Positions 1 through 64,000 of a DNA stretch of 64,000 nucleotides are shown here, one piece after another. Position 1 is the stretch's first letter. Each line of letters opens with the position of its first letter. Both the position numbers and the translations under genes were made by a program. The DNA comes from Amycolatopsis jiangsuensis (GTDB lineage: Bacteria; Actinomycetota; Actinomycetes; Mycobacteriales; Pseudonocardiaceae), in NCBI RefSeq assembly GCF_014204865.1, contig NZ_JACHMG010000001.1, forward strand, positions 5,172,501-5,236,500, in the 5' to 3' direction. The notes beneath the pieces were generated by a model. It worked only from the letters and a program-made list of their open reading frames with translations, made no database searches and had not been told where the DNA came from.

Positions 1-396
1 GTCGGCCCGTCCGTTGTCCGGGCGCGCGCCGTCCGGGAGGACCGGCTCAGTGCGCGCGCCGTCGAAGTGCCCGTTGGTTTCGTTTTCCACCCGCGAGGGT
101 GACGGCACATAGCGAGGGGCGGGTGCGACGGCCTCGGCGCTGTCCACCTTCACCGCGAGCGAGACCGGGCGGCCGAGCCGGCGCGACAGCGCGTCGGTGA
201 TCGACGTGCGCAGCGCGCGTTCGATGGCTTCCTTCGCGAAATCGCTGGGAGCGGCCAGCAGGGCGGTGCCGTCGAGCAGGCCGATCGGCCGGGTGACGCG
301 CATCCAGGCCCGCTGCTGCGGCGAGAGGGTGCCGTCGGACAGCTCCCGCACCACCTGCTCCCAGATGACGCCCAGATTGTGCTGGTGCTCGGACAC
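1..396 (-). CDS. dnaA: Chromosomal replication initiator DnaA, N-terminal part (runs off the window)
   Basis: This is the 5' end of dnaA, cut by the window edge; 132 codons are present and open to position 1. Translation from the GTG at 396 begins MSEHQHNLGVIWEQVVREL, typical of DnaA domain I (self-association and helicase loading), followed by a Pro/Glu-rich domain II linker. The AAA+ ATPase and DNA-binding domains lie outside. The gene diverges from rpmH, the standard actinobacterial arrangement, so the dnaA-dnaN origin itself should lie just beyond position 1. DnaA boxes upstream of the start suggest autoregulation. The family is certain from sequence plus context. Confidence 0.95.
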   Translation of the reverse strand, partial: MSEHQHNLGVIWEQVVRELSDGTLSPQQRAWMRVTRPIGLLDGTALLAAPSDFAKEAIERALRTSITDALSRRLGRPVSLAVKVDSAEAVAPAPRYVPSPSRVENETNGHFDGARTEPVLPDGARPDNGRAD

Positions 397-505
397 CGGT
401 CTGACTCCCCTCCCCTCGTCGGCGTGTACGCCCGGGTTCAGCCCACGCACGCGCGGAACACTCCCGCAAGCGTCATCCTGGCCCGATCCGCACGACGGCA
501 CAGCG

Positions 506-526
506 ATATCCACATAGTTGTCCACA
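506..526 (+). promoter_or_regulatory. DnaA boxes in the dnaA-rpmH intergenic region
   Basis: A perfect actinobacterial DnaA box, TTGTCCACA, lies at 518-526. A near match, ATATCCACA, lies 12 bp before it at 506-514. Both are about 110-130 bp upstream of the dnaA start. A pair like this near the dnaA promoter is commonly associated with DnaA autoregulation; that role is inference here. The 600-bp gap from 397 to 1003 shows no other recognisable gene and must hold the divergent dnaA and rpmH promoters. Confidence 0.7.
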
Positions 527-1003
527 GCTGTGCACTAATGTACGGCGGCCCGCAGCCACGCCACCTGCGGGCTCGACGTTCTCGCCGGGTGCCTCCACAC
601 CCCGTGGCCGACGGCGGCGGTAACCTGACGTCCACCCCGCCCGGCAGCCTGAGAGAGGCACGCTAACAAGCCCCGGTCATTGCCACAAGGCGTGGTGCCG
701 CGCAAGCATTTCACGGTGTACGGCGTGTTGCCATTCGGTGCCGTGGCGTACCGGAGCCCGGGGCCGGACGCTGGTCGCGGTGCGTGGCGGAGGGGGCGGC
801 TGCACGTCTCCGGACGGGGGTGCGTACCCTCGTAAGGTCTCCCGTAAGCGACGGGTGCGTTTCGCGTGCCCACGTATGTCGTCGCTCGTCGTGACGAGGC
901 CACACGTTGGTAGGAGACACCAGAGACTGCCGTGCGACCCGCACGACATGCCGGGCGCCGGAGAAATGACCGTCGTCCGACGGCCGAGACACATGGAGAA
1001 GCA

Positions 1004-1147
1004 GTGAGCAAGGGCAAGCGCACCTTCCAGCCGAACAACCGTCGTCGCGCGCGGACCCACGGTTTCCGCCTGCGTATGCGTACCCGCGCGGGCCGCGGCA
1101 TCCTGGCGGCCCGCCGTCGCAAGGGCCGCGCCGCGCTGTCCGCCTGA
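1004..1147 (+). CDS. rpmH: 50S ribosomal protein L34
   Basis: A 47-residue, very Arg/Lys-rich protein beginning [20 protein letters not shown], with the L34 signature [13 protein letters not shown]34 is a small structural protein of the large ribosomal subunit. The GTG start at 1004 follows GGAGAAG at 995-1001. It is the first gene of the conserved rpmH-rnpA-yidD-yidC-khpB-rsmG cluster that diverges from dnaA. Full length and unambiguous. Confidence 0.97.
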
Positions 1148-1168
1148 TCCGGCTCGCCGAGACGCGCC

Positions 1169-1600
1169 GTGCTGCCCGCTGCCGCACGCCTGCGGCGGAG
1201 TGAGGACTTCCGGGTCGTCCTCCGCCGGGGGTCCCGGGCAGGCAGGCGCCGCCTCGTCGTCCATGCGTTGACCACGGACCCGCCCGTGGCCACACCCGCT
1301 GTGGCCAGGGCGGGTTTTGTGGTGAGCAAGGCCGTGGGCAACTCCGTGGTCCGCCACCGCGTGACCCGGCGGTTGCGGCACCTCGTCTCGGCCCGTCTCG
1401 GAACACTGCCCCAGGGCAGCTCGTTGGTGGTACGGGCACTACCTCCGGCGGCGACCGCGTCGAGCGCGGAACTCGGCGCCGATCTCGACGCGGCGTTGCG
1501 CCGGCTCGGTCTCGCGCCGGCCGGGCGCCCGGCCCGGGAGGATGCTCCCCGGCAGCCGCGTCAGCAGGGCGCGGGCCCCGACCACGGATCAGCGGTGTAA
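1169..1600 (+). CDS. rnpA: Ribonuclease P protein component
   Basis: A 143-residue basic protein that assists the RNase P RNA in maturing tRNA 5' ends. The N terminus has the [13 protein letters not shown] segment, and the RNR signature region is visible as [19 protein letters not shown] at about residues 52-70. Both are diagnostic of RnpA. The C-terminal 25 residues are a disordered Gln/Pro/Arg-rich tail, as is common in actinobacteria. GTG start, 21 bp after rpmH, so the two are almost certainly cotranscribed. Confidence 0.95.
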
Positions 1601-1606
1601 ACGGCC

Positions 1607-1942
1607 ATGCACGCCACCCCCGAGCACGAAACCACCGAGGCCACCGGAGTCCCCGAGGAAGCGAAGCCTCCCCGGCCCGGGCCGGTCGCGTGGGTACTGC
1701 TCCTGCCCGTCAGGTTCTACCGCAAGGCGATCTCGCCTTTTCTCCCGCCGGCTTGCCGGTTCTACCCGAGCTGCAGCGCGTACGCAGTCGAAGCCCTGAC
1801 CCGCCACGGCGCGGCTCGCGGCTCCTATCTCGCGCTGCGCCGGTTGTTGCGCTGCGGCCCGTGGACCCCGCCCGGCCGCGACCCGGTCCCCGAGAAGTTC
1901 TCGTGGCGACACCGCATGCCTGAAACACCGATCGAGGAGTAG
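1607..1942 (+). CDS. yidD: Membrane protein insertion efficiency factor YidD
   Basis: A 111-residue protein of the YidD family, a small peripheral membrane protein that helps YidC-dependent insertion. The core runs from about residue 28 (VAWVLLLPVRFYRKAISPF) through the signature CRFYPSCSAYAVEAL, with a further conserved Cys in LRCGPW. The first 25 residues are an extra acidic/Pro-rich extension. It starts 6 bp after rnpA and ends 4 bp before yidC, so it belongs to the same operon. Confidence 0.93.
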   Translation: MHATPEHETTEATGVPEEAKPPRPGPVAWVLLLPVRFYRKAISPFLPPACRFYPSCSAYAVEALTRHGAARGSYLALRRLLRCGPWTPPGRDPVPEKFSWRHRMPETPIEE

Positions 1943-1946
1943 CTCA

Positions 1947-3152
1947 GTGCTCGATTTCATCTACTACCCCGTGTCCTTCATCTTGTGGTGTTGGCACAAG
2001 GTCTTCGGGTTCGTCTTCGGGGAGTCGTCCGCGGTCGCCTGGATCCTCGGCATCATCTTCCTGACCTTCACCGTGCGCGGCATCATGTTCAAGCCGTTCG
2101 TGAACCAGGTCCGGTCGATGAAGAAGATGCAGGACTTCGCGCCGGAGATGAAGAAGATCCAGAAGAAGTACGCGAACGACCGGCAGCGCCAGGCGCAGGA
2201 GATGCAGAAGCTCCAGCGGGAACACGGCGTGAACCCGCTCGGCAGCTGCCTTCCGATGGTTCTGCAGATCCCGGTGTTCATCGGACTGAACCACGTGCTG
2301 CGTGCGTTCACCTTCCCGCCGCCCGGTGGCGGGCCGAAGACCGAGAACTACTTCTTCAGCCAGCACGACGTCAGCTCGTACGTGAACGCCAAGCTCTTCG
2401 GCGTCAACCTCGGCGAAGCGGTCAACAACGGGGTCGGCGCGGTCGCCGGCAACGTGGCGAACGGCGGCTGGCACTGGAACGTGCTCCCCGTCGCGTTGCC
2501 GCTGATGATCGTCGCCGCGATCGCGACGCACCTCACCGCGCGGCACTCGGTGGCCCGGCAGAACGCCTCGGCCACGGGCAACCCGCAGACCGCGATCATG
2601 AACAAGCTGACGATGTACATCTTCCCGTTCGGTGTGCTCGTGTTCGGTGCGTTCTTCCCGCTCGGTCTTCTCTTCTACTGGCTGGCGAACAACGGCTGGA
2701 CGCTCATGCAGCAGCGCCTCGTCTACACGCGGATCGACAAGGAAGAGGCGAAGCGCAAGGAAGAGGCCGCGGAGAAGCGTGCCTCGCTCGGTCCGAAGCC
2801 GGGTCAGAAGCCGGCCGCTCCGAAGGTCGGGCAGAAGCCGGTACAGCAGAAGAAGAACCAGCCCTCGGGTCAGCAGCAGCGCAAGGTGACCAAGGCCGGC
2901 TCGGCACACGGCTTCGCGCAGACCGCGTCGGCGGACGGCAAGTCCGGTGGCGTCTCGAGTGACAAGCCTGCGAAGAAGACCGGCACGGACGGTGCCGCCG
3001 CGACGAAGGCGTCGGACGACAACGCGGCCACGCAGGCCTCGGAGCGACCCTCGGAGCAGTCCGCGGCGAACCAGACCAACGGAGCCAACGGGAACGGGGC
3101 GCCCGGGCTTCTCAAGAACTCGACCAGGAAGTCGGGCCGGAAGCGTCGCTGA
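1947..3152 (+). CDS. yidC: Membrane protein insertase YidC (Oxa1 family)
   Basis: A 401-residue polytopic protein that inserts proteins into the cytoplasmic membrane with or without SecYEG. It begins MLDFIYYPVSFILWCWHKVF and has the Oxa1 core: a first membrane segment, a charged cytoplasmic hairpin rich in Lys/Gln (about residues 50-90), the PMVLQIPVFIGL segment, and later hydrophobic segments to about residue 265. The last 135 residues form a hydrophilic Lys/Gln/Ala-rich tail typical of actinobacterial YidC. GTG start at 1947 with GAGGAG at 1934-1939 overlapping the end of yidD. Confidence 0.96.
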   Translation: MLDFIYYPVSFILWCWHKVFGFVFGESSAVAWILGIIFLTFTVRGIMFKPFVNQVRSMKKMQDFAPEMKKIQKKYANDRQRQAQEMQKLQREHGVNPLGSCLPMVLQIPVFIGLNHVLRAFTFPPPGGGPKTENYFFSQHDVSSYVNAKLFGVNLGEAVNNGVGAVAGNVANGGWHWNVLPVALPLMIVAAIATHLTARHSVARQNASATGNPQTAIMNKLTMYIFPFGVLVFGAFFPLGLLFYWLANNGWTLMQQRLVYTRIDKEEAKRKEEAAEKRASLGPKPGQKPAAPKVGQKPVQQKKNQPSGQQQRKVTKAGSAHGFAQTASADGKSGGVSSDKPAKKTGTDGAAATKASDDNAATQASERPSEQSAANQTNGANGNGAPGLLKNSTRKSGRKRR

Positions 3153-3182
3153 CGCCGATCCGGTTCGGAGAGGAGACGGAAC

Positions 3183-3734
3183 ATGTCGGAGACGGTCGAC
3201 ACGATCGACGCCGATCAGGACGAGAAGGCCGAGTCGGCGGAAGTGGTCGAAACGAAGGCGGGCGGTGGCGATAGCACTCTCGTGCAAGAGGGTGACATCG
3301 CCGGCGACTACCTGGAGCGGTTGCTGGATCTGCTCGACTACGACGGAGACATCGACCTCGATGTCGAAGCCGGCCGAGCGGTGGTGAGCATCGACGGTGG
3401 CGAGGATCTGGAGAAGCTCGTCGGCCCACGGGGCACTGTGCTCGAGTCGCTGCAGGAGCTGACCCGGCTGGCTGTGCAGCAGGAGACCGGTTCGCGTAGC
3501 CGGCTGATGCTGGACATCGCGGGCTGGCGGTCCGACCGCCGGGAGGAGCTGCGCGAGCTCGGCCGGTCCACCGCGGAGTCAGTCCGGACGAACGGCGAGC
3601 GGGTGCGGCTGCAGCCGATGAGTCCGTTCGAGCGCAAGGTGGTGCACGACGCGGTCGCCACCGTCGACGGTGTCACGAGCGAGAGCGAGGGCGAGGACCC
3701 CAAGCGACGCGTGGTGATCTTCCTCGAGGGCTGA
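3183..3734 (+). CDS. khpB: RNA-binding KhpB/Jag protein (KH and R3H domains)
   Basis: A 183-residue RNA-binding protein (KhpB, also called Jag or EloR). After an acidic N-terminal 40 residues, a KH-like domain spans about residues 45-110 and contains the GxxG loop GPRG. An R3H domain follows at about 120-183, with the conserved segment FERKVVHDAVATV. In Gram-positive bacteria KhpB works with KhpA in post-transcriptional control of cell elongation. It starts 30 bp after yidC and is followed by a strong terminator, so the rpmH transcript probably ends here. Confidence 0.93.
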   Translation: MSETVDTIDADQDEKAESAEVVETKAGGGDSTLVQEGDIAGDYLERLLDLLDYDGDIDLDVEAGRAVVSIDGGEDLEKLVGPRGTVLESLQELTRLAVQQETGSRSRLMLDIAGWRSDRREELRELGRSTAESVRTNGERVRLQPMSPFERKVVHDAVATVDGVTSESEGEDPKRRVVIFLEG

Positions 3735-3760
3735 GCTCCACTGCGGGAGTACTGAGCTGA

Positions 3761-3795
3761 AGCGGCCCACCGGATGATCCGGTGGGCCGCTTTTG
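3761..3795 (+). terminator. Rho-independent terminator after khpB
   Basis: A perfect 14-bp stem (arms 3761-3774 and 3778-3791) with a 3-nt TGA loop, followed by TTTTG. It lies 27 bp after the khpB stop and separates the ribosomal/insertase operon from the rsmG-parAB operon. Confidence 0.9.
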
Positions 3796-3848
3796 TGTCT
3801 CCCCTGGATCTGGGTTCGAGTCACGCGGTGGCGAATTACAAGCGTGGC

Positions 3849-3862
3849 GTTTCACGTGAAAC
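3849..3862. promoter_or_regulatory. parS: parS centromere site 1
   Basis: Perfect match to the 14-bp palindrome GTTTCACGTGAAAC, the binding site of chromosomal ParB proteins. One of three perfect copies within 172 bp between khpB and rsmG. Confidence 0.95.
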
Positions 3863-3897
3863 CGGGCGCGTCGCGTCGTCCTCATCCGCTCCGCCGC

Positions 3898-3911
3898 GTT
3901 TCACGTGAAAC
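3898..3911. promoter_or_regulatory. parS: parS centromere site 2
   Basis: Second perfect GTTTCACGTGAAAC palindrome, 49 bp (centre to centre) from site 1. DnaA-box-like sequences follow directly at 3915-3923 (CTGTCCACA on the minus strand) and 3953-3961 (perfect TTGTCCACA). Confidence 0.95.
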
Positions 3912-3914
3912 GGC

Positions 3915-3961
3915 TGTGGACAGTTCCGCCCGCGGAGTGGACTTGTCCACAGATGCGGTCT
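3915..3961. promoter_or_regulatory. DnaA boxes between parS sites
   Basis: TTGTCCACA (perfect, plus strand) at 3953-3961 and CTGTCCACA (minus strand) at 3915-3923 sit between parS sites 2 and 3. They fit the actinobacterial pattern YYNTCCACA. Whether DnaA acts here is not known from the sequence. Confidence 0.55.
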
Positions 3962-4006
3962 GTCGGCTCGATTTGGGTCGGGCATCAGGGACAATCAGAT
4001 GGGCGC

Positions 4007-4020
4007 GTTTCACGTGAAAC
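4007..4020. promoter_or_regulatory. parS: parS centromere site 3
   Basis: Third perfect GTTTCACGTGAAAC palindrome. It is flanked by GCGC on both sides, giving a longer dyad, and lies 15 bp upstream of the rsmG start, so ParB loading could affect rsmG transcription or be affected by it. Confidence 0.95.
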
Positions 4021-4034
4021 GCGCGGAGTGAGGA

Positions 4035-4724
4035 GTGGACGTAGTGAGCTTGGACGGCGCCACCGGAACGGTTCGGACCGCGGCGGTGCAGGTGTTCGGT
4101 GAGCGTGTCGACCAGGCTGCGCGATACGTCGAGTTGCTGGCGACCCATGGCGTGGAACGAGGCTTGATCGGACCGCGCGAGGTGGACCGACTGTGGGACC
4201 GGCACGTGCTGAACTCGGCCGTCATCGGTGAGCAGATCGCCGAGGGCGCCCGCGTCGTCGATGTGGGATCGGGTGCCGGGCTTCCGGGTGTACCGCTCGC
4301 GATTGCTCGACCGGACCTCGCTATCGTTCTCCTGGAACCCATGGCTCGCCGGGTCGACTGGCTGGCCGAGGTCGCCGAGAAGCTGGAACTCCCGATCACC
4401 ATCGTCCGTGGACGCGCGGAGGAACGATCCGTGCGCGAGCAGCTGGACGGCGCCGATGTCGTCACCGCTCGCGCGGTCGCTCCCCTTGCTCGGCTCGCGG
4501 GCTGGTGCCTCCCCCTGGTTCGTCCCGAAGGTCGACTGGTCGCCCTGAAAGGGGTGAGCGCGTCCGAGGAGATCGAGCGGGACCGCGCAGCGGTACGCAA
4601 GGCCGGCGGTGCCGACCCGGAACTCTCCGAGTGCGGGAAGGCAGTGCTCGAGGTTCCCAGCACGGTGGTGCTCATCCGTCGTCTGCCGCCGAAGCCGGCT
4701 CGGTCACGCGGCAGGCGGCGGTAG
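4035..4724 (+). CDS. rsmG: 16S rRNA (guanine-527-N7)-methyltransferase RsmG
   Basis: A 229-residue class I SAM-dependent methyltransferase (GidB/RsmG) that methylates G527 of 16S rRNA; loss gives low-level streptomycin resistance in several bacteria. The SAM-binding motif I is visible as VVDVGSGAGLPGVPLA at about residues 74-89, preceded by the conserved LWDRHVLNSAV. The C-terminal end is Arg-rich. The GTG start at 4035 follows a GGAGTGAGGAG segment. It forms the conserved trio with parA and parB. Confidence 0.95.
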   Translation: MDVVSLDGATGTVRTAAVQVFGERVDQAARYVELLATHGVERGLIGPREVDRLWDRHVLNSAVIGEQIAEGARVVDVGSGAGLPGVPLAIARPDLAIVLLEPMARRVDWLAEVAEKLELPITIVRGRAEERSVREQLDGADVVTARAVAPLARLAGWCLPLVRPEGRLVALKGVSASEEIERDRAAVRKAGGADPELSECGKAVLEVPSTVVLIRRLPPKPARSRGRRR

Positions 4725-4744
4725 CGAACGAGAACAGCCGCGAA

Positions 4745-4758
4745 GTTCCACGTGAAAC
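4745..4758. promoter_or_regulatory. parS: parS-like site 4, upstream of parA
   Basis: GTTCCACGTGAAAC differs from the perfect site by one base. It sits 20 bp after rsmG and overlaps a possible upstream GTG for parA at 4752, which supports a parA start further downstream. Confidence 0.85.
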
Positions 4759-4811
4759 AACGCGGTGCGGAACGTCCAGGAATCGTCTATCAGGAGGAGG
4801 TGTCGAGACCG

Positions 4812-5738
4812 GTGAATCCCCCACCGTCCGACCCCGCGCAGACCGGCCACGAGTTGGGCTGGACGCCGATCGCCGAGGAAGCCGTCCGAGCCGCGAGCGT
4901 GCTGCACCCGAAGGAAGGCGCTCTCCCCCGGCCGACACGTCGCCGGGTGCTCACAGTCGCCAATCAGAAAGGCGGGGTCGGCAAGACGACGAGCACCGTC
5001 AATCTCGCCGCCGCGCTGGCGGTGCACGGGCTGAAGACGCTCGTGATCGACCTCGACCCTCAGGGCAATGCCAGCACCGCACTTGACGTCGACCACCGCT
5101 CCGGGACGCCGTCGATTTACGAAGTGCTGATCGGTGAGGTGTCCCTCGCCGAGGCCGCCGCCGTCAGCGAGCAGTCCCCGAACCTCTTCTGCGTGCCCGC
5201 GACGATCGACCTCGCCGGTGCGGAGATCGAGCTCGTCTCCATGGCGAACCGGGAAACCCGGCTGAAGGAGGCACTGTCGGACGAGTCGCTCGCGCAGATC
5301 GGCGTCGACTACGTCTTCATCGACTGCCCTCCGTCGCTCGGACTTCTCACGGTCAACGCGATGGTGGCGGCCCAGGAAGTCCTGATTCCCATCCAGTGCG
5401 AGTACTACGCACTGGAAGGTCTGGGGCAGCTGCTGAGCAACATCGAACTCGTGCAGCAGCACCTCAACCGGGAACTGAGCGTCTCCACGATTCTGCTCAC
5501 CATGTACGACGGTCGCACGAAGCTGGCCGACCAGGTGACCAACGAGGTGCGCAACCACTTCGGCGAGACGGTGCTGAAGACCGTCATCCCACGCAGCGTG
5601 AAGGTGTCCGAGGCACCCGGCTACGGCCAGACCGTGCTCGCTTACGACCCGGGTTCACGTGGGGCCATGAGCTATCTCGACGCGGCGAAGGAAATCGCCG
5701 AGCGCGGCGCGAATCAGGATAGGAGCAACAGCGCATGA
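4812..5738 (+). CDS. parA: Chromosome partitioning ATPase ParA (Soj)
   Basis: A 308-residue Walker-type ATPase that drives origin segregation together with ParB bound at parS. The deviant Walker A motif KGGVGKTT is at about residues 52-59, followed by [11 protein letters not shown] (Walker A') and FIDCPPSLG (Walker B region). I chose the GTG at 4812 because GGAGGAGG lies 11-18 bases upstream and the longer reading frame from 4752 would begin inside a parS site. The N-terminal 45 residues are an actinobacterial extension. It overlaps parB by 4 bp (ATGA), giving translational coupling. Confidence 0.95.
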
Positions 5739-6745
5739 CTGAGCGCAGAGGAGGGCTGGGGCGCGGTCTCGCGGCCCTGATCCCGACCGGGCCGGCCACC
5801 CCGGCGCCCTCCGGCGGAGAAGGCACCGCGGCCAGCGAACCGGCCGCGCGTGAGGACAAGGGCTGGTTCGCGGCGAACGGCGCGGCTGAAGGGCACGGCG
5901 GCGAGGTCGCCGGCGCGGTGTACCGCGAGATCCCGGTCAGCGCCGTCAAGCCGAATCCGAAGCAGCCGCGTCAGGTCTTCGACGAGGAAGCGCTCGCCGA
6001 GCTCGAACACTCCATCCGGGAGTTCGGGCTCATGCAGCCGATCGTCGTACGCGAACTCGGTGACGGCGAGTACGAGCTCGTCATGGGTGAGCGTCGGCTG
6101 CGTGCGTCCCAGCAGGCGGAGCTGGAGGCGATCCCCGCGATCGTCCGGCAGACCGCTGACGAGTCGATGTTGCGCGACGCACTGCTGGAAAACATCCACC
6201 GGGTTCAGCTGAATCCGCTCGAGGAGGCGGCCGCGTACCAGCAGTTGCTCGACGAGTTCGCGGTGACGCACGAGGAACTGGCCGGTCGGATCGGACGCAG
6301 CCGGCCGGTCATCACCAACACCATCCGGTTGCTGAAACTCCCCCTGCCCGTGCAGCGGCGGGTGGCCGCCGGTGTGCTGTCGGCCGGACATGCCCGGGCG
6401 CTGCTGTCACTCGAGGACCCGGACGGTCAGGAGGAGCTGGCTGCCCGGATCATCGCGGAAGGCATGTCGGTGCGCGCCACCGAGGAAGCCGTCACGCTGA
6501 AGAAGAGCGAGAAGCCGGCGAAGCCGAAACCCGCTCCCCGTAAGCCGATCCAGGCGCCCGGATTGCAGGAACTCGCGAACCGGCTGTCGGATCGCTTCGA
6601 CACCCGCGTGAAAGTGGACCTCGGACGCCGCAAAGGCCGGATCGTCCTCGAGTTCGGCTCGGTCGATGACCTCGAACGCATCGTCGCCCTCATCGACGCG
6701 AACTCGGAGGGAAAATCGGCGGATCAGGCCGACGAAACCGGCTAG
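5735..6745 (+). CDS. parB: Chromosome partitioning protein ParB (Spo0J)
   Basis: A 336-residue CTP-dependent DNA clamp that loads at parS. Visible parts are the ParB/Srx N-terminal domain with [12 protein letters not shown], the arginine-patch motif MGERRLRA used for CTP binding, the [14 protein letters not shown] segment, a helix-turn-helix region ([14 protein letters not shown]), and a C-terminal dimerisation domain after a Lys/Pro-rich linker. It begins [17 protein letters not shown], typical of actinobacterial ParB. The start overlaps the parA stop. Four parS sites lie within 1.9 kb upstream. Confidence 0.96.
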
Positions 6746-6883
6746 GGATCACCCATGGTCTTTTCGTCACGGTGATGATTGCGGATCGACACGGCTGTGC
6801 GCACTCTGCGTGGTCGGTCCGGCTGCCCACCGTCGCGTCGGTCGCCGTGGGTGTGGCGGCCGCGTGGTGTCGTCAGCGGCGTA

Positions 6884-6916
6884 CTCCCCGGGCTCGTCGA
6901 TCAACGAGTCCGGGAG
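6884..6916 (-). terminator. Possible terminator overlapping the end of ddl
   Basis: Imperfect 13-bp inverted repeat (arms 6884-6897 and 6904-6916, one bulge and one mismatch) that includes the ddl stop codon. There is no T-run, as is common in actinobacteria. parB converges from the other side. Confidence 0.45.
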
Positions 6917-7851
6917 ACCGCGCGGGCGACGAGTTCCGAAAACACCGAACCGAGGGATGTGCCGGCGGCTTCGACTGCCATCGGAACTGTGGACGTCTCG
7001 GTGAGGCCCGGCGACAGGTTCACCTCGAGGAAGTGCACAGTGCCGTCCGCGGTGATCACGGCGTCGGTGCGGGAGATGTCGCGCAGCCCGAGCCACCGGT
7101 GTGCCGCGACGGCGAGTTCGCTGACCGCCTTCGCCGCTTCGTCGGAGATCCGGGCCGGGGTGAAGAAGTCGGTGAGGCCGGCGGTGTAGCGAGCCGTGTA
7201 GTCGTAGACGCCGTTCTCCGGCACGATCTCGACCGCGGGCAGGGCTTCGGCCCCGTTCTCCCCCTCGATGACCGTGACGGCCACCTCGACGCCGTCGATG
7301 AACCGCTCCGCGAGCACGGTGTCCCCGTAGGCGAAGCAGCCGACCATCGCCGCGGGGAGTTCCGCGGCTTCGCGCACCACCTGCGTACCCAGCGCCGAAC
7401 CGCCCTGGTCCGGTTTGAGGATCAGCGGCAGCCCGAGCCGATCCACCATCGCGTCGAGCACCGACTGCGCGCCCAGCTCCCGGAAAGTGCTGTGCGGCAA
7501 CACGATCCACTCCGGTGTGGCGAACCCGGCCTGCTGCACGAAAGCCTTCGCGGTCGGCTTGTCCCAAGCCCGACGGCACCCCTGCGAGCTGGTGCCGACG
7601 AACGGCACGTCGAGCATTTCCAGCACGGTCTGCACCGAACCGTTCTCGCCCTCACCGCCGTGCAGTGCGACGATCACCGCGTCCGGACGCTGGGTGCGCA
7701 GCCGTTCCAGCAGGCCGGCGTCGGTGTCCCATTCGTCCACTGTGAGCCCTTCGGCCCGCAGTGCGGCCGACAGCCGCCGTCCGGAGCGGAGCGAGACGTC
7801 CCGCTCGTGGGAAAGTCCGCCGGCGAGCACGGCAACGGTACGGTCGACCAC
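6901..7851 (-). CDS. D-alanine--D-alanine ligase family protein (ATP-grasp)
   Basis: A 316-residue ATP-grasp ligase resembling Ddl, which joins two D-Ala residues for peptidoglycan precursors. The N-terminal domain has VAVLAGGLSHERDVSLRSG. The ATP-grasp part has LILKPDQGGSALG (phosphate-binding loop) and the metal-binding end FLEVNLSPGLTETS. It is shorter than the roughly 370-residue main actinobacterial Ddl and may be a second ligase with a different D-amino or D-hydroxy acid preference; that cannot be settled by eye. It lies 31 bp after the aminotransferase and probably shares its transcript. Confidence 0.88.
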   Translation of the reverse strand: MVDRTVAVLAGGLSHERDVSLRSGRRLSAALRAEGLTVDEWDTDAGLLERLRTQRPDAVIVALHGGEGENGSVQTVLEMLDVPFVGTSSQGCRRAWDKPTAKAFVQQAGFATPEWIVLPHSTFRELGAQSVLDAMVDRLGLPLILKPDQGGSALGTQVVREAAELPAAMVGCFAYGDTVLAERFIDGVEVAVTVIEGENGAEALPAVEIVPENGVYDYTARYTAGLTDFFTPARISDEAAKAVSELAVAAHRWLGLRDISRTDAVITADGTVHFLEVNLSPGLTETSTVPMAVEAAGTSLGSVFSELVARAVSRTR

Positions 7852-7882
7852 CGTGGGAACTCCTTAGTGTTACGGGGGGCGG

Positions 7883-9202
7883 TCAGACCGTGTCCGGAGA
7901 CGGGGTCTCAGGCCCCGGGATGGTGCGTGCACTCACGCTACCGAAGGTGCGGCCGAGGTCCATTTCGGACTCCAGCACCGCCGCGAGCCGGCGCACGCCC
8001 TCGCGGATGCGTTCCGGCGTGGGATAGCAGTAGGACAGCCGCATCTGGCGCGAGCCGAGGCCGTCGGCGTAGAAGCCGGTGCCTGACGCGTATGCCACGC
8101 GCGCGGTCACCGCACGCGGCAGCATTGCTTTGGTGTCAACACCTTCCGGCACCGTCACCCACACGTAGAAGCCACCGTCGGGGTGCGTCCAAGAGCAGCC
8201 GGGGGGCAGGTACTGCCGCAACGCGGACAGCATCGCGTCGCGGCGTTCGCGGTAGTTCTCCCGGAACTTCTTGATCTGACCCTTCCAATCGTGCGTCGCG
8301 AGGTAGCGGGACACGATCATCTGGTTGAACGTGGGCGGGCACAGCGTCGCCGATTCGGCGGCCAGCACGAGCTTCTCCCGCACCGCGTGCGGCGCGAGCA
8401 CCCAGCCGACCCGGAGCCCGGAGGCGAACGTCTTCGAGAACGAACCGAGGTACACGACGTTGTCCGGGTCGAGCGACCGCAGCGCGGGGTAGGTCTGGCC
8501 GTCGAAGCCGAGCAGGCCGTACGGGTTGTCCTCGACGATCAGCACCCCGTGCTCGCGGCAGATCTCCACGATCTCGGCGCGCCGCTCGACGGCCAGCGTG
8601 ACGCCGGCCGGATTGTGGAAATTCGGGATGGTGTAAAGGAACTTGACGCGCTGGCCGGCCTTCTCCGCCTGCCGCAGCGCCTCCCGAAGTCCTTCCGGCA
8701 CCAGCCCGTCGTCGTCCATCGCGACGTGCACCACGTTCGCCTGGTAGGCGGCGAACGATCCGAGGGCGCCGACGTACGACGGGCCTTCGGCGATCACCAC
8801 ATCACCCGGATCGCAGAACAGCCGCGTCACCATGTCCAGGCCCATCTGTGAGCCGACGGTGACCACGACGTCGTCCGGGTGCGCCTTCACGCCCTCGAGA
8901 GCCATGATTTCGCAGATCTGGTCACGCAGCGCAGGCACGCCGTGTGCGGACCCGTACTGCAGTGCGACGAGTCCTTCCTCGGCGATGATCTCGCCGACCT
9001 GCGCGGACAGCGTGTCGAGCGGCAGCGCGGCCAGGTTCGGCATGCCGCCGGCGAGTGAGACGACCTCCGGCCGGCTTGCCACTGCGAAGAGCGCGCGGAT
9101 CTCGGATGCGGTCATCCCGGCGGTGCGGGCTGCGTACCGCTCGAGGTGCGGGTCGAGATTGTGACGGCCGGTCTGCGGCTTGGCGGGGCGGTTCTCGGTC
9201 AT
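7883..9202 (-). CDS. PLP-dependent class I/II aminotransferase (LysN / 2-aminoadipate type)
   Basis: A 439-residue fold-type I aminotransferase. The conserved NPAG motif is at 197-200, the cofactor-contacting VEDNPYG segment at about 223-229, and the Schiff-base Lys is K257 in GSFSKTFASGLRVGW. The closest functional class is 2-aminoadipate/aromatic aminotransferases of the LysN/ARO8 type; the substrate is not determined. The ATG at 9202 was chosen because the longer reading frame to 9583 is only the antisense of the GNAT gene. It is followed closely by the Ddl-type gene, so a role in amino-acid or wall-precursor metabolism is possible. Confidence 0.9.
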   Translation of the reverse strand: MTENRPAKPQTGRHNLDPHLERYAARTAGMTASEIRALFAVASRPEVVSLAGGMPNLAALPLDTLSAQVGEIIAEEGLVALQYGSAHGVPALRDQICEIMALEGVKAHPDDVVVTVGSQMGLDMVTRLFCDPGDVVIAEGPSYVGALGSFAAYQANVVHVAMDDDGLVPEGLREALRQAEKAGQRVKFLYTIPNFHNPAGVTLAVERRAEIVEICREHGVLIVEDNPYGLLGFDGQTYPALRSLDPDNVVYLGSFSKTFASGLRVGWVLAPHAVREKLVLAAESATLCPPTFNQMIVSRYLATHDWKGQIKKFRENYRERRDAMLSALRQYLPPGCSWTHPDGGFYVWVTVPEGVDTKAMLPRAVTARVAYASGTGFYADGLGSRQMRLSYCYPTPERIREGVRRLAAVLESEMDLGRTFGSVSARTIPGPETPSPDTV

Positions 9203-9395
9203 CGGACACCTGAGGGTTCGGTGGTACCTGCTGGTAGATCCATCGAGTGTAACGGTGGCCTCTTCCGGATCCCCGGTCTTTCGGCCCTTGTCACATCGGC
9301 CTATCCTCGGGGTGGTTCTTCCGGTGCCGCCTGCGCTCTGGCCGGCGTCCAGGCCGGATACACGCCGCGAATGAGGGGTCGAGGGAGGTTTGCGC

Positions 9396-10040
9396 GTGTC
9401 ACGTCGCGTGGTGGGCGTCACACTGGACAACCTCGAGCATCTGCCGAAGAACTGCCGGCAGTGCGTGTACTGGGAGCTCGCGCCGCACCTGAAGGAGCAG
9501 GCCGAGGATTTCGGCTCGACCGAGGTCGAGAAGGAAGCCTGGGTGTCCAGCGTGCTGCTGGAGTGGGGTTCCTGCGGCCGCATCGTCTACAGCGACACGC
9601 TCCCGGTCGGTTTCGTGCTGTACGCGCCGCCGAACGCGGTGCCCCGCGCCCTGGCTTTTCCGACCTCTCCACCCAGCGCCGACGCCGTCCTGCTCACCGC
9701 CTTCCACGTCCTGCCCGAATTCCGCGGCGGCGGCCTGGGCCGCATGCTCGTGCAAGCCGTGGCGAAGGACCTGACCAAACGAGGCGTCCGCGCCATAGAA
9801 GCCTTCGGCGACGCCCAACCCGCCGAAGCGGACCCCCTGGACGGACACGCCTGCGTACTGCCGGCCGCGTTCCTGCAGAGCGTCGGCTTCAAGACCGTGC
9901 GCCCCCACCGCAAGTACCCCCGCCTGCGGCTGGAGCTGCGCTCGGCGATCAGCTGGAAGGAAGACGTCGAGGCCGCCCTGGAACGCCTACTCGGCCAGGT
10001 CACGATCACGACCGCAGAACCCAGCCTGGGCCGAGCCTGA
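9396..10040 (+). CDS. GNAT family N-acetyltransferase
   Basis: A 214-residue acetyltransferase. The acetyl-CoA binding motif A is visible as PEFRGGGLGRMLVQAV at about residues 108-123. The N terminus carries a short Cys pair (NCRQC) near residues 19-23, also seen in related actinobacterial proteins. The GTG at 9396 follows GAGGGAGG at 9381-9388. It occupies the position of M. tuberculosis Rv3916c between parB and cwlM. The substrate is unknown. The 3' side opens into a long non-coding accessory region. Confidence 0.88.
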   Translation: MSRRVVGVTLDNLEHLPKNCRQCVYWELAPHLKEQAEDFGSTEVEKEAWVSSVLLEWGSCGRIVYSDTLPVGFVLYAPPNAVPRALAFPTSPPSADAVLLTAFHVLPEFRGGGLGRMLVQAVAKDLTKRGVRAIEAFGDAQPAEADPLDGHACVLPAAFLQSVGFKTVRPHRKYPRLRLELRSAISWKEDVEAALERLLGQVTITTAEPSLGRA

Positions 10041-10258
10041 CACGCGTCCGCTTCCCTCTCGCTCCCCTCGCCCGACCCGCCTCCACGCCTCGCCCGGACC
10101 GTTCCCGGTCTGGTCCCGTCTCGCCCAGGCTGCCTCCGGCTTGGTCCCGCTTCGACGGGCCCGAGCCCCTTTTGCTCGTCCTCTACCGGTCGGCCCCGAC
10201 CGGCTCCGCCTAGACCGACCGTCTTCGCCTCGCCGTCTTCGCCTCGGTCGGTAGGCCC

Positions 10259-10363
10259 TTGGCCGGCTCCGCTTTGGCCGGCTCCGCTTTGGCTGGCTCC
10301 GCCTTGACCGGCTCCGCCTTGACCGGTCGCCGGACAATCGGCTCCGCCTTGACCGGCTCCGCG
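10259..10363. repeat. 15-bp tandem repeat tract
   Basis: Six to seven imperfect copies of the 15-mer TTGGCCGGCTCCGCT/TTGACCGGCTCCGCC, interrupted once near 10325-10340. Related CCGACC/GTCTTCGCC words extend back to about 10190. All frames read low-complexity peptides (for example ALTGS repeats) with no recognisable domain, so I treat it as non-coding simple repeat. Confidence 0.75.
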
Positions 10364-10703
10364 CCTAGACCGACCCGCTCGCCCTTGACCGCTCAGCCTC
10401 GACCGACCCCTGTCCTGAGCACTCCAGTCGAGCCGACAGCCCACCCCACCGCGACCCCTCGTTATCACACTCCGTACACGTCGTCCCCGCGGTATCAGAC
10501 CCGTGACCAAGCCCGGCACGAGTCCCCGGTACTCCCCACCCGTCCACCCTCACTCCGCTCATCACCCGAGGTCAACCCGCCAGCCGTCATCACGCCACCC
10601 CTTCTCTCAACACCGCCACACCCACGAGCCCACGCCGCTACCTACCCCACACGAACCCGCTCCCGACGTGCGAAAAATCCCTCCACCCCCGCCTGTGCAC
10701 ACC

Positions 10704-10766
10704 TGTGGATGAACCACAAAGTTATCCACAGATTGCTGATAGATGCCGTGGAAAACCTGTGGACGA
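10704..10766. promoter_or_regulatory. DnaA-box cluster outside oriC
   Basis: Three matches to YYNTCCACA in 63 bp: TCATCCACA (minus strand, 10704-10712), the perfect E. coli-type TTATCCACA (plus, 10722-10730) and TCGTCCACA (minus, 10758-10766). The surrounding 80 bases are less GC-rich than the window. No gene start lies nearby. Confidence 0.6.
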
Positions 10767-11773
10767 CTAGACTGGATCTGGGGACGCCCCCCAGTGGTGG
10801 GTGGGGGCTGCCCCAAGGTGTGGTGTGCCTCGGCGGTGTGAGGCGCAATGTGTTGTGTGCGCCTGAAGGTGGGGTTAAGTGGGGGCTGGGCTCCGGTTTT
10901 TCTGGGCGGGGTGGGGGCTGAGGCAAGAATGTGGATGCCGTAGTGGTGGGGGATTTGCGGGGCGGCTGTGTGAGATGAGAGCGCTTCGCGACACGTCCTA
11001 CTGTTACTTAGAGTGACTTTCAGCGGGGTGTGGCAAGTGCATTCTGGTGGTGTGGCTGCGCTGTCCTTCTTTGACGATTGTCAGGCGTTGAGTTCGAGGA
11101 CGGGATCGATGTGTGGGTCGCAAATGGGTGTCAGGCGGCAGGGCGGAGGTCGCCTCAAAGGGGCACGCGGTGGCGCATCCACGTTCACATTTCGCAGACG
11201 ATCCCGGCAACTGCGCCAACCACGATTCGAGCTCAGTCGTGGTGCGGGCTGGTGGGGTGGACCGTGGAGATGGCCTGGAGGAGGTTTTGGGGCAGGCGCG
11301 GTGGGCTCGGTCGTAGGTGGCGTGTGGTGGCCCTGATGGGGCAGGTCGGGACGTCCTTGCACGCGGAGCGTGCAGACGGTCGGAGGCTGGAAGTCGAGCC
11401 GGTTCCCCTCCTGTCGTCGGTGTGGTTTGGGGTGATCGGGTGTGCGGCTCGGGCTGTCGGGACGGGACCAGGATCGCCTGGCCGGGGCCAGGTCGGACGC
11501 GGGACCGGGACCACCTGGCCGGGACCAGGCCGAATGCGGCACCGGGACCACCTGACCGGGACCAGGCCGAACACGGCACCAGGACCAGGCCGAATTGCGG
11601 CACCAGGACCACCTGGCCGAGCCACAGAAAAGGCACCAAACCAAACGGGCCGTAGAGCTGGTCAAGCGACCGCGGTCCCTGACGTAGCGGCTCGGCACCC
11701 GGGGGCCCACTCGGGTAAGACAACCGGACCAGCAGGCGGGTCACGTCCGGCGGAGTGGTGTATGAGATCGACT
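10767..11773. other. Gene-poor region with G-rich tracts and a ~37-bp repeat
   Basis: No gene could be supported in this 1-kb stretch. From 10790 to 10925 the plus strand is very G-rich (runs such as GGTGGGTGGGGGCTG). From about 11464 to 11625 there are three to four imperfect copies of a ~37-bp unit built from CCGGGACCAGGCCGAATGCG and GGCACCGGGACCACCTG. Long open frames on both strands here are Pro/Gly/Arg-rich shadows without domains. The region may be a decayed accessory gene next to the insertion sequence. Confidence 0.6.
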
Positions 11774-13106
11774 CCGCGTGATCTTGGTTCGGGATTCTAG
11801 GCGGTTATTGCCTCGGTTGTCATGAGTGCCTCGCTGCCGGTCGGTGCGGCTTCGGTGGTGACGATGCGGATGCGTGAGCGGGCCAGTAGATCGAGGCCCA
11901 TGTAGCGGCGGTTCTCGGTCCACTCATCACTCTGTTCGGCCAGGACGGCGCCGACGAGGCGGATCAGGGAGTCGCGGCCGGGGAAGATCCCGACCACGTC
12001 GGTGCGACGGCGGATCTCCTTGTTCAGTCGCTCTTGAGGGTTGTTCGACCAGATCTGGCGCCAGACCTCGCGCGGATATGCGGTGAACGCCAGCAGCTCA
12101 TCGCGGGCGTTGTCGAGGTGCTCGGCTGCGTCGGGCCAGCGCGCGGTGAGAGTGTCGACCACGCGTCCGTACTGGGCTGTGACGGCGTCGGCGTCGGGCT
12201 GGTCGAAGATCGTGCGCACCTGCGTAGCGACATGCGGCTGCGCCGACTTCGGAACACGGGAGAGCAGGTTACGCAGGTAGTGGGTGCGACACCGCTGCCA
12301 CGCCGCACCCGGCAACGCCGAGGCGATCGCCGCCACCAAGCCGGGATGGGCGTCGGAGATGACGAGCTGGACCCCGGACAGGCCGCGGGCGACCAGACCG
12401 CGCAGGAACGCCAACCAGCCCGCTCCGTCCTCGCTGGAGGCCACATCCAGGCCGAGGATCTCGCGGTGCCCGTCGGCGTTCACCCCGGTCGCGAGCAGCG
12501 CGTGCACGTTGACCACCCGGCCGTCTTCGCGGACCTTCACCGTGAGCGCGTCGACCCACACGAACGTGTACGGGCCCTGGTCGAGCGGGCGCTCGCGGAA
12601 CGCGGCGACCTGCCCGTCGAGGTGCGTGGCCATCTCGCTGACCTGCGAACGCGACAGCGACTTCACCCCGAGTTGTTCGGCCAGCTTCTCCACCCGCCGG
12701 GTGGAGACACCGAGTAGGTAGGCCGTGGCCACGACGGTGACCAGGGCCTGCTCGGCGCGGCGGCGGTGGGTCAGCAGCCAGTCCGGGAAATAGGAGCCCT
12801 GGCGCAGCTTCGGCACCGCCAACTCGATCGTGCCCGCTCGGGTGTCCCACTCCCGGGCCCGGTAGCCGTTGCGCTGGTTCGTCCGCTCGCTGCTGCGCTC
12901 GCCATAGCCGGCCCCGCACTGCTGATCGGCCTGCGACGACATCAACGCGTTCGCCATCGTCGCGATCATCGTCTGCAACAGATCCGGCGACACACCCGCC
13001 GAGGCGAGCTCCTCGACAAGCTGGGCAGGGTCCACACTGTGTGGTGCGGCCATCGTGGTGGTCCTTCCTGGAGTTCCTTGGTCGGTACTCGAGAAAGATC
13101 ACGCGG
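11774..13106 (-). mobile_element. IS256-family insertion sequence, about 1.33 kb
   Basis: A complete single-ORF element. The ends share a perfect 12-bp inverted repeat, CCGCGTGATCTT at 11774-11785 and its complement at 13095-13106, with weaker similarity continuing inward. The transposase stop is 12 bp inside the left repeat, as usual for IS256. No 8-9-bp target duplication is visible directly outside these ends, so either the ends are slightly misplaced or the flanks have changed. A 13-bp direct repeat, ACCAGCAGGCGGG, occurs at 11728-11740 and 13176-13188 outside the element. Confidence 0.85.
11797..13053 (-). CDS. IS256-family transposase (mutator type)
   Basis: A 418-residue DDE transposase of the IS256/Mutator family. 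The catalytic triad can be placed as Asp in FVWVDALTVKV, Asp in LVISDAHPGL and Glu in NNPQERLNKEIRRR. The family signature around RTHYLRNLLSRVPK is also present. An ATG start at 13053 follows GGAAGGA. The frame is intact and of normal length, so the element may still be active. It lies between the GNAT gene and cwlM, interrupting origin-flank synteny. Confidence 0.95.
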   Translation of the reverse strand: MAAPHSVDPAQLVEELASAGVSPDLLQTMIATMANALMSSQADQQCGAGYGERSSERTNQRNGYRAREWDTRAGTIELAVPKLRQGSYFPDWLLTHRRRAEQALVTVVATAYLLGVSTRRVEKLAEQLGVKSLSRSQVSEMATHLDGQVAAFRERPLDQGPYTFVWVDALTVKVREDGRVVNVHALLATGVNADGHREILGLDVASSEDGAGWLAFLRGLVARGLSGVQLVISDAHPGLVAAIASALPGAAWQRCRTHYLRNLLSRVPKSAQPHVATQVRTIFDQPDADAVTAQYGRVVDTLTARWPDAAEHLDNARDELLAFTAYPREVWRQIWSNNPQERLNKEIRRRTDVVGIFPGRDSLIRLVGAVLAEQSDEWTENRRYMGLDLLARSRIRIVTTEAAPTGSEALMTTEAITA

Positions 13107-13340
13107 TGGCCGTCTCACGTCACGACGCCACGCCGCTCACCAGCGACGAACCCGTACACCACCTCCGCGGACGTAACCAGCAGGCGGGCCACTGGCCAGC
13201 AGAAAAGACCGGCCAACGAGGGAAACGGGCACCCAGACCGCCGAAGTGAGGGAGCGTCAAAACCCGCACGAGCGAGCGTCGGAACCCGCGAGAAGGAGCC
13301 TCAAATCCGCGAGGGGAGCGAACGCGGGCGACGGCGAGCG

Positions 13341-14489
13341 TTACTCGGCGCGGGCCAGTTCGTGGGCCAGTACGTCGGCGAAGGTGAAGGTGCCGGTGGG
13401 TTGGTCGCCTTCGCCCAGGAGGTACAGGCGTTTCACGGCGATCAGGATTCCCTCGGCGACCACGTCGCGGAAGGCGGGTTCGGCCAGTCTGCGCGCGTCG
13501 TCGGGGTTGGTCAGGTAGCCGATTTCGACGCGGACGGCCGGGCAGCGGGTGCGGGTGAAGATCTCCCACGTCTTGTAGTGCGTGCGGCAGTCACGCAGGC
13601 CGGTGCGGGCCACGACCTCACGTTGGATGAACCCGGCCAGCAGTTCGCCGACCGTCGACGTGGTGCCGTTGCCGGTGCCGAAGTGGAAGCTGGCCACGCC
13701 CTGGGCGCCGGGGGACGCGTTGCCGTCGTTGTGCAGCGACAGGAACAGGTCGGCGCCGGCGTCGTTGGCGAAGCGGGCACGTTCGAAATCCGTGGGACTG
13801 TGGTTCGGGCCGCGCGAGATCAGGGCTTCCATGCCTGTCGCCTGCATCCGGCCCTCCAGCCGACGCGCGAGATCCCAGGCGATGTCGGCCTCGCGCAGGC
13901 CGGCGGCGGTCACGCCCAGATCCTCGCCGCCGTGGCCGGGGTCGATGACGATGCGCTTGCCCCGCAGCCGCGGACCGGCCCGGCGGACCTGCTCCTGTTC
14001 CCGCAGGAACACCGGACGGCCGCCGCGCGCCCGCGGGGACGACAGGCGGTGCAGCTCCCGGATGGTCGCCGGACCGCAGATACCGTCGGGATTCAGGCGC
14101 ATGTCGCGCTGGAAGGTACGCAGGGCACGCTCGGTCTGCGGGCCGAAGTATCCGTCCGGACGGCCGGCGTCGAAACCGAGCTCGGTGAGCCGCTCCTGCA
14201 GCGCGAAGACGTCGTCCCCGCTGACCGGAGCCGACAACAGGTACTGCAACGGGCGGCTGCCCAAGTGGTAGCTGGCGCCCTTCATCGAGTGGAAGGTCGC
14301 CGGGCCCACGACCCCGTCGGTGATGAGGCCACGCCGCTGCTGGAAGGCCCGGACGGCCTGCTCCACGGCGACGTCGAAAGCTGCGTACTGCTCGGTCCCC
14401 GCCACCGGCGGGAGCAGGTCCATCCCGGCGAGAATCGACCTGATCTCGGCGACATCCGAACCGGTGTCACCGCGGCGGAGTACCCGCAT
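13341..14489 (-). CDS. cwlM: CwlM-type N-acetylmuramoyl-L-alanine amidase fold protein
   Basis: A 382-residue protein with two peptidoglycan-binding domains (about residues 5-70 and 85-148) and an amidase_3 domain from about 178. Predicted zinc ligands H186 (IDPGHGGED), E200 and H253 (SLHND), and the catalytic Glu E322 (VEIGYLTN), are all present. In mycobacteria CwlM is a cytoplasmic regulator that activates MurA when phosphorylated by PknB; no signal peptide is seen here, which fits that role. The ATG at 14489 has GAGGAG upstream, and the longer frame to 14651 lacks coding features. Own promoter likely, because a terminator hairpin lies upstream. Confidence 0.9.
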   Translation of the reverse strand: MRVLRRGDTGSDVAEIRSILAGMDLLPPVAGTEQYAAFDVAVEQAVRAFQQRRGLITDGVVGPATFHSMKGASYHLGSRPLQYLLSAPVSGDDVFALQERLTELGFDAGRPDGYFGPQTERALRTFQRDMRLNPDGICGPATIRELHRLSSPRARGGRPVFLREQEQVRRAGPRLRGKRIVIDPGHGGEDLGVTAAGLREADIAWDLARRLEGRMQATGMEALISRGPNHSPTDFERARFANDAGADLFLSLHNDGNASPGAQGVASFHFGTGNGTTSTVGELLAGFIQREVVARTGLRDCRTHYKTWEIFTRTRCPAVRVEIGYLTNPDDARRLAEPAFRDVVAEGILIAVKRLYLLGEGDQPTGTFTFADVLAHELARAE

Positions 14490-14703
14490 GCACTCCTCGC
14501 TCTTCCTCAGGCACCGAAACCTGCTCGATGCGAAACAGAAACCTGTAGGTCGGGGGTAAGCCCAGGCACCCATTGTGCCCTGTGAACTCTCGGTGAGTAC
14601 GCAGACCCGGCCGGTGTGCCGCTCCCGTGGGGGAGCCTGCACGGGGGACACCCGGCCGGTACGCCTGCGTGATCACCACCACGCACAAGCCCCCCGAACG
14701 AGC

Positions 14704-14747
14704 GAGAACCCGGGCCCGCGGGCCGATTCCCGCAGGCCCGGGTTCTC
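14704..14747 (-). terminator. Hairpin terminator between trxA and cwlM
   Basis: A 13-bp perfect outer stem (arms 14704-14716 and 14735-14747) that extends inward by 5 bp after one mismatch. It lies 15 bp after the trxA stop on the minus strand. No T-run. It should end the sigM-trx transcript before cwlM. Confidence 0.7.
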
Positions 14748-14761
14748 CCCGACCGTTCGGT

Positions 14762-15088
14762 TCAGAGCACGTCGGACAGATCCGACAGCAGCGCCGCCTT
14801 CGCCTTCGCGCCCACGATCTGCTTCACCGGCTTGCCACCCTGGAACAGGATCAGCGTCGGGATCGACATCACCTGGTAGTCACGCGCTGTGTTCGGGTTC
14901 TCGTCGATGTCGAGCTTCGCGACGGTCAGCTTGTCGCTGTTCTCCCCGGCGATCTCCTCGAGCACCGGCGCGACCATCTTGCACGGCCCGCACCAGGTCG
15001 CCCAGAAGTCGACCAGCACCGGCTTCTCGCTGGTCAGCACGTCGTCCACGAACGACTTGTCGGTCACCTTGACGGTGTTGTTGGCCAT
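14762..15088 (-). CDS. trxA: Thioredoxin
   Basis: A 108-residue thioredoxin with the active site WCGPC at 32-36, the cis-Pro segment SIPTL, and normal family length. It reduces protein disulfides using electrons from TrxB. It lies 45 bp downstream of trxB in the same operon, the arrangement of mycobacterial trxB2-trxC, downstream of sigM. This suggests redox and envelope-stress control by SigM. Confidence 0.96.
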
Positions 15089-15133
15089 GGTTGTCTCCTT
15101 TGCCTGGGTCAGCCGATCGGAAGTGCGGAAAAG

Positions 15134-16132
15134 TCAGTGCTCGCCGGCGCCGTAGCCACCGCCCACCAGCTCCGGGGCCTCGTGCGCGGCCACATCGGCA
15201 TGTTCGGCCAGCCACCGCTCGGCGTCGATGGCGGCGCTGCAGCCGGACCCGGCGGCCGTGATGGCCTGCCGGTAGGTGCGGTCCACCAGGTCGCCCGCGG
15301 CGAACACGCCGGGCAGGTTCGTGTACGAGCTGCGGCCCTGCGTGCGCACGTAGCCCTCGTCGTCCACGTCCACCTGGCCGCGCACCAGCTCGCTGCGCGG
15401 ATCGTGCCCGATCGCCAGGAAGAAGCCGGTGACGTCCAGCGTCTTCGCCTCACCGGTCCTGGCGTCCTCGACCTGCAGGCCGTTGACCGTGCCGTCCCCC
15501 GCGACGCCGGTCACGCGCGAGTTCAGCTGCCATTTGATCTTGTCGTTCGCTCGAGCGCGCTCGAGCATGATCCGCGAGGCGCGGAACTCGTCCCGCCGGT
15601 GCACGATCGTGACGGACTTGGCGAACTTCGTCAGGAAGGTCGCCTCCTCCATCGCCGAGTCGCCCCCGCCGGCGACCGCGATGTCGTGGTCGCGGAAGAA
15701 GAACCCGTCACAGGTCGCGCAGGACGACACACCGTGCCCGAGCAGCTCCTGCTCACCCGGCACGTTCAGGTACCGGGCAGCCGCGCCCATCGCCAGGATG
15801 ACCGCGCGGGCCGCGTAACGCTTGCCGTTCACCACGACGTACTTGACGTCACCCGCCAGCTCCAGCGACTCGACGTCCTCCGAACGCAGCTCGGCACCGA
15901 AACGCTCGGCCTGCTTGCGCATCTCCTCCATCAGGTCCGGGCCCTGGATGCCGTCGCGGAAGCCGGGGAAGTTCTCCACCTCGGTGGTGGTCATCAACGC
16001 ACCGCCGAACTGGGTGCCCTCGAACACCAGCGGCTCGAGTTGCGCGCGCGCCGCGTAGACCGCGGCGGTGTATCCGGCAGGACCTGAACCCACGATGATC
16101 AGGTTCCTGATTTCCTCGCCCGCCACCGTCAA
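15134..16132 (-). CDS. trxB: Thioredoxin-disulfide reductase
   Basis: A 332-residue FAD/NADPH flavoprotein that reduces thioredoxin. The FAD dinucleotide motif GSGPAG is at 15-20, the redox-active CATC at 138-141, the NADPH motif [10 protein letters not shown] follows soon after, and the second FAD motif FAAGDLVD is near residue 285. It is full length. It lies 88 bp after the anti-sigma gene and 45 bp before trxA. Confidence 0.97.
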
Positions 16133-16220
16133 CCTCCGCTCGTCGTGACCAGTGCTCCTGGCTCAACACGATGGTAGGTGCCGGTGTTCCCGGCGGTGAC
16201 GACCGCTACTCGACCAGCGA

Positions 16221-17195
16221 TTACCGGCCGCCGACCACCTTGTCGAACAGCTTCGCCGGGTCGGCGGGCCCGCAGTCCGCGCCGAACGCGACGAGACGGA
16301 ACTCGGCGAGCCTGCCGGTGGTGTAGATGACCAGCACACCGGCCTTGCCCGCCACGTTCACCGGACGGATGCCCTCCGGCCGCACCTTCGGATCCATCCC
16401 GGCCGCCGCCACACACACGTCCAGCCGCCGCTCGTCCCGCAACGGGCCGAAATCACGCACGCCGACGCTGCCGCCGATCAACGCCTCCGCGCCACCGCCG
16501 TCACCGGACACCGACGGGCCGGTCGGCGCCGGAGCGGCCACGTTCGGGGTGCCGCTCTCGGTGGACGTGCCCGGCACGGTGACCGCCAAGGCCACCACGG
16601 CGGCCGCGGCCGCGGTCAGGACCCCGCCGGCCCAGCCGAGTCGCCGGTTGCGTCGCCGCCGGGCCGCGGACAGATCCGCCACCGGAGCGGACGACGTCGC
16701 GCCCGAGGTGGACGACGCCGCGCCCGAGGTGGACGACGCCGCGCCTGTCTGGAACGGGGTCGCGCCCGCCTGGGACGGGACGGCTCCCGCCTGGGACGAC
16801 GTCGCGTCCGCAGAGGGCGGAGCTGCAGCCAGCTGGGACGACGTCGCGTCCGCCGAAGACGGGACCGCGCCGGCCGGAGACGTGGCCACGGGATCTGCGA
16901 CCACAGTGCTCGCCGCTGGTTGCCGGGCGGCGGATTCCGCGGCCAGCGCGGCGTCCAGCCGGGCCGCGTACTCGGCGGGCATCGGGGGCGCGGGCGCGCC
17001 GGCCAGCGCCGACAGGTCCGCGGTGGTCGCCTCGAGTGCCTCGATGATCGTGCGTGCTTCGGGGTCCGCCTCGACCTGCGGCCACAGCCGCGCGGCCTCG
17101 TCCTCGGCCAGTACCCCGGCGTGGAGGTCGGCGAGCAGGTCGACAGACCAGGGCGGTCCCACGGACCCACCGGCCCCCCGGCTCTCGTCCGTCAT
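16221..17195 (-). CDS. Anti-sigma-M factor-like membrane protein
   Basis: A 324-residue, probably single-pass, membrane protein in the position of the SigM anti-sigma factor (M. tuberculosis Rv3912). The N-terminal ~70 residues (VDLLADLHAGVLAEDEAARL) resemble anti-sigma cytoplasmic domains but lack the HxxxCxxC zinc motif. A long Ala/Ser/Pro linker with short repeats (SSADATSSQ, ASSTSG) spans about residues 100-165. A membrane segment is at about 178-200, followed by an external domain with two Cys. It overlaps sigM by 4 bp (ATGA). The long linker includes perfect 21-bp DNA repeats near 16700-16745. Confidence 0.8.
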   Translation of the reverse strand: MTDESRGAGGSVGPPWSVDLLADLHAGVLAEDEAARLWPQVEADPEARTIIEALEATTADLSALAGAPAPPMPAEYAARLDAALAAESAARQPAASTVVADPVATSPAGAVPSSADATSSQLAAAPPSADATSSQAGAVPSQAGATPFQTGAASSTSGAASSTSGATSSAPVADLSAARRRRNRRLGWAGGVLTAAAAAVVALAVTVPGTSTESGTPNVAAPAPTGPSVSGDGGGAEALIGGSVGVRDFGPLRDERRLDVCVAAAGMDPKVRPEGIRPVNVAGKAGVLVIYTTGRLAEFRLVAFGADCGPADPAKLFDKVVGGR

Positions 17196-17854
17196 CGTCC
17201 CTCCCCGTTCCCCGGCGAGCCCTGGGCCCGCCCGGCACTCCGGGACCCCTCCGGAGTGGCGTGCTTGCGTTTGCTTTCGTGAGTTGGGACGTCGGGCCGG
17301 GCGTCCGGGTTCCGCAGATGACCGAGAACCTTCGCGAGTTTTCCCCTGCCCCGTGCGCACCGGCTCTTCACCGTGCCCTCGGCGATACCCAGCATCTTCG
17401 CCGTCTCGGCCACCGAATAGCCCTCGACGTCGACCAGCACGATCGGCGCCCGCTGCTCCTCCGGCAGCTGGCCGAGCGCCTGGTGCACGAGCAGGCTGGT
17501 CTCCCGTTCCGCCATCGAATCACCGGGGGCGACCGGCTCGTTGAACCCGGTCTCGGGCAGCGGCACGGTCGGGCGGGCCTGCCGGCGGCGGATCCGGTCG
17601 AGGCAGGCGTTCACCACGATCCGGTGCAGCCACGTGGTGACCTGCGATTCGGCCCGGAACTTCCCGGCGGCGCGGAAAGCCGAGATGAACGCCTCCTGCA
17701 GCGCGTCCGCCGCCTCCTCGGGGTCACGCAGCGTCCGCAGCGCGACCGCCCACATGCGGTCACGATGTCGCCGGACCAGTTCACTGAACGCGTGCGGATC
17801 CCCGGCGGCGTGCGCCGCTATGAGGTCGGCATCCGTGGGAGCTGCAGCCGTCAC
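17192..17854 (-). CDS. sigM: ECF sigma factor SigM
   Basis: A 220-residue ECF sigma factor. Region 2 (about residues 20-90) includes DPEEAADALQEAFISAFR and TTWLHRIVVNACLDRIRRR. Region 4 (about 125-180) has LPEEQRAPIVLVDVEGYS and a helix-turn-helix ending GTVKSRCARGRGKL. Synteny with trxB-trxA, the adjacent anti-sigma gene and murJ identifies it as the SigM orthologue. It starts 31 bp after the pseudokinase gene, and its stop overlaps the anti-sigma start, giving coupled translation. Confidence 0.92.
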   Translation of the reverse strand: MTAAAPTDADLIAAHAAGDPHAFSELVRRHRDRMWAVALRTLRDPEEAADALQEAFISAFRAAGKFRAESQVTTWLHRIVVNACLDRIRRRQARPTVPLPETGFNEPVAPGDSMAERETSLLVHQALGQLPEEQRAPIVLVDVEGYSVAETAKMLGIAEGTVKSRCARGRGKLAKVLGHLRNPDARPDVPTHESKRKHATPEGSRSAGRAQGSPGNGEGR

Positions 17855-17885
17855 CCGGCAGAGCCTACTGAGTCCGGCGCATCGC

Positions 17886-19475
17886 TCACTGCGCAGGCAG
17901 GAAGCTCAAGTCTCCGAACTCGCTGACGAAGCTGTCCCCCTCGTCGCCACCCAGCTGGGTGATCCAGACGATGAAGTACTTGCTCTCCGTCGGCTGCTGC
18001 AGCGGGATGGTGGTGTCGGTGCCCTTGAGGTCACCGCTGCCGACCACCTTGGTCTCGTCGAGATCCGGCTTCTTGCTGTCCGCGCTGCGGATCTCGACCT
18101 TGGTGCCCGGGCTGTCCGCGGTGATCTTCACCTGGGCGAGCTTCACCGGATCGTCGAACGCCACCGCGATGCCCACGCCGGGCTTCAACGCCGGCAGCTG
18201 CTGCTGGTACTCGTCGGTGCGCCAGATCGTGCCCGGATCGCCGTCGATCGTGTTCTTCGCGCGGCTCGTGTTGTCGCCCTCGCCCTCCGGGTTGTACACG
18301 GTCGCGGAGTCCGGCTGCACCGGATCGCCGACCTTCGGACCGGAGGAGGACGACGGTGGCGGCGCCGGCTGGTTCGCCGAGCCGCTCGGGGTGGGCGTGG
18401 CGGCGACGTTGATCGCGGGACCGCTGGACGAATTGTCGCCCTGGAACAGATTGATCAGCATCAGTCCGCCCCAGGCCAGGATCACCACGGTCGCCACCAC
18501 GAGCACGGTCACCCCGAAGGCCAGCTTCCGCCGCCGCGCGACGTCCTTCACCGGCTTCTTCGTGGTCCAGATCGTGCCGTCCGATTCGGATTCGGACTGG
18601 CCGACCGTTTGGATCAGCTGCGTGCGCTCCTCGTTCTCGGCCACCTGGTCCAGCACCCGCAGGATCGCCGAGCTGGTGCGGATACCGCCGCTGCCGCCGT
18701 CCTCGATCGTGCGCACGGCCAGCGACGACAGCTCCGCCGGCACGGCAGGCACCAGCGACCGCGGCGGGACCACGTGTCCCTGCGGCGTCAACGGTGCGGC
18801 CGGGATGGCGGGCGGGCCGCCGGGCAACGCCCAACGGCCGGTGAGCAGCAGGTAGAGCACCGCGCCGAGGGCCTTCACGTCGTCCCGCAGCGTCGCTTCC
18901 GGCAGTGGACCGGGGAACGCCAGCTTCAGCGCGCCACCGGGCGTGAGCCGCAGCCGCTGCGGATGGTCGAGGCCGAGAACCAGGCCATTCTGGTGGGCGT
19001 GGTCGACCGCCTCGGCGAGCGCCTGCACCATCCGGGCGGCCGCACCGGGTGCCACCGGACGCTGCGCGACCAGGTCGACCAGGTCACTGCCCTTCGTCCA
19101 CTCGGCCACCACGACGCCGAGCAGCCCTTCACTGGACGTGACGCCACTGCCGAGACTGAGCACGTCCAGCACGCGGGCGACGCCGCCGTGGCCGAACTTC
19201 GACGCGTGCGCGGCCCGCTCCAGCGTGCGCCGGGCGAGCCGGGCCGCCTCCGGATCCGCCGGATCGCCGACCAGCAGGGTCAGCGCCACATCCCGTTTCA
19301 GCTGGCCGTCTCGTGCCCGCCACAGGTGCGCGGCGGCTCGTTCGTCCACCCCGAACTGGGCGAGCAGGCGGTACCGGCCGTCCCCCACGACCCGCCCAGG
19401 GGCCAGCGAACCACCCCGGGCACGGATGCCCGCGCGGTCTGCCTCCCCCGCCTGAACGCTTCGTCTCGTGTCCAC
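17886..19475 (-). CDS. Membrane pseudokinase with extracellular discoidin-like domain (MurJ partner)
   Basis: A 529-residue protein. A Ser/Thr-kinase-like fold spans about residues 33-285, but the catalytic loop reads GLVLGLDHPQRL instead of HRDxKxxN and the DFG position reads KLAFPGP, so it should be inactive. A membrane segment is at about 318-343. The outside part has a Pro/Ser linker and a C-terminal domain with features of F5/8-type ligand-binding folds (IDGDPGTIWRT). In M. tuberculosis this pseudokinase is fused to MurJ and recruits FhaA after PknB phosphorylation; here it is a separate gene 82 bp after murJ. Confidence 0.85.
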   Translation of the reverse strand: MDTRRSVQAGEADRAGIRARGGSLAPGRVVGDGRYRLLAQFGVDERAAAHLWRARDGQLKRDVALTLLVGDPADPEAARLARRTLERAAHASKFGHGGVARVLDVLSLGSGVTSSEGLLGVVVAEWTKGSDLVDLVAQRPVAPGAAARMVQALAEAVDHAHQNGLVLGLDHPQRLRLTPGGALKLAFPGPLPEATLRDDVKALGAVLYLLLTGRWALPGGPPAIPAAPLTPQGHVVPPRSLVPAVPAELSSLAVRTIEDGGSGGIRTSSAILRVLDQVAENEERTQLIQTVGQSESESDGTIWTTKKPVKDVARRRKLAFGVTVLVVATVVILAWGGLMLINLFQGDNSSSGPAINVAATPTPSGSANQPAPPPSSSSGPKVGDPVQPDSATVYNPEGEGDNTSRAKNTIDGDPGTIWRTDEYQQQLPALKPGVGIAVAFDDPVKLAQVKITADSPGTKVEIRSADSKKPDLDETKVVGSGDLKGTDTTIPLQQPTESKYFIVWITQLGGDEGDSFVSEFGDLSFLPAQ

Positions 19476-19557
19476 GCTTCTCTCCTGCTTCGCGATCCCG
19501 GATCCGAGGGTACCCGGATCAGGCCCGCGGGAAGCGTCGTGAGTCGTGAATCAATCG

Positions 19558-22041
19558 TTACCCGCGCTTGATCAATCGGGTGAGTCGCGAGGTCGCCGGC
19601 CGAAGTTCCTCGACCTTCAGCGCGATGAGCACCCCGAACGAGACCGCGATACCGACGATCCCCTGCAGGATCAGCTTGATCCAGGCCTGCAGCGTCGGCC
19701 CGAGTGAATCGGGCACGATCTGCCCGGCCAGCCACGCCGCGCCGATCCCGAGGACGCTGGCCACGACGGTGAACAGGATGACGCCGATCACCCGTTTGCT
19801 GCGCAGGTTGCCGAGCGTGACCCACAGCCAGATCTGCCCGAGCATCGCGCCGACCACGTAGGTCAGCGCGTTGACCATCATCACGCCGAGCACGACGTTG
19901 TCGCCGTTGAGCAGCACCGGGCACAGGAACAGCAGCGGTACCTTGACCAAGGTCATCACGATCATGATCAACGTCGGCGTGCGGGCGTCCTTCATCGCGT
20001 AGAACACCCGCATCTGCAGCATCACCAGCGCGTACGGCAGCAGCGCGAAAGCCGAGATGGCCAGCGCCTGCCCGAGCCGCTCGGCGTTCTCCAGCGACCC
20101 CTTGCCCAGGGTGAACATGGCGACGCCGATCGACGAACCGACGATCGTCATCACCGCGGAGATCGGCACGAGCGTCACGGTCGAGATCCGGGAGGCGTAC
20201 GACAGGTCGCCGATCAGCTTCTTCGTGTCGCCGTCGGCGGCCGCCCGGCTCAGCCGCGGCATGATCGCGGTCAGCAGCGAAACCCCGAGTACGCCGTAGG
20301 GCAGCTGGAACAGCAGCCAGGCGTAGTTGTAGGCGGTGACGCCGCCCGCGGTGCCCTTGGTCAGCACGCGGGTGGTGATCGTGAGCCCGATCTGGCTGAC
20401 CGCCACGTACCCCACGACCCACAGCGCGAGACCGCCGAACTCCTTCATCCGCCGGTCGAGACCCCACCGCCAGCGCGGACGGAACCCGGTGCGCAGCAGC
20501 GGCGGCAGCAGGATGAGCGCCTGCGCCGCGATCCCGCCGGTCACGCCGAGGCCCAGGGTGAGCACCTTCGGATCGGTGATCGAGGGATGGTCGCCGTCGA
20601 TCGAACCCGGCATCACCCACAGCACCAGGATCGTGAAGATGACGACCATGTTGTTGATCACCGGCGCCCAGGCCGTCGGCCCGAACACGTGCTTGGCGTT
20701 CAGCATCGCCGAGACCAGCGCGAACACGCCGTAGAAGAAGATCTCCGGCAGCAGCAGGTACGCGAAGGCCGTGGTGAGGTCGGCGCTGGCCTGCCCGGAG
20801 GAGTCGATGTAGAGCGAGGTGAAGGCCGGCGCCGCGAGCACGGCGATCACCGTGCCGCCGAAGAGCACGGTCACTCCGACCGTCAGCAGCCGCTGCGCGT
20901 ACGCCTCGCCGTGGTCGGGGTCGTCCTGTGACCGCACCAGCAACGGCACGACCACACTGGTCAGCACGCCGCCGAGGAGCAGTTCGAAGATGATGTTCGG
21001 CATCGTGTTGGCGACGTTGAACGAGTCGTTCACCACGCCGGTGCCGATCACGATCGCCAGCAGCACCTTCCACAGGAAGCCGGTGATGCGGCTGATCAGC
21101 GACGCGATCGCCATCCGGCCGCTGGCCTTCGCCACCGAAGGGGCCTTCGCGGGTGCCGGCTGCTCGGGCGCACTCGGCTCGGCCGGACGGGCGAGCGGCG
21201 CGTCCTTGATCCGCGGCATGACCTGAGTGGCCAGCGCGTCGTACGGACGCATCACGTCCGGGTCGGCGGTCGGCCAGCGCGAGGCCGGCATCGGCACCCC
21301 GGCGGTGCGCGGGATGAACCGGGTGGCGTCCGGATCCCGCATCGCCTCTTCCTGCCACGGCCGGACCGGTGCGCCCGGGCGCGGACCACGGCCGCGGTGC
21401 ACCGGCGGGAGCTGCTGCGGCCCGGAGGCCGGGCCCGGCGACGGTGGCGGCGCGCTCCCCGGCTGCGGCAGCGGCGAACGGCCGGACTGCGGTGGCTTCC
21501 GCGGACCGGCCGGAGGGAGGTTCTGCGGACCGCTGGGAGGCCCCGGCGGCGGCATTTTCTGCGGTCCGGACGGCGGGATCTGCTGCGGGCCGCTGGGTGG
21601 CCCGGACGGCGGCATCTTCTGCGGAGTGCCTGGCGGCAGCGGCTGTTTCGAGGTACGTGGTGGCTGGCGGCGGGGCGGCGCTACGCCGTTACGCGTCGGG
21701 CGCTGCTGGCCGTTCGGTGGCGGCTGACGGCGCTGTGGCCGCTCCCCGCGCTGCGGTCGCTCGGCGGGACCCGGCGGCGGCTGCCCCGGTACCGGCATCC
21801 GGCGGGTGCCGTTGGGCGGGGGCTGGCGGCGTTCGGCGGGCGGCTGCCCCTGGGGCGGAGGCGGTGGCTGGCGTCGGGCGTCGCGGACCGCGCGACGCGG
21901 CTCACCACCCCGTTCACCGCCCCGTTCGTCACGCCGCGGCGGCGCGCCGTCCCGTCGAGGACGGTTCGCACGCTCGGGTGGTTGACCCGGCTCTTCGTCC
22001 ACCGCGTGCCCAATCCTCGACTGCTCCTGGTCCGCCGCCAT
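19558..22041 (-). CDS. murJ: Lipid II flippase MurJ (MviN)
   Basis: An 827-residue membrane protein of the MOP superfamily that flips lipid II across the membrane for wall synthesis. The last ~515 residues carry about 14 hydrophobic segments with MurJ features such as RITGFLWKVLLAIVIGTG and AMKDARTPT. The first ~310 residues are a cytoplasmic, Pro/Gly/Arg/Gln-rich disordered tail with repeats such as PPSGPQ and PPPGPPSGPQ, common in actinobacterial MurJ. Unlike the mycobacterial protein it lacks a fused pseudokinase, which follows as its own gene. Confidence 0.93.
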   Translation of the reverse strand: MAADQEQSRIGHAVDEEPGQPPERANRPRRDGAPPRRDERGGERGGEPRRAVRDARRQPPPPPQGQPPAERRQPPPNGTRRMPVPGQPPPGPAERPQRGERPQRRQPPPNGQQRPTRNGVAPPRRQPPRTSKQPLPPGTPQKMPPSGPPSGPQQIPPSGPQKMPPPGPPSGPQNLPPAGPRKPPQSGRSPLPQPGSAPPPSPGPASGPQQLPPVHRGRGPRPGAPVRPWQEEAMRDPDATRFIPRTAGVPMPASRWPTADPDVMRPYDALATQVMPRIKDAPLARPAEPSAPEQPAPAKAPSVAKASGRMAIASLISRITGFLWKVLLAIVIGTGVVNDSFNVANTMPNIIFELLLGGVLTSVVVPLLVRSQDDPDHGEAYAQRLLTVGVTVLFGGTVIAVLAAPAFTSLYIDSSGQASADLTTAFAYLLLPEIFFYGVFALVSAMLNAKHVFGPTAWAPVINNMVVIFTILVLWVMPGSIDGDHPSITDPKVLTLGLGVTGGIAAQALILLPPLLRTGFRPRWRWGLDRRMKEFGGLALWVVGYVAVSQIGLTITTRVLTKGTAGGVTAYNYAWLLFQLPYGVLGVSLLTAIMPRLSRAAADGDTKKLIGDLSYASRISTVTLVPISAVMTIVGSSIGVAMFTLGKGSLENAERLGQALAISAFALLPYALVMLQMRVFYAMKDARTPTLIMIVMTLVKVPLLFLCPVLLNGDNVVLGVMMVNALTYVVGAMLGQIWLWVTLGNLRSKRVIGVILFTVVASVLGIGAAWLAGQIVPDSLGPTLQAWIKLILQGIVGIAVSFGVLIALKVEELRPATSRLTRLIKRG

Positions 22042-22101
22042 TGTGGCAGCGTCGACCCAGGGTAATCGGGAACGGGCGGGCGCACCCGGCCCGCCGGGAG
22101 G

Positions 22102-24279
22102 TCAGCCCGAACGGCCGCGTGCCGCCCGACTCTCCTTCACCCGCCGGTAGATGCGCCGAGACGCCAGCAGGAGCAGCGCGCAACCAGCGACGACGGTGAC
22201 GATGATCGTGATCGGGCCGTACTCGGTCGAGGTCAGCTCGAAGCGTGCGGTGGAACCCAGCGTCGTTCCCACCGGGGTGGTCAAGGACACATCGACGCTG
22301 AGCCTGCCCGCGCGCAGCGCCTCGATCTGGAGGTATTCCGTTTTGCCGCCCTTGGCCGGGAAGAACCGGTTCTGCGCCTGTGCCGCCTCCGGCCGGATGC
22401 CCACGTTGTTGGTGAGCGCGATCTGCGCGTCGATGCCGACCGGCAGCTCGTTGTTCACATACACCGGCAGCGGCGACGCGCCGGACGCGAGCGCGATCGT
22501 CTGCCGCGGCTGTTCGACGGTGACCTGGTCGCGGATGGCGCTGAGCTCGGCGTTCGCGTTCGCCCCCGCGGCCAGCGGGGACGGCGGGTCCAGCGCGGCC
22601 GAGCTGCCGCGGACCAGCGCGTCGCGCACCGGCTCCACGATCGCCTTCGGCTCGACCCGGTTGGTGATGTCCGCCCGCATCGCCGACATCAGCCCGGCCG
22701 CCCGCCGGTCGAGTTCGGAGAGCTGATCGGCGACCGCGGCGCGCCCGGCGCCGGACGGGTTCCGCTGGTCGGTGGCGAAGGACGCGGACCCGGTCGGCTC
22801 GGTCCGCAGCAGCTGCGACAGCGACGATTCGGTGGTGACCTCGCTGTCGGTCAGCTCGCCGAGACCGCGGAGGAAGGCGTTCAGCTCGTCGGTCGGCACG
22901 GTCCACCGCCGCGGCGGCGCGACCAGCAGGCTGGCACCGTTCGCCGCCTCGGGACGGCCGAGCCCGGCCTCGAACGCGATCGCGGCGAGCCCGTTCTGGG
23001 TGGCGACCGCGCGCTGTGCCGCGCCGCTGACCGTGGTCGGCGCCTGCGGCCCGGGAGCGAACCCGGCGAGCGCGCTCGCGATGATCCCGTTCGACGGCTG
23101 CGCCCGCACGCCGCCGGGCAGCGTCACCGCACCGCTGACGTTCTCGGCATCGCGGCTCGACCGCAGCTGGGACCCGTCGGTGAGCACCGTGCGGTAACCG
23201 GCCTCGGACGCGGCGGACAGCGCCTGGTCGTCCAGCGGGCCACCGGGCCACAACACGCCGGTCTCCGGCTCGACGTCGAGCATGTCCCTGATCGTCGTGG
23301 CGCCGCTGAGCGCGGTGGTCATCAGCCCGGTGTCGGGGTTGCCCTCCGCGTCGCGCACCTTGCCGAGGGTGGTCAGATCGGCGTCGCCGTACGGCATCGG
23401 CACCACGCAGCGGTCCTTGACCAGCGCACGCAGCGAGCTCAGCCAGTCGCCCGCCGCGGCCGCGCCCTTGCCGGGCGAACCGGCGGCGAGGTAGCCGCGG
23501 CTCATCGTGTCGACGGTCCGCAGCAGATCGGGGTCGATCGCGAAACACAGCGAGCCGGCGATCTTCCCGTTCGACTCCGCCGCGCGCGCAGCCGACACCA
23601 GCGAGTACAGCCGTCCGGTCGGGCTCAGCTCCCGCGCGAGCGAATCGTCGGTGAGGTTCAGCCGGGTGCCGTAGGCGGCCGAAGAGACGTGATTCGCGTC
23701 GTCGGCGATCGGCCACAACATGGTGACCTTGGCGTGCCGGGCGGTCGGCGAACCGTCCTGTCCCGGCGAGGACAGCACCGGCATCAGCAGGCTCACCGCG
23801 GCGAGCCGGGCGGTGCCGCCGAACTCCGGCGTGCCGTTCACGTTCACCAGCAGCGGGTAGACGCCGGGAAGGGAGAAGTGCGCGGCCCGTTCGCCGGTGA
23901 GCGGCACCCGTACGTCGAGCCGGGCGCTCTGGCCGGGCTCCAGCGATTCGCTGAGCGTGCTGAACTCGGTGAGCGGGCTGTCCTGCACCGGCTCGCCGTT
24001 CAGGATGCCGGACATCGCCCGCGTCCCGCCGACCCGGTCGCCGACCTGGAGCCGGACCTGCGGACGGTCGATCCGGCGGTCACCGATGTTGGTCACCGTG
24101 CCCGACACCTGCAGCTGCGTGCTGGATCCGGTGATCAGGCGCGGGCTCAGCCGGCCGAGGTCGATCCGCAGCCGCGGCGACTGCGTGGACGGCTCCTCCT
24201 GCGCCCCCGCGGGCGTGCCGAACAACGCGGCAGCGGCGAGGACCAGCAAGGACAGCAAGAAGGCGGCGGGCCGCTTCAC
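22102..24279 (-). CDS. DUF6049 family secreted/membrane-anchored protein
   Basis: A 725-residue protein, orthologue by position of M. tuberculosis Rv3909. It has a cleavable-type signal peptide at 1-26 (LLSLLVLAAAALFGTPAGAQ), a large external region, and one C-terminal membrane segment near 690-712 followed by RRIYRRVKESRAARGRSG. The function is unknown. Its fixed place between mutT4 and murJ suggests a role with lipid II export or envelope assembly. It starts 14 bp after the mutT4 stop. Confidence 0.85.
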   Translation of the reverse strand: MKRPAAFLLSLLVLAAAALFGTPAGAQEEPSTQSPRLRIDLGRLSPRLITGSSTQLQVSGTVTNIGDRRIDRPQVRLQVGDRVGGTRAMSGILNGEPVQDSPLTEFSTLSESLEPGQSARLDVRVPLTGERAAHFSLPGVYPLLVNVNGTPEFGGTARLAAVSLLMPVLSSPGQDGSPTARHAKVTMLWPIADDANHVSSAAYGTRLNLTDDSLARELSPTGRLYSLVSAARAAESNGKIAGSLCFAIDPDLLRTVDTMSRGYLAAGSPGKGAAAAGDWLSSLRALVKDRCVVPMPYGDADLTTLGKVRDAEGNPDTGLMTTALSGATTIRDMLDVEPETGVLWPGGPLDDQALSAASEAGYRTVLTDGSQLRSSRDAENVSGAVTLPGGVRAQPSNGIIASALAGFAPGPQAPTTVSGAAQRAVATQNGLAAIAFEAGLGRPEAANGASLLVAPPRRWTVPTDELNAFLRGLGELTDSEVTTESSLSQLLRTEPTGSASFATDQRNPSGAGRAAVADQLSELDRRAAGLMSAMRADITNRVEPKAIVEPVRDALVRGSSAALDPPSPLAAGANANAELSAIRDQVTVEQPRQTIALASGASPLPVYVNNELPVGIDAQIALTNNVGIRPEAAQAQNRFFPAKGGKTEYLQIEALRAGRLSVDVSLTTPVGTTLGSTARFELTSTEYGPITIIVTVVAGCALLLLASRRIYRRVKESRAARGRSG

Positions 24280-24293
24280 TCGGGTGCTCCCTC

Positions 24294-24800
24294 TCAGGCG
24301 AGCTCGTCGGGGGCGAGCAGTTCTCCCGCCTTGCGGACCAGCTTGCGCTCGTCCGCGTAGGCGAGGGTGGTCTCCAGCTCGGCCAGCCGTACCCAGGCGA
24401 CCTCGGTGACCTCGACGTCCTCGTCGGAGAGCGCACCGCCGGTCGACTCGAGCAGGAAGTGGTGCACGGTCTTGTGCACCCGCCGCTGCTGGGCCACGAA
24501 CCAGTAGTCGATGGTGCCCAGCGGGCGCAGTACGCGTGCTGAGATGCCGGTTTCCTCCTTCACCTCGCGCACCGCGGTCTGCTCCACCGTCTCACCGTCC
24601 TCGATGTGCCCCTTCGGCAATGACCACAGCAGTCTGCCGTGCCGGTCCAGCCGGCCGATCAGCACCGCGTGTTCCCGGTCGGCGTCCAGCACCAGTCCGC
24701 CTGCCGAGGTCTCGTCGACCGTGGTCAGCCGCCTGCCGCGCCGGTGCCTGCGCCGCCTGCGCGGCTTCGGCGCTCCGGCGCGGCCGGCAGATCCAGACAT
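24294..24800 (-). CDS. mutT4: NUDIX hydrolase MutT4
   Basis: A 168-residue NUDIX hydrolase. The Nudix box is complete: G64, E70, R78, E79, E82, E83 and G85 in the GX5EX7REUXEEXGU pattern. The N-terminal 25 residues are very Arg-rich. The orthologue by synteny is M. tuberculosis MutT4 (Rv3908). The substrate is probably a nucleoside di- or triphosphate derivative, not determinable here. It is the first gene of the minus-strand envelope block and diverges from pcnA across about 100 bp. Confidence 0.9.
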
Positions 24801-24901
24801 GCTGCGATGCTAGAGCAACCGGTTGCCCGGGTACTCTGGCTCTCCGTGTCCGTGTCCGCCGGTGCCCGTAGTAGTGGTGCCCATTTCGTGGTGGGATTCA
24901 A

Positions 24902-26347
24902 GTGAGCAACCTGGTCGCCCAGCAGAACGCGGTGACGGAACTGATGCGAGTGTCTCCTCTGGCCGACGAGCTGGCGGAGCGGTTCGCCCGTGCCGGCCAC
25001 AGCCTCTACCTCGTCGGCGGCAGCGTGCGTGACGCGCTGCTCGGGCGGCTCTCGGCCGATCTCGACTTCACCACCGACGCCCGGCCGGACCGGGTGCTGG
25101 GGATCGTCAGCGAATGGGGAGACGCGGTCTGGGACGTCGGCATCGCGTTCGGCACGGTCGGGGTCACCAAGAACGGCATGACCCTCGAGATCACCACGTT
25201 TCGCGCGGACAGCTACGACCGGGTGGGCCGCAATCCGGAGGTCACCTTCGGCGACACCATCGAAGGCGACCTGCTGCGCCGCGACTTCACCGTCAACGCG
25301 ATGGCCATCGACCTGGTCACGAAGACGTTCATCGATCCGCACGACGGGATGGACGCGCTGCGGCTGCGGGTGCTCGACACGCCCGCGACGCCGCAGGAGT
25401 CGTTCGCCGACGATCCGCTCCGGATGATGCGTGCCGCGCGGTTCTCCGCCCAGCTCGGCTTCACCCCCGCGCCGCGGGTGGTGGAGGCGATGACGTCGAT
25501 GGCAGGGGAGATCGAGCGGATCACCGCCGAGCGGGTGCAGGCGGAGCTGTCCAAGCTGCTGCTCGCCGACGATCCGCGGCCGGGTCTGGAGCTGCTGGTG
25601 GACACCGGGCTGGCCGACCACGTGCTGCCCGAACTGCCGGGGATGCGGCTCGCGATCGACGAGCACCACCAGCACAAGGACGTCTACCAGCATTCGCTCA
25701 CCGTGCTCGCGCAGGCGATCGACCTGGAGCGGCGGCACGAACCGGCGTCGGAGCCGGATCTGGTGTTGCGGCTCGCGGCGCTGCTGCACGACGTGGGCAA
25801 GCCGGCCACGCGCGAGTTCCAGCCGGGCGGTGGCGTCAGCTTCCACCACCACGAGGTGGTCGGTGCCCGGATGGCGCGCAAGCGTTTGCGGGCGTTGAAG
25901 TACTCGAAGGAGATCGTGGAGGCGGTCTCCCAGCTGGTGTTCCTGCACCTGCGGTTCCACGGCTACGGCGGTGGCGAGTGGACCGATTCGGCGGTGCGTC
26001 GTTACGTGACCGACGCCGGTGAGCTGCTGACCCGGCTGCACAAGCTCGTCCGCGCCGACTGCACCACGCGCAACCGGCGCAAGGCGGCCGCGCTGCAGGC
26101 GACCTACGACGATCTCGAGGCACGCATCGTGCGGATCCGGGAGCAGGAGGACCTGAACCGGGTCCGCCCGGACCTCGACGGCAACGAGATCATGCGGCTG
26201 CTCGGCTTGGCGCCGGGCCCGCAGGTCGGGCGTGCCTGGAAGTTCCTCAAGGAGCTGCGGCTGGACCGCGGCCCGCTGGAGCACGAAGAGGCGGTGGCCG
26301 AGCTGAGGAAGTGGGCCGCGGCGGAGGGCATCACCCCGGCCGGCTGA
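24902..26347 (+). CDS. pcnA: CCA tRNA nucleotidyltransferase / poly(A) polymerase family
   Basis: A 481-residue protein that adds or repairs the CCA end of tRNAs. The nucleotidyltransferase head has YLVGGSVRDALLGR at about residues 36-49 and the catalytic DLD at 53-55. The RNA-binding region has GDLLRRDFTVNAMA. A C-terminal HD domain carries ALLHDVGKP near residue 297 and the HHHEVVGARM segment. Domain order and length fit the actinobacterial CCA-adding enzyme next to mutT4. GTG start at 24902. Confidence 0.94.
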   Translation: MSNLVAQQNAVTELMRVSPLADELAERFARAGHSLYLVGGSVRDALLGRLSADLDFTTDARPDRVLGIVSEWGDAVWDVGIAFGTVGVTKNGMTLEITTFRADSYDRVGRNPEVTFGDTIEGDLLRRDFTVNAMAIDLVTKTFIDPHDGMDALRLRVLDTPATPQESFADDPLRMMRAARFSAQLGFTPAPRVVEAMTSMAGEIERITAERVQAELSKLLLADDPRPGLELLVDTGLADHVLPELPGMRLAIDEHHQHKDVYQHSLTVLAQAIDLERRHEPASEPDLVLRLAALLHDVGKPATREFQPGGGVSFHHHEVVGARMARKRLRALKYSKEIVEAVSQLVFLHLRFHGYGGGEWTDSAVRRYVTDAGELLTRLHKLVRADCTTRNRRKAAALQATYDDLEARIVRIREQEDLNRVRPDLDGNEIMRLLGLAPGPQVGRAWKFLKELRLDRGPLEHEEAVAELRKWAAAEGITPAG

Positions 26348-26416
26348 GTTCCACGGCGACGTGCGGGAACTGCCGGGACAGGCCGGTGCTGGTCCGGATG
26401 GCGGAACGAGGATGAC

Positions 26417-27271
26417 GTGGGTGCTGTTCTGACCGGGGTTGCCGGGGCGCTGGCCACCTTCCGCGCCGGGGACACCGCGGGGGCCGCCGAGCTCGCCGGA
26501 CAGTCCGGAACACGGCTCGGCGCCGAGCTGGCGACCTACCTCGGCTCCGCAGGCTCGGGTCCGGTGTACGACCAGCCGGCCGGGTTCACCGCGTTCATCC
26601 GCGGCGGTGGCAACGTGCCGCTCTACGAGCGGTTGAGCGACGAACTGGCCGCGCGGTACGACCGACTGCGCCCGGACGCGCTGCTGGACCTCGGGTGTGG
26701 TGACGGACTGGCGGTCGTCCCCGCGTTGTCACGCGCGCGGTTCCGGCCGGCGCGGATCGACCTCGTCGAACCGTCCGAAGCACTGCTCGACCAGGCCGAA
26801 GTACCTGGGGCGCAACGCTTTGCGACGACCGCGCAGGGCTTCCTCGCGACGCATGGTTCCACGTGGAACCTTGCGCAGTCGACGTTCGCCCTGCAGTCGA
26901 TCCGGCCGGACGATCGCGCGGACGTACTGCGCTCACTGTGCCCGCGGACCGAGCGGCTGCTGCTGGCCGAATTCGACGTGCCGGCGTACGACGAGGGATC
27001 TCCCGCGCACCTGCGTTCGCTGGCCGAGCGGTACGAACGCGGCGTCGCCGAGTACGGCGACCAGGCTTCCCTTGTCGCCCAAGGCTTCCTGCTGCCCGTG
27101 CTGCTCGGCCTGGTGGCCGGTGCGGACCGGACGAACTGGGAACACCCGGCGGCGGACTGGGCCGCGCAGCTGGACACCGCGGGGTTCACCGACGTGACCG
27201 TGACCCCGCTCGTGGACTACTGGTGGTCGCCCGCGGTCCTGATCACCGCCCGCGGTTCACAGCCGGGCTAG
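26417..27271 (+). CDS. Class I SAM-dependent methyltransferase
   Basis: A 284-residue methyltransferase. The SAM-binding motif LLDLGCGDGLAVVPAL is at about residues 93-108. The acidic end of strand 2 (IDLVEPSEALLDQA) follows. The N-terminal ~80 residues are a helical extension. The substrate is unknown and there is no neighbouring pathway to suggest one. A GTG at 26417 follows GAGGA. The last 15 bp overlap the convergent TNT-type gene, and a perfect parS-like palindrome lies inside the coding sequence at 26855-26870. Confidence 0.85.
   Translation: MGAVLTGVAGALATFRAGDTAGAAELAGQSGTRLGAELATYLGSAGSGPVYDQPAGFTAFIRGGGNVPLYERLSDELAARYDRLRPDALLDLGCGDGLAVVPALSRARFRPARIDLVEPSEALLDQAEVPGAQRFATTAQGFLATHGSTWNLAQSTFALQSIRPDDRADVLRSLCPRTERLLLAEFDVPAYDEGSPAHLRSLAERYERGVAEYGDQASLVAQGFLLPVLLGLVAGADRTNWEHPAADWAAQLDTAGFTDVTVTPLVDYWWSPAVLITARGSQPG
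26855..26870. promoter_or_regulatory. parS-like perfect palindrome inside a coding sequence
   Basis: GGTTCCACGTGGAACC is a perfect 16-bp palindrome. Its 14-bp core differs from the parS consensus GTTTCACGTGAAAC by one symmetric change in each half. Site 4 upstream of parA carries the same change in one half, so ParB binding is plausible. Confidence 0.45.
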
Positions 27272-29158
27272 CGCCCCCGCCTCCACGTGCTGTGCGATCG
27301 GCCGCGGCAGCAGGTACGCGGTGGCGCCGCCGGGCTGCGGACCCCACGGCGCGGTCACCCCGGTGAGCACCCGGATCGTGCGTTGCACGCGGTATTCGTG
27401 CCGCTCGCGTTCCCGGTCCGCGGTCAGCGAGGTCTCGACGAACCGCGTGCCCGCCGCGTGCACGAGGTTCCCCTTGTCCCCGCCGAACCGGACGACGGTG
27501 GTTCCCGCGGGCAGCGCGACCAGGCGCTTGCTGCGGTAGAACGACAGCGGCGGCTCGCCGCGCAGCGGCAGGATCGGCCAGTCGGCGGGCTGGTCGGATT
27601 CGGCTCCGTCGGCGGCGGTCGGCAGCATCAGCAGCGTGCCGAGCAGGTACCGCGCCGCCTCGGCGAGCGTGCCGAACGCGATCGGCTCCACCGACGGCGG
27701 ACGGGAGACCTCCCAGCGGTTGTCGGCCCGGCGCAGCGTCCACACGCCGTCGGCGGGCACCTCGTTCGCGCCGATCCGGTACGCCGACGCCGGAACGCCG
27801 TACTCGGTGAGCCGCTGCTGCAGCACCGTCAACGTCTCGGCCGCACGCAGCGGCCGGCTCGGATCACCCTCGCGCAGCGCACGGGCGAGCGGGCTGGTGT
27901 CCGGCAGCTCGGCCTCCGACCGCGGTGGCCGAGGCCGTCCGAGCACGTCCGCCTCGGCACTGGCCCGCACCAGTTCGCGGACCAGCGGCGGGCGGAACCC
28001 GGCCGCGCGGATGTGCTCGACCAGCTCCGGCTCCGGCGGAACGCCGTACTTGCGCAGGTAGTGCGGCACCGCGGCGGGCCAGATCCAGGTGCCGTCGGTG
28101 TGGAAGGCCTGCGGCACGTCCGGCGGTGCGCCGGGCGGGGCGAACAGGTCCGGCTGCGGGGCCGGCCGGTGCAGCACGACCGGCGAGCGGAACAGGTAGT
28201 CGAGTACGCCGCGCACCTGGTCCGGCGGCACCGGCGGCCGGTTGACGACCGGCCGCTCCCCCTCGTTGTGCCCGTCGACCACGCGAGCCTGCCGGAAGAC
28301 GAGGTCGATCGGCAGCCCGGCCCTGGTCGCGAGCCACTCCGGCAGCTGCTTCGGCGTACGGGGGAACCGGGCCAGCTCGATCTGGTAGGACTGCGGCGCC
28401 GGACGTCCGCCGTCGTTCGGCGGCAGCCGCCAGTCCGGCTCCCGGTCGGCGTCGAAGTCGAAGTCGAACTGCGATTCGTTGTCGAGGGTGAAGGTGCCCT
28501 GGAACCAGGTGCCGGTCTCCGGCTGGTACATCGCCGCGCGCAGTCGCGCGAACAGCGAGCTGAGCCGCGGCGGGGCGGCCAGCGCCACCGACACCGGGCC
28601 GTTCTCGTCGCCGATCGCGCGCACCTCGAGCTCGGAGTAGTCGCCGACCTGTCGGAACTGCGCGGCGACCTTGGTCCAGCCACCGGGCACCGTGCGCAGG
28701 CCGCGGCCGATCGCACGCAGCAGCTTGGCGTGGTCGCCGCCGGCCGTCTCCGGCTTCGGTTCCGCGTAGTCGTGGCGGGTCTGCCACAGCCCGGTCAGCT
28801 GCTTCGTCGGCACCGTCACCGAGAACTCGGTGAGCCCGAGCTGGGCGGCCCGCACCGGATCGTGCCGGGTCCAGCGCAGCGTCAGCTCGGTCCCGGCGCC
28901 CGGCGCGACCTCGAACAGCTCGTCCTCGTACTCGCCATGACTGCGCAGGTCGAACGGCGCCGGCACCTCGTTCGCGAGCACTACGCGGGCCGGGCGGCCC
29001 TCGTGCTCGCGGTCGAAGCCCTCGGGTGCTTCCTCGCCCGGCAGTACGGTGAGCAGCAGCGTCCCGTCGGTGGTCGAACGCTGGGCCGCGAACGTGCGGT
29101 CGTCCAGCGTGACGTACAGGCCGTCAGGGCGTTCGCTTGCCTCAACCCGGTAACGCAC
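27257..29158 (-). CDS. TNT-domain protein with YezG-like region (active-type NAD glycohydrolase fold)
   Basis: A 633-residue protein, last gene of the four-gene operon. Region 1 (1-135) is unknown. Region 2 (about 145-270) resembles YezG/DUF600 immunity proteins (IGRGLRTVPGGWTKVAAQF, then a FDFDFDADREPDW strand). Region 3 (about 350-400) has TDGTWIWPAAVPHYLRKYG, seen in other TNT proteins. The C-terminal ~100 residues match the tuberculosis necrotizing toxin fold: VVRFGGDKGNL, then APWGPQPGGATAYLLP with the conserved Gln at 608. TNT enzymes hydrolyse NAD+. No signal peptide or WXG motif is visible. A GTG start follows GGGGAGGAAG. Confidence 0.72.
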   Translation of the reverse strand: MRYRVEASERPDGLYVTLDDRTFAAQRSTTDGTLLLTVLPGEEAPEGFDREHEGRPARVVLANEVPAPFDLRSHGEYEDELFEVAPGAGTELTLRWTRHDPVRAAQLGLTEFSVTVPTKQLTGLWQTRHDYAEPKPETAGGDHAKLLRAIGRGLRTVPGGWTKVAAQFRQVGDYSELEVRAIGDENGPVSVALAAPPRLSSLFARLRAAMYQPETGTWFQGTFTLDNESQFDFDFDADREPDWRLPPNDGGRPAPQSYQIELARFPRTPKQLPEWLATRAGLPIDLVFRQARVVDGHNEGERPVVNRPPVPPDQVRGVLDYLFRSPVVLHRPAPQPDLFAPPGAPPDVPQAFHTDGTWIWPAAVPHYLRKYGVPPEPELVEHIRAAGFRPPLVRELVRASAEADVLGRPRPPRSEAELPDTSPLARALREGDPSRPLRAAETLTVLQQRLTEYGVPASAYRIGANEVPADGVWTLRRADNRWEVSRPPSVEPIAFGTLAEAARYLLGTLLMLPTAADGAESDQPADWPILPLRGEPPLSFYRSKRLVALPAGTTVVRFGGDKGNLVHAAGTRFVETSLTADRERERHEYRVQRTIRVLTGVTAPWGPQPGGATAYLLPRPIAQHVEAGALARL

Positions 29159-29242
29159 TCCGCTTCCTCCCCGAAATCCCCCGCATGAGCGGCACCGAAC
29201 TTAGCCGAGACCGCCGTTTCCTGCCCGGTCGGGTGATCTCGG

Positions 29243-31480
29243 TCAGTGCCGGGGGTAACGCTGCGACCACGTCGCACCGAGCTGCTGCAGTGCCGAGCGG
29301 CGGTCGAAGTGCCACAGCGCGTCGGTGGCCAGCTGTTCGATCAGGTGGCGCAGCTCCAGCTGGTCGATCCACGGGGCCGGCAGGCCCGCGATGCCGACCC
29401 TGGCGCCGAGCAGCGCCCCGGTGAGCGCCCCGGTGAGCGCGCTGCGTCCGGAGTGGTTCACCCCGCGCAGCAACGCCTGTTCCGGATAATTCTCGAACCC
29501 GGACAGCGCGGCGAACGCGCGGCCGAGCACGGACAGGGTGGTGTGCCCGTCCCCGATCAGTTCCGGCATCCGCAGGTCCGGCAGCCCGTGTTCGCCGAAG
29601 AACGGCACCGCCTCCTCCACCATCGCGCGTACCGCGTCCCACTCCGGACCGGACTGCGGATGCTCATCGAGGACCTCGCGGGACAGGTTCCACACCGGGT
29701 AACTGAACGAATCCTTGGTCAGCGCGTGCTCGAACAGCCAGGCCAGGTAGCCGGCCGCGGCCAGATCGTCCTCCTGCCGATGCGTCACGGCGACCAGATC
29801 CCGTACCACCTGGCCGATCCCGCCGCTGAACCCGGTGCCGGGCCCGGCCGCGGTGAGCACCGCGGGCAGCGCCCCGACCAGCGCGGCAGGCCCGCTCATC
29901 GGACTCGCCTGCGGCGCCCGCGTGACCAGCGCGTGGTAGGCGTTGAGCTCGGCGTCGTCGGCGCCGCGCCGGACGTGCAGCTCGGGCACCTTCACCAGCC
30001 AGCCGTCGGTGTTCTCCAGCGGCGCGCCCTGGGTGTGCAGCCAGCGCAGCAGCGCCCCGCGCACGACGCCGGGGAAGAGCTTCTCGACCTCGCGTGACTC
30101 CGGCTGTTCCCGGTGCGGGCTGCGGATCACCGCCTCGGTGTAGAACAGCAGCCGCTGGGTCAGCGAGCCGATGCGGCCGGGCTGGTCGAACGCGACCGGT
30201 GGTCCGGTGACGCCGTCCGGGCCGAACCGCGCGACGATCTCGTCGAGCCGGAGCCGGTCCACCGCCGTGCCCAGCGCTTCGCCGAGCGCGAACCCGGCGT
30301 ACGCCCCGGCCACGCGCTGCCAGCCGTAGCGGAAGTTCTCCAGCTCCGGCAGCGGGTACTTGCCGAAGGTGTCCAGCCGCGGCACGACGCGCCCGTCGTT
30401 GTCCCAGGACGGGGCCAGGCCGTTGGCGCTCAGGTCGTTCGGCTTGCTGCGTGGTGGCTCGGGATGCTCGAGACGCCGGAGCCAGGACTGGCCGATGACC
30501 GTCTTGCGGCATTCCTCGGCGGTGAGCTCGAAACCGTGCCGCCGGGCTCGTTCCGCGCCGGTCGTGGGCAGTTCCACCGGTGCGGTCAGTCCCATCCGCT
30601 CCGCGGTGTCCGCGGCGAGGGTTTCCAGTTCCCGCTCCGCCTCCGGGCAGCGGCCGTGCCGGTCGACCCGCGGTTCGCCGCGGGGGAAGCGCTGGGCGAC
30701 GTCCGCGAGTTCGGCACCGGTGACGTCCTCGAAGGTGGCCGGACCGCCGTTGATCACCAGGTTCGGCGGATGCTCGAACTCGGCGAGCGTGGCCAGGTCC
30801 ACGTGCCACCAGGCGTGTTCGCGCGCGGGCAGGTGCCGCGTCGAGCTGAACACCCGCAGCTCGTTGCGTTCCTCGGAGAAGTAGAACCGGTCGGTCGAAC
30901 CGGTCGTGACGTCCAGCGGCACGAACACCTCGCAGCGCAGCAGCCCGATCAGCAGCTGCTCGCGGGAAAGCCAGCCGACGCTCGCGAACGCCAGCAGGGT
31001 TTCCAGGGTGTTCTCCGGCTTCGGGTAGCCGCGGCGGATCGGCCCCGCCCGGTACTGCGGGTTCTCCCGTTCGTCACCGGTCTGCTGGCCGTCGTTGTCC
31101 ACCTTCACCCAGCCGGCGACCGCGGGCAGCGGCACGCCCAGCTCGCCGAACCCGGCCTTCACGTACTCCGGGTCCACGACCTCGCGCCAGCTCTCCTGCC
31201 CGGGGTAGGCCACCGGGGTGCTGAGCCCGCCCGGGTTCGGATGTGCCTGGCGCAGCTCACCGTCGGGTTCGCGGACGAGCACCGCGGGCGGCGGGAAGAG
31301 TTCCTTGTCCGGCCGCCCGTCGTCGAGGAAGGCGACGGTGTTGTAGGGGATCGACCAGCCTTCCGGCACCCGCAGCACGCGGGCGTGGTCGACGCGCAGG
31401 CCACCGGGGCCGGCGACCGTGGGGCCGTGCACGGCCTGCAACCACTTGCCGACCTTGTCCATCGCTTCCGCCGCTTCCAC
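29243..31480 (-). CDS. Imm35-like + SseB-like + degenerate ADP-ribosylglycohydrolase fusion
   Basis: A 745-residue fusion. Residues 8-75 resemble the Imm35/YrhB immunity fold (RVPEGWSIPYNTVAFL). Residues 155-265 resemble the SseB N-terminal domain (ELRVFSSTRHLPARE, PNLVINGG). Residues 388-735 follow the ADP-ribosylglycohydrolase (DraG/ARH) helical fold (VAGAYAGFALGEALGTAVDR, ALLRGVNHSGRSALTG). The two metal-binding Asp motifs are missing: the TDDT position reads GSLTQ (438-442) and the GDxDT position reads SGRSALT (677-683). It is therefore probably not a hydrolase. The GTG start directly abuts the TAG of the upstream gene. Confidence 0.7.
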   Translation of the reverse strand: MEAAEAMDKVGKWLQAVHGPTVAGPGGLRVDHARVLRVPEGWSIPYNTVAFLDDGRPDKELFPPPAVLVREPDGELRQAHPNPGGLSTPVAYPGQESWREVVDPEYVKAGFGELGVPLPAVAGWVKVDNDGQQTGDERENPQYRAGPIRRGYPKPENTLETLLAFASVGWLSREQLLIGLLRCEVFVPLDVTTGSTDRFYFSEERNELRVFSSTRHLPAREHAWWHVDLATLAEFEHPPNLVINGGPATFEDVTGAELADVAQRFPRGEPRVDRHGRCPEAERELETLAADTAERMGLTAPVELPTTGAERARRHGFELTAEECRKTVIGQSWLRRLEHPEPPRSKPNDLSANGLAPSWDNDGRVVPRLDTFGKYPLPELENFRYGWQRVAGAYAGFALGEALGTAVDRLRLDEIVARFGPDGVTGPPVAFDQPGRIGSLTQRLLFYTEAVIRSPHREQPESREVEKLFPGVVRGALLRWLHTQGAPLENTDGWLVKVPELHVRRGADDAELNAYHALVTRAPQASPMSGPAALVGALPAVLTAAGPGTGFSGGIGQVVRDLVAVTHRQEDDLAAAGYLAWLFEHALTKDSFSYPVWNLSREVLDEHPQSGPEWDAVRAMVEEAVPFFGEHGLPDLRMPELIGDGHTTLSVLGRAFAALSGFENYPEQALLRGVNHSGRSALTGALTGALLGARVGIAGLPAPWIDQLELRHLIEQLATDALWHFDRRSALQQLGATWSQRYPRH

Positions 31481-32863
31481 CTACTCGATCCTCTCCAGGC
31501 TTCCGTCGGACTCGTGCTCCGCGATCGGCTTGGGCAGTACGTAGGCCACCGCGCCACCCGGCAGGTTCGCCCAGGGCACCGTGACGCCGGTGATGACGTG
31601 CAGTGACCGCCGGAGCCGGAAAGTGCTGGTCACTCGCTCTCGTTCGAGTGGCAGTGACGTCGTGGCGAACCGTACCCCGCGCAGGTGAACCAGGTTCCCG
31701 GGTTCCTCCCCGAATCGCAGGACGACGGTACCTGCCGCCAACCGGGTGGGTCTCTTGTTCCGCAGCAGCGTGAGGGGAGGGTCACCCGGCACGGGCTGGA
31801 CGGGCCAGTCGGCGAGTTCCTTCGCCGTCTCCAGCGGGGTTTCCCGCCCGCCGGTGGCCCGGGCCGGGTGCATCAGCAGCGCACCGAGCAGCTGCTGCGC
31901 GGCCGTGGTCAGGTCCGGGAAGTGCCGGCCGGTGCCGTCCGGCGACGTCACGGCCCAGCCGGACGCGTCCTCCTCGAGACTCCAGACTCCGGCCACGCGG
32001 TCGCCGAGCCGGTAGGCCTGCGGCCAGACGCCGAACGAGCCGAGCCGGTGTTCGAGCAGCGCCAGCAGCTGGTCGTCGTCGAGTACCGGATCGGGGTCGG
32101 TCTCCAGTTCGGCGGCCACGTCGGCACCGGTCGGCTCCAGGTCGGCCGGTTCGGGCCGGGGACGCGGACGGCCGGCGAGGTCGGCCTCGGCGGTCCGGCG
32201 CAGCAGGTGCGCCACGTGTGGCGGCTGGAAGCCCAGGTCGCGGATGTGCGCGACGAGCTCGGGCTCGGGTGGGATGCCGTGCCGGCGCAGCTGTTCGGTC
32301 ACCTCGACCGGCCAGATCCAGGTGCCGTCGGTCCGGTGCCTGTCGCCGGCCTCGGCCTCGCGCTCCAGGTACTGCAGCACGAGCGGGAGTTCGCCGGTGG
32401 CCAGTGCCGGGCGCTGCTCCCCGTCGGCGGCGGGGTGGGCGTGGCGGAACTCGAGGCCGAGCGGAAGACCGGCGCGCAGCCGCCACCAGTCCGGGATGTA
32501 CTCGTCGTCGCGAGGGAACGTGGTCAGCTCGTCGCGGTAGGTGTCCGGCGCGGGCGGGGTCGTCCAGGGCGGATCGACGTCGGAGAAGTAGTCGAAGTCG
32601 AACGAGCCGTCCGGCGCGAGCACGAACCGGGCCTGCAGCCAGGTGCCGAGGCCCTGGCGGTACATGCCGGCGCGCAACGCGGTGAACCGGCGGGTGATCT
32701 CGAGGTCCGCCTCGGTGTTGCCCGGCCGGACCTCGAGGTGATCGCCGACCTGGGCGAAGCCGATCCCGGCCGGCGCGGCGGGCTCGGGCCGCCGGTCGCG
32801 CACGAGCCGGCCGATCTCGACGAGCAGAGCCTGCTGCTCGCTCTCGGTGAGCGTCGGTTCCAC
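31481..32863 (-). CDS. Smaller TNT-like paralogue with altered active site
   Basis: A 460-residue paralogue of the 633-residue TNT protein, lacking its first domain. It has a YezG-like part (about residues 5-120), the shared TDGTWIWPVEVTEQLRRHG segment near 175, and a C-terminal TNT-like fold (VVLRFGEEPGNLVHLRG, VPWANLPGGAVAYVLP). The conserved Gln of the QPGG motif is Leu at 434, and the ERERHEY segment of the paralogue is replaced by ERERVTSTF. It is therefore likely an inactive relative, perhaps a regulator or immunity partner. It begins 14 bp after the YbaB-like gene and abuts the next gene. Confidence 0.68.
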   Translation of the reverse strand: MEPTLTESEQQALLVEIGRLVRDRRPEPAAPAGIGFAQVGDHLEVRPGNTEADLEITRRFTALRAGMYRQGLGTWLQARFVLAPDGSFDFDYFSDVDPPWTTPPAPDTYRDELTTFPRDDEYIPDWWRLRAGLPLGLEFRHAHPAADGEQRPALATGELPLVLQYLEREAEAGDRHRTDGTWIWPVEVTEQLRRHGIPPEPELVAHIRDLGFQPPHVAHLLRRTAEADLAGRPRPRPEPADLEPTGADVAAELETDPDPVLDDDQLLALLEHRLGSFGVWPQAYRLGDRVAGVWSLEEDASGWAVTSPDGTGRHFPDLTTAAQQLLGALLMHPARATGGRETPLETAKELADWPVQPVPGDPPLTLLRNKRPTRLAAGTVVLRFGEEPGNLVHLRGVRFATTSLPLERERVTSTFRLRRSLHVITGVTVPWANLPGGAVAYVLPKPIAEHESDGSLERIE

Positions 32864-32877
32864 GGGATTCGGTGGGT

Positions 32878-33249
32878 TCAGGAGCCGCGGCGGCGGTTCT
32901 GCGGCAGGGCTCCCCGCGGCCGCACCCGGCGTGGCGTCGGCCGGGGGGCGGGCATCGGGTGCGCCGGGTGCGTCAGGGCCTCGGGCCGCTCCGGCGATTC
33001 GGACCGCTCCGGGACTTCGGCCAGCTGCTGTACCAGCGCCTGCACGGTGAACGCGAGCTGCGCCGGTGTGGTGCGCTCGAAGGTGTCCGGGGCGAACTCG
33101 AGCCGGCCGAGCGCGCCGGTGCCGCCCGAGGTCGCGCGGACCAGACCGTCCGGCGAGGTCAGGACGGCAGGTGCGACGTCAAAACGGCCGCGATCGTCGC
33201 CGGCAGTAGTCACGATGACCCCCGGTGTCGGTTCACTGAGTTCACTCAC
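32878..33249 (-). CDS. YbaB/EbfC-like small protein
   Basis: A 123-residue protein, first in the operon. Residues 10-75 fit the YbaB/EbfC fold: SPDGLVRATSGGTGALGRL, then EFAPDTFERTTPAQLAFTVQ, the usual glycine turn and amphipathic helix. Such proteins often sit next to WXG100/ESX substrates and toxins in actinobacteria. The C-terminal 40 residues are Pro/Arg-rich. A -10-like hexamer lies about 10 bp before the GTG, so the mRNA may be leaderless. Confidence 0.6.
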   Translation of the reverse strand: MSELSEPTPGVIVTTAGDDRGRFDVAPAVLTSPDGLVRATSGGTGALGRLEFAPDTFERTTPAQLAFTVQALVQQLAEVPERSESPERPEALTHPAHPMPAPRPTPRRVRPRGALPQNRRRGS

Positions 33250-33270
33250 TCGGTCGGGTTACATAATCAC
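33250..33270 (-). promoter_or_regulatory. Putative promoter of the TNT operon
   Basis: On the minus strand TATGTA (33265-33260) ends 10 bp before the GTG of the YbaB-like gene, in an A/T-richer patch. This spacing would place the transcript start at or very near the GTG. No clear -35 element is visible. Confidence 0.4.
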
Positions 33271-33803
33271 CCTAAGGCCGAACAGCCGGTTACGACCCGC
33301 TCTCGCCCCAACGGTTTGCGCCAGCGAATCCGCACACTCACCATCCCGACAAAAACCGCCACCCCGGCAGCCTCCCCGACGACGACCACGGCGGACCGGG
33401 AACCGGCCGCACCGCGGGGGCGGTGTCAGCACGCCGACTCACGTCAGGACGAAAGGCTGCCCCGCCACCGACCACGCTCAGATCGGCAAGAAGGATCACC
33501 CGCGTGACCGGCCACATTCAGTTCACGAGGACGGGTCCCCCTGGGCGGCCACGCTCACGTCACGAGGACGGGTCCCCGGCGACCGGACAGGGAGACGCGG
33601 CAAGAGGGGGACCAGCGCACTCGGTCGCCTCTCGGCGGCTTGGCGCAGTGTGGCTCCAGCCGGACGGTAGTCCACAAAGGCGGTTCTTCAGTGAGCCCGG
33701 GGGACACGAAGTGCGCCGGTCCACTGTTCCCAACGAGGCAGGTGGGGCTGGTGTTCCCGTGCCGGGAGGGTTTCTCGTCGCGGGAGGTGGGATCATTGTC
33801 GGC
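33271..33803. other. Divergent intergenic region with a duplicated 20-bp word
   Basis: No gene is supported. The word TCACGAGGACGGGTCCCC occurs twice, at about 33523-33540 and 33560-33577. GGAGGTGG at 33783-33790 is the probable ribosome-binding region for the YqgE/AlgH gene. Open frames reaching upstream of 33804 lack conserved sequence. Confidence 0.5.
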
Positions 33804-34376
33804 GTGCCAGCGGACGCCGAGGTCGAACCGGGAATGCTCCTGGTCGCCGCCCCCACGATGTTCGACCCGAACTTCAAGCGGACCGTGGTGTTCGTGATCG
33901 ATCACCGTGCCGAGGGCACGCTCGGGGTGGTGCTGAACCGGCCCAGCGACGTTCCGGTGCACGACGTGCTGCCCGGCTGGGGCGGGCACGTGGCGGATCC
34001 GCAGTCGGTGTTCGTCGGCGGGCCGGTGGAGAAGAAGACCGCGTTGTGCCTGGCGGCGTTGCGGACCGGGGAGACGGCGGCGAGTGTGCCGGGGGTGATC
34101 GCGGTGCGCGGCCCGGTCGCGCTGGTGGACCTGGACACCGATCCCGAGGCGCTGGAGCCGAAGGTCCGCGGCGTGCGGGTGTTCGCCGGCTACGCGGGCT
34201 GGGATTCGGGCCAGCTGGCAGGCGAGATCGAGCGGGAGGACTGGGTCGTCGTGCCCGCCCTGCCGAGCGACATCCTGGCGTCCCCGGACCACGACCTGTG
34301 GGGCCAGGTGCTGCGCCGCCAGGGCGTACCGGTGGCGCTGCTGGCCACCCACCCCGGCGACCCGCAACGCAACTGA
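33804..34376 (+). CDS. YqgE/AlgH family protein
   Basis: A 190-residue protein of the UPF0301 (YqgE/AlgH) family. Family hallmarks are PGMLLVAAPTMFDPNF, RTVVFVIDHRAEGTLGVVLNRP and VFVGGPVEKKTALCL. Molecular function is unresolved; AlgH was linked to alginate regulation in Pseudomonas. The GTG at 33804 gives the usual family length, while the open frame extends 127 codons further upstream without similarity, so the exact start remains uncertain. Single gene. Confidence 0.85.
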   Translation: MPADAEVEPGMLLVAAPTMFDPNFKRTVVFVIDHRAEGTLGVVLNRPSDVPVHDVLPGWGGHVADPQSVFVGGPVEKKTALCLAALRTGETAASVPGVIAVRGPVALVDLDTDPEALEPKVRGVRVFAGYAGWDSGQLAGEIEREDWVVVPALPSDILASPDHDLWGQVLRRQGVPVALLATHPGDPQRN

Positions 34377-34599
34377 GCCACTGCGCTCGCGGCCGGGCCA
34401 CTGCGCTACGCGTCTCCCCTGCGCGCTCGGCACTCCCGCACTCTGAGCCCTGCGTTACGCACCTTTACCGCGAGCCGCGAGCCCACGCTCCGCGCGCTGA
34501 CCACGGGCGGATGGCCGTGAAGGCGATCTCGAGGGAACTGGTTTCCCGGGAAGCCCTTCGCTGCACGCCCGACCAGCCGGTCGGCCCCACGAGCCGAGG

Positions 34600-35022
34600 T
34601 CAGGCGTCGGCGGACTTCTGCAGTACTCCGCAACCGCCCGCGCCGCAGGCGCAGCCGCTGCAGCCGGCCGGGGCGGCAGGGGCGGGCGCGGGCACTGCGA
34701 GCGCCGCTCGGGCGCCGAGGCGGGCTCCCGCGATCACCATCACGAGCAGGGCAAGCAGGCCCACGACGGCCGCCGCGACGAGACCGGCGGTGGCCGGCAT
34801 GGCCAGCCCGGCCAGTCCGGCGACGACGGCGGCCGCGCCACCGGTGAGGGTCGGGATGCCGGCCACCCGGTTCGCCAGCTTGAACGCAGCTTCGCTGCGT
34901 AGCGAAGCCTCCGTGCGGACCCCGGTTCCGCCTGCCCGGGTCAGCCGTTCGCGGACGCCGAGGAAACCACCCCAGCCGACGACGGCACCGAGCACGATCG
35001 GGACGAGCGCGATTGCGAACAC
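34600..35022 (-). CDS. SdpI-like integral membrane protein with Cys-rich tail
   Basis: About 140 residues from the GTG at 35022 (an ATG at 35070 would add 16). Three hydrophobic segments are visible: AIALVPIVLGAVVGWGGFLG, AAAVVAGLAGLAMPATAG and LVAAAVVGLLALLVMVIAG. Between them lies GVRTEASLRSEAAFKLANRVAG, resembling the SdpI immunity/signalling family motif. The C-terminal end has CSGCACGAGGCG, four Cys in 11 residues, possibly a metal site. It diverges from the esterase gene. Function not established. Confidence 0.65.
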   Translation of the reverse strand: MFAIALVPIVLGAVVGWGGFLGVRERLTRAGGTGVRTEASLRSEAAFKLANRVAGIPTLTGGAAAVVAGLAGLAMPATAGLVAAAVVGLLALLVMVIAGARLGARAALAVPAPAPAAPAGCSGCACGAGGCGVLQKSADA

Positions 35023-35075
35023 TCCCCGAGGATAAGCGTGACCTCCCGGCAATGTGATGGATACCCTCATCGGCT

Positions 35076-36251
35076 GTGCTGCAGGCCATGTCTTCGTCTC
35101 ACCGCCGCCGGATGCTCGCGACCGCCGGAATCCTCGTCAGTGCGCTCCTCGTGGCTCCCCCTGCCGATGCCGCGCAGCGTCCGGTCCGGCTGCTCGGCGA
35201 GCGGATCGTGCCGAACGGGCTGCAGTTGCTGGGCAGCACCGTCGGTGGGCTTTCGTCGATCGACTACGACCCGCGCACCGGCGGATACGCCTTCGTCTGC
35301 GACGACCGTTCCGCGATCGGTCCGGCCCGCTTCTACACCGCGAAGTTCCCGGTCGGCCCGCACGGCGTCGGGCCGGTCACGTTCACCGGCACGCACCCGC
35401 TGCTGCGTCCGGACGGCACGCCCTACCCGCCGCTGACCGGCAACGATCCCGCCGCACCGCAGAACGAGCAGACGATCGACCCCGAAGAACTGCGCGTGGA
35501 TCCGTGGACCGGGCACTACGTGTGGTCGCAGGAGGGCGACCGGCTGACGGATCCGCCGGGCCTGATCCAGCCGTCCATCCGCGAGGCGAGCCGCGACGGC
35601 CGTTACGTGCGCGAGCTGCCGCTGCCGGCCGACGAGCGGATGACGCCGGACGCCGGCCCGCGCCGCAACTACGTCCTCGAAGGGCTTGCCTACACCGGCT
35701 TCGGCACGCTGCTGGCCAGCGAGGTGGAGGCCCCGCTGCTGCAGGACGGTCCGCCGCCCACGCCGACGTCGGGAGCGCTGTCGCGGATGACGCTGCAGAC
35801 TCGCGGCGGCCAGGTGCTCGCGCAGTACGCCTACCCGCAGGAGAAGCTCTTCGCCACGCCGGTGCCGTCCGACGGGTTCGCCGACACCGGCGTCTCCTCG
35901 ATGCTCGCGGTCGACCAGGCCGATCCGACGAAGTTCCTCATGATGGAGCGTTCCTTCGTGACCGGCGTCGGCAACAAGGTCCGCGTTTACGAGGTGGACA
36001 CCACCGGCGCCACGAACGTGCTGCACACGCCGTCGCTGGCCGATGCCACGCAGGTCCAGCCGGTGCGGAAGAAGCTCCTGCTCGACCTTTCCGACCTGTC
36101 CGTGTCCACGGTGGACAACATCGAGGGGCTGACCTGGGGCCCGCCGCTGCCCGGCAGCGAGCGCAGCCTGATCTTCGTGAGCGACAACAACTTCTCCGCC
36201 ACGCAGGTGACCCAGCTCATCGCTGTGGCGGTCCCGTCGGAACGGCTTTGA
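35076..36251 (+). CDS. Secreted esterase-like activity of phytase family protein
   Basis: About 391 residues. A signal peptide is clear (basic SSHRRRM, then LATAGILVSALLVAPPADAA). The mature part matches the phytase-like beta-propeller family, with LSSIDYDPRTGGYAFVCDDR near the start, DPEELRVDPWTGHYVWSQEG in the middle, and VDNIEGLTWGPPLPGSER near the end. Members are extracellular phosphatase/esterase-like proteins. The start may be GTG 35076 or ATG 35088. It ends 22 bp before the leuS leader. Confidence 0.85.
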   Translation: MLQAMSSSHRRRMLATAGILVSALLVAPPADAAQRPVRLLGERIVPNGLQLLGSTVGGLSSIDYDPRTGGYAFVCDDRSAIGPARFYTAKFPVGPHGVGPVTFTGTHPLLRPDGTPYPPLTGNDPAAPQNEQTIDPEELRVDPWTGHYVWSQEGDRLTDPPGLIQPSIREASRDGRYVRELPLPADERMTPDAGPRRNYVLEGLAYTGFGTLLASEVEAPLLQDGPPPTPTSGALSRMTLQTRGGQVLAQYAYPQEKLFATPVPSDGFADTGVSSMLAVDQADPTKFLMMERSFVTGVGNKVRVYEVDTTGATNVLHTPSLADATQVQPVRKKLLLDLSDLSVSTVDNIEGLTWGPPLPGSERSLIFVSDNNFSATQVTQLIAVAVPSERL

Positions 36252-36259
36252 CCAGGGCG

Positions 36260-36275
36260 TTAAACTGACCACGTG
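36260..36275 (+). promoter_or_regulatory. Putative promoter of leuS leader transcript
   Basis: TAAACT at 36261-36266 is a good -10 hexamer 6 bp before the GTG at 36273, the in-frame upstream start of the leader peptide. A transcript from here would begin at or beside that GTG, so the leader would be leaderless. No -35 at normal spacing. Confidence 0.5.
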
Positions 36276-36278
36276 AAC

Positions 36279-36311
36279 ATGGCTCGGCTGCTCCTTGGCC
36301 GGCCGCGCTAG
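36279..36311 (+). CDS. Leucine-rich leader peptide upstream of leuS
   Basis: A tiny open frame encoding [10 protein letters not shown] (an in-frame GTG at 36273 would add two residues). Three consecutive Leu codons (CTG CTC CTT) lie ahead of an attenuator-like hairpin and the leuS gene. This is the hallmark of ribosome-mediated attenuation: stalling at Leu codons when charged tRNA-Leu is low would favour read-through into leuS. Confidence 0.65.
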
Positions 36312-36337
36312 CTGGGCAGGACCTGGCAGGCGCGGCG

Positions 36338-36376
36338 GACCCCTCATGCCCTCGAGGCTTGGGGGGTCGAGTTGTT
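36338..36376 (+). terminator. Attenuator-like hairpin before leuS
   Basis: The outer stem GACCCC (36338-36343) pairs with GGGGTC (36363-36368), and an inner GCC/GGC stem closes a CTCGA loop. The hairpin is followed by GAGTTGTTT, a partly T-rich tail. It lies 27 bp after the leader stop codon and 34 bp before the leuS start. Confidence 0.55.
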
Positions 36377-36409
36377 TCTGGGAGTGGCTCGACACGGAGG
36401 AAGACGGCG

Positions 36410-39292
36410 ATGACAGCGGCAGGCGAGACCAGCGCGGCGGAGCACCGGACCGGCGACGAGCACGTTCCGCCGTTCCGCTACACCGCGGAGCTGGCCGGGC
36501 AGATCGAACAGCGCTGGCAGGACCACTGGTCCGACCACGGCACCTACCACGCGCCGAACCCGGTCGGCCCGCTCGCCGCCGAGGGCGAGCCGGTTCCGTC
36601 GGACAAGCTGTTCGTGCAGGACATGTTCCCCTACCCGTCCGGCTCCGGCCTGCACGTCGGGCATCCGCTGGGCTACATCGGCACCGACGTGTACGCCCGC
36701 TACCACCGGATGATCGGCCGGAACGTGCTGCACACGCTGGGCTACGACGCGTTCGGCCTGCCGGCCGAGCAGTACGCGGTGCAGACCGGCACGCATCCGC
36801 GCACGACCACCGAGCAGAACATCGCCACCATGCGCCGTCAGCTGAAGCGCCTGGGGCTGGGCCACGACGAGCGTCGCTCGATCGAGACCATCGACCCGGA
36901 CTACTACCGCTGGACGCAGTGGATCTTCCTGCAGATCTTCAACTCCTACTACGACGAGGACGCGCGCAAGGCGCGGCCGATCGAGGAGCTGGAGAAGGCC
37001 TATGCCGCCGGTGACCGGGCGACGCCGGACGGCAGGCCGTGGAGCGAGCTGAGCCGGGTCGAGCAGCGCAAGGTCATCGACGAGCACCGGCTGGTCTACA
37101 TCTCCGAGGCGCCGGTGAACTGGGCGCCCGGGCTGGGCACCGTCGTGGCGAACGAGGAGGTGACCGCGGACGGCCGCAGCGACCGCGGGAACTTCCCGGT
37201 GTTCCGCAAGAACCTGCGCCAGTGGATGATGCGGATCACCGCCTACGCCGACCGGCTGGTCGACGACCTGGACCTGCTGGACTGGCCGGAGAAGGTCAAG
37301 TCCATGCAGCGCAACTGGGTGGGCCGCTCGCAGGGCGCGCGGGTCTCGTTCGCCGCCGGCGACGAGCGGATCGAGGTCTTCACGACCCGGCCGGACACCC
37401 TGTTCGGCGCCACCTACATGGTGATCGCGCCGGAGCATCCGCTGGTGGAGAAGCTGACCGCCGCACAGTGGCCCGGCGAGCACCCGGAAATCTGGACCGG
37501 CGGGGCCGCGACCCCCGCCGAGGCGATCGCGGCCTACCGCGCCGCGGCGTCCCGCAAGTCCGATCTGGACCGGCAGGAGAACAAGGAGAAGACCGGCGTC
37601 TTCACCGGTACGTACGCGGTGAACCCGGTCAACGGCGCGGAAATCCCGGTTTTCGTCGGGGACTACGTGCTGATGGGCTACGGCACCGGCGCGATCATGG
37701 CGGTGCCCGCGCAGGACCAGCGCGACTACGACTTCGCCAAGCTGTTCGAGCTGGACATCGTCCGCACTGTCGACCCCGGCGAGGGCTTCGACGGCGAGGC
37801 GTTCACCGGTGAGGGGCCGGCGATCAACTCGGCCAACGAATCGGTGAGCCTGAACGGGATGGGCGTCGCGGACGCCAAGAAGACGATCATCGCCTGGCTG
37901 GAGGAGCACGGTCACGGCGAGGGCACCGTGCAGTACAAGCTGCGTGACTGGCTGTTCGCCCGGCAGCGGTACTGGGGTGAGCCATTCCCGATCGTCTACG
38001 ACGAGTCCGGCCGGCCGATCGCGTTGCCGGAGGACCAGTTGCCCGTGGTGCTGCCGGAGGTCGACGACTACTCGCCGAAGACCTTCGACCCGGACGACGC
38101 CGACTCCGAGCCGTCGCCGCCGCTGTCGCGCGCCACCGACTGGGTCGAGGTCACCCTGGACCTGGGTGACGGGCCGAAGAAGTACCGCCGCGACACGAAC
38201 GTGATGCCGCAGTGGGCCGGTTCCTGCTGGTACCAGCTGCGTTACGTCGACCCGGTCAGCAAGGACGTGTTCTGCGCGCCGGAGAACGAGGCGTACTGGA
38301 TGGGCCCGCGCCCGGCCGAGCACGGCGGCGAGGACCCGGGCGGCGTCGACCTGTACGTCGGCGGCGTCGAACACGCGGTGCTGCACCTGCTGTACTCGCG
38401 GTTCTGGCACAAGGTGCTCTACGACCTGGGGCACGTGTCCTCGAAGGAGCCCTACCGGCGGCTGTTCAACCAGGGGTACATCGAGGCCTACGCCTATACC
38501 GACGACCGCGGCGTCTACGTGCCGGCCGACGAGGTCGTCGAGCGGGACGGCAAGTACTTCCTTGGTGCCGAGCAGGTGCACCAGGAGTACGGGAAAATGG
38601 GCAAGAGCCTGAAGAACGTCGTCACGCCGGACGAGATGTCGCAGACCTACGGCGCGGACACCTTCCGGCTGTACGAGATGTCCATGGGCCCGCTGGAGCA
38701 GTCCCGGCCGTGGGCGACCAAGGACGTGGTGGGCGCGCACCGGTTCCTGCAGCGGCTGTGGCGCCTCGTCGTCGACGAGCAGACCGGGCAGCTGCGGGTC
38801 AGTGCCGACGAGGCGACCGAGGCCGACCGGAAGCTGTTGCACCGCACCATCTCCGGCGTCCGGGAGGACTACGCGGAGATGCGGTTCAACACCGCGGGCG
38901 CGAAGCTGATCGAGCTGAACAACCACCTGACCAAGTCCTACGGTTCGGGCGCGGCGACCCCGCGCGAGCTGGCCGAACCGCTGGTGCTGCTGCTGGCCCC
39001 GCTGGCCCCGCACGTCGCCGAGGAGCTGTGGAGCCGGCTGGGTCACGCGGACTCACTGGTGCACGGCCCGTTCCCGGTGGTCGACGAGAAGTACCTGACC
39101 GACGACTCGGTCGAGTACCCGATCCAGGTCAACGGCAAGGTCCGGTCCCGCATCACGGTTCCGGCGGACGCGGGCGGCGACGCGGTGCAGGCGGCCGCAC
39201 TGGCCGACGAGAAGATCGCCGCGCTGGTGGGCGACACGACGCCGCGCAAGGTGATCGTCGTTCCCGGCCGGCTGGTCAACATCGTGCTGTAG
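36410..39292 (+). CDS. leuS: Leucyl-tRNA synthetase
   Basis: A 960-residue class Ia aminoacyl-tRNA synthetase that charges tRNA-Leu. The HIGH motif reads HVGH at 82-85 within [17 protein letters not shown]. The KMSKS motif reads KMGKS at about 729. The editing (CP1) domain lies between them, with [20 protein letters not shown] and [16 protein letters not shown]. The ATG at 36410 follows GGAGGA. Probably controlled by the leader peptide and hairpin upstream. Confidence 0.97.
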
Positions 39293-39306
39293 CGATCCCC
39301 GTGTCC

Positions 39307-39336
39307 GGCCCGGGATCCCGTGGTGGGTCCCGGGCC
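39307..39336 (+). terminator. Terminator after leuS
   Basis: Stem of 12 bp with a single bulged T (arms 39307-39319 and 39325-39336, loop GTGGT), 14 bp after the leuS stop. No strong T-run. Confidence 0.6.
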
Positions 39337-39442
39337 GTTCCGTGTCCGTTGTGGACGGAGAACGCGACGGCCGAAACGCGCCGGTGCCGGCTGTCGCGAA
39401 CCGCTTTCCTTGGACCAGTACAGGTTCCAGGAAAGGACGGAC

Positions 39443-40180
39443 ATGACTCTCGACGGCAAAGTGGCGCTCGTGACCGGCGGCAGCCGGGGAATCGGCGCGG
39501 CCACCGCGGTGCGGCTCGCCGAGGACGGCGCGGACGTCGTGCTCACCTACGTGGCCAACGCGGACCGCGCAGGCGAAATCGTCGACCGGGTGAAGGCGCT
39601 GGGCCGGCGGGCCCTCGCCGTCGCCGCCGATCACGCCGACTCCGCGTCGGTCACGGCGGCCGTGGACGCGGCAGTCGCCGAGTTCGGGCGGCTCGACATC
39701 CTGGTCAACAACGCGGGTATCGGCTACGTCGCGCCGTTCGCGGAGACCGGGTTGGCGGAGGTCGGCCGGGTTCTCACGGCGAACGTGCACGGCGTCTTCG
39801 CGGTCACCCAGGCCGCCGCGGCGCACCTGGGCGAGGGTGGGCGGGTGATCACGATCGGCAGCTGCGTCAGTGATCGCGTGCCGGGGCCGGGGATGGTGCT
39901 GTACGCGGTGAGCAAATCCGCGCTGACCGGTTTCACCAAGGCGCTGGCGCGGGAACTGGCACCGCGTGGCGTCACCGTGAACCTGGTGCACCCCGGACCG
40001 ATCGACACCGACATGAACCCGGCGGACGGTCCGTACGCGGCGGATCAGGCGGCGATGACCGCGCTCGGCCGTTACGGCCGTCCGGACGAGGTCGCCGCCA
40101 CGGTCGCCTTCCTGGCGTCCTCGGCGAGCTCATACGTCACGGCCGCGACGGTGTCGGTCGACGGCGGGCACGCCGCCTAG
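39443..40180 (+). CDS. SDR family oxidoreductase
   Basis: A 245-residue classical short-chain dehydrogenase/reductase. NAD(P) motif TGGSRGIG is at 11-18, NNAG near residue 91, and the catalytic YxxxK is YAVSK with Tyr at 154. The substrate is unknown; the general fold resembles 3-oxoacyl-ACP reductases. The ATG at 39443 follows AAAGGACGG. It stops 25 bp before the convergent HxlR gene. Confidence 0.9.
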   Translation: MTLDGKVALVTGGSRGIGAATAVRLAEDGADVVLTYVANADRAGEIVDRVKALGRRALAVAADHADSASVTAAVDAAVAEFGRLDILVNNAGIGYVAPFAETGLAEVGRVLTANVHGVFAVTQAAAAHLGEGGRVITIGSCVSDRVPGPGMVLYAVSKSALTGFTKALARELAPRGVTVNLVHPGPIDTDMNPADGPYAADQAAMTALGRYGRPDEVAATVAFLASSASSYVTAATVSVDGGHAA

Positions 40181-40205
40181 CGGAACTGCGTGTCACGCAC
40201 GGTGG

Positions 40206-40664
40206 CTATTTCTTCCGCAGAACAGCGGTGGTGTCGACGTTCGCGATGGCGCCGTGCGAGTCGGTGGGGCGTAGCTCGGCGAGCGGCAGCCCGCTTTCGT
40301 CCACGAGGACGGAGTGGTGCTCGCCGGGTGCGAACGCGTGCTGTTCGCCCCACTGACGCATCGCCACGATGACGGTGAAGAGGTCGCGTCCCGCGTCGGT
40401 GAGTGCGTAGAGCTGCCGACGTCCTGACGGTGCCGTCTGCCGGTCGAGGAGTCCGCGCTCGACCAGGCGCCGGAGGCGGTCGGTGAGGATGTTGCGCGCG
40501 ATTCCGGTCCGGTGCTGGAAGTCGGTGAACGAGCGCGCACCGTCCATCGCGTCGCGGATGATCAGCAGACTCCAGCGTTCGCCGACGAGGTCGAGGGTGC
40601 GGGCGACCGGGCAGGTGAGGTCGGTCCAGGGCGCCGCGTCGGCGGGGCCCGGCGGTGGTGTCAT
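40206..40664 (-). CDS. HxlR family transcriptional regulator
   Basis: A 152-residue winged-helix regulator of the HxlR/DUF24 type. The diagnostic start CPVARTLDLVGERWSLLI has the conserved Cys at 18, which can sense electrophiles or oxidants in this family. The recognition region reads GIARNILTDRLRRLVERGLL. It diverges from an MFS transporter with 82 bp between starts, so it probably represses that gene and itself. Confidence 0.88.
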   Translation of the reverse strand: MTPPPGPADAAPWTDLTCPVARTLDLVGERWSLLIIRDAMDGARSFTDFQHRTGIARNILTDRLRRLVERGLLDRQTAPSGRRQLYALTDAGRDLFTVIVAMRQWGEQHAFAPGEHHSVLVDESGLPLAELRPTDSHGAIANVDTTAVLRKK

Positions 40665-40711
40665 ACCTACTCCCGATGAGTTGCGAAGTGAAACCATTCT
40701 GCCGTACGGTC

Positions 40712-40728
40712 CAGTTGGTTGCAAACTG
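40712..40728. promoter_or_regulatory. Candidate HxlR operator
   Basis: Inverted repeat CAGTTGGTTGCAAACTG (arms CAGTT and AACTG) centred between the divergent hxlR and MFS starts, about 20 bp before the MFS start. Confidence 0.4.
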
Positions 40729-40746
40729 CTACTGATTGGAGGGCTG

Positions 40747-41916
40747 GTGGGCCTCACGTTCGGCCGGCGGACGCTGCTCGCCACGACCTGCTCCGTCACC
40801 GTGGCGACGATCTACGTCGCACAGCCCGTACTCGCCCAGGTCGGACGCGACCTGGGGGTCCCGGAAGCGGACCTGGGATGGCTCGTGACGGCGGGACAGC
40901 TCGGCTACCTGGCCGGCCTCGCGCTGCTCGTTCCGCTGGGAGATCTGCTCGACCGGCGTAGGCTCATCGCTGCCCACCTGCTCCTCGCCGCGGCCGGCAT
41001 GCTGCTGACAGCGGCCGCGACACGGCTCTGGCTCCTGCTCGTCGGACTCGCCGTCGCCGGTCTGTTCGCTGTCGTCGTCCAGACCACCGTCGCGTTCGCT
41101 GTCGATCTGGCGACGGCAACCGATCGGGGCCGCACGCTCGGGGGCGTCACTTCCGGCGTCATCATCGGGATCCTCGGCGCGCGCGTGGTCGCGGGGACTC
41201 TCGCCGGCCTCTGGGGATGGCGAAGCATCTACGCGGCACTCGCCGTGCTCCTCATCGTGCTCACGCTCTTCGTCCTGAAGCTGCTGCCGGCCGACCACCG
41301 TTCCGTCCGGACGACGTATGGCGAGAGGCTGGTCGCGCTCGGTCGTCTCTTTCGTGAGCGCCTGTTCCTCTCGCGTGGGCTGACCGCGTTCTTCCTCTTC
41401 GCTTCCTTCGGCACGCTCTGGAGCGGACTGGCGCTACCACTCGCGGCCGCACCGTGGCACCTGAGCACAGTGCAGATCGGCCTCTTCGGCATCGCCGGAC
41501 TCGCGGGTGCACTGGGAGCCGCGCGAGCGGGGCGATGGGCCGACGCCGGTCGTGCCGAACTCGTCACGGGAGGCGCGCTCGTGCTCCTGGTCGCGTCCTG
41601 GCCGGCAATCGGACAGGCGAACCGGTCACTCTGGCCGGTCGTCGCCGGTGTCCTCGACTTCGCGGTCCAGGCTGTGCACGTCAGCAACCAGCACCTGCTC
41701 ACCGGCGCGCACCCGCACCAGACGAGCAGCGTCGTCGGCGGCTACATGCTCTTCTACTCGCTCGGGTCCGCACTCGGAGCGACCGCCACGACCACGATGT
41801 ACTCCGCCGCCGGGTGGACGGGATCCAGCGTGCTCGGAGCCGCCTTCGCGCTCTGCGGGCTCCTCGCCTGGGCCGTCAGCCGGCGGAGAGCCCCACGTCT
41901 CGGGCCAGGTCGGTGA
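40747..41916 (+). CDS. MFS transporter (drug-efflux type)
   Basis: A 389-residue major facilitator with about 12 hydrophobic segments. The loop 2-3 region reads LVPLGDLLDRRRLIAAHLLL, the DHA-family signature between segments 2 and 3. It resembles the arabinose-efflux/AraJ-like group. The GTG at 40747 follows GGAGGG closely, and the longer frame reads back into hxlR antisense. Probably exports a compound sensed by the divergent HxlR protein. The last 41 bp overlap the convergent tetR gene. Confidence 0.88.
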   Translation: MGLTFGRRTLLATTCSVTVATIYVAQPVLAQVGRDLGVPEADLGWLVTAGQLGYLAGLALLVPLGDLLDRRRLIAAHLLLAAAGMLLTAAATRLWLLLVGLAVAGLFAVVVQTTVAFAVDLATATDRGRTLGGVTSGVIIGILGARVVAGTLAGLWGWRSIYAALAVLLIVLTLFVLKLLPADHRSVRTTYGERLVALGRLFRERLFLSRGLTAFFLFASFGTLWSGLALPLAAAPWHLSTVQIGLFGIAGLAGALGAARAGRWADAGRAELVTGGALVLLVASWPAIGQANRSLWPVVAGVLDFAVQAVHVSNQHLLTGAHPHQTSSVVGGYMLFYSLGSALGATATTTMYSAAGWTGSSVLGAAFALCGLLAWAVSRRRAPRLGPGR

Positions 41917-42613
41917 GCATGGCCTCGAACAACACGTCCGGTTTGGACACCGGGATCGGGTAGTTGCCGAACACCTCGAGCGTGACGTGGCCGTAGAGGC
42001 GGGCCCAGAACTGGATCATCAGGTAGGTCAGCCCCACGTCCAGCTTGTCCGGCGGGATCTCGCGGCCGGACTCGGCCAGCACCGCCAGCAGGTCGCGCTG
42101 GAAGGCGACCAGGTCGTCGCGCAGCTCAGGGGGCACCACGTCGTTCGGCGGCATCACGAGGTCGTGCTGGGCCAGCACGTGCCCGGCGGTGACCAGGAAG
42201 ATCCGGCCGAACGGCTCGTCGAGGCGGTGCAGCGCGCTGCCGGAGGTGGTGCCGACGCCGCCGGTCGGCGACGCGAACACCAGCGTGAACTCCTTGGTGT
42301 GCGTGATGGCCCAGCGCCGGAAGCCCTTGCAGATCGCGAACAGCTGGAGCATGCCCTCGGCCGGCAGCACCGCGATGTCGTCGGCCAGTTCGGCGGCCAG
42401 ATCCGCGCACACGTCCAGGCGGAGGTTCTCGAGCAGGTCGTCGCGCGATTCGTAGTAACGGTAGAGGGCCGGCGCGGTGATCCCCAGCTCCCGGGCGATC
42501 GCCCGCAGCGTCACTGCTTCGGGACCCTGGTCGACCAGGAGCTTTCGGGCGGTCCGCCGGATGTCCTGCTCGGTAGCCGCTCGCGCGCGGCCCCTGCGCG
42601 TGGGGCTGCTCAT
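41876..42613 (-). CDS. TetR/AcrR family transcriptional regulator
   Basis: A 245-residue regulator. The N-terminal helix-turn-helix reads TLRAIARELGITAPALYRYY, with FxS-type follow-up YESRDDLLENL. The C-terminal ligand domain fits the TetR_C WHG-type (WAITHTKEFTLVFASP). The target and ligand are unknown. Its 3' end overlaps the MFS gene end by 41 bp in convergent orientation, so mutual transcriptional interference is possible. Confidence 0.88.
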   Translation of the reverse strand: MSSPTRRGRARAATEQDIRRTARKLLVDQGPEAVTLRAIARELGITAPALYRYYESRDDLLENLRLDVCADLAAELADDIAVLPAEGMLQLFAICKGFRRWAITHTKEFTLVFASPTGGVGTTSGSALHRLDEPFGRIFLVTAGHVLAQHDLVMPPNDVVPPELRDDLVAFQRDLLAVLAESGREIPPDKLDVGLTYLMIQFWARLYGHVTLEVFGNYPIPVSKPDVLFEAMLTDLARDVGLSAG

Positions 42614-42753
42614 CCCGGTATTCTAGGTCGTCACGGTGCGCGATCCCGGCAGTGGCGCGTCCGGCCGTCACCGGGCTGTGACCAGGTGGAACCGCCCGCG
42701 CCCCGCCGAACGGGTAAGCAGAGCCGCCGGTCGTTCTGCCACACTTGCCCGAA

Positions 42754-43773
42754 ATGAACTCCTCGTCCACGATCACCGTCCGCTATCCGGCCCCGGTTTC
42801 CCCCGAGGACCTACGGCTGGCCACTCTCCTGTTCGTGGTGCCGGGCTTCGGCCTGCTCGCCTTCGGTGGGCTGCTGATGCCGGGGAGCGTCGCCGGCCTG
42901 GTCGCCGGCTCGATCCTCGCGGCGCTCGGGCTGGGGCTCTTCGTCTGCGCGGCGATCGGGCGGCGCGGCATGCGCCGGGAGATGCTCAGCGTGGAGATCG
43001 GGCCGGACGGATTCGGCTTCCCGGTGCGGGACGCCCGGATGATGCTGCGGTGGACCGATCTCAGCCAGGTCGTGCTGGTCGAGAAACGCCGGCGCACCGA
43101 GGTCTGCCTCGCGCCCGCCGAGCACGCCGAGCGCCGGCTCGCCGGCCGGTTCAGCCTGCGGACCGCACACGGTTTCGTGCTGTCGACCGCGTTCGCCCCC
43201 GAAGAGGCCCATCGCCTGGCGAACGCGGTGGAACGGGCGGCGCCGGGGCTCGTGCGCTGGCCTTCGTTCGAGGTTCGGCGCGGTGGGCTGGGTATCGAGC
43301 GGACCGTGGCGATGGTGGTGCGCCGGGGCGCGCGGCCGGTGCCGTTGGGCGCCGGCGTGAGCGTGACAGTGCGTGCGAACCAGGCTTCCGGCCGGCGCAA
43401 GGCGGCGATGTGGGGCACGGCCGTCGCGCTGGCCGCGGTCCTGATCGGACAGGCGTGGCTGCCGATCCTGGGGCCCGGGCTGGGGTTCGTCGCGCTGTGC
43501 CTGATCGCGCTGGTGTGCACCCGGCACCGCGGTGCGCTCGGGGTGTTCGTCGTGGACGGCCGCAGTGTGTCCTGGCATCCCGACGGCGGGAAGCCGGTGG
43601 TGGTGCGCCGCAAGGAGATCAGCCGGTTGGTGGCCGAAGGTGGGGTGCTGCGCGTACTGCCCCGCCGCGGTGCGGCCTACCCGTTGGCGGAGGACGTTTC
43701 GCCGGCCGCGGCCAGGGCCGTGGTCAGACGGATCGGGGCGCCGCCGGCGTCGATCACTCGGGGGGCTACGTGA
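42754..43773 (+). CDS. Membrane protein of unknown function (two helical hairpins, PH-like parts)
   Basis: A 339-residue protein not recognised by family. Two membrane hairpins are visible: LATLLFVVPGFGLLAFGGLL with SVAGLVAGSILAALGLGLF, and AVALAAVLIGQAWLPILG with LGFVALCLIALVC. Between and after them lie beta-rich cytoplasmic segments (for example VEIGPDGFGFPVRDARMMLR) resembling bacterial PH-like domains. It has its own upstream region and no obvious operon partner. Confidence 0.7.
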   Translation: MNSSSTITVRYPAPVSPEDLRLATLLFVVPGFGLLAFGGLLMPGSVAGLVAGSILAALGLGLFVCAAIGRRGMRREMLSVEIGPDGFGFPVRDARMMLRWTDLSQVVLVEKRRRTEVCLAPAEHAERRLAGRFSLRTAHGFVLSTAFAPEEAHRLANAVERAAPGLVRWPSFEVRRGGLGIERTVAMVVRRGARPVPLGAGVSVTVRANQASGRRKAAMWGTAVALAAVLIGQAWLPILGPGLGFVALCLIALVCTRHRGALGVFVVDGRSVSWHPDGGKPVVVRRKEISRLVAEGGVLRVLPRRGAAYPLAEDVSPAAARAVVRRIGAPPASITRGAT

Positions 43774-43841
43774 TCGGCGCCGGCGACCCGATGCCCTTTC
43801 CGGTGCGCTTCCGGTCCGGGCAACGCCACCGGCTCTAGGTC

Positions 43842-43885
43842 AGTGACGCTTCAAGAGAGCGGAGCCCGTGTCGGAAGTGACGCTT
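43842..43885. repeat. Two 10-bp direct repeats before rbsK
   Basis: AGTGACGCTT at 43842-43851 and 43876-43885, 34 bp apart in direct orientation, followed by a short GGGGG/CCCCC dyad (about 43886-43903). They lie 150-190 bp before the ribokinase start and could be regulator sites. Confidence 0.4.
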
Positions 43886-44033
43886 GGGGGATGAGTACCC
43901 CCCGATCGAGTGACGGGCAGCCACTACTCGCCTGATTGTCGCATCAGACGGCCACAAAGTTACAAAATTCTTCACTTTCGGGCAGGAACCATGGGCGGAC
44001 CGGCCCATCCGGACGCATGGCAGAGTGCTCACC

Positions 44034-44903
44034 ATGAGCGCTGTGCTGGTCGTGGGGTCCGCGAACGCCGATCTGGTGGTGCCGGTCGAGCGCCGTCCCG
44101 CGGGCGGCGAAACCGTGCTGGGCGGGGACACCACCGTGTCCCCCGGAGGCAAGGGGGCGAACACCGCGGCCGCGGCCGGCCGGCTCGGCGCCGACGTCGC
44201 CCTGCTCGGCGCGGTCGGCGACGACGCGCACGGCCGCCTCCTGCGCGAGTCGCTGACCGCCGCGGGCGCCGGCACCCAGTATCTGCGGACCGTCGACCGG
44301 CCCACCGGCATCGCCTACATCACCGTCACCCCGGACGGCGAGAACTCGATCCTCGTCTCCCCCGGCGCCAACTCGGCGCTGGAGCCCGCCGACCTGACCG
44401 ACGACGTGTTCGACGGTGTCCGCGTGCTGGTCACTTCGCTGGAGGTGCCGTTGCCGACCGTCGAACGCGCGGTCCGGCAGGCGCGGTCGAAGGGCGTGCG
44501 GGTCCTGCTGAACCTTTCCCCCGCCGCGGAGCTGTCCGGGGAAACGCTGGCCGCGCTGGACGTGCTGCTGGTCAACGAGCACGAGGCCGGGTACCTGCTC
44601 GCCGAGGAGGACGCCGATCCACGCCGGCTGCTCGACCTCGGACCGCGCGCCGCCGTGGTCACGCGGGGCGCCGCCGGGGCCGTGGTGGTCGAGGACGGCA
44701 AGTCGACCACCGTCGAGTCACCGCGGGTCGAGGCCGTGGACACGACCGGTGCCGGAGACGCGTTCGCGGGCGCGCTGGCCGCGTCGCTCGCCAGGGGTGC
44801 CGACCTCGTCGAAGCCGCCCGGCTCGCGGTACGAGTCGCGGCAGTCAGCGTCACCCGCCACGGCGCGCAGCCCTCCTACCCCACGGCAGCCGAGCTGGAA
44901 TGA
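44034..44903 (+). CDS. rbsK: Ribokinase (PfkB family)
   Basis: A 289-residue sugar kinase that phosphorylates ribose. The N-terminal PfkB signature reads GSANADLVVPVERRPAGGET and PGGKGANTAAAAGRLG. The C-terminal signature with catalytic Asp reads DTTGAGDAFAGALAASLARG. Full length. No ribose transporter is adjacent. The ATG at 44034 was preferred to the upstream TTG at 44025. Confidence 0.92.
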   Translation: MSAVLVVGSANADLVVPVERRPAGGETVLGGDTTVSPGGKGANTAAAAGRLGADVALLGAVGDDAHGRLLRESLTAAGAGTQYLRTVDRPTGIAYITVTPDGENSILVSPGANSALEPADLTDDVFDGVRVLVTSLEVPLPTVERAVRQARSKGVRVLLNLSPAAELSGETLAALDVLLVNEHEAGYLLAEEDADPRRLLDLGPRAAVVTRGAAGAVVVEDGKSTTVESPRVEAVDTTGAGDAFAGALAASLARGADLVEAARLAVRVAAVSVTRHGAQPSYPTAAELE

Positions 44904-45102
44904 TCCGCGGCCGGACCGTGTCACGCCGCGGACGATCCGGCCGGCCCGCGGACCCGGCGGAGGCGCGGGTATTCCGGCAGACTCGACGTGACCGCGTGCT
45001 CGGTATGGCGCCGGCGTGGTGGCACGAGGAGGTGGTCGGTCGTGGCGGGACTGTCCGAGCGAGGGCTTCCGCCGGTTCGTGAGATCGCGGGCTGCGTGCG
45101 AT

Positions 45103-45116
45103 ATGGTCTAGACCAT
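45103..45116. promoter_or_regulatory. DasR-type operator (dre) overlapping the ptsI start
   Basis: ATGGTCTAGACCAT is a perfect palindrome containing TGGTCTAGACCA, the core of the DasR-responsive element of streptomycetes. TATGGT at 45102-45107 could be the -10, which would place the transcript start at the ATG. Bound DasR would therefore block both promoter and start. Confidence 0.75.
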
Positions 45117-46794
45117 GTCTGAGAGTGCGGCCACTCCGGCCGAGCCGAGCACGCACCGTTCGCCGCTGACCGGAGTCGCGGTGAGCCCGGGGCGGGCCAG
45201 CGGTCCCGTCGTGCGGGTCGCCGAACCGCTCGGCGAGCCCGCGAGCACGCCGGAGCCTGCCGACCCCGACGCCGAGGCGGCGCGGATCGAGCCCGCCGCC
45301 CGAGCGGTCGCCGCGCGGCTGGAGGCCCAGGCCGAGGCCGCGACCGGCGAGGCGGCGACGATCCTGGTCACCACCGCCGCGATGGCCGCCGACCCGGCGC
45401 TCGCCACTCAGGCCCACCAGCTGGTGACGGCGCGGAACATTCCCGCGGCCCGCGCCGTCTACCAGGCTGCCGAAGGATTCGCCGAAGCACTGGCGGCCGC
45501 CGGCGGGTACATGGCCGAGCGGGTCCGCGACGTGCGCGACGTGCGCGACCGGCTCGTGGCCGAGCTGCTCGGCGTCGCACCGCCCGGCGTGCCCGAGCTG
45601 ACCTCGCCGAGCGTGCTGGTCGCCCGTGACCTGGCCCCCGCCGACACCGCCGGGCTCGACCCGGACAAGGTGCTCGCCCTGGTGACCGAGGAGGGCGGCC
45701 CGACCAGCCACACCGCGATCCTCGCCCGGGCGCTCGGCATTCCCGCCGTGGTCGCTGTCCGCGGGCTGCTGGCCTCCGACGCGAAGGCACTGGCCGTGGA
45801 CGGTGACACCGGAGTGGTCGCCGTCGCCGATCCGTCCGCGCCGGTCGTCGCCGCCGTCGCGGCCGGCCCGGCCGAGTGGAACGGGGCCGGCGCGACCTCC
45901 GACGGACATCCGGTGAAGGTGTACGGCAACGTCGGCTCCCCCGCGGACGCCCAGGCCGCCGCGGACGCGGGCGCCGAGGGCGTCGGCCTGTTCCGCACCG
46001 AGTTCTGCTACCTCGACGCGCCCACCGAGCCGTCCGTCGAAGCGCAGCGGAATGCTTACACCGCGGTACTTTCGCCGTTCCGCGGCAAACCGGTCATCGT
46101 GCGCACCCTGGACGCCGGCGCGGACAAGCCGCTGGCCTTCCTCTCGCCCGAGGCCGAGCCCAACCCCGCGCTCGGCGTGCGTGGCCTGCGCGTGGCCTTC
46201 GACCGTCCGGAGGTGCTCGACCGGCAGCTGGCGGCCATCGCGGGCGCGGCGGCCGAATCCGGTGCGGAGGTTTCGGTGATGGCCCCGATGGTCGCCACCG
46301 TCGAGGAGGCCGCCTGGTTCGCCGGACGCGTTCGCGCGGCCGGGATCGCCAGGGCCGGCGTGATGATCGAGATCCCCGCCGCCGCGCTGTCCGCACGCGA
46401 GATCCTCGAAGCCGTCGACTTCGTCTCCGTCGGCACGAACGACCTGGCTCAGTACACCTTCGCCGCCGACCGGCAGCTCGGTGCGGTGGCGAAGCTGAAC
46501 GACCCGTGGCAGCCAGGGCTGCTGCGGCTGCTGAAGCTGATCGGGGACGCGGCGAGCGCCACCGGCAAGCCGGCCGGGGTGTGCGGTGAGGCTGCCGCCG
46601 ATCCTCGGCTCGCACTGGTGCTGGCCGGGCTCGGGCTCACCAGCCTTTCGATGAACGCACCGGCGATCCGCACTGTCGGGGCCACCCTGGCCACGGTGTC
46701 GCTGGCGCGGGCGCGCGAACTGGCCGCGGCGGCGCTGGCCACCGCGGACCCGGTCGCCGCACGCGAGGCCGTGGCCGGCGCGCTCGCCGGCTGA
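45115..46794 (+). CDS. ptsI: Phosphoenolpyruvate--protein phosphotransferase (PTS enzyme I)
   Basis: A 559-residue PTS enzyme I that transfers phosphate from PEP to HPr. The phosphorylated His is H199 in GGPTSHTAILARALG. The PEP-binding barrel has GLFRTEFCYL, RTLDAGADKPL, FVSVGTNDLAQYTFAADR and the catalytic Cys in AGVCGEAAAD. Length and domain order are normal. The dre palindrome spans its start, fitting control by N-acetylglucosamine-responsive DasR. HPr and EIIA genes are not adjacent. Confidence 0.95.
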   Translation: MSESAATPAEPSTHRSPLTGVAVSPGRASGPVVRVAEPLGEPASTPEPADPDAEAARIEPAARAVAARLEAQAEAATGEAATILVTTAAMAADPALATQAHQLVTARNIPAARAVYQAAEGFAEALAAAGGYMAERVRDVRDVRDRLVAELLGVAPPGVPELTSPSVLVARDLAPADTAGLDPDKVLALVTEEGGPTSHTAILARALGIPAVVAVRGLLASDAKALAVDGDTGVVAVADPSAPVVAAVAAGPAEWNGAGATSDGHPVKVYGNVGSPADAQAAADAGAEGVGLFRTEFCYLDAPTEPSVEAQRNAYTAVLSPFRGKPVIVRTLDAGADKPLAFLSPEAEPNPALGVRGLRVAFDRPEVLDRQLAAIAGAAAESGAEVSVMAPMVATVEEAAWFAGRVRAAGIARAGVMIEIPAAALSAREILEAVDFVSVGTNDLAQYTFAADRQLGAVAKLNDPWQPGLLRLLKLIGDAASATGKPAGVCGEAAADPRLALVLAGLGLTSLSMNAPAIRTVGATLATVSLARARELAAAALATADPVAAREAVAGALAG

Positions 46795-46805
46795 GCCGCA
46801 CGGGA

Positions 46806-46847
46806 GCGCCGGACCCGGCCGGAGAAGGGGAGGACCGGATCCGGCGC
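46806..46847. terminator. Bidirectional terminator between ptsI and the DUF1707 gene
   Basis: 13-bp stem with one mismatch (arms 46806-46818 and 46835-46847), 11 bp from each convergent stop codon. Confidence 0.6.
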
Positions 46848-46858
46848 CGGAACGCCGG

Positions 46859-47515
46859 TCAGCCGAAGATGCCCCGCCGGGGGTGGCGGATGACCAGCGA
46901 GCCTCCGACGATCCGGCCGGTGATGACGTACCGCGGGTTGCCCGGGCCGCCGTTGGTGCCGGTCTTGTCGTCGAGCGAGCCGAGCTTGATCTCGGTGATC
47001 GCGTTGTAGTCCACCGCCGCATCGCGCGGGATGATCAGCTCGACCGAACCCCACTTCGAGTCGAGTTCGATCTGCACCACCGGCGTCGAGACCCGGGCCT
47101 GGGTGAAGTCGAGTTTGGTGCTGCCGTACTTGGTGCGCACCACCACCGCGGGCGGCACGATCCACGGGCCGCTGCGCTGCAGCGAGGAGTACTTGGCGTT
47201 GAGCTCGAGACGCTGCCCCGGCGCGTAGCCGGGCACGCCTGCCGCCTGCTGGGCCGGGGCGGCCTCCGGGTGCAGCAGGCCGGGCAGGTCCGCGAGCACC
47301 GTGTTCAGCTCGCCGCGGGTCCGCGCGGCCAGTGCCTGGTCGGTGCGCTCGGTGAACTCGTCGAGGGTGAGCATGCCCTGGCCGATCGCCTTCTGCAGCA
47401 CGCCGACCACGTGCTCGCGCTCGTCGTCGGACACCCGGATGTCGCGCGTGGTCAGCGTCTTGGCCTCGGTCGCGGACGTCTCGGTGTTCGTCTCTTCCTC
47501 GCTCATGCCGTTCAT
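46859..47515 (-). CDS. DUF1707 / LiaF-like C-terminal domain protein
   Basis: A 218-residue protein. Residues about 24-76 form a DUF1707 (SHOCT-like) domain (IRVSDDEREHVVGVLQKAIG, EFTERTDQALAARTRGEL). Residues about 105-215 resemble the LiaF C-terminal/DUF2154 beta domain (VVVRTKYGSTKLDFTQARV). No membrane segment. LiaF-type proteins modulate envelope-stress histidine kinases, which fits its place directly downstream of the macRS pair, 63 bp after the response regulator gene. Confidence 0.8.
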   Translation of the reverse strand: MNGMSEEETNTETSATEAKTLTTRDIRVSDDEREHVVGVLQKAIGQGMLTLDEFTERTDQALAARTRGELNTVLADLPGLLHPEAAPAQQAAGVPGYAPGQRLELNAKYSSLQRSGPWIVPPAVVVRTKYGSTKLDFTQARVSTPVVQIELDSKWGSVELIIPRDAAVDYNAITEIKLGSLDDKTGTNGGPGNPRYVITGRIVGGSLVIRHPRRGIFG

Positions 47516-47578
47516 GGTAAGAGACGGACCGCGCTGCCGGATCGGGGAAAACCCTGAACGATCCCGTACTTCGCTCGG

Positions 47579-48235
47579 CTACTCCTGGTCGAGGCCGTGC
47601 TCGATCGCGTACCGGGCCAGCTCCACGCGGTTGTGCAGCTGGAGCTTCCGCAGCGTGGACTGCACGTGGTTCTCCACCGTGCGGTGCGAAAGCACCAGCC
47701 GGTCGGCGATCTGCCGTGCGGTGAGCCCCTTCGCGACCAGGCGCAGCACGTCGGTCTCGCGGTCGGTGAGCCGCGGCGGCTCCGGAGCACCGGCGGGGAT
47801 GTCGGCCATCCGCCGGTACTCGCCGAGCACGAGCCCGGCCAGGCCCGCGGTGAAGACCGGATCGCCCTCGGCGGTACGGCGCACCGCGTCCACCAGTTCG
47901 GTGGCCGACGCCGATTTGACCAGATAACCGGAAGCGCCTGCCTTCACCGCTTCCAGTACGTCGCTGTGCTCGCCGCTGGCCGAGAGCACCAGCACCCTGG
48001 TGTCCGGCACCGCGGCGGTGATCTCCCGCGTCGCCTCGACGCCGGAGGTGCCGCCGAGGTTGAGGTCCATCAGCACCACGTCCGGGCGGACCGTCCGCGC
48101 GATGCGCACGGCCGCCGGTGCGTCCGGTGCGGTGGCCCGCACCTCGAACCCGTTCTCCGCGAGGTCGCGGGCCACGCCGTCGCGCCAGATCGGGTGGTCG
48201 TCCACGACCATCACGGTGATCGTCCGCGCCGTCAT
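47579..48235 (-). CDS. macR: NarL/LuxR-type response regulator (MacR-like)
   Basis: A 218-residue response regulator. The receiver domain has VDDHPIWRDG with acidic residues at 12-13, the phosphorylated Asp at 57 (VVLMDLNLGG), and the conserved Lys in SGYLVKSAS. The LuxR-type helix-turn-helix at the C terminus reads TARQIADRLVLSHRTVENHV. The ATG at 48235 overlaps the kinase stop (ATGA). Partner of the adjacent MacS-like kinase. Confidence 0.9.
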   Translation of the reverse strand: MTARTITVMVVDDHPIWRDGVARDLAENGFEVRATAPDAPAAVRIARTVRPDVVLMDLNLGGTSGVEATREITAAVPDTRVLVLSASGEHSDVLEAVKAGASGYLVKSASATELVDAVRRTAEGDPVFTAGLAGLVLGEYRRMADIPAGAPEPPRLTDRETDVLRLVAKGLTARQIADRLVLSHRTVENHVQSTLRKLQLHNRVELARYAIEHGLDQE

Positions 48236-49365
48236 CGGCCACCGCCCTTGCGCACCCGCACCTCCCATTCCGTGCCGCGACCGGGTGCGCTGTCCAGCAG
48301 TGCGGTCCCGCCGAGTTCGGCGACCCTGCCGCGGATCGACTTCACGACGCCGAGCCTGCCCTCGGCCGCGGCGTGCTCCAACCTGCCCCGCTCGATGCCC
48401 GGTCCGTCGTCCCGGATGCTCACCACGACCTCGTCACCGAGGTCCTCCAGCAGGACCCAGGCCCGCGCGCCGGGACCGGCATGCTCCTCCACATTGGACA
48501 GCGCCGCCCTGGTGACCGCCACGAGCTCCGCGGTCAGGTGCGCGGGCAGTTCGACCGTACCGGCCGGCGTGGACACCTCGACCGACGTCGTGGCGAGCAG
48601 GTGCAGTGCCGAGCGCAGGTCGGCCGTGCCGCCGTCCCCCGGCGGGCCCGGCTCGCTGCTCACCAGCGCGCGCAACGCGATTTCCTGTTCACCGGCCAGG
48701 TTCGCCAGCTCCGCCGCCTCGCCGCCGGCTTCGAGGCCCCGCTTGCGCACGCGGGCGAGGACCTGCAGCACGCTGTCGTGGATCGAGCGCGCGAGCCGTT
48801 CCCGCTCCGCGGTCGCCGCTTCGGTGCGCAGCGCGCGAGCGAGTGTTTCGGCGGAACTCCGCGCGAGCGTGGCCGCCATCCCGACCAGCAGACCGCTGGC
48901 GCACAACAGCACCGCGTCGCGGAAGACGTCCAGGTCGAACGTCTCCCTGGCCAGCCCGGTGCCGACCGCGACCACGAGCCCGGCCAGCACCCCGCCCCGC
49001 GCCCCGAAGCGGGTCGCCGCGGCGAGTGGGCCGACCGCCGCCCAGACTGTGGTGATCAGCGGCGCGGACGCGGCGTACTGCGCGTCCGAGAGGATCCACG
49101 GGGAGGTGAGCATCAGCGCGGTGGTGAGTACGACGTCGAGGACCACCAGCCCCCGGCGCCTGCCGCGTTCCCGCGTGTAGGCGAGACTCGACCCGAGGGT
49201 CCACGCGGCCATCGCGCCGAGCACCGACCAGGCAAGCCACGGGCGCTGGAAGTCCGCCCGGTGCGCGATTCCCACGCCGAGGGCGAACACCCAGGTCACC
49301 ACGCGAAGCAGGACCACTCCACGCCACAACGGCGTCGCCGGGTCCCGGATGAGTGGCGTGCTCAC
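48232..49365 (-). CDS. macS: MacS-family sensor histidine kinase
   Basis: A 377-residue kinase. Five to six membrane segments occupy residues 15-165. The HisKA_3 phosphoacceptor is H196 in RLARSIHDSVLQVLARV, followed by GEAAELANLAGEQEIALRAL, typical of MacS kinases. The ATPase domain has LSNVEEHAG and DDGPGIERG. In Streptomyces MacRS influences development and envelope genes. The GTG start overlaps the transporter stop (GTGA), and the stop overlaps macR, so all three are coupled. Confidence 0.85.
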   Translation of the reverse strand: MSTPLIRDPATPLWRGVVLLRVVTWVFALGVGIAHRADFQRPWLAWSVLGAMAAWTLGSSLAYTRERGRRRGLVVLDVVLTTALMLTSPWILSDAQYAASAPLITTVWAAVGPLAAATRFGARGGVLAGLVVAVGTGLARETFDLDVFRDAVLLCASGLLVGMAATLARSSAETLARALRTEAATAERERLARSIHDSVLQVLARVRKRGLEAGGEAAELANLAGEQEIALRALVSSEPGPPGDGGTADLRSALHLLATTSVEVSTPAGTVELPAHLTAELVAVTRAALSNVEEHAGPGARAWVLLEDLGDEVVVSIRDDGPGIERGRLEHAAAEGRLGVVKSIRGRVAELGGTALLDSAPGRGTEWEVRVRKGGGR

Positions 49366-50561
49366 TTCTCCTCTTCGTCGCCTCGCTCGTCCGGCTCGGG
49401 TTCCCTGGCGTGTTCGGCCACCTCCGGGACCCGGCCGTGCAGCGTGTCGATCGTCGCCGGGTCGAGCTCGGGTTCGTGCAGCAGCGAACGGATCCCGGCG
49501 TTCAGCACGGCCAGCAGCGGCACCGCGAGCAGCGCGCCGGCGATCCCGGCCGCGACCAGGCCGATGGCGATCGCGAGCACCACGGCGAGCGGGTGCAGCT
49601 TCACCGCCCGACCGAGCAGCAGCGGCTGCAGGATGTGGCTTTCCAGCTGCATCACGCCGATCACGATGGCCAGCACGATCACCGCGCCGATCAGGCCCTT
49701 GGTAACCAGCGCGATCAGCACCGCGACCCCACCGGCCACCACCGCGCCGATGATCGGGATGAACGCGCCGAGGAACACCAGCGTGGCGAGCGGGACCACG
49801 AGCGGCACGCCGACCGCCCAGAGCCCGATGCCGATGCCCACCGCGTCGACCACCGCCACCGCTGCCGTCGCGCGGATGTAGCTGACCAGCGAGGCGAACC
49901 CGCGCCGTCCGGCCACGTTCACCCGCGCGCGGACCTGGTTGGGGACGCCGCGCACCAGGAACGACCAGATGTGCTCGCCGCCGGCGAGGAAGAAGATCGT
50001 GACGAACAGCGCGAGCACCAACCCGGTCAGGATCTCGCCGACGGTGCTCGCCGTGGTCAGTGCGGTGCTGGTGATCCAGGACTGGTTGTTCTGCAGGAAA
50101 CCGATGGCCTGGTTGATGAAGTCCTGGATCTGTTCCTGGCGCAGGTGCAGATCGTTGATCAGCCAGTCGCGGATCTGGTTCAGGCTGTTGGTCAGCTGCG
50201 CCTGCAGCTGCGGCAGGCCGCTGGAGATCTGGGTGACCACGAACGTGAGCAGCCCGCCGAGCACCACGATCGCGGCGATCAGCATGATCGCTGTCGCCAG
50301 CCCACGCGGCACGTGCCAGCGCACCAGCCTGGACACCGCCGGGGCGAGCAGCGCGGACAACAGCAGCGCGATCGAGACCGGGACGACCACCGAGGACAGG
50401 TAGCCGAGCAGCCACAGGATCGCCCACAACGCGGCGATCACCACGATGAACCGCCACGACAGCGCGGCGGCCACCCGTAGTCCGCGGGGGATCAGACCGG
50501 TGACGTCGGCGGTTTCGGAGAGGAACGGGGGCTCGCGCCGTTCACGCCCAGGCTGGCTCAC
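49362..50561 (-). CDS. AI-2E family transporter (PerM/YdiK-like)
   Basis: A 399-residue membrane protein of the AI-2E family, with two hydrophobic N-terminal segments (FIVVIAALWAILWLLGYL, VPVSIALLLSALLAPAVSRL), a soluble helical part (LQAQLTNSLNQIRDWLINDL), and C-terminal segments including VFLGAFIPIIGAVVAGG, the family signature. The C-terminal 50 residues are acidic. The transported substrate is unknown. First gene of the macRS operon, with start GTG 50561. Confidence 0.88.
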   Translation of the reverse strand: MSQPGRERREPPFLSETADVTGLIPRGLRVAAALSWRFIVVIAALWAILWLLGYLSSVVVPVSIALLLSALLAPAVSRLVRWHVPRGLATAIMLIAAIVVLGGLLTFVVTQISSGLPQLQAQLTNSLNQIRDWLINDLHLRQEQIQDFINQAIGFLQNNQSWITSTALTTASTVGEILTGLVLALFVTIFFLAGGEHIWSFLVRGVPNQVRARVNVAGRRGFASLVSYIRATAAVAVVDAVGIGIGLWAVGVPLVVPLATLVFLGAFIPIIGAVVAGGVAVLIALVTKGLIGAVIVLAIVIGVMQLESHILQPLLLGRAVKLHPLAVVLAIAIGLVAAGIAGALLAVPLLAVLNAGIRSLLHEPELDPATIDTLHGRVPEVAEHAREPEPDERGDEEEK

Positions 50562-50896
50562 CGGTTCACCGTATCGGTCCGGATCCGGCCTGCCGACAGG
50601 AATCGGGCGGATCAGGGGGAACCGGGTGGGCCGCCCGTCGCGGACCGGCGCCGATCGGTGAACCGGTAATTGACTCCGGAGTAACCGGCAACGTCCTCCG
50701 GCGATGACCCACGGTGAGATCCGGCTACACCCTGTGTTGTTCACACGATGGTGGCATCAAGTCGTGTCGAGGATGCGCGGCGGACGGCAAGTTTGGTTCT
50801 CTCGGTTTCACACCGAAGCGCGGAATTGTCGTTGACGTTCCGCCCGCGAAAAAACGAACGCATTTCCCGTCCGAGTCAGTCCGAGGAGAAACACCT
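50562..50896. other. Divergent promoter region between the AI-2E operon and secreted-protein genes
   Basis: 335 bp with no gene. It contains TTGACT at about 50670, a GTGT/ACAC dyad within CCTGTGTTGTTCACACGA near 50741, and TTGACG near 50833, but no convincing -10. GAGGAG at 50883-50888 serves the GTG at 50897. Confidence 0.45.
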
Positions 50897-51964
50897 GTGA
50901 CGAACGTTGCTGCGCACGAGAGCCGAGGCGCCACCCGCGCCCGTCGGTTCGCGTCGCGCGCACTGTTCGTCCTCGGTGGCGCGGTCGCCGCCACGGCCGC
51001 CGCGTGGGTGGTCTCCGGGGCCTCCGCGTCGGCCGCCACCGCCGAGCCGGATTCCGGTGACACGGTGAGCGCGAGCATCACCCCGGTCACCGACGCGACG
51101 GTGGCCGGCCTCGACGACGCGACCCGCGGCGTGTCCCGGTTCACCGGGCAGGTCGCCGGCGCGGCCGCCGGCGCGGCGCAGGAGCTGTCCGCATGCGGGC
51201 AGAGTGCCACCACCTGGTCCGAGCCGGGCACGTCCCGTCCGGACTGCGCGCTGGACATCCACGGGGCGCGGGACGCGGAGCGCACCACGGCCGACCACGA
51301 GGTGTCCGGCCGGGTCAGCGACGCGGTCGCCGATCTCGGCGAGAACGCCGTGCTCCGGCCGGTGCAGCGCGGCCTCGGCTCGCTCGAGCACATCGTGCGC
51401 AAGCCGGCCGACACCAAGCAGGTGATCACCGAGGCGACCACGCCGTCGCCCGCGGCGCAGGAGTTCGGCCGCAAGATCTGGGCACTGCTCGACCCTGGCC
51501 AGACCGGGAACCTCGTCGACCTGCCCGGTCTGCCGGTGGTCCCGGTCCAGCCGGACGATGCCGGATCCGCGGTCACCGGTGCGCCCGGCGAAGCGGAGCA
51601 GAACCTCGGTGCCGCGGCGATGTCCACTTCGGACGCTCTGCAGTCGGTCTTCCCGGCCGGCGGCGCGGTGCGTACCGACGTGCCGTCCGGCAGCTCCGGT
51701 GTGCCCTCGCAGGACGGCCACCACGGCGATCTGCCCGGCGCCCCGTTCTCCCCGGCGCAGCTTCCGGTCGCGCCCCCCTCCATCCCGACCACGCCGGGCG
51801 GCAGCGGCAGCACCGCGCCCGGTGGTCACCTCGACGGCCTGAACCTGGGTGTGCCCACGTGGGTCACCGCCGCCGTCGACAACGCCGTCGCGGGTATGTC
51901 CCGCGGCGCCGTGCGGCACACGCCGTTCACCCCGGGCGAGCAGCCCGGCGTCACTCCTGACTGA
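50897..51964 (+). CDS. Secreted Ala/Pro/Gly-rich protein of unknown function
   Basis: A 355-residue exported protein. A twin-basic N terminus (TRARRFASR) precedes a hydrophobic stretch (ALFVLGGAVAATAAAWVVSG) and an ASASAA cleavage-type site. The mature part is low in hydrophobic residues, with two Cys (SACGQSA, RPDCALD) early on and a Pro/Gly/Ser-rich C-terminal third. No family recognised. The GTG at 50897 has GAGGAG 8 bp upstream; the frame upstream of it lacks signal features. It is followed by another secreted protein in the same direction after 179 bp, so joint expression is likely. Confidence 0.75.
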   Translation: MTNVAAHESRGATRARRFASRALFVLGGAVAATAAAWVVSGASASAATAEPDSGDTVSASITPVTDATVAGLDDATRGVSRFTGQVAGAAAGAAQELSACGQSATTWSEPGTSRPDCALDIHGARDAERTTADHEVSGRVSDAVADLGENAVLRPVQRGLGSLEHIVRKPADTKQVITEATTPSPAAQEFGRKIWALLDPGQTGNLVDLPGLPVVPVQPDDAGSAVTGAPGEAEQNLGAAAMSTSDALQSVFPAGGAVRTDVPSGSSGVPSQDGHHGDLPGAPFSPAQLPVAPPSIPTTPGGSGSTAPGGHLDGLNLGVPTWVTAAVDNAVAGMSRGAVRHTPFTPGEQPGVTPD

Positions 51965-52143
51965 CCCACTTCACCCGCGGGGTCGTTGACGCGCGCCTCG
52001 AGCATTCGTGCTCGGTCCGGTGCGGCCAACGGCCGGCCCCGCGGGTTTTTCGCGCGACGCGCCTTTTCCGCGCTCGCATCCCCAGTGCGCCCCGCGCACT
52101 CCACAAGCCCGCAAGGGAACCCCGAATAAAGGAGAAAAACCCC

Positions 52144-55100
52144 ATGCAGACCTGGGCAAAGCGCGGACTCCAGACCGCGTTGGTCACGGGTGGGTTGCTG
52201 ATGCTGGGTACCGGCATCGCCTCGGCAGACGAGAACGTCAACCCGGACACCCCGGCCTCCCCGCTCGACCTGAACGTCACCGTTCCGATCGACACCAGCA
52301 ACAACGCCATCGGCACCCCGCTCGGACAGGTGGACGTGCCCGCCTACAAGGGCGAAATCAGCACCAAGCCGGTCACCTCCGCGGCCAAGAAGGCGCTGTC
52401 CTCGGCGAAGGCTCCCGCCGGTGCGGCGAGCTCGCTGACCGGCAAGCTGCCGAAGACCGAAGCGCCGCGTGACATCACCCCGACCGACGACGCCCTCAAG
52501 GGCAACAAGGTCTCCGGCGACCTGGTGGTCCCGGTGCAGATCGTGGACAACGCGGTGGGCGTGCTGGGCGACGCACACGTCGAGGGCACCTCGCACGAGC
52601 AGAACTACAACCACAACCAGGACGTCGCCACCGACGGCAAGGACTCCGGCCTCGCCGGCAACGTCGTGGCCCTCGACTGGGCGCTGCCCGTGCAGATCGC
52701 CGGCAACGGCGTCGGCCTTGCCGGCGGCAGCGGTGCGGTGCACGGCGGCTCGGCCAGCCAGGACGTCAGCGAGACCGGCAACATCGACACCACCGGCAAG
52801 GGCTCCGGCCTTTCCGGCAACGTCGTGGCAGGCCAGTTCGCCACCCCGGTCCAGGTGACCGGCAACGCCGCGTCCTGGATCCTCGGCAACGCCTACAGCG
52901 AGTACTCCGCGGACACCTCCGCCACCTCCGGTGGCTCGGCGCTGACCGACGGCAAGGGCTCCTCGGCGAGCGGCAACATGGTCGGCGCGCCGATCGCGCT
53001 GCCGGTCAAGTTCAACGGCAACGCCGGTGGTGTGTGGGGCTCGGACGCGGACGCGAACTCCAGCTCCGTGGCCGACGCCAAGGCGGGCGACAAGCGCACG
53101 GGCAGCCTCGCCGACACCCCGACCTACCTCGAGACCGACGGCGACGGCTCGTTCCTCGGCGGCAACGCGGTCGCCCCGCAGCTGAGCCCGGTCGCCAACG
53201 TGGCCTCGGTGGCCGGTTCGTGGATCGGCAACGCCACCACGGGCAAGGCGCTCGACCGCGCGTCCTCCAGCCACTCCAGCACGGTCGACTCCGGTGGTTT
53301 CATCAAGACCACCGGTGAGGACGCCGCCGGTGCGGGCAACGTGGTCGACCCGGCCGTGGCGCTGCCCGTCGAGGCCTGCGGCGTCGGCGCGACCTACATC
53401 GGCAACGCGCACGCCGCGTGCGACAACACCACCGATGTCAACGCCGGCAACGGCAGCTACACCCGGGGCAACGACACGTTCCTCGGCGGCAACATCGTCA
53501 ACAGCCAGATCGCCGGCGCCCCCGAGGTGCACGGCATCGGCGCCAGCCACATCGGCAACGCGTCCGGCACCTCGGTCGAGGACAAGGTCGTCACCGCCGG
53601 TGGCTACGACGGCAGCCAGGGCAACGACTCGTCCGGCTCGGGCAACATCGTGCAGGTGCCGGTGGGCGTTCCGGCCGAGGTCTTCGGCGTGGGCGGCTCG
53701 TTCATCGGGCAGGGCTCGGGCGACGCCACCGAGACCAAGGTCGTGCAGGGCGGTGGCGGCGGGAACACCGCCGACGACAACGGCTTCCTGAGCTCGAACC
53801 TCGGCACTGTCCCGGTGTCGGCCCCGGTGCAGCTGTTCGGCATCGGCGGCGCGTTCGTCGGCCAGGGCCACGGCACGGCCAGCAACGACACCACCTCGGG
53901 TGCCGGTTCGGACGTGCACGCGACCGGCCCGAGCGGCGCGGGCGCGGGCAACCTCATCGAGGCTCCGGTGTCGCTGCCCGTGCAGGGCCACGGCGTCGGC
54001 GGCGCGCTCGCCGGCATCGGCACCGGTTCGGCCGACAACCTGACCGACTCCACCGCCGGTGGCGACGCCAGCACCGACGGCACCGCGGGTGCTCTCGCCG
54101 GCAACATCGTGAAGGCGCCGGTCGCCGGTGCGGCCACGATCTTCGCCGACGGCGTCGCGGGTGGCGCGCTGGGCCACGGCGTCGGCACCAACGACGTCAC
54201 CTCGACTGCCGGTGGCGACGCGGAAACCGCGGGTGACGCGGGCGCGATCGCGGGCAACATCATCGGTGCGGACCCGCTCGCGGTCGCGCAGGTCTTCGGC
54301 GACGCGGTGTCCGCGGCGGGCGTTTCGTCCGGCGACGGCATGAACAGCACCGTCGTGACCAACGCGGGCGACGACACCACCTCGGGTGTGGAGGGCGCGC
54401 TCTCCGGCGACATCCTGGACATCCCGGCCACCGCGGTGGCGCAGGTGTTCGGCGACGCGGTCGCCGTGGGCGGCGTCGCGCACGCCGTGGCCGACAACCA
54501 GCTGACCGCGACCAACGGTGGCACCCCCACCACCGACGGTCCCGGTGACGCGCTGTCCGGCTACAACTTCTACCACGACCTCGGCGCTGTGGTGCAGATC
54601 TTCGACGTGCCGCTGGAGCTGGTCGGACAGGCCACTGCCGACGCGACGGACGCCACGCAGATCGTCGAAGAGCCGCAGATCAACGTGCCGGTCGGGGGCG
54701 AGATGGCGGCCGACGAGCTGCCCGCGCTGCCGAGCCTGTCCGCGCTGCCCAAGGGTGCGGGCCTGCCGGGCCTGCCCACCGGTGCGCTGCCCGCCCCGTC
54801 GCTGCCCGGCGTGCCGGCGCTGCCCGGTGGCGAGCGTGCGGACCTGCCGCAGGTCAGCGGACTGTCCGCGCTCGGTCAGCTCAACCAGCTGAACGGTGCG
54901 TCGGCGCTGCCGTCGGTTTCCGGGCTGAAGGACGGCGTGACGCTGCCCTCGGCTCCGGCGCTGCCGAACCTGCCGGGTGTGCCGGCCCTGCCGATCGCCG
55001 GTGAGCGTGCCGACGCTCCGGTGCCGACGCTTCCGCTGAAGGCTCAGCTGCCGACGCTGGAGCAGCTGCCGGCCGTGACCGCGCTGCCGACGCTGCCCAC

Positions 55101-55215
55101 CGGGCCGACCACGCTGCCGACCCAGCTGCCGACGGCTCCGGCCGCCGGTGCGCAGGGCCCGCTGGCCGCGGTGCAGAACCTGGCCGCGAAGGTGACCGGC
55201 TTCTTCACGAAGTAA
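52144..55215 (+). CDS. Giant secreted chaplin-like repeat protein
   Basis: A 1023-residue exported protein. Signal peptide about 1-28 (GLQTALVTGGLLMLGTGIAS). Residues about 120-835 contain about 14 repeats of 50-62 residues, each with the chaplin-like core GxGSGxSGNxV-x4-xPVxVxGNxxxxxGNA; clear copies start near nucleotides 52636, 52795, 52951, 53139, 53313 and 53467. Only one repeat (near 53360-53430) has the Cys pair typical of chaplins. The C-terminal ~190 residues are Leu/Pro-rich (LPALPSLSALP). No LPXTG. Probably a cell-surface or amyloid-type structural protein. Confidence 0.8.
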   Translation: MQTWAKRGLQTALVTGGLLMLGTGIASADENVNPDTPASPLDLNVTVPIDTSNNAIGTPLGQVDVPAYKGEISTKPVTSAAKKALSSAKAPAGAASSLTGKLPKTEAPRDITPTDDALKGNKVSGDLVVPVQIVDNAVGVLGDAHVEGTSHEQNYNHNQDVATDGKDSGLAGNVVALDWALPVQIAGNGVGLAGGSGAVHGGSASQDVSETGNIDTTGKGSGLSGNVVAGQFATPVQVTGNAASWILGNAYSEYSADTSATSGGSALTDGKGSSASGNMVGAPIALPVKFNGNAGGVWGSDADANSSSVADAKAGDKRTGSLADTPTYLETDGDGSFLGGNAVAPQLSPVANVASVAGSWIGNATTGKALDRASSSHSSTVDSGGFIKTTGEDAAGAGNVVDPAVALPVEACGVGATYIGNAHAACDNTTDVNAGNGSYTRGNDTFLGGNIVNSQIAGAPEVHGIGASHIGNASGTSVEDKVVTAGGYDGSQGNDSSGSGNIVQVPVGVPAEVFGVGGSFIGQGSGDATETKVVQGGGGGNTADDNGFLSSNLGTVPVSAPVQLFGIGGAFVGQGHGTASNDTTSGAGSDVHATGPSGAGAGNLIEAPVSLPVQGHGVGGALAGIGTGSADNLTDSTAGGDASTDGTAGALAGNIVKAPVAGAATIFADGVAGGALGHGVGTNDVTSTAGGDAETAGDAGAIAGNIIGADPLAVAQVFGDAVSAAGVSSGDGMNSTVVTNAGDDTTSGVEGALSGDILDIPATAVAQVFGDAVAVGGVAHAVADNQLTATNGGTPTTDGPGDALSGYNFYHDLGAVVQIFDVPLELVGQATADATDATQIVEEPQINVPVGGEMAADELPALPSLSALPKGAGLPGLPTGALPAPSLPGVPALPGGERADLPQVSGLSALGQLNQLNGASALPSVSGLKDGVTLPSAPALPNLPGVPALPIAGERADAPVPTLPLKAQLPTLEQLPAVTALPTLPTGPTTLPTQLPTAPAAGAQGPLAAVQNLAAKVTGFFTK

Positions 55216-55231
55216 GTCGGGGATGACCCGG

Positions 55232-55267
55232 ACGGGCCCGGAAGCCGATCGGCTTCCGGGCCCGTTT
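55232..55267 (+). terminator. Strong terminator after the repeat protein gene
   Basis: Perfect 16-bp stem (55232-55247 with 55250-55265) ending in TTTT, 17 bp after the stop codon. It also faces the convergent dioxygenase gene. Confidence 0.92.
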
Positions 55268-55278
55268 TCTGTGTCCGG

Positions 55279-56058
55279 TCAGGAGAATTCGAGCGAACGC
55301 TTGGCAAGGCCGTACCAGAAACCGTCGATCACGGTGCGGCCCGCCCCTTCGGCCGAGCTCGCGCCGAGTGAGACGAAAAGCGGCGCGAAGTGCTCGATCT
55401 TCGGATGCGCGACCGCCGCGGCCGGCGCTGTGTGCTGGAAGTCGAGGAGTGCGTCGAGGTCGCCGGAGCGGAGGGTTTCGGCACCCCACTGGTCGAATTC
55501 CGCCGACCACTGCGGCGGGGCGCCGTCGCTGGCGTCGACCTGGCGCAGCGCGCTGAGGTTGTGGGTGAAGAAGCCGCTGCCGATGATCAACACGCCTTCG
55601 TCGCGCAAGGGCGCCAGCTTCCGGCCGACGTCGTAAAGCACCCGCGGATCGAGCGAGGGCAGCGAAATCTGCAGCACGGGCACGTCTGCGGCGGGATACA
55701 TCTCCACGAGCGGCACGTACGCGCCGTGGTCCAGGCCACGTTCCGGGGCGTCGCGCACCGGCGTTGCCGGGGAGTGCAGCAGTGCGCGTACCTGCGTGGC
55801 CAGCTCCGGTGCCCCGGGCGCGGCGTAACGCACCTGGTGATAGCGATCCGGGAAGCCCCAGAAGTCGTAGACCAGCGGAACCGTCGTGGTCGCCCCCAGC
55901 GTGAGCGGCGCCTCTTCCCAGTGCGCGGACACGACGAGGATCGCCTTCGGTTTCGGCAGCCCGGCGGCCCATCCGGCCAGCTGCCGCGTCCACGTCACGT
56001 CATCAGCGAGCGGCGGCGCACCGTGACTGAGGTACAGGACGGGAGTACGGATCGCCAT
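55279..56058 (-). CDS. DODA-type extradiol ring-opening dioxygenase (YgiD-like)
   Basis: A 259-residue class III extradiol dioxygenase family protein. Predicted metal ligands are H12 in LYLSHGAPPL and H46 in VSAHWEEAP, and the DHGAYVPLVEMYP segment carries another conserved His. The closest function is 4,5-DOPA dioxygenase (E. coli YgiD); the true substrate is unknown. The ATG at 56058 follows GGAGG. Transcribed alone, converging on the repeat-protein gene. Confidence 0.88.
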   Translation of the reverse strand: MAIRTPVLYLSHGAPPLADDVTWTRQLAGWAAGLPKPKAILVVSAHWEEAPLTLGATTTVPLVYDFWGFPDRYHQVRYAAPGAPELATQVRALLHSPATPVRDAPERGLDHGAYVPLVEMYPAADVPVLQISLPSLDPRVLYDVGRKLAPLRDEGVLIIGSGFFTHNLSALRQVDASDGAPPQWSAEFDQWGAETLRSGDLDALLDFQHTAPAAAVAHPKIEHFAPLFVSLGASSAEGAGRTVIDGFWYGLAKRSLEFS

Positions 56059-56273
56059 CACGGCCTCCAGGTGAGTGAAATTTCAACTACCAGAGTACGT
56101 GACGTTTCCGGGTGAGGCGGTATTCCTTGCTCAGCGCGCGGACTGCTCCCGTCCTGTCCGGACCGGAAGAGCTCCTCCACCGCCTCGCCACTGACGAAGG
56201 TCGAATTCGAACCTGCCCGACCAGGTCCGGTGTGGGCGCGGACGTCGCGGCTTTCCCGGACGTGGCAGCCGCG

Positions 56274-57164
56274 TCACAGCAGATGCTGGTCGACCACGCG
56301 CTCGAAGGCTCGGGCTGCCGCGCTGGGGGTGCGGTCGCCCGGCGTGGCCAGCGAAATCGGCCAGTTGAGGTCCGCGCCGGTCACGGGCAGCGAGACGAGG
56401 TCGTCGTCGGACTCGGTGCTGCCTCGGGGCAGCAGCGCGACGCCGAGGCCGTGGCGGACGAAGTCGGCGCCTGCCCCGATGGCGGTGATCTCGATGGCGA
56501 CGTGGCGGTGCAGCCCGGCCGCGGCGAAAGCGCGGTCTGTCACGGCGCGGTTGCCGTAACCGGAGGGGAAGTCGATGAACGTCTCACCGGCCAGGTCGCC
56601 GATCGCCACCTGGCTCTCGCGAGCAAGCCGGTGCCCCGCGGGGACGACGAGGTCCAACGGCGTGGCGGTGAGATCTCTCCACCGCACGCCCGGTGGCGGT
56701 GGGCCGGGAACCGAGACGAACGCGAGGTCGAGCCTGCTCTCGGTGAGCGCCTTGAGGAGCCCGGGTGAGCCACCGCTCGATGCCGCGGTGGCCAGGCGCA
56801 CCGAGACGACCGGATGCTCGCGGTGGAAGCGACCCAGCAGGTCGGGCAGATCGATCACCCCGAGAGAACTCAGCGTCCCGACACGCAGGGTGCCGCGGAC
56901 GCCACCGTTGACGTCGTCGACGGCGTCCCGCGCGTCCCGCACGGCGTCGAGGGCTGCCCGGGCTTTCGGCAGTAACGCGCGGCCCGCGTCCGAGAGGCTG
57001 ACCCGCCTTGACGTGCGCTCCAGCAGTCTGGCGTGCAGCTCCCCTTCCAGAGCCGCGATCGTCGCCGACACAGCCGACTGCACGACGTGGAGCCGGGCGG
57101 CGGCGCGAGTGAAGCTCGACTCCTCGGCCACCGCGACGAAGCACTCCAACTGGCGCAGTTCCAT
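56274..57164 (-). CDS. LysR family transcriptional regulator
   Basis: A 296-residue LysR-type regulator. The N-terminal helix-turn-helix reads SFTRAAARLHVVQSAVSATI within MELRQLECFVAVAEE. The substrate-binding domain follows from about residue 90 (LRVGTLSSLGVIDLPDLL). It diverges from an MDR oxidoreductase gene with 111 bp between starts, the classical arrangement for LysR control of the neighbour. Confidence 0.93.
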   Translation of the reverse strand: MELRQLECFVAVAEESSFTRAAARLHVVQSAVSATIAALEGELHARLLERTSRRVSLSDAGRALLPKARAALDAVRDARDAVDDVNGGVRGTLRVGTLSSLGVIDLPDLLGRFHREHPVVSVRLATAASSGGSPGLLKALTESRLDLAFVSVPGPPPPGVRWRDLTATPLDLVVPAGHRLARESQVAIGDLAGETFIDFPSGYGNRAVTDRAFAAAGLHRHVAIEITAIGAGADFVRHGLGVALLPRGSTESDDDLVSLPVTGADLNWPISLATPGDRTPSAAARAFERVVDQHLL

Positions 57165-57173
57165 CTCCCCACT

Positions 57174-57188
57174 ATCTACCTAGGTGAT
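57174..57188. promoter_or_regulatory. Candidate LysR binding site
   Basis: ATCTACCTAGGTGAT is a near-perfect dyad of the T-N11-A type, 10 bp upstream of the lysR start in the shared promoter region. Confidence 0.5.
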
Positions 57189-57275
57189 GGTTGCGAGCAA
57201 AATTATTCGTTGGACGTGATCTGGTGGGACGTGGAGCGTGGAAGGCGTACGAGCCCACTTATCCAGGAGCCGACC

Positions 57276-58316
57276 TTGACCACCGCACTGTCCGACCGCC
57301 GCCACGTCCCCCGTACCCATCGCGAGATCCGGCTGGCGGGCCGTCCAGCGCCGGGGGCGCCGGTCACGGGTGATCTCTTCGAGATCGCCGAGGTCCCGAC
57401 CCCCGCTCCCGAGCCCGGCCGGCTGCTCGTCCGCACCCGGGTGATGAGCGTGGCCGCCGTGATGCGGACGCTCATGGACGAGACGATCGACGTGCCGATG
57501 TGCCCCTTCGCGCTCGGTGAGCCGCTGTACGGCCCCGCGATCGGCGAGGTCGTTTCCGCGCCCGGTACCGATTTCACCCCCGGTGACCTCGTACATCACG
57601 ATCTCGGCTGGCGGGAGTTCGCCCTGCTGGACGCTGCCGACGCGCAGCGCGTCGACCCCGACCTGCTACCGGACCCGGCCGCCTACCTGTCCCAGGGCCC
57701 CACCGCATGGATGGGCGTCACCCGCGGAGCCGAGGTCCGGCCAGGGGACACGGTTTTCGTCAGCGGCGCCGCCGGCGGTGTGGGCTCCCTCGCCGGGCAG
57801 GCCGCACGGCTCCGCGGAGCTGTGCGCGTCATCGGCAGTGCCGGCTCGCAGCGCAAGGCCGACTTCCTGCGCGAGCAACTCGGCTACGACGCCGTGATCC
57901 TGCGCGGCGTGGGCTCAGTCGAGGAGCAACTGCGCGCCGCGGCTCCCGATGGCATCGACGCGGTGATCGACAACGTCGGCGGCGAGCAGCTGCAGGCGTC
58001 CATCGCCGTCGCGAACCAAGGCGCCCGCATCGCGATCGTCGGGGCACTGGGCGCCCAGCTCGCGGCCTCCGGCTCCCCGACGACGGCGATCGACACCTTT
58101 GCGCTGTTGACCCGGAGCATCACCGTGCGCGGAACCGTCCTGCACACGGACCACCTCGACCTGATCCCCGAGTGGTACCGCCAGTTCGGCGCCGGACTGC
58201 GCGACGGCACACTGACTTTTCCGCACTCCCGGCTGGACGGCATCGAGAACGCCCCCAGGGCGCTGCGCGAACTGGTCGAAGGGCAGCACGTGGGAGCGGT
58301 TCTCGTGCAGCTGTGA
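57276..58316 (+). CDS. MDR-superfamily NADP-dependent oxidoreductase
   Basis: A 346-residue zinc-free medium-chain reductase of the YncB/curcumin-reductase and prostaglandin-reductase type. The nucleotide-binding site reads VSGAAGGVGSLAGQ at about 164-177, and the cofactor region continues VIGSAGSQRKADFL. Start chosen at TTG 57276 with CAGGAG upstream; the longer frame reads into lysR antisense. Likely regulated by the divergent LysR protein. Substrate unknown, probably an enone. Confidence 0.85.
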   Translation: MTTALSDRRHVPRTHREIRLAGRPAPGAPVTGDLFEIAEVPTPAPEPGRLLVRTRVMSVAAVMRTLMDETIDVPMCPFALGEPLYGPAIGEVVSAPGTDFTPGDLVHHDLGWREFALLDAADAQRVDPDLLPDPAAYLSQGPTAWMGVTRGAEVRPGDTVFVSGAAGGVGSLAGQAARLRGAVRVIGSAGSQRKADFLREQLGYDAVILRGVGSVEEQLRAAAPDGIDAVIDNVGGEQLQASIAVANQGARIAIVGALGAQLAASGSPTTAIDTFALLTRSITVRGTVLHTDHLDLIPEWYRQFGAGLRDGTLTFPHSRLDGIENAPRALRELVEGQHVGAVLVQL

Positions 58317-58390
58317 GGCCCCGGCTTCCCGGAAGCGCGCCGGGCTGAAGTGGCCGCGTGCCGCAGGTTCGCAGTCGACGTACCCGACGG

Positions 58391-58424
58391 CGCCCAGGGC
58401 CGGATTGCCAGCCGACCCTGGGCG
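58391..58424. terminator. Terminator between the MDR gene and dnaB
   Basis: 9-bp perfect stem CGCCCAGGG/CCCTGGGCG (58391-58399 and 58416-58424) 10 bp after the dnaB stop; it can serve both convergent genes. Confidence 0.55.
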
Positions 58425-58434
58425 GCCACTGTGG

Positions 58435-59850
58435 CTACTCGTGGGCGAGGTCGGCGAACCGGCTGTAGTGCAGCTGGTGGGCGACCACGATCGTGCTGGT
58501 CGGCCCGGCGCGGTGCTTGGCCAGGATGAGGTCGGCCTCGCCGGCGCGGGGGTCGTCGCGTTCCCAGGCGTCCGGCCGGTTGATCAGGATGACGATGTCG
58601 GCGTCCTGCTCCAGCGAACCGGACTCCCGCAGGTCCGACAGCATCGGTTTCTTGTCGGTGCGTTGTTCCGGACCACGGTTGAGCTGGGAGATCGCGATCA
58701 CCGGGACCTCGATCTCCTTCGCCAGCAGCTTCAGCTGCCGGGAGAACTCCGAGACCTCCTGCTGCCGCGATTCGACGCGTTTGCCGGACGTCATCAGCTG
58801 CAGGTAGTCGACGACCACGAGCTTGAGGTCGTGCCGCTGTTTGAGCCTGCGGGCCTTGGCCCGGATCTCCATCATCGTCATGTTCGGCGAATCGTCGACG
58901 AACAGCGGCGCCTCGGACACCTCACTCATCCGGCGGGCCAGCCGGGTCCAGTCGTCGTCGGACATCTTGCCGCCGCGCATGTCGGCGAGCCGGATCTTGG
59001 CCTCGGCCGAGAGCATGCGCATCACGATCTCGGTGCGGCTCATCTCCAGTGAGAAGATGACGCTGGTCAGGCCGTGCTTGATCGACGCGGAGCGGACGAA
59101 GTCCAGGCCGAGAGTCGACTTGCCGACACCGGGCCGTGCCGCGACGATGATCATCTGCCCGGGGTGCAGGCCGTTGGTCAGCTCGTCGAAGTCGGCGAAC
59201 CCGGTCGGGATGCCCTGGGACTGCCCGCCGCGCGAGGCGATCGCGTCGATCTCGTCCATGGTCGGCTGGAGCAGGTCCTCCAGTGCGACGTAGTCCTCGC
59301 TGGTGCGCCGCTCGGTCACGTCGTAGATCGCGGCCTGCGCGCGGTCCACGACCTCGTCGATGTTCGCGCCGTCGGCCGCGGCCGCGCCGTAGCCGTACTG
59401 CACGATCCGGGTGCCCGCCTCCACGAGCCGGCGCAGCACGGCCTTCTCGGCCACGATCTCGGCGTAGTAGCCCGCGTTGGCCGCGGTGGGCACGGTCGCG
59501 ATGAGCGTGTGCAGGTACGGCGCACCGCCCACCCGGCCCAGCTCGCCGCGGCGCTCGAGCTCCGCGGACACCGTGATCGGGTCGGCCGGTTCACCCCGGC
59601 CGTAGAGGTCGAGGACGCAGTCGTACACGGCCTGGTGCGCGGGCCGGTAGAAGTCGCCGGGGCCGAGCGCCTCGATGACGTCCGCGATCGCGTCCTTGGA
59701 CAGCAGCATGCCGCCCAGCACCGACTGCTCCGCCGCGAGGTCCTGCGGCGGCTGCCGGTCGAATCCCCCGGGACCGGCGTCGCTCGGCCCCGGATCGGAC
59801 TCCGCGTACACCGGACCGCGGTCGTCGGTCAGCGCCACCGCTGCGGACAC
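58435..59850 (-). CDS. dnaB: Replicative DNA helicase DnaB
   Basis: A 471-residue hexameric helicase. The DnaB N-terminal domain spans about 33-135 (PPQDLAAEQSVLGGMLLSKD). The RecA-like domain has Walker A ARPGVGKST (238-246), Walker B LKLVVVDYLQLM, and the H4-type SQLNRGPEQRTDKKP loop. It is uninterrupted, unlike M. tuberculosis dnaB, which contains an intein. GTG start at 59850. The upstream 780 bp hold repeats and DnaA boxes. Confidence 0.97.
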   Translation of the reverse strand: MSAAVALTDDRGPVYAESDPGPSDAGPGGFDRQPPQDLAAEQSVLGGMLLSKDAIADVIEALGPGDFYRPAHQAVYDCVLDLYGRGEPADPITVSAELERRGELGRVGGAPYLHTLIATVPTAANAGYYAEIVAEKAVLRRLVEAGTRIVQYGYGAAAADGANIDEVVDRAQAAIYDVTERRTSEDYVALEDLLQPTMDEIDAIASRGGQSQGIPTGFADFDELTNGLHPGQMIIVAARPGVGKSTLGLDFVRSASIKHGLTSVIFSLEMSRTEIVMRMLSAEAKIRLADMRGGKMSDDDWTRLARRMSEVSEAPLFVDDSPNMTMMEIRAKARRLKQRHDLKLVVVDYLQLMTSGKRVESRQQEVSEFSRQLKLLAKEIEVPVIAISQLNRGPEQRTDKKPMLSDLRESGSLEQDADIVILINRPDAWERDDPRAGEADLILAKHRAGPTSTIVVAHQLHYSRFADLAHE

Positions 59851-59938
59851 CTCCTCGCCCGGCCGGAGAACCGGCCGGCCCCTTCTCGTCGTGTGCTCGT
59901 CGTTTCACCGGCCCGCCGGACCACGTCCGGCACCGGAC

Positions 59939-60028
59939 GGACCCGTGGGACCCGCCGGACCCGTGGGACTCGGCGGACCCGCTGGTCTCGCCGGACCCGT
60001 GGGACTCGGCGAATCCGCCGGACCCGGC
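59939..60028. repeat. 18-bp tandem repeat array upstream of dnaB
   Basis: Five 18-bp units of the form GGACCCGTGGGACTCGGC, starting at 59939, 59957, 59975, 59993 and 60011; units 2 and 4 are identical. One plus-strand frame reads GPVGPAGPVGLGGPAGLAGP, collagen-like, but without a supported gene. About 90-180 bp before dnaB. Confidence 0.8.
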
Positions 60029-60217
60029 AATGCGAACACCTGTTCGAGTATGCCGGAATCCGTCCGGCTTTCCCAGTCCCGATCCGGGTCCTTCCCGATG
60101 ATGGACCGGCGCTCGTACCGCGCCGAATCACCACGCCGGAGGCCACCGTGCGTACTGGCCGAGCCAGCACGCTAGATCCCCCGGAAGGACGAGCGCAATT
60201 CCGGCTGTTGACCGTCC

Positions 60218-60430
60218 TGTGGACAGCCTGTGGATGACTGGGGCCAACTAGTCACAGGTGTCGGTCAGCCTGTGGACAAGGTGGGGACAGTGCTCGCAGG
60301 CCCCCGAGAAACCGCAGGTCAAACCCTGTGTAGAGACTGTGGAGAACTTCGCTCGAATTCGTTCGGCGTGTCGCGCGGACCGCGTTCTTCGGCGTGTCGG
60401 GCTCGGTGGTGCACGGCCGCCTGTGGATGG
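60218..60430. promoter_or_regulatory. DnaA-box cluster upstream of dnaB
   Basis: Five matches to YYNTCCACA, all on the minus strand: CTGTCCACA (60218-60226), TCATCCACA (60229-60237), perfect TTGTCCACA (60271-60279), TTCTCCACA (60339-60347) and CCATCCACA (60422-60430). The rest of 59851-60632 shows no gene on either strand apart from the repeat array. Confidence 0.6.
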
Positions 60431-60632
60431 TTGCTACGGACGGTAGAGCTCGCCCACGATGGGCTGAACGAAGGATGTGGCGGTCCGGCGAGCCGCTGGT
60501 GGCTGCGCTCCGTGAGTGAGTGCGGAAAGGTGCAGGTAGCCTCGCCGGAACAAAAATCCGGGTGGAGTTCACCGGCCGGTCATCGGTGCGATGCCGTGCC
60601 GGGAACTCCACCCGGAGTGATGGTCGCCGGTG

Positions 60633-61451
60633 TCAGCTCAGTGCGCTCTGCGCTGCCCGGAGCCGTTCCGAGATCGCCTGCCGGGATGCGGGGGTGTAGA
60701 CGATCAGGGATTCGCGGCCCGGCCGCTCCTCCATCAGCCATCGGCCTTCGCTGATGTCGACGAAGTTGACCGGCTTGGGAATCCGCCGGCGGGTGCCGTT
60801 GGCGGGCCGGGCCGCCACGTACAGCGCCCCGGCACCGGTGCGTTCCGCCTTCATGATCCGCTGGATCTCCTTCAGCGGGGACGCCTGCTGCTGGTTGCGG
60901 CTGGGCCCGGACTGCATGATCGAGCCACGCGGTTCGTCGGCGTTCGCCACCCGTCCGCTCTCGTACTCGGCCCGGCTGGTGACGAGTGTCTGCCCGGAGG
61001 GGGTCCGTGCGGCCGGGACGATGTCGAGGAACGTTTCGAGCAGCCGTTCCGGCCGTTGCCGGGTGACCGCGACGGTCTGCTGGCCATTGACGCGGACGAG
61101 CCCGAAGCCGCCGCCGTTGCCGCTGCCCACCAGCGCCGAGAAGTTGGCCGGGCTGCCGTCTTCGAACTGGCCGTTGAACCAGCCGTAGTACTCGAGGTGC
61201 GGGTGGGAGATGGATTCGATCAGCGCGAGCAGATCGCGGTCCATCCCCCGGGGTCCCATCAGCCCGGCCTGCATCAGCCCCGCGTTGACCGACTCGTCGA
61301 GCTTGCGCTCGTCCTCCGGCACGTAGAACGCCGCGGTCTCCCCGATGACCTGGTGCGGTTCGGCACCGCGTCGCCGGATGAGGTTGCACAGGGTGTAGGC
61401 CGTGAACGTCACCGGCCGGTCGAGAGTGATCACTTGTCGGGCCTCATTCAC
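60633..61451 (-). CDS. espG: ESX secretion-associated protein EspG
   Basis: A 272-residue EspG-family protein, the cytosolic chaperone that binds PPE-type substrates of type VII secretion. Features are FTAYTLCNLIRRRGAEPHQV near the N terminus, ESISHPHLEYYGWF around residue 95, and a C-terminal FVDISEGRWLMEERPGRES. The start overlaps the PPE-like gene by 8 bp, showing that substrate and chaperone are made together. Confidence 0.85.
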   Translation of the reverse strand: MNEARQVITLDRPVTFTAYTLCNLIRRRGAEPHQVIGETAAFYVPEDERKLDESVNAGLMQAGLMGPRGMDRDLLALIESISHPHLEYYGWFNGQFEDGSPANFSALVGSGNGGGFGLVRVNGQQTVAVTRQRPERLLETFLDIVPAARTPSGQTLVTSRAEYESGRVANADEPRGSIMQSGPSRNQQQASPLKEIQRIMKAERTGAGALYVAARPANGTRRRIPKPVNFVDISEGRWLMEERPGRESLIVYTPASRQAISERLRAAQSALS

Positions 61452-62799
61452 CGATCACGGGCGGCACGGTCAGCTGGTCGGAGCCGAAGAGTTCGTTGTT
61501 GTCCTCTTCCACCAGGTACTTCGTCTGGTGCTCCTGGTCCTCCTCGCCCTTCTTGCCGCCGCCACGGGCACCACCCATGCCGCCCATCCCGGACGAACCG
61601 GCCTTGCCCGCCGCACCCGCGCCGCCCATGCCGGCCCCACGCATCCCGCTGCCGGCGCCACCGGCGCCTTCACCCGCGGCCGCGCCGGAGCCCATGCCCC
61701 CGGTGCCGAACCCGCCCGGCCCGAAGCCCGCCGCACCGAACCCGCCGGCGCCGGAACCCGATCCGCCGCCACCGGGACCGAACCCACCGGCGCCGCCGCC
61801 ACCAGGCCCGAACCCGCCGGACCCGCCGGAACCCCCAGGCCCGAACGAGCCGGGATTCACCGAAGGCGGCACGTAACCCGACGCCGAGGTGTTGTCGTTG
61901 GGCGGGGTGTAGCTGGGAACGTCAGTCTTGGGCGGGGTGTAGTTCGGCGTGTTCGTCTTCGGAGTGTCGAACTTCGGCGTGTTCGCGTTGACCTTCGGCA
62001 TGTTCGTCTTGGGCGGGGTGAAGCCACCCGCGCCGCCCCCGCCGAAGCCGCCGCCGCCATTACCCACACCACCGGGCCCGACGCCTCCGACGTTGGGGTT
62101 GCTCCCACCGTCGGAGATGTTGTTGCCCTGCCAGACGTTGTACTGCGGCATCCCGCCCGCGTTCTGGTTACTGGAACCGTAGTACGCGGTGTAGGCCTGG
62201 ACGTTGGTCTGGCTGTCCTGGTTGTACTTGTTGATCTCGTCGTCTTTGTCGCTGAAGGGCTGGTGGTCGTACCACTCCATCTCCGGCGGCTCGTCCGGAA
62301 GTTGCTGGACCTTGCCGTGCACGTCGTGGAACGCGTCCATCTGGTTGGTGATGAAGCTGCGGCTCTTGCCCAGGTTGTTGGCCGAGTCGTCGTGCCACAT
62401 CTTCAGCGCGCCCGCACCGCCGGTCGCCGCGGACGCGCTGTTGCCCTGCCAGGCTTCGCCCATCTTGTTGTTCAGGGCTTCGATCGAGTTGGCTCGATCG
62501 CTGTGCGTCCTGCCGAGCGTGTCGGACTCGGACTGGCCATGCTCAAGCGAGGTGGTGTTGCCGGCGCTGATCTTCTTGTAGATCTCGGTCGCGGTGATCG
62601 ACCCGCCGCCGACGTTGGCCTGCGCGTTCTCGGCGGTCGGACCGCCGCTGAATATGTGGACTGCCGCACCCACCAGGCCGCCGACCGCAGCGCCGACGAC
62701 CGCGCCCTCGGGCCCGGCGATGGCACCGTAGGTGGCCCCGATCGCCGCACCTTTGGCGGTGTCCTTCAGGGCGCTGCCTGTGTCGTCCCCATTCCCCAT
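61444..62799 (-). CDS. PPE-like WXG-type ESX substrate with Gly/Pro-rich tail
   Basis: A 451-residue protein. The N-terminal 50 residues contain a Gly/Ala-rich hydrophobic segment (GAAIGATYGAIAGPEGAVVG). Residues about 70-185 are helical with a central WQGNSA (WXG-type turn), as in PPE-like substrates. The rest is Pro/Thr-rich (TPPKTNMPK repeats), then a long Gly-rich tail (FGPGGGGAGGFGPGG) ending in an acidic VEEDNNELFGSDQL segment. EspG is encoded immediately downstream, overlapping 8 bp. Confidence 0.8.
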   Translation of the reverse strand: MGNGDDTGSALKDTAKGAAIGATYGAIAGPEGAVVGAAVGGLVGAAVHIFSGGPTAENAQANVGGGSITATEIYKKISAGNTTSLEHGQSESDTLGRTHSDRANSIEALNNKMGEAWQGNSASAATGGAGALKMWHDDSANNLGKSRSFITNQMDAFHDVHGKVQQLPDEPPEMEWYDHQPFSDKDDEINKYNQDSQTNVQAYTAYYGSSNQNAGGMPQYNVWQGNNISDGGSNPNVGGVGPGGVGNGGGGFGGGGAGGFTPPKTNMPKVNANTPKFDTPKTNTPNYTPPKTDVPSYTPPNDNTSASGYVPPSVNPGSFGPGGSGGSGGFGPGGGGAGGFGPGGGGSGSGAGGFGAAGFGPGGFGTGGMGSGAAAGEGAGGAGSGMRGAGMGGAGAAGKAGSSGMGGMGGARGGGKKGEEDQEHQTKYLVEEDNNELFGSDQLTVPPVIGE

Positions 62800-62841
62800 G
62801 ATGAGACTCTTCCTTCCAGGCCTGCTAGGGCCGCGCAGCAG

Positions 62842-63444
62842 TCACTGCGCTGTCTTGAGATGGTTGATCATGGCCTCGCCGACCTTGCCCGCAGCACCGC
62901 ACGGGTCGTCGTGGTTCTTTCCGGTCGAAATCGAGGTGCTGATCGAAACTCCGAGCTGGTCAGTGACGCCGACCACCGCGTTGCACACACCTTCTGAGCG
63001 ATCGTCGCCGAGCGTGGATCCGTACACCGCGGGGTAGCTTCCGATCGTGGTCGGCTCGAAATAGGCGTAGCCGGCCTTGTTGGAGTAGATGTCGCCGAGC
63101 CCGTTCTTGTTCGGGGTGACTGGCGTGATCCCGATCACGTTCCCGGCGAACTGGGTGGACTGCCAGTCGCAGCCGGGCGGTGATTGACCGCTCGGGCTCC
63201 CCGGTGACTTCAAGCCGAGATCCGCTGCTTCGTCGGCTCCGAGAGCGGTGCACGGATCGGCGATCAGCTTCTGGGTCGGCAGCGGCGACGGTACTTTCGG
63301 GGCGCCGGAACTGGTGTTCGGTGCGCTGCTGGAGTTCGTGGCAGCAGGTGTATCGCCCGTTCCTTCGGTCTTGCCGGTGCACGCGGTGAGCAGACCAAGA
63401 ACGGCGAGTGTTCCGACGGCGAGTCGCGCGATGTGGTGAGACAT
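62842..63444 (-). CDS. DUF3558 family lipoprotein
   Basis: A 200-residue lipoprotein. The signal peptide ends in the lipobox LGLLTACTG, with the lipidated Cys near residue 22. The DUF3558 core follows (DPCTALGADEAADLGL, PPGCDWQSTQFAG), with several Cys able to form disulfides. Genes of this family regularly accompany PPE/EspG cassettes in Pseudonocardiales. It starts 7 bp after the upstream small gene. Confidence 0.85.
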   Translation of the reverse strand: MSHHIARLAVGTLAVLGLLTACTGKTEGTGDTPAATNSSSAPNTSSGAPKVPSPLPTQKLIADPCTALGADEAADLGLKSPGSPSGQSPPGCDWQSTQFAGNVIGITPVTPNKNGLGDIYSNKAGYAYFEPTTIGSYPAVYGSTLGDDRSEGVCNAVVGVTDQLGVSISTSISTGKNHDDPCGAAGKVGEAMINHLKTAQ

Positions 63445-63451
63445 GTGGTGT

Positions 63452-63859
63452 TCAGAACCCGCCCTTGTCTTGCTGAGCCAGCCGGTCGCGGTTTTCCTGC
63501 TCGTTGACGGTGATCTTGTTCTTGGCCGCGGTGAGTGCAGTGATGAAGTTCTGGGTGTACTTGACCATCTTGTTGTGCTCGTCCAGCAGGCTCTTCCCCG
63601 ACGGATTGGCACCCTGGTTGATGAAGGTGTGGCTGGCGACTTCATCGGCGGGCGGTTTCACGTCGGCGATGTTCTGCGCGTGCACACGGTCCTTGGTGAG
63701 GTCGGTGAGCAGGTCCTCCCACTGCTTGATGACCGCGTCGACCTCGTCCTCGCTGAACTTGTAGCCGCCGGAGCTCCCGTAGCCACCGACCATGATCGGC
63801 GGGACTTCGGGTACGACGGTGTCCTTCAGCGGGTCAGGTGCAGGTTGTGGTTCGGCCAT
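63452..63859 (-). CDS. Small helical PE-like/ESX-associated protein
   Basis: A 135-residue, mostly helical protein with a Pro/Gly-rich start (PPIMVGGYGSSGGYKFS) and amphipathic helices containing DAVIKQWEDLLTDLTKDR and NFITALTAAKNKITVNEQEN. No clear WXG motif. By position, before the DUF3558 and PPE-like genes, it is probably the PE-like partner of the PPE-like protein. The ATG at 63859 was chosen because a G-rich ribosome-binding region lies upstream. The last 140 bp of the window beyond it show nothing recognisable. Confidence 0.6.
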   Translation of the reverse strand: MAEPQPAPDPLKDTVVPEVPPIMVGGYGSSGGYKFSEDEVDAVIKQWEDLLTDLTKDRVHAQNIADVKPPADEVASHTFINQGANPSGKSLLDEHNKMVKYTQNFITALTAAKNKITVNEQENRDRLAQQDKGGF

Positions 63860-64000
63860 CTCAGTGGACCCCCTAGTAGCCACGGCTCGCGCCTCAACGT
63901 CGAGATCAGCAGCTTGGATGGTAACGCACGGCGGTTGGTTCCCGCTCGGAATCGGGCACTTTGCGGACTGCTGGACGGCACCCTTGCGCGCGACTCTCGT

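Follow-up and report, generated by a model that had tools for sequence, protein, structure and literature searches.

A toxin-free locus of predicted TNT- and ARH-fold pseudoenzymes in Amycolatopsis jiangsuensis, and its possible place in T7SS polymorphic-toxin immunity

Background

The closest described counterparts of the locus considered here are toxin-immunity systems that share one or another of its folds. In the accessible text of PMC3482391 the Imm35 family is associated with the papain-like toxin Tox-PL1 (a table there adds Ntox40) and is in some instances fused to a papain-like toxin and an ADP-ribosylglycohydrolase (ARH), and active ARHs confer immunity to ADP-ribosyltransferases. We read the Pfam name "Papain fold toxin 1" as denoting Tox-PL1. 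The loci of PMC3482391, as far as its accessible text describes them, resemble ours in the presence of Imm35, its fusion to an ARH, the link to a papain-like toxin and the placement of ARHs beside ADP-ribosyltransferase toxins. They differ in that in our window (the whole 64,000-nucleotide stretch of Amycolatopsis jiangsuensis DNA that was analysed) no toxin is present, and the ARH, fused via an SseB-like part, appears to be dead. The ARH fold is likewise common to the window fusion and the ADP-ribosyltransferase/ARH pairs PDB 6dre/6drh, 8za7 and Bxa-Bsi-BAH. In the last of these a single ADP-ribosyltransferase, Bxa, faces two immunity proteins, Bsi and BAH, of which one blocks and the other acts enzymatically (PMC11699363, accessible text), a combination that suggests a parallel to the dead and intact ARHs of toxin-bearing relatives of our locus; the window, however, has the dead ARH only, and the accessible text of PMC11699363 does not say that Bsi is an ARH.

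A C-terminal TNT fold is shared with the CpnT/TNT-IFT system of mycobacteria and with fungal TNT-domain NADases, whereas the window TNTs lack the catalytic set and carry an EsaG-like domain in place of the ESX-substrate N-terminus. The EsaG/YezG-like fold recalls the EsaD/EsaG system, in which, according to the accessible part of PMC9484751, orphan esaG arrays retain immunity genes in strains without the toxin; in the window, by contrast, this domain belongs to a 633-aa protein with several domains. A precedent for orphan immunity against a TNT-like effector comes from Serratia, where a TNT-like Rhs NADase is countered by such an orphan protein (PMC10539506), but this is a type VI system and the accessible text does not describe the immunity protein as a dead TNT. 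A literature search at the level of titles and abstracts, with thin coverage of subscription journals, found no publication on the present locus.

Organization of the block and its domains

The block consists of four minus-strand open reading frames (Table 1) separated by gaps of 14, 0 and 84 bp. It is bounded at its 5' end by the divergent yqgE and at its 3' end by a methyltransferase-like gene and the tRNA-repair gene pcnA, both convergent to it.

Table 1. Features of the block (positions in the window)
Feature	Position	Strand	Remarks
YbaB/EbfC-like gene	32878..33249	-	123 aa
TNT-b	31481..32863	-	460 aa; ends in TNT-fold domain lacking the catalytic set
TNT-fold domain of TNT-b	31487..31741	-	residues 375-459
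Imm35/SseB-like/pseudo-ARH fusion	29243..31480	-	745 aa
Imm35 (YrhB) domain	31181..31471	-	residues 4-100; PF15567 74.5 bits, above the cut-off of 27.5
NF033532-like region ("type VII secretion system-associated protein")	30731..31195	-	residues 96-250; 43.3 bits, below the cut-off of 85
ADP-ribosylglycohydrolase fold	29375..30307	-	residues 392-702; metal motifs replaced
TNT-a	27257..29158	-	633 aa; pcnA-linked core gene
EsaG/YezG-like domain of TNT-a	28421..28735	-	residues 142-246; EsaG/YezG fold
88-aa-type domain of TNT-a	27611..27865	-	residues 432-516; profile match to stand-alone 88-aa product
TNT-fold domain of TNT-a	27263..27514	-	residues 549-632

Both TNT-a and TNT-b match the TNT profile PF14021 (83.8 and 66 bits, respectively; cut-off 27), and TNT-b is a relative of residues 142-633 of TNT-a (46% identity). 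The AlphaFold2 model of TNT-a has a pLDDT of 88; the sequence of TNT-b retrieved only chance-level kinase matches from the PDB. The domain that precedes the TNT fold of TNT-a matches the stand-alone 88-aa product of a gene next to one of the other TNT genes of this genome (38.3 bits, E 2e-10 among 3,848 ORFs), and no convincing solved relative of it was found. Such a neighbourhood is seen at G000:C1:4094000-4111000 (L113), where the gene for a stand-alone 273-aa TNT protein (8367-9185, minus strand) precedes one for an 88-aa product similar to this domain; the TNT protein has Arg at the catalytic Gln position, as do most of its homologues by eye. PF27768, listed for some homologues, gave no match in the block proteins with the Pfam library used. 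The 745-aa fusion scores 103.1 bits with ADP_ribosyl_GH (PF03747), above the cut-off, and its AlphaFold2 model has a pLDDT of 91. Its Imm35 domain is the only one in the genome, which encodes two further ARH genes elsewhere.

An earlier note, made from the sequence alone, had described four minus-strand genes with gaps of 0-84 bp, a TNT fold in the 633-aa and 460-aa proteins, a YezG-type part and an Imm35-like/SseB-like/degenerate ARH fusion; the gene layout agrees with ours, and the Pfam profile searches that it had called for mostly uphold its domain calls. Its YbaB/EbfC-like label is weak for the 123-aa protein itself (12.9 bits against a cut-off of 25.5) and stands better for a 199-aa relative from locus L144 (42.4 bits). 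In an alignment with the 199-229-aa forms of three toxin-bearing genomes, the window protein lacks a coiled-coil-like stretch and an acidic tail. The four block proteins have no match among the PADLOC profiles (E up to 0.1), and the reading of the block as a defence system was rejected on this account.

Loss of catalytic residues

Mutants of the Aspergillus NADase in R129, F137 and Q194 are inactive, and Arg780 of TNT, the Arg of the QRxL motif, is stated to be essential. Where the NADase has D, R, F/Y, R and Q, TNT-a has V556, R557, L565, T576 and A614, and TNT-b has L382, R383, L391, T402 and A440. The earlier note had contrasted an "intact" 633-aa TNT, on the strength of Gln608, with an "altered" 460-aa one. 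This distinction does not survive: Gln194 of the Aspergillus enzyme aligns with A614 and not with Gln608, which we reject as the catalytic residue (position 608 is Gln in 8/75 readable orthologues), and the catalytic Gln position is Ala in both proteins. Both further lack the QRxL Arg, its paired Asp and the aromatic residue.

These losses extend to the orthologues. Residues were counted in 75 readable of 77 TNT-a frames and 45 readable of 46 TNT-b frames, leaving out L103 and L110 (no readable TNT domain in TNT-a) and L041 (atypical TNT-b); the complete catalytic set is found in none of either group. The DRxG Arg (R757/R129) is kept throughout (75/75 and 45/45). The QRxL Arg position (R780/R148) is Thr in 68 and Ala in 7 TNT-a, and Thr in all 45 TNT-b, its Asp partner being kept in 4/75 and 0/45. 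The aromatic position (F137 in the Aspergillus enzyme) is occupied by Leu (73 and 44) or Val (2 and 1), and the Gln position by Ala (60), Gly (11), Ser (2) or Thr (2) in TNT-a, and by Ala (39) or Ser (6) in TNT-b. Two cradle glycines that were checked are present in 75/75 TNT-a.

As controls we used 20 TNT stretches from genomes of the same family, three of which (L124, L127, L139) retain all of D, R, F, R and Q. Judged by eye, the other 17 fall into those with Gln replaced by Ala or Gly and the aromatic residue mostly lost (10) and those with Gln replaced by Arg (7); Arg148 is kept in all controls except L138. TNT-a and TNT-b belong to the Gln to Ala/Gly class, with Arg148 lost besides. No complete set was seen by eye in the four TNT genes of the A. 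jiangsuensis genome itself. Elsewhere in this genome, a plus-strand frame of up to 1,371 aa (L112, G000:C1:4240000-4256000, 4897-9009) contains a region like TNT-a residues 132-436 and, beyond a long Pro/Gly/acidic linker, a TNT domain in which D, R and R are retained but Gln is replaced by Ala; many Amycolatopsis genomes contain similar matches.

The ARH domain shows a comparable pattern. Intact ARH relatives carry TDDT and GDxDT, which we take to be the metal-ligand motifs of active ARHs. The window protein has GSLT and SGRSAL instead (within GRIGSLTQ, from 30178 down, and NHSGRSAL, from 29458 down) and so does not qualify as an active ARH; the metal motifs are absent from 39/39 fusion frames, and TDD from all 54 rows of the ARH alignment. 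Judged by these residues, TNT-a, TNT-b and the ARH-fold protein are predicted pseudoenzymes, in agreement with the earlier suggestion of dead enzyme copies.

The locus in other species

We compared 77 loci, the distinct ones among the best 80 matches out of 267 confirmed stretches; being best matches, they are biased towards close relatives, and as their content was read with a 10-kb flank, toxins located farther out can be missed. TNT-a and pcnA converge in 75 of these 77 loci, drawn from several genera, whether or not the methyltransferase lies between them. The exceptions are L060, whose contig ends before the expected place, and L110, in which homology stops at residue 418. In 31 loci (one of them, L110, a short contig) neither TNT-b nor an ARH nor a toxin was detected with TNT-a; TNT-a is joined by TNT-b in 6 and by TNT-b and pseudo-ARH in 7, and 5 are mixed. 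The remaining 28 bear a toxin, all of them together with TNT-b and pseudo-ARH, and 25 of these 28 also have an intact-type ARH. In L062 and L111 the TNT-b slot is labelled as TNT-a-like. Among 36 Amycolatopsis genomes (the present one and 35 of the same genus) TNT-a is found in 36 and TNT-b in 34, and linkage within the genus is strong, so the lack of conserved linkage that the earlier note named as a refutation does not apply. The idea that a pcnA-linked TNT is ancestral across the order found little support and was set aside: outside the family of the window it is seen only in G087 (family f8), other TNT matches lying away from pcnA or on other contigs. In G087 the match falls in an 839-aa frame about 4.9 kb beyond the pcnA end, a position presumably similar to that of cpnT in mycobacteria.

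In 24 of the 36 Amycolatopsis genomes (positions by eye) TNT-b adjoins a WXG100-type, papain-fold toxin of up to about 2,800 aa, and these slots usually hold a second, intact ARH. The gene order in L144, L145 and L146 is YbaB (198-203 aa), a WXG100-like protein and the toxin (2,382-2,504 aa), and L148 is similar. The toxins scanned whole (L144, L146) have WXG100_2, ADP-ribosyltransferase-type, two papain-fold and RelA/SpoT matches; the cut toxin of L064 has a papain-fold match only. The 2,382-aa protein of L144 (11440-18585) is thus a candidate multi-warhead T7SS toxin. In L111 (322-2592) there are five tandem paralogues of the gene of about 150 aa that follows the toxin in other species; the one product scanned has no Pfam match.

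The toxin gene and the intact ARH are absent from the window block. PF15644, found in 26/36 Amycolatopsis genomes, was not found in that of A. jiangsuensis, which has 13 WXG100_2 matches, 8 of them over the cut-off; a search for the N-terminal 420 residues of the toxin, run without a positive control, was also negative. Three window proteins compared with the giant toxins showed no significant similarity (one chance-level match, E 0.81), and therefore no cognate domain could be assigned to TNT-a or TNT-b. Near the end of the window, small minus-strand genes at 60636-63883 look WXG100-like by eye; Pfam and NCBIfam searches matched them to no T7SS family.

Selection and the history of the toxin

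In window versus G001 comparisons (Nei-Gojobori), dN/dS is 0.25 for TNT-a, 0.18 for pseudo-ARH, 0.35 for TNT-b and 0.34 for YbaB, as against 0.10 for pcnA, 0.20 for leuS and 0.375 for the adjacent methyltransferase. Across four other pairs from the toxin-free clade and window versus L035, the values are 0.02-0.20 for pseudo-ARH and 0.06-0.28 for TNT-a. The three putative pseudoenzymes are thus mostly under purifying selection. Not every copy is intact, since L041 has a short, atypical TNT-b frame (dN/dS 0.61 for L035/L041) and no TNT domain can be read in the TNT-a frames of L103 and L110; these three may be broken copies or reflect sequencing or contig faults.

On a pcnA tree (FastTree only, 76 rows) the toxin label has to change twice, a number compatible with two gains or with an old presence followed by losses; toxin loss in the window clade is accordingly not accepted as a fact. 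One label is itself uncertain: L061 counts as toxin-free, although the locus ends inside a frame that is RelA-like by eye (no Pfam hit) and may therefore bear a toxin. The intact ARH kept without a toxin in L040 counts for loss. Against it counts the short YbaB in toxin-free Prauserella and Qaidamihabitans, which implies that the toxin may never have been in the window lineage.

Interpretation

On balance we lean towards reading the block as a toxin-free immunity and accessory set of an Amycolatopsis T7SS polymorphic-toxin locus, made of pseudoenzymes and acting by binding. As sister species have a giant secreted toxin at this position, the block resembles a set of immunity-type proteins that either stayed behind or stand on their own, and not a weapon that destroys NAD. 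In this scheme the papain-fold toxin would be capped by Imm35, and the dead ARH might shield the ADP-ribosyltransferase, or the target that it has modified, without any hydrolysis; toxin domains could be bound by the EsaG-like and 88-aa-type domains that TNT-a and TNT-b carry, and the dead TNT may offer a docking or decoy surface. Kept without a toxin, the proteins would guard against toxins of this family when sister species deliver them. That dead ARH and TNT proteins could protect by binding is suggested by analogy with the two-immunity ADP-ribosyltransferase case, orphan T7SS immunity and orphan immunity against a TNT-like NADase. Several points count against this account. The intact ARH, the obvious antidote, is missing from the window while the dead one is kept; TNT-a is found in 31 loci with no partner detected; the short YbaB of toxin-free Prauserella and Qaidamihabitans hints that the lineage may never have had the toxin; the window proteins compared show no significant similarity to the giant toxins; and the copies in L041, L103 and L110 do not look intact.

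A possible alternative, to which we give appreciably less credence, is that TNT-a serves part of the Pseudonocardiaceae as a core pseudoenzyme whose role is cellular or accessory to the T7SS (as an adaptor, chaperone or nucleotide sensor) and unrelated to immunity. TNT-b and pseudo-ARH would then have been recruited to it, and in some lineages the toxin module would later have entered between YbaB and TNT-b. The pcnA linkage across several genera and the pairing of a short YbaB with TNT-a in Prauserella and Qaidamihabitans speak for it, as do the 31 loci without detected partners, which imply that the role of TNT-a is older than or independent of the toxin; the invariant DRxG Arg and cradle glycines make binding of some ligand thinkable. 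However, the EsaG-type fold and the 88-aa-type domain point to a toxin/immunity ancestry, and Imm35 and ARH are known immunity families. It is improbable that the block is a decaying remnant without function: the missing toxin and intact ARH, the short YbaB and the aberrant copies in L041, L103 and L110 would fit, but dN/dS of the three larger genes (0.25, 0.18 and 0.35) compares with 0.20 for leuS and 0.375 for the methyltransferase, and the frames are open in the window and most of the toxin-free clade. Least credible is an active TNT NADase toxin of 633 aa with its neighbours as regulators or immunity, as the essential Arg780 is T576 here, the salt-bridge Asp is V556, two of the three positions at which Aspergillus mutants are inactive are replaced, and the gene is often without partners.

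The immunity reading bears in two ways on the earlier note. Its toxin/immunity-type locus with a T7SS flavour, dead enzyme copies and an EsaG/YezG-type part is supported. Its self-contained NAD-acting toxin with a dead regulator is not, given that no TNT of the block keeps the catalytic set; a toxin with obligate immunity partners also fits poorly with the 31/77 loci in which no partner of TNT-a was detected. What serves as the toxin in loci of this type is another, giant protein of the WXG100 type, which was not found here.

More tentatively, there may be a class of immunity-type proteins in which antitoxin folds (EsaG-like, the 88-aa TNT-neighbour domain, Imm35) are fused to dead enzyme copies (TNT, ARH) that would serve as decoys or caps against NAD- and ADP-ribose-based toxins; in toxin-bearing species these would be encoded together with an intact ARH, in this clade alone. 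Public records use "TNT domain-containing" or "glycohydrolase toxin TNT-related" for relatives of the 633-aa protein and "ADP-ribosylglycohydrolase family" for those of the 745-aa protein, names that imply a chemistry unsupported by the residues. A candidate multi-warhead T7SS toxin, accompanied by paired dead and intact ARHs, is available in the toxin-bearing relatives. If they act by binding, the dead TNT and ARH folds would constitute a class of T7SS immunity proteins in Actinobacteria.
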